Part shown: positions 1-20,187 of the stretch, in pieces
Numbering within the stretch: the first letter of the stretch is position 1
How the letters are laid out: each line of letters begins with the position of its first letter
Origin: a virus
IMG/VR virus record: IMGVR_UViG_3300031972_001794
Span: 1 to 20,187 of that record
DNA length: 20,187 nt
Direction: 5' to 3' (one strand)
Notes under the pieces: model-generated
What the model was told of the DNA's origin: nothing
Database searches by the model: none
Seen by the model: only the letters and a program-made list of their open reading frames with translations
Position numbers and translations under genes: made by a program

Positions 1-81
1 GAAATGTTTCCTTATCGAATGGGAATGAACAACCATAACAAAATTTATTATTATGGATTATCATGTAAAAACAACGATTAA
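1..81 (+). CDS. 3' end of an unidentified upstream gene (partial)
   Basis: Frame 1 is open from the first base to a TAA at 79-81 and encodes the last 26 residues of a protein that starts outside the window. The tail is rich in Asn and Tyr (a YYYGLS stretch near its end). The next gene starts six bases after the stop, which fits the tight packing here. The fragment is too short to identify. It could instead be a chance opening, or a 25-residue peptide from the ATG at 4. Confidence 0.45.
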   Translation, partial: EMFPYRMGMNNHNKIYYYGLSCKNND

Positions 82-86
82 CTATT

Positions 87-404
87 ATGAAACTCTACCT
101 TGATGATGTAAGAACTCCACCAGAAGGTTGGACTCTCGTATCAAATGTAAAGGATATGATGTCCTTAACAGAAACTGAGAAGCCCACTCATATCTCTTTA
201 GATCATGACCTTGGAGATATGGATCCAGATCATACTGGATATGACTTTATGCTTTGGTTGGAGAGAGAGGTTTTCTGTGGAAAGTACACTAAAGAATATT
301 TCCCAATCATCACATTTCACACAGATAATCCAGTAGGTCGTGAAAATATGAGAAAATCTTTGGGAAGTATTAATCGTATGTTACTAATTCCATATCCACA
401 TTAA
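87..404 (+). CDS. cREC-type (cyclic-phosphate processing receiver-like) protein
   Basis: This 105-residue protein has the hallmarks of the small receiver-like domain named cREC (cyclic-phosphate processing receiver): an N-terminal YLDDVRTPP motif (residues 4-12, with D6 and D7), an LDHDLGD motif (38-44), a TGYD motif (50-53), and HTDNPVGRENM near the end (78-88). Family knowledge links the domain to RNA cyclic-phosphate end processing; the function here is inferred. The acidic residues would form the metal pocket of a receiver fold. The domain is full length, with no output domain attached. No strong Shine-Dalgarno site is seen. It is the first complete gene of a run of small plus-strand genes and may help the phage handle damaged or cleaved host RNA. 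Confidence 0.7.
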   Translation: MKLYLDDVRTPPEGWTLVSNVKDMMSLTETEKPTHISLDHDLGDMDPDHTGYDFMLWLEREVFCGKYTKEYFPIITFHTDNPVGRENMRKSLGSINRMLLIPYPH

Positions 405-414
405 CCAATCTAGG

Positions 415-459
415 AACTGTCCACTCTGCCCCTGACTCTGCCCCACTCTGCCCTATACT
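415..459 (+). repeat. Short direct repeats (ACTCTGCCCY x3) with a possible promoter
   Basis: The gap after the first gene holds three copies of a 10-mer: ACTCTGCCCC at 423-432 and 435-444, and ACTCTGCCCT at 445-454. The last runs into TATACT (454-459). CTGACT at 432-437 lies 16 bases upstream of TATACT, so the repeat may contain a weak sigma70-type promoter for the membrane protein at 485. Direct sequence observation; function unknown. Confidence 0.4.
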
Positions 460-484
460 CATTACATACCAAAGAACCTCAATT

Positions 485-676
485 ATGGATTTCGGAATTC
501 TTCTACAGGCAATTGGGTATGTGGCAGTTCTGCTGTTTTTTGTCGGTCTTTTTTTTGGATGGGTTGTTCTTGTATCCGAAATGATTGAAAATCATGTCTT
601 AATAGTAATTATTAGTTTTCTTCCTATTTTAACATTTCTTATCATTCTGAAATATCATATGATTGCCAATTCATAA
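485..676 (+). CDS. Small two-helix membrane protein, unknown function
   Basis: A 63-residue protein made almost wholly of two hydrophobic stretches (about residues 5-30 and 36-56), separated by a short polar turn with acidic residues. It should sit in the host inner membrane as a helical hairpin. No family is recognised. Small membrane proteins are common in cyanophage accessory regions, but nothing in the sequence shows a job such as holin or exclusion factor. It follows a possible weak promoter at 432-459. The start lacks a clear Shine-Dalgarno site. Confidence 0.6.
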   Translation: MDFGILLQAIGYVAVLLFFVGLFFGWVVLVSEMIENHVLIVIISFLPILTFLIILKYHMIANS

Positions 677-707
677 ACCGTCCACCTAACCACCACAGGG
701 CACTCAA

Positions 708-1238
708 ATGCCTTATACTAAGCACATAGCAAACCAGGATTACCAAATGATCATCAACGAATACGGAATTAAATCAGGTGATAACCTTTATGGTGCTAAC
801 CTCAAGGATGTTGACCTTGAGGGTGCTGACCTTGCGTTTGCTGACCTTAGGTGGGCTAACCTTGAGGGTGCTGACCTTAGGGACGCTGACCTTAAAGGTG
901 CTGACCTTTATGGTGCTAATCTTGAGGACGCTGACCTTAAGGGCGCTGATCTTAAGTGTGCTGATCTTCAGGATGCTGACTTAAGAGGTGCTAATCTTAT
1001 GGGTGCTAATCTTACGGGTGCTGACCTTAAATGGGCTAACCTTAAGGGCGCTGACCTTAGGGAGGCTAACCTTGAGGGTGCTGACCTTACGGGTGCTAAT
1101 CTTAGGGGTGCCGATATAACAGGAACTATTCTTGAGAAGAAAAAAGATGATAAAGACCTTAAGATTAAAGAACTTGAAGAAGAACTGAAGAAACATAAAG
1201 ATACACTTAAGTCACTAAAGGGTCTTATGGACACCTGA
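708..1238 (+). CDS. Pentapeptide-repeat protein
   Basis: This 176-residue protein has 23 uninterrupted pentapeptide units of the A(D/N)LxX type, from about residue 26 to 140. A charged, probably coiled-coil tail of about 35 residues follows (rich in K, E and L). The repeats are expected to fold into a right-handed quadrilateral beta-helix of nearly six coils. Some family members mimic DNA and bind gyrase (MfpA, Qnr), but many have no known role, so no function is assigned. The first 25 residues form a cap without repeats. At DNA level the units appear as a 15-bp periodicity, so slippage could change repeat number. A strong terminator follows directly, so this gene ends a transcription unit. 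Confidence 0.85.
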
Positions 1239-1249
1239 ATAACCGTCCA

Positions 1250-1275
1250 CCGCCTCTTCACAGAGGCGGTTTTTT
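1250..1275 (+). terminator. Rho-independent terminator after the pentapeptide gene
   Basis: A perfect 8-bp stem (CCGCCTCT 1250-1257 with AGAGGCGG 1262-1269) with a four-base loop is followed by six T (1270-1275). Confidence 0.9.
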
Positions 1276-1285
1276 ATTGTATAAT
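1257..1285 (+). promoter_or_regulatory. Candidate sigma70-type promoter overlapping the terminator
   Basis: TTCACA (1257-1262, one mismatch to TTGACA) is separated by exactly 17 bases from a perfect TATAAT (1280-1285). It overlaps the terminator, so termination of the upstream unit and restart for the gene at 1308 would be packed into about 35 bp. Seen in sequence; activity inferred. Confidence 0.5.
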
Positions 1286-1307
1286 AACCTTATCTACATC
1301 AGACATC

Positions 1308-1745
1308 ATGACCTACGAAGCAGAAGTTCAATTCAAGTTTGATGCTACCTACACTCATGATTATACTCGTGGGTTTGCATCTCACCTTGGTGCTGATGAC
1401 TTTCTCCCTGAAGAGCATTTCCTGATCACAGCACCTGCACAAGATCTTAATGCCAAGCAGTATTTCAAACTGTTTGAGAAGTTCATGTTGTGTGTAGGTA
1501 TGGATCCCGTATCTATCCGCAGTGGTGCTATGTCTCTTGTCTTTAATGATTATGTCCTTGAAGAAGACCAGCGCAAAGTATGTGCTGAGTATGAACTGAC
1601 TATGGATGAAGACCTCCATGAAAAGTTTAAGGAATGGAAGGAACGTGATGAAGAGATTGAGTCCATTCGCAATTCGCAAATAACGAATGACATTGACTCT
1701 GCAAATGGTGTAGCATGTGTTGATGGAACTTTTAATGAGGTTTGA
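1308..1745 (+). CDS. Hypothetical protein, probably cyanophage-conserved
   Basis: A 145-residue soluble, acidic protein with no membrane segment or catalytic motif I can name. Residues 1-100 look like a compact alpha/beta domain. Residues 100-120 are highly charged (a KFKEWKERDEEIES stretch), likely a helix, and the last 25 residues look flexible. It follows the candidate promoter at 1257-1285 and heads a run of four closely packed genes ending near 2565. The start has no clear Shine-Dalgarno site. Length and lack of competing frames support a real gene. Function unknown. Confidence 0.65.
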   Translation: MTYEAEVQFKFDATYTHDYTRGFASHLGADDFLPEEHFLITAPAQDLNAKQYFKLFEKFMLCVGMDPVSIRSGAMSLVFNDYVLEEDQRKVCAEYELTMDEDLHEKFKEWKERDEEIESIRNSQITNDIDSANGVACVDGTFNEV

Positions 1746-1748
1746 CCT

Positions 1749-2156
1749 ATGGGTATGATGGACTTCTTCCGATCTTCATATGATCTCGGAGAATCCTTTA
1801 CTAATACTACTTTACACACAAAAGACATAGAAGAGCATGGAATAGGTGGCACAATGACCCAATACTGGTTGTCTCCTGATGGACAACTATATTGGATTGA
1901 TTACTCTCATACTGCTGACTTTGTTGAACTCAAAGAAGGCGATGAAGGATACACTGAAAAGAATTCCTGGACAAACTTCCAGTGGATTCCAAACGGAACC
2001 CGTGGTAGAGTGAGACCAACGAACCTCACCAAATACATCACCTTGTATCCTGAAAGTTGGGATGGTGAGTGGGAACACTGGCCTGAGTGTCGTATCCATG
2101 TTAAAGGAGGTGTCCTACAAGACTATGAATGTTCATCTAAAGGAGAGTGGAAATGA
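1749..2156 (+). CDS. Hypothetical protein, Trp-rich
   Basis: A 135-residue soluble protein with many tryptophans and acidic residues, including a WDGEWEHW cluster near residue 101. It starts three bases after the previous stop and overlaps the next start by four bases (ATGA), so it belongs to a translationally coupled run. No family is recognised. An internal Met at 1755 is an alternative start. Confidence 0.65.
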   Translation: MGMMDFFRSSYDLGESFTNTTLHTKDIEEHGIGGTMTQYWLSPDGQLYWIDYSHTADFVELKEGDEGYTEKNSWTNFQWIPNGTRGRVRPTNLTKYITLYPESWDGEWEHWPECRIHVKGGVLQDYECSSKGEWK

Positions 2157-2386
2157 AACTAATTAAATTCAGTCACCAAGAAGATTACGGACACGATTGG
2201 TATGTCCGATTATTATTCACCAAGCACTGGGCATTCTTTCAGGGGTCAGTATCATGGTGTGAGTATTATCCTGGATGGCCTTTTCTACAAATACAATCTG
2301 GTCCGGGCGCGATGTTATCTATCATATTCAATGTTTATAAGTTTGGTATTGCTGTAGGGTTCTTTGACCGCACTTGGAAACTATGA
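2153..2386 (+). CDS. Hypothetical small aromatic-rich protein
   Basis: Encodes about 77 residues from ATG 2153. The longer reading from GTG 2147 is less likely, because AGGAG at 2141-2145 is correctly spaced for 2153 and that ATG overlaps the preceding stop (ATGA). The protein is unusually rich in Trp, Phe and Tyr, with a moderately hydrophobic C-terminal half that could be membrane-associated. It overlaps the next gene by four bases. No family recognised. Confidence 0.6.
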   Translation: MKLIKFSHQEDYGHDWYVRLLFTKHWAFFQGSVSWCEYYPGWPFLQIQSGPGAMLSIIFNVYKFGIAVGFFDRTWKL

Positions 2387-2565
2387 CTGACAACCGGAAG
2401 AAATGGACTATCTGGACATCCATTTATGTTTTTGATTATTGTGTGTTTTCTTGGAGAAATCACATGTGGCCACATCTTGATGGATACACAGATGAAGGTA
2501 TGATGAAAACACTTTTCTGGCATTACCTAAACTACGGCAACACTACCACATACTATGACTTCTAA
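2383..2565 (+). CDS. Hypothetical small protein
   Basis: Encodes 60 residues. ATG 2383 is preferred over the in-frame TTG at 2374 because it overlaps the upstream stop as ATGA. The protein is rich in Trp, Tyr, His and Met, and its C terminus ends in Tyr-Tyr-Asp-Phe. It is the last of four coupled genes (1308-2565) and is followed within 60 bases by a terminator. No family recognised. Its small size leaves some doubt, but the coupling supports it. Confidence 0.55.
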   Translation: MTDNRKKWTIWTSIYVFDYCVFSWRNHMWPHLDGYTDEGMMKTLFWHYLNYGNTTTYYDF

Positions 2566-2623
2566 AACGGAACTTCAAAAGACTTGAAGACCTTTACAAA
2601 CAGAACGAACAGTGATATGATGA

Positions 2624-2647
2624 GGGGGTCAAATGACCCTCTTTTTT
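2624..2647 (+). terminator. Rho-independent terminator abutting the next start codon
   Basis: GGGGGTC (2624-2630) pairs with GACCCTC (2635-2641) around an AAAT loop, with one G-T pair, followed by six T (2642-2647). The ATG of the next gene begins at 2648, directly after the T-run. Confidence 0.75.
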
Positions 2648-2995
2648 ATGGACTATACTGACTACCTCAAAGCTCAACAAGAGATAAACGAAATCCGTCA
2701 GGCATCTGTACGTGGTTGGGGAGTATGTATCACACACTTTCTTCTGGCACCAGTAGCATCTGTATACTATGGTGCAAAGACTAAGTACTGGAAACCCACA
2801 TTGATTGCATCTGCTGTTGCACTTGGTGCTGTTCCTTTGAGTGTGGTTGATTTTGGATTCACTCTATCTGTTGCACCCCCTATTACTTCTGCTGCACTTA
2901 TCATTAGTAATACCAATAAGAAGAGAAAGGAACTTGGTTTCTTGACTCCTGAACAGGCTGAGTTTTCTTTATACGAAAAAACTAAAGGTCAATAA
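2648..2995 (+). CDS. Hypothetical membrane protein
   Basis: Encodes 115 residues from ATG 2648. An in-frame ATG at 2633 lies inside the terminator hairpin and would add five residues (MTLFF). Neither start has a Shine-Dalgarno site. Residues 1-25 are polar. Two hydrophobic stretches follow (about 28-44 and 50-90, the second possibly two helices), then a charged C-terminal tail with a KKRKELG segment. This suggests an inner-membrane protein with both ends cytoplasmic. No family recognised. Confidence 0.6.
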   Translation: MDYTDYLKAQQEINEIRQASVRGWGVCITHFLLAPVASVYYGAKTKYWKPTLIASAVALGAVPLSVVDFGFTLSVAPPITSAALIISNTNKKRKELGFLTPEQAEFSLYEKTKGQ

Positions 2996-2998
2996 ATA
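2991..2998 (+). promoter_or_regulatory. Candidate T4-type late promoter (AATAAATA)
   Basis: Exact AATAAATA, 21 bases ahead of the small gene at 3019. The motif matches the late promoter reported for T4-like cyanophages and recurs at 4122, 7349, 15399 and, on minus, 13928. Confidence 0.55.
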
Positions 2999-3018
2999 TT
3001 CACACAGATGAGTTAATC

Positions 3019-3120
3019 ATGTCTGAAGAACCTTTCAGTCTACGCCCCCTGTTTGACATTGCAGGGGGCGTTGTTATTTCAATTCTACTCCTATCAATCC
3101 CATTCTTGATACTACTATGA
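3019..3120 (+). CDS. Tiny single-pass membrane protein
   Basis: An ATG at 3019 opens a 33-residue frame ending at TGA 3118-3120, overlapping the glutaredoxin start (ATGA). The product has a polar N terminus (SEEPFSLRP) and a continuous hydrophobic segment (about residues 14-33), so it is a plausible single transmembrane peptide. Support comes from the late-type promoter at 2991 and the stop/start coupling. A perfect 9-bp inverted repeat lies inside the frame. No family recognised. Confidence 0.5.
   Translation: MSEEPFSLRPLFDIAGGVVISILLLSIPFLILL
3043..3070 (+). repeat. Strong hairpin inside a coding sequence
   Basis: CGCCCCCTG (3043-3051) and CAGGGGGCG (3062-3070) form a perfect 9-bp GC-rich stem with a 10-base loop. 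Only a broken T-run follows (TTGTTATTTC), so it is at best a weak terminator. It lies 47 bases ahead of the glutaredoxin start and could pause or protect the transcript. Confidence 0.6.
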
Positions 3121-3362
3121 GCACAAATAATTTCGCAGTCTATACTAAAATTGGATGTCCATATTGCACAAAGGTGACTGGCGCACTTCAGTTAGCTGAA
3201 CAACGATATGTGGAGTATAAATTGGGAAGAGACTTTGAAAAGGAAGAATTTTACTCTGAGTTTGGAGAGGGTTCTACCTTCCCACAGATCACTGTAGATG
3301 GTAAAAACCTTGGTGGATGTGCCGAAACTGTTAAATACCTGAGAGAAAATAATTTGGTCTGA
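3117..3362 (+). CDS. grx: Glutaredoxin
   Basis: This 81-residue protein is a full-length single-domain glutaredoxin: the redox motif CPYC at residues 14-17, the cis-proline segment TFPQI (54-58), and GGC (66-68) for glutathione binding. It would use glutathione to reduce disulfides, most plausibly in ribonucleotide reductase during phage dNTP synthesis (established family role; the partner here is inferred, since no reductase is in the window). The start overlaps the previous stop by four bases, and the stop overlaps the next ATG by one (TGATG), so it is coupled on both sides. Confidence 0.93.
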   Translation: MSTNNFAVYTKIGCPYCTKVTGALQLAEQRYVEYKLGRDFEKEEFYSEFGEGSTFPQITVDGKNLGGCAETVKYLRENNLV

Positions 3363-3712
3363 TGGATTTAGATCTCTACGATGCTGTCGAACATACGATA
3401 GACTACGCCTTTCAAGGTAAGTTTATGTTGAATATGTACGAGTATCTGAAGAGTAATAAATCTACCAGAACCACCGTAGAAGAGTTCTTAATGAGTTGTA
3501 CTGCGGCAGAGATAAAGAGTATCATATTAGACCTTGAAGGATACTTAGAAGGTGGTGACGACAGTTTACACAAACAGTTGAGAGAAGGGTATGGTCACCT
3601 TGGAAAACCTGAGGCCCGTAAAATAAAAAATTATCTTGAGAGTATCATTACTGATGCAGGTAGGTATATGAATGACAAAAGACCAGGAAGGAAGGGAAGA
3701 ACTTCTAAATAA
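3362..3712 (+). CDS. Hypothetical protein downstream of glutaredoxin
   Basis: A 116-residue, mostly helical, charged protein with a basic tail (KRPGRKGRTSK) that could touch nucleic acid. The segment GGDDSLHKQLRE (about 74-85) resembles GGNDSLSKTRRE in the protein at 4159, so the two may share a distant module, although the flanks diverge. ATG 3362 overlaps the glutaredoxin stop, implying coupled translation. Function unknown. Confidence 0.7.
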   Translation: MDLDLYDAVEHTIDYAFQGKFMLNMYEYLKSNKSTRTTVEEFLMSCTAAEIKSIILDLEGYLEGGDDSLHKQLREGYGHLGKPEARKIKNYLESIITDAGRYMNDKRPGRKGRTSK

Positions 3713-3887
3713 CGATAAGTCATCTCCGAAAATGAATCGGGGATTTGAACTTCTTCTCAGAAATAAAAACCGGAGGGAACAACCAAAAACTTTTCAAGTC
3801 AAGTTTGGAAAGATGGTTTCTCTCTTCAAAAGAGAGTTCCATTTTTTCTTAGATATCTCCTTTGATATAAGGAAAACGGAGGACTAA
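3672..3887 (+). CDS. Small basic hypothetical protein
   Basis: Encodes 71 residues from ATG 3672, overlapping the previous gene by 41 bases. AGG at 3662-3664 is well spaced for this start. An internal ATG at 3732 would give 51 residues (MNRGFELL...) and avoid the overlap, but has no Shine-Dalgarno site. The conserved-looking part is the C-terminal half: basic and Phe-rich (FQVKFGKMVSLFKREFHFF). The stop is one base before the next ATG. No family recognised. Confidence 0.55.
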   Translation: MTKDQEGREELLNNDKSSPKMNRGFELLLRNKNRREQPKTFQVKFGKMVSLFKREFHFFLDISFDIRKTED

Positions 3888-3888
3888 A

Positions 3889-4113
3889 ATGTTAGCAGTT
3901 ACATTGACCCTATCCACAATTATTTCAGTAATGTTTTTACTGGTTGGAGGAGTGATAGGATACCTACTTAAAGAGTATGTTATTGAAAGGAACTCTACCT
4001 TTATTCCAACTCATCCAGAAATGTTTGATGAGAACGGACAGATTATTGCAGACGATATTCTTGCAGTAAGGTTTGATAACACTCCAGAAGATTTTGGTAC
4101 TGAAGAACATTGA
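3889..4113 (+). CDS. Small N-terminally anchored membrane protein
   Basis: A 74-residue protein with one clear transmembrane helix near the N terminus (about residues 5-27) and an acidic, soluble C-terminal half. A strong Shine-Dalgarno site (CGGAGG, about 3875-3880) precedes the ATG. Function unknown. The stop TGA (4111-4113) lies inside the -35 element of the next promoter. Confidence 0.7.
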   Translation: MLAVTLTLSTIISVMFLLVGGVIGYLLKEYVIERNSTFIPTHPEMFDENGQIIADDILAVRFDNTPEDFGTEEH

Positions 4114-4138
4114 CATCATAAAATAAATACTGTACACT
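4110..4138 (+). promoter_or_regulatory. Composite early/late promoter candidate
   Basis: A perfect TTGACA (4110-4115) lies 17 bases from TACACT (4133-4138, four of six matches to TATAAT). The spacer contains an exact late motif AATAAATA (4122-4129), 29 bases ahead of the gene at 4159. The arrangement could allow expression both early and late. Sequence observation; function inferred. Confidence 0.55.
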
Positions 4139-4158
4139 GAATAAAATTATTAATAACC

Positions 4159-4638
4159 ATGGCTACATCAACAAAAAAAGTTACTACACCAAAGAAACTT
4201 CCACCTAATCCATTCATTCATGAAATTTTTGAATACGTTTCTGCACAAAGAACCGTAGCAAAAAAGGTGGAAGCACTGAAGGAATATCGTTGTGACGCAG
4301 TAACTACACTTTTGATTTGGAACTTTGATGACACTGTGGTGTCCATGCTTCCTGAAGGTGAAGTTCCTTTTGAGAAGAATGATGTTCCTGTCGGAACAGA
4401 TCACAGTTCTCTTCGTAAGGAATATAGAAACCTTTATCACTTTGTGAAAGGTGGTAACGATAGTCTCTCGAAAACTCGTAGAGAGTCTATGTTCATTCAA
4501 ATTCTTGAAGTTCTTCATCCAACTGAAGCAAATCTTCTTTGTCTTGTGAAAGATAAACTTCTGGAAAGTCAATATAAAATCACTAAAGGTGTAGTAGAAT
4601 CTGCATACCCAGACATTCAGTGGGGCGGAAGATCTTGA
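4159..4638 (+). CDS. Cyanophage-conserved protein (DUF6433-like)
   Basis: A 159-residue protein that I believe belongs to a family found widely in T4-like cyanophages (recalled as DUF6433; not checked). Visible marks are a Lys/Thr/Pro-rich N-terminal tail, the segment LLIWNFDDTVVSMLPEGEVP (about 52-71), the motif HFVKGGNDSLSKTRRE (about 94-109), and an ending in DIQWGGRS. It is soluble, with no catalytic motif I can name. It sits behind its own composite promoter, which suggests high or prolonged expression. Biochemical role unknown. Confidence 0.75.
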   Translation: MATSTKKVTTPKKLPPNPFIHEIFEYVSAQRTVAKKVEALKEYRCDAVTTLLIWNFDDTVVSMLPEGEVPFEKNDVPVGTDHSSLRKEYRNLYHFVKGGNDSLSKTRRESMFIQILEVLHPTEANLLCLVKDKLLESQYKITKGVVESAYPDIQWGGRS

Positions 4639-4646
4639 GTGCTAGT

Positions 4647-4907
4647 ATGAAGATTATTCAGACAGATTGTGATCCAAGTCTGGCTGAAGATAGAAGTCTA
4701 CCTACCAGTGCATATCTCGTTGAGTATACTCAAGATGGTATGACACACTTTGATATTGTAATGGCAGCAAAACAGGTTGATATTTTTGACCACTATTGGG
4801 ATAACTATCGTAGTGAATTTAAAAATATAACTCAGGCTCAAGGTAGAATCAATCCTAAACTATGGGGTAACCCACCACCCAAAGAGAAAGAGAAGAAAAA
4901 GAAATGA
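4647..4907 (+). CDS. Hypothetical protein
   Basis: Encodes 86 residues from ATG 4647, eight bases after the previous stop. The longer reading from GTG 4620 would overlap the upstream gene and is less likely. It is a small alpha/beta-looking protein with an aromatic stretch (FDHYWDNYRSEF) and a proline- and lysine-rich tail. The stop overlaps the next ATG by four bases. Function unknown. Confidence 0.65.
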   Translation: MKIIQTDCDPSLAEDRSLPTSAYLVEYTQDGMTHFDIVMAAKQVDIFDHYWDNYRSEFKNITQAQGRINPKLWGNPPPKEKEKKKK

Positions 4908-5098
4908 GTAACGGATTCGATATTAAACTTGAGGGTATCGATATGAACCCTGATCAAGTTCAAACATTACTTAAACAGTATAAGAAGATAAAAAAATATC
5001 AGAAGTCAAATCTGTTTGCAGTCAAGACCCTTGATGGGACAGAGGATTATGTCTCTGAGTTGATTAAGGAAGGTGAAGAATACGGTGCCCTTGACTAA
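4904..5098 (+). CDS. Small hypothetical protein
   Basis: A 64-residue protein starting in an ATGA overlap with the upstream gene. The middle is basic and helical (LLKQYKKIKKYQKS, about 22-35), while both ends are acidic. No family recognised. It is the last gene before the segment that carries the homing endonuclease. Confidence 0.65.
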   Translation: MSNGFDIKLEGIDMNPDQVQTLLKQYKKIKKYQKSNLFAVKTLDGTEDYVSELIKEGEEYGALD

Positions 5099-5103
5099 AT
5101 AGG

Positions 5104-5147
5104 GACAGTGGTCTACAATAGACCTGTCGTTCATCCGAGAAATCGGA
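5104..5147 (+). promoter_or_regulatory. Two hairpins ahead of the endonuclease gene
   Basis: The first hairpin is GACA (5104-5107) plus GGTCTA (5110-5115) pairing with TAGACC (5119-5124) plus TGTC (5125-5128): ten pairs, a two-base bulge and a three-base loop. The second is TCCGA (5134-5138) with TCGGA (5143-5147), closed by a GAAA tetraloop. No T-run follows either. The second straddles the edge of the putative insertion, so it may belong to the endonuclease cassette. Confidence 0.5.
5127..5136 (+). repeat. Left copy of 10-bp direct repeat flanking the endonuclease
   Basis: TCGTTCATCC here is repeated exactly at 5754-5763, right after the endonuclease stop. This is what an insertion of about 627 bp would leave. 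Confidence 0.5.
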
Positions 5148-5177
5148 CGCAAGTAAGTCGCGGAACGGAGAATTAGA

Positions 5178-5753
5178 ATGATTTACTACACTTACTACTC
5201 TTACGAACCCTTTGGGAGAGGCTACATTGGTAGTAGAGGATGTGAGTGTAATTCAGTGGAGGAGGATAATTATTTTGGTTCCTATGGAGACAAAACATTT
5301 AATCCTTCCTCTAAAATCATTCTTACCGAACATGCTACGAGAGAGGAAGCAGTTGAAGCGGAAGTAAAACTCCATGAGTTTTATCAAGTTGATACTAATC
5401 CTCACTTTGCTAATAGGGCAAAGCAAACATCTTCTTCATTTTCTTTCTGTTCTCAGGGAGAACGAATTGGTAGAGGCAATCCCTGTTTTGGTAAAGTTCG
5501 TGTTACTGATGGTAAAAATGAACGAGTAGTTTATGAGAATGACATTCCTTCTGGGTGGTGGAAAGGTAGAAGTCGTAATCCAAAAGAATACGCTACTACT
5601 AAATCCATAACATATACCAGAGGTAAAATGTATGATGACTTTCTAAAAGATGTAAGTAAAGATGAATCTATTTTATCTTTACCTATTAGAAAACTTGCAG
5701 AAGTTTATCAAACATCTCATACTTCTATTCGTCGCTGGAAAAAATCACTTTAA
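5178..5753 (+). CDS. Putative GIY-YIG homing endonuclease
   Basis: A 191-residue protein with a GIY-YIG-like N-terminal domain: YYTYY at 3-7 for the GIY strand, GYIGSR at 15-20 (YIG strand plus the conserved Arg, R20), a likely catalytic Glu at 62 (AEVKLH), and Asn 75 or 79 further on. The middle holds a G-x-GNPCFGK segment (about 99-106) like the DNA-binding repeats of phage homing nucleases, and the C terminus looks like a helix-turn-helix (about 167-191, ending IRRWKKSL). Such enzymes cut phage DNA and spread their own gene. GGAG at 5167-5170 supports the start. The gene stands between 10-bp direct repeats, interrupting an otherwise dense run. GIY-YIG assignment is by motif only. Confidence 0.7.
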   Translation: MIYYTYYSYEPFGRGYIGSRGCECNSVEEDNYFGSYGDKTFNPSSKIILTEHATREEAVEAEVKLHEFYQVDTNPHFANRAKQTSSSFSFCSQGERIGRGNPCFGKVRVTDGKNERVVYENDIPSGWWKGRSRNPKEYATTKSITYTRGKMYDDFLKDVSKDESILSLPIRKLAEVYQTSHTSIRRWKKSL

Positions 5754-5763
5754 TCGTTCATCC
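5754..5763 (+). repeat. Right copy of 10-bp direct repeat
   Basis: Exact second copy of TCGTTCATCC (first at 5127-5136). It begins at the base after the endonuclease stop and ends just before the start of the next gene. Confidence 0.5.
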
Positions 5764-5764
5764 C

Positions 5765-5965
5765 ATGAAATTCCTTATACCTTTATTACTTCTAACAACT
5801 CCAGTATATGCTGGCGAGTATGTTATGCCTTGCCAACATGTGAAAGAGGTTGCAGAAGTTGTGATGGAAGACCCTTACCTTTCCGAAAAGGATAAGAAGA
5901 CTATTCTTCGAAATCTTTTAGGAAGACATGGTATGGGTTGTATTTCAAGGGACGCACACGACTGA
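5765..5965 (+). CDS. Small exported protein with signal peptide
   Basis: A 66-residue protein with a classic signal peptide: a Lys after Met, a run of Leu/Ile/Pro/Thr, then VYA with likely cleavage after residue 16. The mature part, about 50 residues, is charged and has two cysteines (C23 and C59) that could form a disulfide in the periplasm. Function unknown. There is no Shine-Dalgarno site, and the direct-repeat copy lies just upstream, so insertion of the endonuclease cassette may have replaced its original leader. Confidence 0.7.
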   Translation: MKFLIPLLLLTTPVYAGEYVMPCQHVKEVAEVVMEDPYLSEKDKKTILRNLLGRHGMGCISRDAHD

Positions 5966-6008
5966 AGGAACGGGGATTAAAACCCTCTACTACTTTAGGA
6001 GTAAACTC

Positions 6009-6176
6009 ATGAACACACTTCAAATGATCAAGAAGCAGATCAACAAAGCATCTGCCCTTCATGACGCACAAATCAATCACACTGCATATCGTGGTGTTGA
6101 GTATGATACACGTTGCGTGAAGTCAAGTGAAACCCATGGTACATTTTGTTACCGTGGTCGTACTTACAACAAGTGA
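6009..6176 (+). CDS. Small protein resembling DUF4278
   Basis: Encodes 55 residues from ATG 6009. The longer reading from 5928 overlaps the previous gene and ignores the good Shine-Dalgarno GGAG at 5998-6001. The C-terminal half has two YRG-type motifs (AYRGVEY and CYRGRTY) about 20 residues apart, the pattern of the small cyanobacterial family DUF4278. This supports a cyanobacterial host. Biochemical function unknown. A terminator follows about 35 bases downstream. Confidence 0.7.
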   Translation: MNTLQMIKKQINKASALHDAQINHTAYRGVEYDTRCVKSSETHGTFCYRGRTYNK

Positions 6177-6209
6177 CACTTGTCACAAGTTCAATTATCT
6201 GATAGACTA

Positions 6210-6234
6210 GGGGGACACAAGTCTCCCTTTTTTT
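6210..6234 (+). terminator. Rho-independent terminator abutting the next start codon
   Basis: GGGGGAC (6210-6216) pairs with GTCTCCC (6221-6227) around ACAA, with one G-T pair, followed by seven T (6228-6234). ATG of the next gene starts at 6235. An imperfect dyad (GTGAC/GTCAC) lies at the end of the preceding gene. Confidence 0.8.
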
Positions 6235-6396
6235 ATGGAAAAAGATAAACTTAAACTTATCACAAGAAATCTTAGACTTTTAGTTGACGCATTAGAATCA
6301 GAAGTGTATTCTGATGTTAAGTCTTACACAGAAAAACTTGAGGAAACACTTCCTCCCCTTCCAGATTACGATGAGGTATTTGAAGATGATGAATGA
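6235..6396 (+). CDS. Tiny acidic hypothetical protein
   Basis: A frame of 53 residues from ATG 6235 to TGA 6394-6396. The product is helical and charged: a basic start (MEKDKLKL), a leucine-rich heptad-like stretch to about residue 38, then a proline-rich and very acidic tail ending FEDDE. It has no Shine-Dalgarno site, because the start directly follows the terminator T-run, exactly as for the gene at 2648. It overlaps the next gene by 11 bases. No family recognised. Confidence 0.55.
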   Translation: MEKDKLKLITRNLRLLVDALESEVYSDVKSYTEKLEETLPPLPDYDEVFEDDE

Positions 6397-6628
6397 TGAT
6401 TGGAGATACTCTGAAGACCGAATGAAACTTCGTCAGCAGTGTCTTGGTATCCTGTTAAATAAGTATGGAAGATCCAAGATAGAAGAAGAATCATATAGTA
6501 CTCAAGACATCTATGAATGTGTAGACACTTGGGTTTCACAAGGTAATCAATTAAGTAATGGAATAGTTTCTTATTTCAATACATATTTCAATCATGAAAA
6601 CAAAAAAGGCAATCAAGTACATCCTTAA
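6386..6628 (+). CDS. Small hypothetical protein
   Basis: Encodes about 80 residues from ATG 6386 (6389 is also possible). GAGG at 6373-6376 is well placed. A longer reading from 6314 lies mostly over the upstream gene and is unlikely. The product is soluble and charged, with many Tyr and Ser. It overlaps both neighbours. No family recognised. Confidence 0.55.
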   Translation: MMNDDWRYSEDRMKLRQQCLGILLNKYGRSKIEEESYSTQDIYECVDTWVSQGNQLSNGIVSYFNTYFNHENKKGNQVHP

Positions 6629-6749
6629 ACATCCTGAACTTTTCAGTGAAGGCGAACGACTCTATGTCGAAAGAGTTAAACAAGAACGAAAACAATTAAA
6701 GTCTAGTAAAAAAGATGAATCAAGCCAAACTAATCTCAGTAACACCTGA
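6594..6749 (+). CDS. Tiny basic hypothetical protein
   Basis: A 51-residue frame from ATG 6594 to TGA 6747-6749, overlapping the previous gene by 35 bases and thyX by 35 bases. The protein is strongly basic and helical (MKTKKAIKYILKHPELF at the start, a Lys/Arg/Glu-rich centre). It resembles small basic proteins I recall from cyanophage genomes, but I cannot name a family. The double overlap lowers confidence. Confidence 0.5.
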   Translation: MKTKKAIKYILKHPELFSEGERLYVERVKQERKQLKSSKKDESSQTNLSNT

Positions 6750-7350
6750 TGCAGAAAAACAGATTGCATACTGTGCTCGTGTAAGTAATCCAAACAATCA
6801 GGACAGTGAGAAGTTCGCAGGTCTTTTGAAGTACTGTATTAAACATCAGCATTGGTCTATCTTTGAACAGGCATTTATGTCTATGGAGATTGAGACTACG
6901 AGAGGTATTGCAGCCCAAGTATTGCGTCATAGAAGTTTCACCTTTCAAGAATTTTCACAAAGGTATGCAAGTACTAATCTTTTGAACATTGAGATTGAAC
7001 TTCCTGAACTTCGTCGTCAGGATGATAAGAACCGTCAGAATAGTATCGATGATCTTGACCCTGAGGTGGTCGATAAGATCAACCGTCAGATGATTACTCT
7101 ATTCAGTTCTGCATCTAATCTTTATAGTCAGATGTTGGAGGCTGGTGTCGCAAAGGAATGTGCTCGCTTTGTATTGCCACTCGCAACACCAACCAGAATG
7201 TATATGACTGGTTCAGTTCGCAGTTGGATTCATTACATCGAACTTCGTTCTGCACACGGTACACAGAAAGAACACATGGATATTGCAAATTCATGTAAGG
7301 AAATTTTCAAAGAACAATTCCCCATCATTTCAGAAGCTCTGGAGTGGTAA
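6715..7350 (+). CDS. thyX: Flavin-dependent thymidylate synthase ThyX
   Basis: A 211-residue, full-length FDTS. It has the signature RHRx7S (R71-H72-R73 then S81, in RHRSFTFQEFSQRYAS), a C-terminal RSW..Y.ELR segment, and HGTQKEHMDIA. The enzyme methylates dUMP to dTMP with methylene-tetrahydrofolate and NADPH via FAD. In the phage it supplies thymidylate for replication, alongside the DNA-metabolism genes downstream. The start lies inside the preceding tiny gene. A late-type promoter motif overlaps its stop codon and would serve the next gene. Confidence 0.96.
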   Translation: MNQAKLISVTPDAEKQIAYCARVSNPNNQDSEKFAGLLKYCIKHQHWSIFEQAFMSMEIETTRGIAAQVLRHRSFTFQEFSQRYASTNLLNIEIELPELRRQDDKNRQNSIDDLDPEVVDKINRQMITLFSSASNLYSQMLEAGVAKECARFVLPLATPTRMYMTGSVRSWIHYIELRSAHGTQKEHMDIANSCKEIFKEQFPIISEALEW

Positions 7351-7356
7351 TAAATA
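7349..7356 (+). promoter_or_regulatory. Candidate late promoter (AATAAATA)
   Basis: Exact AATAAATA overlapping the thyX stop, 26 bases ahead of the GTG start at 7382. Same motif and spacing range as the other four copies in the window. Confidence 0.5.
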
Positions 7357-7381
7357 TCAACACAAACATTATGGAGGTAAT

Positions 7382-7633
7382 GTGGCAACGTATCCCGTCA
7401 AACACAAAGACACTGGTGAGACTAAAGAAGTGCGGATGAGTGTTCATGATTGGTCTCAATGGTGTAAAGACAATCCAGACTGGTCAAGGTATTACACTCC
7501 AGATAATGCACCATGTTTAGGTATTGAAATGGGTGATCCCCTGAGTAAGATCTATACCAAACATCCTGGATGGAAGGATGTAATGACAAAGGCCAAGCAA
7601 CAACCAGGTAGTACCCTAAAACATTACGATTAA
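7382..7633 (+). CDS. Small cyanophage-type hypothetical protein
   Basis: Encodes 83 residues from GTG 7382, supported by GGAGG at 7373-7377, although the four-base spacing is short. The in-frame reading from 7283 would run through the end of thyX and is less likely. The product is soluble and Trp-rich, with a VHDWSQWCKDNPDWSRYY segment (about 20-37) and a KHPGWKDV segment. No family named. It stands six bases ahead of phoH and has its own candidate late promoter. Confidence 0.65.
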   Translation: MATYPVKHKDTGETKEVRMSVHDWSQWCKDNPDWSRYYTPDNAPCLGIEMGDPLSKIYTKHPGWKDVMTKAKQQPGSTLKHYD

Positions 7634-7639
7634 CATCAT

Positions 7640-8404
7640 ATGCCAGTAAAAAAGAAAACGGGTATTGGTAACACCAACCCAGTACCATTTGGTATGAGCA
7701 ACAAGACAATGAAGAGGAAGAAACCAATCAACCTTGATTATATCAAGAAGGTGGAACCGATTACAGAGAATCAAGAACTGTTCTTTGAGAAGTATAAAAG
7801 TCAACAGAACCTTGTTGCATATGGTTGTGCCGGTACAGGAAAGACCTTTATCTCCCTCTACAATGCCCTTATGGAAGTCCTAGACCCTAGGACACCCTAC
7901 GAGAAGATCTACATTGTCAGGTCCCTTGTACCGACCAGAGAGATTGGTTTCCTTCCCGGCGATCATGAGGATAAGTCATCTCTTTATCAGATTCCTTATA
8001 AGAATATGGTGAAGTATATGTTTGAGATGCCTGATGATGCATCTTTTGAGATGTTGTACAACAATCTTAAGGCACAAGGTACTATTTCTTTCTGGTCCAC
8101 GTCATTCATTCGTGGTACTACACTGGACAATGTGATTGTAATTGTTGACGAGTTTCAGAACCTGAACTTCCATGAACTGGACTCGATGATTACTCGTATT
8201 GGTGAACACTCTAAGATTATGTTCTGTGGTGATGCAACTCAGTCTGACCTTACCAAACAGAACGAACGGAATGGTATCGCAGACTTCATGAGAATCTTGA
8301 CGAACATGCCATCCTTTGATACAATTGAGTTTAACGCAGAGGATATCTGCAGAAGTGGTCTTGTGAAGGAGTACATCATTGCTAAACTTGAACTTGGTAT
8401 GTAA
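7640..8404 (+). CDS. phoH: PhoH-like ATPase
   Basis: A 254-residue P-loop protein of the PhoH family: Walker A GCAGTGKT at 62-69, Walker B IVIVDE at 166-171 followed by FQN, and a sensor-like segment FCGDATQSDL (195-204). PhoH proteins are ATPases, often linked with RNA metabolism. The gene is nearly universal in cyanophages; a role in phosphate stress has been proposed but not shown. The N-terminal 40 residues are basic and probably flexible. Stop and next start overlap as TAATG, so it is coupled to the exonuclease gene. Confidence 0.93.
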   Translation: MPVKKKTGIGNTNPVPFGMSNKTMKRKKPINLDYIKKVEPITENQELFFEKYKSQQNLVAYGCAGTGKTFISLYNALMEVLDPRTPYEKIYIVRSLVPTREIGFLPGDHEDKSSLYQIPYKNMVKYMFEMPDDASFEMLYNNLKAQGTISFWSTSFIRGTTLDNVIVIVDEFQNLNFHELDSMITRIGEHSKIMFCGDATQSDLTKQNERNGIADFMRILTNMPSFDTIEFNAEDICRSGLVKEYIIAKLELGM

Positions 8405-9087
8405 TGTTTAATCATCAGGATGTTCCTTTCGTTCCTATTGAACGAGAGAGTATTGACGGAGTTCGTTACTATAAAGTATTTGGAACTGAAGAACTTGTAA
8501 GAATGCCATCTATCACTTCGGTGATTAGTTGGAGAAACAAAGACAAGTTTAAACAGTGGAGAGCAAAGGTTGGTGAACAAGAAGCCAACAACATTACTCG
8601 TAAGGCTACCCATCGTGGTACTGATGCCCATACGTTGATTGAGGAGTATCTGAACAACTCAGATACTTTCTCTGATGTTCTTCCCTTATCTCAGTTTCTA
8701 TTCAAACAGGCCAAACCTGAACTGAATAGGATTGATAATATTCTATGTCAAGAGACTGCTTTATACAGTACAGAACTAGGTATTGCTGGTTCTGTTGACT
8801 GTATCGCTGAGTTTGATGGTGAGTTGTCTGTTATTGACTTCAAAACATCAGCCAAACCTAAGAAAAGAGAATGGATTGAAGATTACTTTGTTCAGTGTGC
8901 AGCATATGCTTGTATGTTGTATGAGATGAAGGGTCTTATAGTCAAAAAATTTGTAATCATTATGACCTGTGAAAATGGGGAGGTAGAAGTCTATGAAGAA
9001 TACGATAAGTCCAAGTATATTAAGTTACTTGTCCAGTACATCCGCGAGTTCGTGGAATCTAAACTCAGAGAATATGCAAAGCCCTGA
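8404..9087 (+). CDS. RecB/MGME1-like PD-(D/E)XK exonuclease
   Basis: A 227-residue protein with the RecB-family nuclease motifs in order: GTDAHTLIE (72-80, with H76), E117, GSVD (129-132, with D132), VIDFKT (143-148, D145 and K147 catalytic), and a Tyr/Gln motif YFVQCAAYA (161-169). This matches single-domain nucleases of the MGME1 type, which digest single-stranded or flapped DNA ends. In the phage it probably acts in recombination, replication or recycling of host DNA (inference). It lies between phoH and gene 33, and its end overlaps the gene 33 start by 14 bases. Confidence 0.8.
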   Translation: MFNHQDVPFVPIERESIDGVRYYKVFGTEELVRMPSITSVISWRNKDKFKQWRAKVGEQEANNITRKATHRGTDAHTLIEEYLNNSDTFSDVLPLSQFLFKQAKPELNRIDNILCQETALYSTELGIAGSVDCIAEFDGELSVIDFKTSAKPKKREWIEDYFVQCAAYACMLYEMKGLIVKKFVIIMTCENGEVEVYEEYDKSKYIKLLVQYIREFVESKLREYAKP

Positions 9088-9343
9088 AGAGTTAAGTGTC
9101 GATAAAATTATAGAAAAGAAATTCTATAGTAGTCGAACTTTTGCAGAAGAGATTGAAGCCATTGTCAAGAACGGTAATGGAATGAAATACGTTGATGCAA
9201 TTGTATATTTTTGTGAAAAGAATAGTCTAGACATTGAATCTATTCCTAAACTGATTTCGAAACCTCTTAAAGAAAGATTGAAAGTAGAAGCAATGGAATT
9301 GAATCTACTGAAGAAAACATCTCACGCCAAACTTCCTATATGA
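9074..9343 (+). CDS. 33: gp33, late transcription co-activator
   Basis: Encodes 89 residues from ATG 9074, matching my recollection of cyanophage gp33. The longer reading from 8993 lies inside the exonuclease gene. In T4, gp33 binds RNA polymerase and the sliding clamp and, with gp55, switches on late promoters. Here it would act on the AATAAATA sites in this window. The centre has a helical segment with ISKPLKERLKVEA (about 62-74), and the basic, hydrophobic C terminus (KTSHAKLPI) is a plausible clamp-binding tail. Synteny with 59 and 32 downstream supports the call, as in T4. It overlaps gene 59 by four bases. Confidence 0.78.
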   Translation: MQSPEELSVDKIIEKKFYSSRTFAEEIEAIVKNGNGMKYVDAIVYFCEKNSLDIESIPKLISKPLKERLKVEAMELNLLKKTSHAKLPI

Positions 9344-9951
9344 TACCTAAAGTGACACCCTTTGATACATACAAGGCATACCTTGGATTGAAAAATCACT
9401 TTACCAAATCTAACTACGACTACCATCGTTATGGTGGTAAGTCTAGAGCATCTTTACAATCTTTCTATAAGAGACGTGACCGGTTCTTTTTTGAAAAGCT
9501 GAGTAGACAAAAAGATGATAGTCAAGTTGTTGAATTCTTCGTGTCTAATTTTGTTAGTTGTGATGATCCTCAGTCTTTGTGGATTGGTGAAATCGTTAGA
9601 AACGGAGAACAGAATTACACCGAGTGGAAGAAACGCCTTCAATCACTATCTTATACGTTCAAGACTGAGATAGAGGATGTCTTTACAGATAAAGACTTTG
9701 ATGGTATGTTTAAGATTGAGGGGACTCGACACCCCCAAATCATCAAAGAACATCTAGCAAAAAACATTTCATTAGAGACGATGGTTATCTTGAATAAGAT
9801 AATCGGATTCAAAGATGATTTTGATAAGAATCTTTCAGACCCTGTGTGGAAATTCCTATCAATGAGAATCAATAAGTATAATTCGTTTATACATATTGAT
9901 GTATTTAAATTCAAATCAATTTTAAGGGAGATAATAATCCATGGCTCTTGA
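9340..9951 (+). CDS. 59: gp59, loader of the gp41 DNA helicase
   Basis: A 203-residue, basic, helical protein close in size to T4 gp59 (217 aa). An N-terminal PFDTYKAYLGLKNHF segment and a YHRYGGKSRASLQSFYKRRD segment (about 28-47) are typical of the family. gp59 binds forked DNA and gp32, loading the replicative helicase gp41 and coordinating primosome assembly. Position between 33 and 32 matches the T4 order. The ATG overlaps the gp33 stop by four bases, and its end overlaps the next gene by 11. Confidence 0.88.
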   Translation: MIPKVTPFDTYKAYLGLKNHFTKSNYDYHRYGGKSRASLQSFYKRRDRFFFEKLSRQKDDSQVVEFFVSNFVSCDDPQSLWIGEIVRNGEQNYTEWKKRLQSLSYTFKTEIEDVFTDKDFDGMFKIEGTRHPQIIKEHLAKNISLETMVILNKIIGFKDDFDKNLSDPVWKFLSMRINKYNSFIHIDVFKFKSILREIIIHGS

Positions 9952-10126
9952 CAATGCAACCGTACTTGAGAACCTACGGAAACAGCGAGTTGAAGTAGAA
10001 CAAGGACTTGAAACTACCAGAGAGATGTACCTGAAACTTGTAGGTGCAATCGAAGTTCTGGAACAGATTGAAGAAGAAAATGCTCGAACCGAAACATCTG
10101 AAACTGAAGTTGTGGAAGGAGAATGA
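9941..10126 (+). CDS. Small coiled-coil hypothetical protein
   Basis: A 61-residue acidic protein, almost wholly helical, with heptad-like spacing from about residue 7 to 47 and a Glu/Thr-rich tail. GGGAG at about 9926-9930 precedes the ATG, which overlaps gene 59 by 11 bases; the stop overlaps the next ATG by four. It sits between replication genes 59 and 32, so an accessory replication role is possible but unsupported by motif. Confidence 0.65.
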   Translation: MALDNATVLENLRKQRVEVEQGLETTREMYLKLVGAIEVLEQIEEENARTETSETEVVEGE

Positions 10127-10458
10127 GTTTCTTCGAGTCAGAACTAGTTCAACAAGAAATGAAGAAAATTTCTGAACTACAGGAAAAAATTTATCAAAAA
10201 GTTTTTTCCTTTGCATCGATGGATGATCAAGATAAACTTGAACATATCGAAATGTTGGAAGAGTTGTTAAAGACACAACAAATTCTTTATGCTAGAATGA
10301 GTTTGTCTGATGACCCTAATGCAAAAGATATGAAAGAAAATATTATGAATTCTGCAGTCCAACTTGGATTTCCACCCGATGTAGATCTGACATATGTTTT
10401 TTCAAATATGACTAACATCATAGACAACATGAAAAAATCACTTGACAACCCTTCTTGA
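10123..10458 (+). CDS. DUF1825-like protein
   Basis: A 111-residue helical protein that opens with FFESELVQQEM and has a segment ARMSLSDDPNAKDMKENI (about 63-80), resembling the cyanobacterial family DUF1825 (recalled, not searched). Function unknown. It closes the coupled run phoH-exonuclease-33-59-small gene, and the gene 32 promoter overlaps its last codons. Confidence 0.7.
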   Translation: MSFFESELVQQEMKKISELQEKIYQKVFSFASMDDQDKLEHIEMLEELLKTQQILYARMSLSDDPNAKDMKENIMNSAVQLGFPPDVDLTYVFSNMTNIIDNMKKSLDNPS

Positions 10459-10470
10459 GGGTCGTATAGT
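10442..10470 (+). promoter_or_regulatory. Strong sigma70-type promoter for gene 32
   Basis: A perfect TTGACA (10442-10447), 17-base spacer, and TATAGT (10465-10470, one mismatch). The spacer contains a 5-bp dyad (ACCCT 10448-10452 with AGGGT 10458-10462). Transcription would start near 10477, giving a leader of about 63 bases. Confidence 0.8.
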
Positions 10471-10472
10471 AG

Positions 10473-10507
10473 AGGGGTCCCCAAGACACCCCACCCAAGT
10501 CTGGGAC
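10473..10507 (+). promoter_or_regulatory. Structured leader of gene 32, candidate translational operator
   Basis: GTCCC (10477-10481) and AGAC (10484-10487) pair with GTCT (10499-10502) and GGGAC (10503-10507): nine pairs with a two-base bulge. The 11-base loop ACCCCACCCAA is C-rich, and GGG at 10474-10476 just upstream could pair with it as a pseudoknot. The stem ends 33 bases before the ATG and is followed by an A-rich, unpaired-looking stretch. The T4 gene 32 leader has an autoregulatory pseudoknot at a similar distance. Confidence 0.5.
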
Positions 10508-10539
10508 ACAAGCCAAATACTAACTAATACGAGGTACAA

Positions 10540-11472
10540 ATGGGTTTTTCAGACCTTAAAAAGCAAAGTTCCCTTGGGAATCTGACTTCCAAACTGGTAA
10601 AGGAAGTCGAGAAGATGGAAAATAAAGGTGGGGGTCCAGATGAACGTATCTGGAAACCAGAAATGGATAAGACCGGTAACGGTTATGCTGTAATTAGATT
10701 CCTTCCCGCTCCAGACGGTGAAGATCTACCATGGGTGAAGTTGTTCTCTCACGCCTTCCAGGGACCTGGTGGGTGGTACATCGAGAACTCTCTGACTACC
10801 ATTGGTGGTAAGGATCCTATCGGTGAACTCAACCGTGAGTTGTGGAACACTGGTAATGAGAGTGATAAAGATACTGTACGTAAACAGAAACGTAAACTGT
10901 CCTTCTACGCCAACATCTATGTTGTCCAGGACAAAGCCAATCCACAGAATGAAGGCAAAGTCTTCCTGTATAAGTTTGGTAAGAAGATCTTTGATAAGAT
11001 CATGGAAGCAATGCAACCTGAGTTTGATGATGAGACCGCAATCAATCCCTTTGACTTCTGGCAGGGTGCTAACTTCAAACTGAAACTGAAGAAAGTTGCA
11101 GGTTACTGGAACTATGACTCTAGTGAGTTTGATCGTGTCTCTCCTCTTCTGGATGATGACGATGCGATGGAAGCAATCTGGAAGAAGCAGTATTCATTGA
11201 CTGCTCTTACTGCACCAGATCAATTTAAATCTTATGATGAATTGAAGAAGCGTCTAGACATGGTTCTAGGCAGTAAATCACAAGCACGTCAAGAAGCACA
11301 GGAGACCGAGTATGATAACTATGCAGCAACTGAACAACGCGCTGTTAGTGAAGAGCAAGTCATGCAAAAACTTGAAGACTCTTACCAAGCATCAAAGAAT
11401 GTTGAACCAACATCCTCTACTGATGACGATGATGATCCTCTCAGCTATTTCTCAAAATTGGCCGAGTCTTGA
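10540..11472 (+). CDS. 32: gp32, single-stranded DNA-binding protein
   Basis: A 310-residue protein with the gp32 plan: an N-terminal basic cooperativity segment with KKQSSLGNL (7-15, like the T4 LAST motif), a central OB-fold core (about 30-230) with aromatic and basic residues (WYIENS, KLSFYANIYVV), and a long acidic C-terminal tail ending with DDDDDPLSYFSKLAES, the region that recruits partner proteins. It coats single-stranded DNA in replication and repair. The whole protein lacks cysteine, so the T4 zinc site (His plus three Cys) is absent. Its own promoter, structured leader and GAGG site (10531-10534) point to separate, strong control. Confidence 0.95.
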   Translation: MGFSDLKKQSSLGNLTSKLVKEVEKMENKGGGPDERIWKPEMDKTGNGYAVIRFLPAPDGEDLPWVKLFSHAFQGPGGWYIENSLTTIGGKDPIGELNRELWNTGNESDKDTVRKQKRKLSFYANIYVVQDKANPQNEGKVFLYKFGKKIFDKIMEAMQPEFDDETAINPFDFWQGANFKLKLKKVAGYWNYDSSEFDRVSPLLDDDDAMEAIWKKQYSLTALTAPDQFKSYDELKKRLDMVLGSKSQARQEAQETEYDNYAATEQRAVSEEQVMQKLEDSYQASKNVEPTSSTDDDDDPLSYFSKLAES

Positions 11473-11494
11473 CTCATAACATATAATTTTTAAT

Positions 11495-11526
11495 AGGGTT
11501 GTAACTTTGGTTACGACCCTTTTTTT
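11495..11526 (+). terminator. Strong terminator after gene 32
   Basis: An 11-bp stem (11495-11505 with 11510-11520, one G-T pair), loop TTTG, then a T-run (11520-11526). It lies between the convergent genes 32 and 53. Confidence 0.9.
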
Positions 11527-11543
11527 ATACCCTAGCGAAATCG

Positions 11544-11566
11544 CGGCCTTGATTCCAAAAAGGCCG
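11544..11566. repeat. Inverted repeat in the 32/53 convergent gap
   Basis: CGGCCTT (11544-11550) and AAGGCCG (11560-11566) form a 7-bp stem with a 9-base loop. Neither strand has a good T-run after it. It may slow minus-strand transcripts leaving gene 53, but it is not a clear terminator. The rest of the gap (11527-11608) has A- and T-runs and no gene. Confidence 0.45.
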
Positions 11567-11608
11567 ACAAAAAAATCCGGGGGAAAAATGGCCCTATTAC
11601 TTTTTTTA

Positions 11609-12277
11609 TTACTGGAAGAGTCTAATATTCTCTCCCCTTACCAGACTAGGAGACACATATTGTGAAGAACCCTTACCATAGGGCATTATTGTTTCAAGAT
11701 CGTCAATAATCAACGCAAGATAGAATGGTTTAATTACGAATATATTTCTTTTTTTGTTTTGTTCCGATACTTCATATTCGTAGTTTGATACGGGATATGC
11801 ACCAGAACGAGTAATAGTCTGATCTAGACCCTCATCGTAGAATGTAACACTATAGTCACTAGGTACAATAATACCCTGTGGAATAATAATTGTATTTTGA
11901 CTGTCTCTTACTTGACTTGTAATATAGTATTTTGTAGTATATGCATTTTCATATGATCCATACTTATTGATTAAGTAGTTATTGAATGATTCCTGAGCCA
12001 TAGGCCATTCATTCTCATAGTGAATAATATTATTACACAACATAACTAACCAATCAAGGTTAGAATCACCATAAACCTTTTCTGCAACATTATCAGGTCT
12101 ATCATCACCAACAACCTGGTATTTTGTAAAGAAACCTAGATTGTTTAGAATATCATCTCTTATCTGGGCCCTTTTGAATAAATTCTTAACTTCGGTGTAA
12201 TCAGAGATTTTCTGACCACTCGAAGTTCTATCTACATATTCAAAATCTGGAATATATCTAAAATATGGTTTGGCCAT
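11609..12277 (-). CDS. 53: gp53, baseplate wedge protein
   Basis: A 222-residue protein similar in plan to T4 gp53 (196 aa). The segment GDDRPDNVAEKVYGDSNLDW (57-76) has the LysM-like look of the family, and the C terminus ends in NIRLFQ. It is a wedge component at the baseplate periphery that helps join wedges around the hub. Its ATG overlaps the gene 48 stop by one base (TAATG on the minus strand), so 48 and 53 are coupled. It lies at the end of a minus-strand unit and has no clear terminator of its own. Confidence 0.9.
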   Translation of the reverse strand: MAKPYFRYIPDFEYVDRTSSGQKISDYTEVKNLFKRAQIRDDILNNLGFFTKYQVVGDDRPDNVAEKVYGDSNLDWLVMLCNNIIHYENEWPMAQESFNNYLINKYGSYENAYTTKYYITSQVRDSQNTIIIPQGIIVPSDYSVTFYDEGLDQTITRSGAYPVSNYEYEVSEQNKKRNIFVIKPFYLALIIDDLETIMPYGKGSSQYVSPSLVRGENIRLFQ

Positions 12278-13887
12278 TAGTAACCAGTGCCTCCTACTCC
12301 ATCTTGTTCGTGTTGATATATGGGTTCAAGTTCACTAAATGTCATAGCAATCTGGTATTGTGTCATTGAACCATCTTTATATGTCATGTAACTATTACCC
12401 GGTGTATAATTAGCACTAAAGTTAGTGAGAGCACAAGGTTTAAAAAGATTCATGAATGGATGATCTTCCCCATTATTATGTATATACTTCAATTGAAAAA
12501 TATCTGGTGTATACAGAAAAAGTCTTTGAGGTGCTATTTGAGGTGCCATTGATCTTTTAAAGAACCGTATAATTTCTTTGACGGTTGCTGCTTCAGTGTC
12601 AGTTCTTGGTGTAAATGTAAAATTAAAACTAAACTGTCTTAGTTTTGGACCTTTAAATAACAATTCAAGATTTTTATTTAAAACCTGACCGGTAGATCTT
12701 CCTACTATATTTGCACCAACTGCTTGACCTGCAAAATATGCAGTAATGTATGCACCTAATCCTGGAGTTCTGAGAAGATCTTTTGCAGCCTCTCCTGCAT
12801 TACCCAATACGTTTGCAATAACACTACCAAACTCTGTGGCTCCTGCGTTTCTAAACTTAGTGATTCCGTCAGCTGCAAGACCGGCTCCTATTTTTTGAAG
12901 TTGATTGATCTCATCCTGATTCCAATCAACAGAGTTAGATTCACTTAAATTGGGTTGCATCGGTAACTGTATTGTTCCCGTAATACGCCCCAATTTACCA
13001 AAAATACCCTTTCCGTTAGTGGTTGTGAAATCATCAAGTTTCGGTGCAACAATCTTGCCGTCAACTATCTTATCTGTGAGGAAAGGATTGGTTTTATATT
13101 TGTGACCAACAATTTGAATATAATCGTATCCAAAGGATGTGAGGTCTGCTTCTGGATATTGTAGCATTAATTTGCTATTTTCACCTGCAAATCTTTCGAT
13201 ACTATCTGTATAATAGGGATTGTCTAATTTATTTACACTAGCATAACCTGCTTCAAAAGGAAGTGTATCATCTACCGTTCCTAAAAATGCATCACCATCT
13301 AACGATGCAAAGTCTGTAAAAGGCGAGTTGGAACCAATAGAAAATCCATCAGGTGCTAAAAAACCACCAGTAAGAGTTCCATTACTTTCAGCACTACTAT
13401 CCGAGTTTTGTTCTTCACCACCACTTAAAGGAGGTACTACTTCAAGTTTAACAACCGGTGATGGTTCTGCAGTATTTGATAGTGATTTATAACCAGATAG
13501 GTTTTGTAATTCTTGATATTCTTTTCTTGATGTACTACCAGAAAGGTTCTCTTTTGCTAAATCTAAAGTTGCTTGTTTTACACCTCGATTCAGATTTGTG
13601 TATTGTTGACTATTTTTTTCTGCAAAAAAGTCATCAAAATCTGCTTGATTTGTTATTGTGGGGTTGTTGTTTGAAGCATTATATTGATATATTAACTTGT
13701 TACCAAACAAAGTTTTTTTGTATACATCGTAATTTCCATTTGATCTATTGGTTATGACAACAATCTTACTTTTGTTTTGCTTACCATCAGATCCGACAGT
13801 TCCATTATCGTAGTCAAAGGTTGCCTGATACTTTGTTGGATCATTTCCACCCAAACTTTGCCAACCTGAAGTATCTTTACTTGCCAC
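12277..13887 (-). CDS. 48: gp48, baseplate tail-tube cap protein
   Basis: A 536-residue protein. Its C-terminal 230 residues contain a small-residue-rich hydrophobic segment (LGAYITAYFAGQAVGANIVG) and then a tube-like beta domain (LRQFSFNFTFTPR..., ending with SELEPIYQHEQDGVGGTGY). In T4, gp48 (364 aa) sits on the hub and with gp54 starts tail-tube growth. The extra 170 residues, mainly at the N terminus, are Ser/Asn-rich and lack a known domain. Start is GTG at 13885-13887, supported by AGGAGA (13897-13902, minus strand). A late-type motif lies 40 bases upstream. Confidence 0.82.
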   Translation of the reverse strand: MASKDTSGWQSLGGNDPTKYQATFDYDNGTVGSDGKQNKSKIVVITNRSNGNYDVYKKTLFGNKLIYQYNASNNNPTITNQADFDDFFAEKNSQQYTNLNRGVKQATLDLAKENLSGSTSRKEYQELQNLSGYKSLSNTAEPSPVVKLEVVPPLSGGEEQNSDSSAESNGTLTGGFLAPDGFSIGSNSPFTDFASLDGDAFLGTVDDTLPFEAGYASVNKLDNPYYTDSIERFAGENSKLMLQYPEADLTSFGYDYIQIVGHKYKTNPFLTDKIVDGKIVAPKLDDFTTTNGKGIFGKLGRITGTIQLPMQPNLSESNSVDWNQDEINQLQKIGAGLAADGITKFRNAGATEFGSVIANVLGNAGEAAKDLLRTPGLGAYITAYFAGQAVGANIVGRSTGQVLNKNLELLFKGPKLRQFSFNFTFTPRTDTEAATVKEIIRFFKRSMAPQIAPQRLFLYTPDIFQLKYIHNNGEDHPFMNLFKPCALTNFSANYTPGNSYMTYKDGSMTQYQIAMTFSELEPIYQHEQDGVGGTGY

Positions 13888-13922
13888 TATTGTATTTCTC
13901 CTAATAATGGTTACTAACCCGT

Positions 13923-14270
13923 TTAGTTATTTATTCTGAAACTTTGATAAGGAATAGCACGAAGTGTTTTAAGTTCCATAGGGTCAACTACACGAAGAAT
14001 TGATGATTCTTCCCAAGTATAATTCCTAAAATCACCCCAATGATAGTTTAGACCACGAAAACCCCACTCATAAACACCAACACAAGCAATTAATGGAAAT
14101 TGGTCGTATTCAACTCTTGGAGTTTTTGCTTGATAGATGAATGTATAATAACCACCCACATCAGGAATGACTTCAGTTTCTGTTAGAATTTCCATGATTT
14201 CTAACATCATGTCATCAGGATCTGTCATACTTGAGATCCTATTTTCATCCTCTTCTTTAAATCTATTCAT
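13923..14270 (-). CDS. Hypothetical protein between genes 4 and 48
   Basis: A 115-residue soluble protein with an acidic N-terminal helix and a conserved-looking centre rich in aromatics (GGYYTFIYQAKTP, GVYEWGFRGLNYHWGDFRNYTW). It starts in a four-base overlap with gene 4, so it is coupled to it. Its place among head and baseplate genes suggests a virion or assembly role (inference only). No family recognised. The late motif for gene 48 lies at its stop codon. Confidence 0.75.
   Translation of the reverse strand: MNRFKEEDENRISSMTDPDDMMLEIMEILTETEVIPDVGGYYTFIYQAKTPRVEYDQFPLIACVGVYEWGFRGLNYHWGDFRNYTWEESSILRVVDPMELKTLRAIPYQSFRINN
13928..13935 (-). promoter_or_regulatory. Candidate late promoter (AATAAATA, minus strand) for 48-53
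   Basis: Exact AATAAATA on the minus strand, 40 bases ahead of the gene 48 GTG. It is the only minus-strand copy noticed, and it faces the minus-strand structural genes. Confidence 0.55.
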
Positions 14271-14716
14271 TTCTTCCAGTGATAGAGTTCATCTTCGGTA
14301 ATAATCTTAAACTCAATCAAATTATCCTTACAAAAATCAACTGCAGCCTTCCATTTTGCCTGATTGACTGCATAAGTCTTTGCTTCTAAAATAAATCCTT
14401 TAGTTACTCTTTTCTTTTTGACAGGTGGTAGAGTTTGTTTCTTGGGTTTGATTTCAATTACATACTTTTTTAGTTTACCACTCTTTTCTTTCACTTCAAT
14501 CAGAAAGTCTGGATAGTATCTATGTGGTCTTCCATCAACTGGTGAAATGTACCTTATTGCTAGTTCTTCACTCGCCCATTTTACTATACTGGGATTGGTG
14601 TCACAATATCGACAAAACTGTCGTTCCCAAGAACTTCTACAAATGATATTATTTGAATTTCCAAGGTATTTTTCAGGATGTGATGGTTTATAAATTGACT
14701 TTATACTTTGACCCAT
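14267..14716 (-). CDS. 4: gp4, head completion protein
   Basis: A 149-residue protein very close in length to T4 gp4 (150 aa). It shows a TnsA-like nuclease signature: WER with E31, a YYPDF motif with D70, and VIEIKPKKQ with E88 and K90. In T4, gp4 (also called 50 or 65) is needed to finish DNA-filled heads before tail attachment, and a nuclease fold is plausible from these motifs. It is the first gene of the minus-strand unit. A near-match to the late motif (TCTAAATA, minus strand, 14746-14753) lies about 30 bases upstream. Confidence 0.85.
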   Translation of the reverse strand: MGQSIKSIYKPSHPEKYLGNSNNIICRSSWERQFCRYCDTNPSIVKWASEELAIRYISPVDGRPHRYYPDFLIEVKEKSGKLKKYVIEIKPKKQTLPPVKKKRVTKGFILEAKTYAVNQAKWKAAVDFCKDNLIEFKIITEDELYHWKK

Positions 14717-14752
14717 CTAATATACATAGTATTATAATGTAGAAATATTTAG
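14717..14752. promoter_or_regulatory. Divergent promoter region between genes 4 and 54
   Basis: A 36-base gap between divergent genes. The minus strand reads TCTAAATA at 14746-14753 (one mismatch to the late motif). The plus strand has TATAAT at 14733-14738, 14 bases before the gene 54 ATG, but no good -35. Both directions must start here or be served by distant promoters. Confidence 0.4.
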
Positions 14753-15400
14753 ATGCCTGGACCATCTCCAAATTCAATTAAAACCTCGGCACTAAAGAGT
14801 AAAATTCTTCATGTTGCCCAGACATCGGTATATCAAGTCAAAGTTCAACCTCCATCAAGAGTGATGAACTTTCTTAATAGTGGAACAAGAAATTTCAATT
14901 ACTCTGCAGATGGTGAAAACGTTGAGTTGATGTGTTCTGCTGCATCTCTTCCTGGTGCAAACCTTTTTACTCATGAAGCAACAAATGACTTTGCTGGTAT
15001 GTCAGAAAAAATGGCATATCGAAAGGATTTTGGAAACACTCTCGATTTGACCTTTATGGTGAATAATCGATATGATGTGATTGAACTATTTGATGGTTGG
15101 GTTGACTTTATTGCAGGTCAAAGTTCCGATAACAGAGGATATTTTAATAGTGCAGTAAGTTATCGGATGAATTATCCCCAAACTTATAGAAGTAATGTAT
15201 ATTTGACTAAATTTGAGAAGAATGCCACAGCAGAAAGGAGAAGAAGTATATCTGACAGTTATCAGTTGCAATATACCTTTATAGATGCATTCCCAATTAG
15301 TATTGCACCAACTCAAGTGAGTTATGAAGCAAGTAATGTTTTGAAATACAACATCTCATTGTCCTATACTAGGTACATTAGAGAGCGTAAATATGCATAA
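14753..15400 (+). CDS. 54: gp54-like baseplate tail-tube initiator
   Basis: A 215-residue beta-rich protein resembling phage tail-tube folds: a segment with CSAASLPGA (about 63-71), the central LDLTFMVNNRYD strand, and a C-terminal strand (ISLSYTRYIRERKYA) that parallels the end of T4 gp19. In T4-like cyanophages a protein of this kind next to 26 is called gp54, the platform on which gp19 tube polymerises. It is shorter than T4 gp54 (320 aa), so a tube-like relative is possible. It starts the plus-strand structural run. No Shine-Dalgarno site. Confidence 0.7.
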   Translation: MPGPSPNSIKTSALKSKILHVAQTSVYQVKVQPPSRVMNFLNSGTRNFNYSADGENVELMCSAASLPGANLFTHEATNDFAGMSEKMAYRKDFGNTLDLTFMVNNRYDVIELFDGWVDFIAGQSSDNRGYFNSAVSYRMNYPQTYRSNVYLTKFEKNATAERRRSISDSYQLQYTFIDAFPISIAPTQVSYEASNVLKYNISLSYTRYIRERKYA

Positions 15401-15406
15401 TAAATA
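15399..15406 (+). promoter_or_regulatory. Candidate late promoter (AATAAATA) for the gene 26 run
   Basis: Exact AATAAATA overlapping the gene 54 stop, 26 bases ahead of the gene 26 ATG. Confidence 0.6.
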
Positions 15407-15431
15407 GTTTTACTTATATTATAAGTTTATC

Positions 15432-16151
15432 ATGCCTTTACCAAAGATTGTAACTCCTGAGTATGATTTGGTATTACCGTCAACCCAGAAGAAGATTACT
15501 TATAGACCTTTTCTAGTCAAAGAAGAAAAACTCTTGGTTCTTGCTCTCGAAAGTGAGAATACAAAACAGATTACGACCGCAATCAAATCTGTTCTGAAGA
15601 GTTGTATTCTTACTAGAGGTATTAAGGTAGAGAAACTTCCGACTTTTGATATTGAATATTTGTTCTTGAATATCAGAGCTCGGTCAGTTGGTGAAGAAGT
15701 TGAGGTAAACATTGTTGCTCCTGATGATGGAGTGACAAACGTAACAGTTACTATTGACCTTGAAGAAATTCAGGTTCAAACTAACGAAAACCATACTAAT
15801 AAGATTAAACTTGATGATACCTTGGTGATGGAGATGAAGTATCCTTCACTGGAACAATTCATTTCAAATAACTTTGACTTTGAAGACAACACTGATATCA
15901 ATCAATCATTTGAATTGATTGCATCATGTATTGATAAGATTTATAGTGAGGAAGAGGTCTGGGCAACTGAGGACTGTACAAAAAAAGAAGTTATTGACTT
16001 CTTGGAACAAATGAATTCAACTCAGTTTAAAGACATTGAAGTTTTCTTTGATACTATGCCAAAACTATCTCATACAATTGAGATTACAAATCCAAACACT
16101 AAAGTAAAAAGTACTATCGTTTTGGAGGGTTTATCCAGTTTTTTCGCATAG
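15432..16151 (+). CDS. 26: gp26, baseplate hub assembly protein (candidate tail chaperone)
   Basis: A 239-residue protein recognised as T4 gp26-like (T4: 208 aa) by its start (LPKIVTPEYDLVLPSTQKKI), the YRPFLVKEEKLLVLA segment (25-39), and KSCILTRGIKVEKLPTFDIE (about 56-75). gp26 is needed for baseplate hub formation. The C terminus ends at a TAG two codons after a T TTT TTC heptamer (16139-16145). A -1 shift there would bypass the stop and continue into the next small frame. It follows a late-type promoter, and the tape-measure-like gene stands just downstream. Confidence 0.85.
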   Translation: MPLPKIVTPEYDLVLPSTQKKITYRPFLVKEEKLLVLALESENTKQITTAIKSVLKSCILTRGIKVEKLPTFDIEYLFLNIRARSVGEEVEVNIVAPDDGVTNVTVTIDLEEIQVQTNENHTNKIKLDDTLVMEMKYPSLEQFISNNFDFEDNTDINQSFELIASCIDKIYSEEEVWATEDCTKKEVIDFLEQMNSTQFKDIEVFFDTMPKLSHTIEITNPNTKVKSTIVLEGLSSFFA

Positions 16152-16169
16152 GCATGATCCATATGGATC
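16139..16169 (+). promoter_or_regulatory. Candidate -1 programmed frameshift site
   Basis: T TTT TTC (16139-16145) is a canonical X XXY YYZ heptamer in the gene 26 frame. After a -1 slip, reading continues CGC ATA GGC ATG and stays open to 16333. Ten bases after the heptamer is a perfect 14-base palindrome (GATCCATATGGATC, 16156-16169) that could form a 5-bp hairpin. The product would be about 300 residues. Confidence 0.55.
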
Positions 16170-16333
16170 TAGAGAGTTATTTTAAATTAAACTTTGCGAT
16201 GATGCAATACCACAAATACTCTCTCACTGAAATTGAAAATATGATGCCCTTTGAAAGAGACATTTACGTTGCTCTCTTACAACAACATTTAGAGGAAGAA
16301 GAACAAAAACAAAAGGCAAGACAGAATGGCTAG
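16154..16333 (+). CDS. Tiny gene in the position of T4 gene 51 (hub assembly / chaperone extension)
   Basis: A 59-residue frame from ATG 16154 (or ATG 16163, giving 56). It begins two bases after the gene 26 stop and overlaps the next gene by eight. The protein has a DLESYFKLNFAMMQYHKYSL segment, then EIENMMPFERDIYVALLQQH, then a Glu/Lys tail. The pattern of short helices ending with PFE/Y-aromatic-L is like the C-terminal extensions of phage tail assembly chaperones, and it may match T4 gp51, although T4 gp51 is much longer. It may be made alone, as a frameshift fusion to gp26, or both. No Shine-Dalgarno site is obvious. Confidence 0.65.
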   Translation: MIHMDLESYFKLNFAMMQYHKYSLTEIENMMPFERDIYVALLQQHLEEEEQKQKARQNG

Positions 16334-19259
16334 AGATCCCAAAGTAACAAGAAAGGCTTATGAATATAAGTTAGGGAAGGATCTTGCCTCAAAATTGGAT
16401 GATAAACAGATACATTTACTGTCAGAATACTATAATTCTCTGAGTGATAAAGAGACGAGTGATATCGATAGTCAGATTGTTCAGGGAAGAAATAATACTG
16501 AACTACATGAAATGGCCATAGGTATGGTCGAAGAAAATGAAAGTAAAAAGACTCCACCAAAACCAAAAGCGAAACCAAAACCAAAGGCAACACCAAAGGC
16601 AAAGGCAAAACCAAAAAAGGTTTATGATGAGGATAGATCAGTTGCATATAAGTTACCAGATCATATTCTCAAAGACCTTGACGAAGATCAGATAAAGGAC
16701 TTATCTGCCGTATATAATATGATGTCGGCCGATAAGAAAAAAGAATTTGCAAAGGGTAAGGGCGATTTGATGGATCTTGCCCGTCAGATGTCAGATCCAT
16801 TACAAGAAAAATATAATACTGGAGGGTTAGATTCCTGGACTGGCAAACCCAAAGAAAATAGTAACGCAAAGCAGGGCCCAATGCCAATGCCCTCTGCTAA
16901 GAAAAAACCAGACAAGAAGGCTGTAACTGCCATTGTCAAGAAGTTTAGTACAGAGAAGAAAGAAGATACTAAACAACCTGCTAATGAGACTATTGATCCA
17001 AAAGTATTAAGATTGTTGGGTTTAGAGGATACATTTGACCTTGATTACGATACTTATAAGACTCTTCTTCGTGAGAAGATGGCTGCAGGCAGAATGTCTA
17101 AAAGTCAGATTCCAACTGAAGAGACTGAACTTCTCACTAATGAATTTAAGAGAGTAAAGAGTAAGACTGGTAGATTTAAACCAACTAAAAAGAAAGTTGT
17201 CAATATCTCCAAGGTAGTTCAAAGTGGTAGAAAATATAACAAGTCTGCAGTTAACACTCAAAAACTTCTAAGTGGTTCTAAAGAAAGTGAATCAAATAAA
17301 ATAGAGACGAAAGGTAAAGCAGTTACTGACTCTTTTGAAAATATCAATCAAACTCTGGTTGGTATTGATAGTCTTCTTGCTGATATACTAGGTGAAGAAA
17401 AGAAAGAGTCTGAACAAGAAGCAAAGACTGCAAGAAAGGCTGATCAAAAGGCAGAAGAAGAGAAGTCTGAAAAGAGTGCAAAGAAAGAGGCAACTAAGGC
17501 TCTAAAAGGATTCAAACCTCCAAAGATGGGTTTCCTTGATATGATCAAGAGATTCTTTGGAAATATCTTGGCTGGTGGTTTTGTATTAAAAATGCTTGAT
17601 TGGATTAAAAACCCAGAAAATCAAAAGAAAATACAGAATGTAGTTACATTTATTACGGACAATCTAGATAAAATTCTTATTGGTATTGCCGCAATAGTTG
17701 GAATTGGTATTGGTGGACAGATACTTGGTTTCTTAACATTGTTTACTCCTTTGGTAACTGGATTGTTTGGTGTACTTTCTGCAATGGCACCTATACTTGC
17801 ACCTATTGTTGCTGCATTATTGCTTTGGAAGGGAGGTCAAGAAGGAGGAAAGGCACTTCAGGATCTCATTAACAGACAGAGAGGTGGTGGTCAAAAGGAA
17901 ACAGAAGATGGAGTAAGGTATAGTGACAAATCAGTAGAAAGTCTTCGTCAAAATTTGAGTCTGTTATTACAACAAACAGATAAAAGAACAAATATTTTTG
18001 GACTTCCTGATTGGGCAAAACCATATAGTGAAGGTGAGAAAAGAGAATTTTTAGAAGACCAACTTGAAAAACTTAAGGAATTACAAAAGAGAATAAGAAT
18101 TACCAAGTCTGTTAATGATGATTTGTATAGAATCCAATTAAATTTGAAAAAAGGGAATGCAGAACTTGAACGATTAAGATCTTCCGGTGCTTCTGCAGAC
18201 AAAATTGAAAGACAGGAAAAATTTGTCAAGGACTTGGAAAAACAAGAAAAAACTTTTTCTATCAATAAAGAACAAAGTGTTAAAATAGAACAGAAACTAA
18301 TTGGTGATATTGATTTTAATGAGTTACTTAAAGATCCTAGAATCGCAAAGTTTATCCCAGATGAGATAAAAGACACTCTTAATAAAAGTGCCGATAATGT
18401 AAAAGTAACTCCAACATCCACACCACAGACACCAATGATGCCTTCTTCTGATGGTAGTGTGAAAAAAATTATTTTTGGTGCAGGTCATGCTGAGGATCCT
18501 AATCGACCGGGTAGTATGTTGGGTACAGATGGTAGACCTGTCCAAGGTACTGCAGATGACGGTTCTTCAGGTCTTAATACTCCAGCTAATGCAACTGGTG
18601 TGACAGAATCACAACTTTCGAGATTTGTTGTAGACAACCTGAAAAAAGAAGTGGAGGCAAGGGGACTAACTGATAAGATTGGTTTCAGAGACATTTATAG
18701 TTGGGATGGGTTGAGAAAAGTACCCCAAGAAGTTGAGAGTACTGAAGGACATCAATATGTTGATATTCACGCTGATGCAAGAGGATTTGGTAAGGCAGGT
18801 GTTTTGCCATCGGCAAATGAATCCGCTACTGATCGTTCTTTGATGAAAGAGTTTGGTAGGTATAGTGAAAGTTTTAAACCTTCCTCAAAAGGTGTTACTG
18901 CTGGTGGTGGCACTCTTCTTGAGATTGGTGCAATCGATGACCCAAAACTTCGTAGTCTCTTGCTGGAAGCGAAGAGTGGTAATGCGGGACCGGCAACTCA
19001 AGAGATGATAAACAAAATTTTGAGGGGAGTTCTTCCCAGTGTTGGGCCAAAAATTGAACCAGTACAAAAACAAGAACCACCAAGACCACCTGGTAATCAG
19101 GCTTCTGCGACATTGCCGGTAGGTGGTGAAGGTGCTGGTGGTGATGAAATTGCAAGTGCAAGTGGTGGTCGAGCTGCCGCAGCATCATTCTCATCAACAG
19201 ATAGGAATAACTCATCTCCACAATTGACCAGTTCAATTTTTAACCTTATGGCGGTATAG
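16326..19259 (+). CDS. Large tape-measure-like tail protein with C-terminal amidase-like domain
   Basis: A 977-residue protein. In order: two similar modules (about 12-68 and 106-157, each YKL...LD..QI..LS..YN), a K/P/A-rich linker (77-98), a long charged helical region to about 400, an MGFLDMIKRFFGNILAGG segment (401-418), a hydrophobic stretch (about 450-502, helices suited to membrane insertion), coiled coil (about 540-690), then an Amidase_3-like domain (about 716-910) with candidate zinc ligands H721, E761, H815 and catalytic E866 (LLEIG). A Gly/Ala/Ser tail follows. Size, layout and place after 26 suggest a tape measure or hub protein (T4 gp29 role) that also cuts peptidoglycan. Assignment is by inference; it could be another virion structural protein. 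Confidence 0.7.
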   Translation: MARDPKVTRKAYEYKLGKDLASKLDDKQIHLLSEYYNSLSDKETSDIDSQIVQGRNNTELHEMAIGMVEENESKKTPPKPKAKPKPKATPKAKAKPKKVYDEDRSVAYKLPDHILKDLDEDQIKDLSAVYNMMSADKKKEFAKGKGDLMDLARQMSDPLQEKYNTGGLDSWTGKPKENSNAKQGPMPMPSAKKKPDKKAVTAIVKKFSTEKKEDTKQPANETIDPKVLRLLGLEDTFDLDYDTYKTLLREKMAAGRMSKSQIPTEETELLTNEFKRVKSKTGRFKPTKKKVVNISKVVQSGRKYNKSAVNTQKLLSGSKESESNKIETKGKAVTDSFENINQTLVGIDSLLADILGEEKKESEQEAKTARKADQKAEEEKSEKSAKKEATKALKGFKPPKMGFLDMIKRFFGNILAGGFVLKMLDWIKNPENQKKIQNVVTFITDNLDKILIGIAAIVGIGIGGQILGFLTLFTPLVTGLFGVLSAMAPILAPIVAALLLWKGGQEGGKALQDLINRQRGGGQKETEDGVRYSDKSVESLRQNLSLLLQQTDKRTNIFGLPDWAKPYSEGEKREFLEDQLEKLKELQKRIRITKSVNDDLYRIQLNLKKGNAELERLRSSGASADKIERQEKFVKDLEKQEKTFSINKEQSVKIEQKLIGDIDFNELLKDPRIAKFIPDEIKDTLNKSADNVKVTPTSTPQTPMMPSSDGSVKKIIFGAGHAEDPNRPGSMLGTDGRPVQGTADDGSSGLNTPANATGVTESQLSRFVVDNLKKEVEARGLTDKIGFRDIYSWDGLRKVPQEVESTEGHQYVDIHADARGFGKAGVLPSANESATDRSLMKEFGRYSESFKPSSKGVTAGGGTLLEIGAIDDPKLRSLLLEAKSGNAGPATQEMINKILRGVLPSVGPKIEPVQKQEPPRPPGNQASATLPVGGEGAGGDEIASASGGRAAAASFSSTDRNNSSPQLTSSIFNLMAV

Positions 19260-19263
19260 GATA

Positions 19264-20187
19264 ATGGCATTACCACTATTACTCGGTGCAGCAAAAGGTC
19301 TAATTGGTTCTGGTAAAAAGAAACCAAAGTCCGGTAAAGAAGTTGCAGGAAAAATTGTTCAACGTAAAGAAAAACAAGATGCCGAAAAACCTTCGGCCCA
19401 GAAGAAACTTGCACCTGCACAAGTATCAAGTACCAAGTTTTTTAAAGGTGGTTCATCGACTCCCAAGATAAAGACCCTAAAACCAAATACGGGTAATAGT
19501 CAATTAGATAATGTACTTGAATCAATTCAATCATCGATATCTAAATTAACACGTACTATTAAGAATTTTATAAAGTTTAAGAGAAAAGATAATCAAGCAA
19601 AGACTCAAAGAAAAAACAAAATGTTAGCCCGTCTGAGAGAAGTTGGGTTTGGAATGATAGGCGGTGTTTTATCTTTAGGTAAAAAGTTACTCAGTAAAAT
19701 TCCATTTTTTGATAGGATTAAAAACTTCTTTGTGAACATCCTACTTGGTGGTATCATACTAATGATACTTGATAATATCAAACCAATTATCGAAACTATA
19801 AAGTATGTTGTAGAAGAAGTTAAGAAGTTATTTGAATTACTCAACAAATATCTTTTCCAACCATTATTGGAAGCGGGTAAGTTTCTTATTGATACTGTAC
19901 TGCCTATTATAAATGACATACTTAAATCTCCACCGGTTGATTTTGTAAAAACACAAATTGAAAATCTAATTAAAACACTTCAGGACAATTTTCCTGGTCT
20001 TGAAAATATTAGTAATACCGTTCAAAATGCACTCAATCAGATTCAAGGTGTAGTCACTGGTGGTTCTAACAATGTATCGACAAACACTGATAGTTCTCAA
20101 TATGATACATCTTCTGGTGGATTACTTGCATCTGGTGGTATAGAACGAGGCGCAAAGGCAAAAGAACAAGTATCTCAGGCTGGATTT
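19264..20187 (+). CDS. Second tape-measure-like or virion structural protein (partial, runs off the end)
   Basis: From ATG 19264, four bases after the previous stop, the frame stays open for 308 codons to the window end. The N terminus is basic (GAAKGLIGSGKKKPK). A helical, charged region follows, then a segment with FFDRIKNFFVNILLGGIILM (about 148-167) that closely parallels FLDMIKRFFGNILAGGFVLK in the upstream 977-residue protein, followed in both by an Ile/Lys-rich helix. The later part is Ser/Gly/Asn-rich. The two neighbours are probably tandem paralogues. The C-terminal end, and any enzyme domain there, is not visible. Confidence 0.75.
   Translation, partial: MALPLLLGAAKGLIGSGKKKPKSGKEVAGKIVQRKEKQDAEKPSAQKKLAPAQVSSTKFFKGGSSTPKIKTLKPNTGNSQLDNVLESIQSSISKLTRTIKNFIKFKRKDNQAKTQRKNKMLARLREVGFGMIGGVLSLGKKLLSKIPFFDRIKNFFVNILLGGIILMILDNIKPIIETIKYVVEEVKKLFELLNKYLFQPLLEAGKFLIDTVLPIINDILKSPPVDFVKTQIENLIKTLQDNFPGLENISNTVQNALNQIQGVVTGGSNNVSTNTDSSQYDTSSGGLLASGGIERGAKAKEQVSQAGF

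Follow-up and report, generated by a model that had tools for sequence, protein, structure and literature searches.

The DUF6433 gene of a virus of marine cyanobacteria, known from a fragment carrying T4-like cyanophage genes, is quite likely driven by two overlapping promoters, one recognised with the host sigma factor and the other with the phage gp55, with a handover from the former to the latter. The whole fragment of 20,187 bases was analysed and is referred to here as the window; its genes include those for glutaredoxin, thyX, PhoH, an exonuclease, a gp33-type late regulator, a helicase loader, ssb, the tail tube, and a baseplate hub. The composite site, TTGACA-N17-TACACT at 4110-4138, lies directly before the DUF6433 gene (Table 1), and the 17-base spacer between its -35 and -10 boxes reads TCATAAAATAAATACTG. 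According to the initial annotation, this spacer holds an exact AATAAATA and the -35 box takes in the upstream gene's stop codon; direct reading of the sequence agreed on both points. The site has the TTGACA-type -35, the 16- to 18-base spacer and the TANNNT -10 of a host-type promoter, and also the NATAAATA box, with its sense-strand bias before genes in the window's branch, of a T4-type late promoter. Both elements before one gene and kept in relatives, as in an overlapping early/late promoter, were found in the window's branch only.

Table 1. Features of the composite site and its flanking genes in the window, and RNase H insertions at the corresponding place in relatives
Feature	Position	Strand	Basis or remark
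Upstream 74-aa gene, phrog_275, T4-GC 312 in annotated relatives	3889..4113	+	
Host-type (sigma-70-like) -35 box, TTGACA	4110..4115	+	Direct reading; contains TGA 4111-4113 (ORF 3889-4113)
Late-type box, AATAAATA	4122..4129	+	Direct reading; inside the 17-base spacer
Host-type -10 box, TACACT	4133..4138	+	Direct reading; TANACT in relatives too
Late start, predicted with the box placed at -13 to -6	4135	+	From T4 geometry (PMC1524935)
Conserved GA right after the -10 (TANACTGA), discriminator position	4139..4140	+	Conservation; putative role
Host-type start, predicted with the -10 box placed at -12 to -7	~4145	+	From usual sigma-70 geometry
159-aa gene, DUF6433 / phrog_461 / T4-GC 313	4159..4638	+	
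RNase H insertion loci	L087:632-1495, L095:612-1490, L096:632-1495		S-PM2, S-WAM1, Sf-CH3

Conservation of the site was assessed in 254 loci, which comprised those from three viral-contig scans, 14 named phage regions, and the window. The scan loci were the best 80 of at least 575-596 relatives in each of the three scans; the set is therefore biased to near relatives, and records very near the window may be absent. Seven loci with no usable start or with short upstream DNA were dropped (L047, L130, L153, L182, L194, L200, and L248), and the 247 scored loci formed 78 clusters at 85% identity. Among these best-80 loci, 58 of the 78 clusters had a gap between the T4-GC 312 and DUF6433 genes. Both elements, the late box being scored as [AC]TAAATA and the strict promoter by its TTGAC, were present in 24 gap clusters, the late box only in 14, and the strict host-type promoter only in 6, so that the strict promoter was found in 30 of the 58; neither strict element was present in the other 14, some of which retained near-matches. 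In the control, 14 clusters with overlapping genes and no room for the site, the box occurred in one and the promoter in none. The remaining 6 clusters had no recognised T4-GC 312, and one of them (L146, L174) carried both elements. With this cluster, whose upstream gene differs, the two elements were found together in 25 clusters of the best-80 loci. The distance from the start of TTGAC to the start of the box was 13 bases in 23 of the 25, 12 in one, and 14 in one; the box was ATAAATA in 14 and CTAAATA in 11. The initial annotation had staked its proposal on both elements being conserved upstream of the gene family. This held, at fixed spacing, in the window's branch and failed in the wider family, where neither is kept at this place; the proposal thus falls for the family as a whole and stands for the branch.

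The behaviour of the boxes across genomes was monitored in S-B05 and P-TIM68 by counting them, sense versus antisense, 10-80 bases before ORFs. The counts were 38 versus 3 and 25 versus 0, respectively, for ATAAATA, 11 versus 0 and 12 versus 1 for CTAAATA, and 16 versus 0 and 11 versus 3 for TTGAC-N17-19-TANNNT. Since this strand contrast is independent of base composition, the ATAAATA and CTAAATA late boxes and the host-type promoters are established features in the branch. Genes with both elements within 100 bases upstream were not above the number expected under independence in S-B05 (3/279, 4.75 expected), P-TIM68 (2/237, 3.1 expected), or Syn9 (2/197, 2.5 expected). The composite was also tried as a genome-wide motif and rejected: ATAAATA-N2-4-TANACTGA gave just one match in 10 genomes, TTGAC-N6-10-ATAAATA matched four times, in 3 of 13 genomes and twice before DUF6433, against two matches for the reversed control, and ATAAATA-N2-4-TANNCT gave 10 matches against 8 for the control. 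Many late boxes of S-B05 (L100-L110) have the longer form ATAAATAACTAAAAAG or similar, and its DUF6433 box is without that extension.

For the columns of the spacer, 32 clusters were picked solely by TTGANN-N17-TANNNT, and the conservation of the -35 and -10 columns in this set, a product of the selection, has no proof value. The TAAATA columns reached 1.0-1.6 bits and the others 0.2-0.6, except one C at 0.9; TAAATA was the sole conserved block in these host-type spacers. If the host-type promoter alone worked, the shape or melting of the DNA might be what preserves the AT-rich spacer, and AATAAATA might be a look-alike. This promoter is near consensus with optimal spacing, and it occurs without the box in 6 clusters, as such a reading would have it. 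Nevertheless, conservation was limited to TAAATA and did not extend to general AT content, the same box is strongly sense-biased before genes, and 14 clusters have the box and lack a strict promoter; in about nine of these, the -10 has decayed as well. We therefore regard a host-type promoter working alone as unlikely.

The two elements have also been lost separately. The box was exact and both the -35 and the -10 were gone in L017, L027, L074, L218, L254, L255, L270, L276, and L287; in most of these nine loci, the upstream gene ends with the TAA of the box. The reverse state, an intact promoter and no box, was seen in L009, L019, L029, and L181. Five of the 14 late-only clusters retain a TANNCT-type -10, two of these also a TTGAA -35, and at least two of the 6 host-type-only clusters retain a one-mismatch box; because of these partial remnants, the clean losses are fewer than the counts. 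On the best protein tree, a quick one with 32 of its 75 inner branches unsupported, at least 13 changes were obtained for the promoter and at least 15 for the box. Since both elements are kept at fixed spacing and each is lost alone in some lineages that retain the other, dual use, as initially proposed, is the best reading.

The losses of the host-type parts in many clusters, together with the overlap of the -35 box and the stop codon, would also suit a late promoter working alone, with TTGACA as a by-product of the Asp/Glu-stop end of the gene before it and TACACT as a relic. However, TTGAC is retained in L041, L143, L145, and L152, where the stop codon precedes it, and it is retained with the whole module when the upstream gene is an unrelated one (L146 and L174). 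On the strength of these six loci, we rejected the idea that the -35 arises from the stop codon alone. As the 17-base spacing and TANACT are retained as well, we consider a late promoter working alone very unlikely.

We also considered that a further phage regulator may recognise the composite as a single unit, to which the conserved GA behind the -10 would belong. In the 32-cluster set, TANACTGA was well kept (G in 28/32 and A in 31/32 clusters), and the GA is not general among 42 host-type sites of the same spacing in three genomes. Each half is lost alone, however, and a G after the -10 also suits an ordinary discriminator, which makes the single unit highly improbable. In the window itself, which is AT-rich, neither motif taken singly was above expectation (ATAAATA, 5 found versus 5.95 expected; TTGACA-N15-19-TANNNT, 2 found versus 2.62 expected). 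When the window was shuffled 500 times by dinucleotides, TTGAC-N17-19-TANNNT with ATAAATA in its spacer was found in one shuffle; none of the 500 had two or more overlaps with either box type, whereas the real window has two. Conservation carries more weight than this shuffle count as evidence for the composite, and a chance overlap, which we hold to be extremely unlikely, is already refuted by the conservation within the window's branch, where the spacing is identical in 23 of 25 clusters.

Two overlapping promoters before DUF6433 would be confined to part of the family. Among the 14 named phages, the composite was found with ATAAATA in S-H68, S-B05, and S-B43 and with CTAAATA in P-TIM68; P-HM2 had the host-type promoter only, and neither element was found before DUF6433 in Syn9, S-PM2, P-SSM2, S-SM1, P-SSM7, S-ShM2, S-WAM1, Sf-CH3, or SynMITS9220M01. 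The composite was thus missing at DUF6433 in 10 of the 14 examined and, as judged from these loci, is restricted to one branch of the DUF6433 family. In the most distant branch, with eight named phages, [AC]TAAATA was found before T4-GC 312 in Syn9, S-SM1, P-SSM7, S-ShM2, and S-WAM1, and it was not found there in S-PM2, P-HM2, or Sf-CH3. An element precedes DUF6433 in 44 gap clusters; 43 of these were examined, and none carried one before T4-GC 312. By the position of the boxes, late expression of the gene pair looks more widely kept than the composite, with the box shifted by one gene. The T4-GC 312 / T4-GC 313 pair is located between nrdC and td in the phage records of relatives. An RNase H gene (rnh) lies between the two, directly upstream of DUF6433, in S-PM2, S-WAM1, and Sf-CH3. 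In 14 clusters (loci such as L039:4947-5438, L026, and L052), the same DNA encodes in two frames an acidic C-terminus of T4-GC 312 and a Lys/Thr-rich N-terminus of DUF6433.

Several other features of the window were recorded. A second overlapping site, TTGACTAAATAGGGACAGTGGTCTACAAT, which was absent from the initial annotation, is located at 5091-5119, 60-87 bases before a homing-endonuclease-like gene at 5178; a close match was found in one of 13 genomes, at Syn9 159895-159923 before gp196. ATAAATA was in a late-promoter position at 13928-13934 on the minus strand, before a gene at 13887 (minus strand) in the structural region, and at 15400-15406 on the plus strand, before the baseplate hub gene at 15432. 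A 176-residue pentapeptide-repeat-like protein is encoded at 708-1238, its A(D/N)LxxA repeats being judged by eye.

The initial annotation had called the host-type element early and predicted expression throughout infection. In Syn9, a strict host-type site was found within 100 bases upstream of 15 ORFs, none of which is annotated as structural. They were ssb (the gene at 1245), the gene for a gp55-like late sigma factor, the gene before the clamp operon, DNA polymerase, nrdB, one high-light-inducible gene, and nine genes of unknown function; apart from these nine, replication genes together with the late sigma gene make up most of the set. The 299-residue gene of P-TIM68 was tried as gp32 and rejected, as it belongs to phrog_1574. 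The late box preceded 33 Syn9 ORFs; structural or assembly functions are annotated for 11 of these, and the T4-GC 312 gene, gp224, is also among the 33. The abstract of Doron 2016 is said to place middle genes under host-like promoters. Given the Syn9 gene set behind the host-type sites, "middle" is a better label for the host-type promoter than "early", which is probably wrong, and a middle-then-late course fits better than expression throughout infection.

The view that one site is readable by both polymerases also needed revision. In T4, the late box lies at -13 to -6 (PMC1524935) and the clamp is at the upstream end of the late complex (PMC7892883). The T4 box position, taken with the usual sigma-70 geometry, gives two overlapping sites with predicted starts about 10 bp apart and no joint occupancy. 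In the picture that we favour, TTGACA-N17-TACACT would be used first, by the host's polymerase and main sigma factor, with a start at about 4145; the middle phase is the most likely time for this. Later, a polymerase programmed by the phage through gp55, gp33, and the sliding clamp would use AATAAATA and start at about 4135. The predicted late start falls within the host-type -10 box, so the two complexes should exclude each other; the clamp at the upstream end of the late complex would also cover the -35 region. With the starts about one helical turn apart and the same DNA covered, one complex would be bound at a time, and a handover from the host sigma factor to gp55 at one place would keep the gene on from middle into late infection. 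We infer the use of both starts, their timing, and the handover. A gene for a gp33-type late regulator is present in the window (9074-9343, phrog_254, E 1.5e-27); the gp55 gene is located outside the 20-kb fragment.

The product of the gene was examined by structure modelling. The DUF6433 model, built from 50 sequences, had a mean pLDDT of 80. In a Foldseek search against the PDB, ranks 1-14 of 34 matches were ligases, with weak E-values (best, 0.034). With VIA, the model matched the DNA-binding domain of T4 DNA ligase gp30 (5wfy) at Z 13.4 over 131 of its 132 residues and that of the Prochlorococcus ligase (6rar) at Z 13.2 over 130 residues, values that helical models may reach by chance according to the tool's own warning (Z up to about 13-14); all 34 entries among the matches listed were DNA ligases. 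Unlike these two ligases, DUF6433 is without nucleotidyltransferase and OB domains, and the identity is 8-13%. Five of 24 DUF6433 members matched the ligase PHROG phrog_114 at E up to 1 (best, 1.2e-5). The P-HM2 member did so at 2.2e-4, in the part of the profile that T4 gp30 fills from residue 1; the window's own protein had no match to phrog_114. hhalign of DUF6433 with six gp30 domains was negative (2.2% and 0.6%), PDB sequence searches found no ligase, and Pfam at E up to 10 gave DUF6433 only, with no nucleotidyltransferase catalytic domain. Having no catalytic domain and 159 residues, the protein was therefore not filed as a ligase.

A search of 13 cyanophage genomes revealed no catalytic domain of an ATP- or NAD-dependent ligase (T4 control, 9.3e-35). 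A "DNA ligase" feature is annotated under the match in RN05-S, RB11-B, and DSL-LC03, which is perhaps the DUF6433 gene. A clamp contact through the ligase DNA-binding domain was dropped, as the clamp-binding part of T4 ligase sits in the nucleotidyltransferase domain according to PMC12121391. On the structure model, a kinship of the DUF6433 fold to the ligase DNA-binding domain is likely. More tentatively, DUF6433 could be an orphan ligase DNA-binding domain, of which cyanomyoviruses lacking a ligase kept the grip on nicked DNA alone. If so, DUF6433 would act at nicks or Okazaki junctions, e.g., by presenting them to the host ligase or by shielding them as sites for clamp loading, and it would thereby bear on the link between replication and late transcription, which is ligase-controlled in T4. 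The overlapping promoters would then keep DUF6433 on across the middle-to-late change, and a function would be assigned to a gene family present in 475 phage records. A literature search found no paper on DUF6433.

The DUF6433 promoter joins an already described kind, that of overlapping host-type and late promoters, and a literature search on such promoters in cyanophages gave no paper about this gene among the matches listed. Overlapping early/late promoters have been proposed for middle genes of RB49 and S-PM2 (and Syn9), phages without MotA/AsiA, as a middle-mode device with host-type and late-type elements before one gene, as here (PMC2984593). That proposal concerns homologues of T4 MotA-controlled genes, and the available part of the paper mentions no exact composite of fixed spacing for T4-GC 313; a few such S-PM2 genes checked there by Q-PCR had no middle profile, so the support is mixed (PMC2984593). 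For psbA of cyanomyoviruses, one motif serves as both the sigma-70 -10 and the gp55 site and another as the -35 (PMC5931967); however, psbA is another gene, with a leader of 125-453 bp compared with the 24 or 14 bases predicted here. The T4 late promoter TATAAATA has the same eight-base box, in which A at -13 is a known variant, and the Aeh1 late form with C at -12 matches the CTAAATA form of 11 of the 25 clusters (PMC2988020 and PMC1524935). In contrast to T4, whose late promoters have no conserved -35 according to the same sources, the box here lies between a host-type -35 and a host-type -10. Lineages with both halves, one, or neither at otherwise matching loci provide a natural dissection, through which the old idea that early and late promoters overlap in T4-like cyanophages becomes directly testable by mapped starts.
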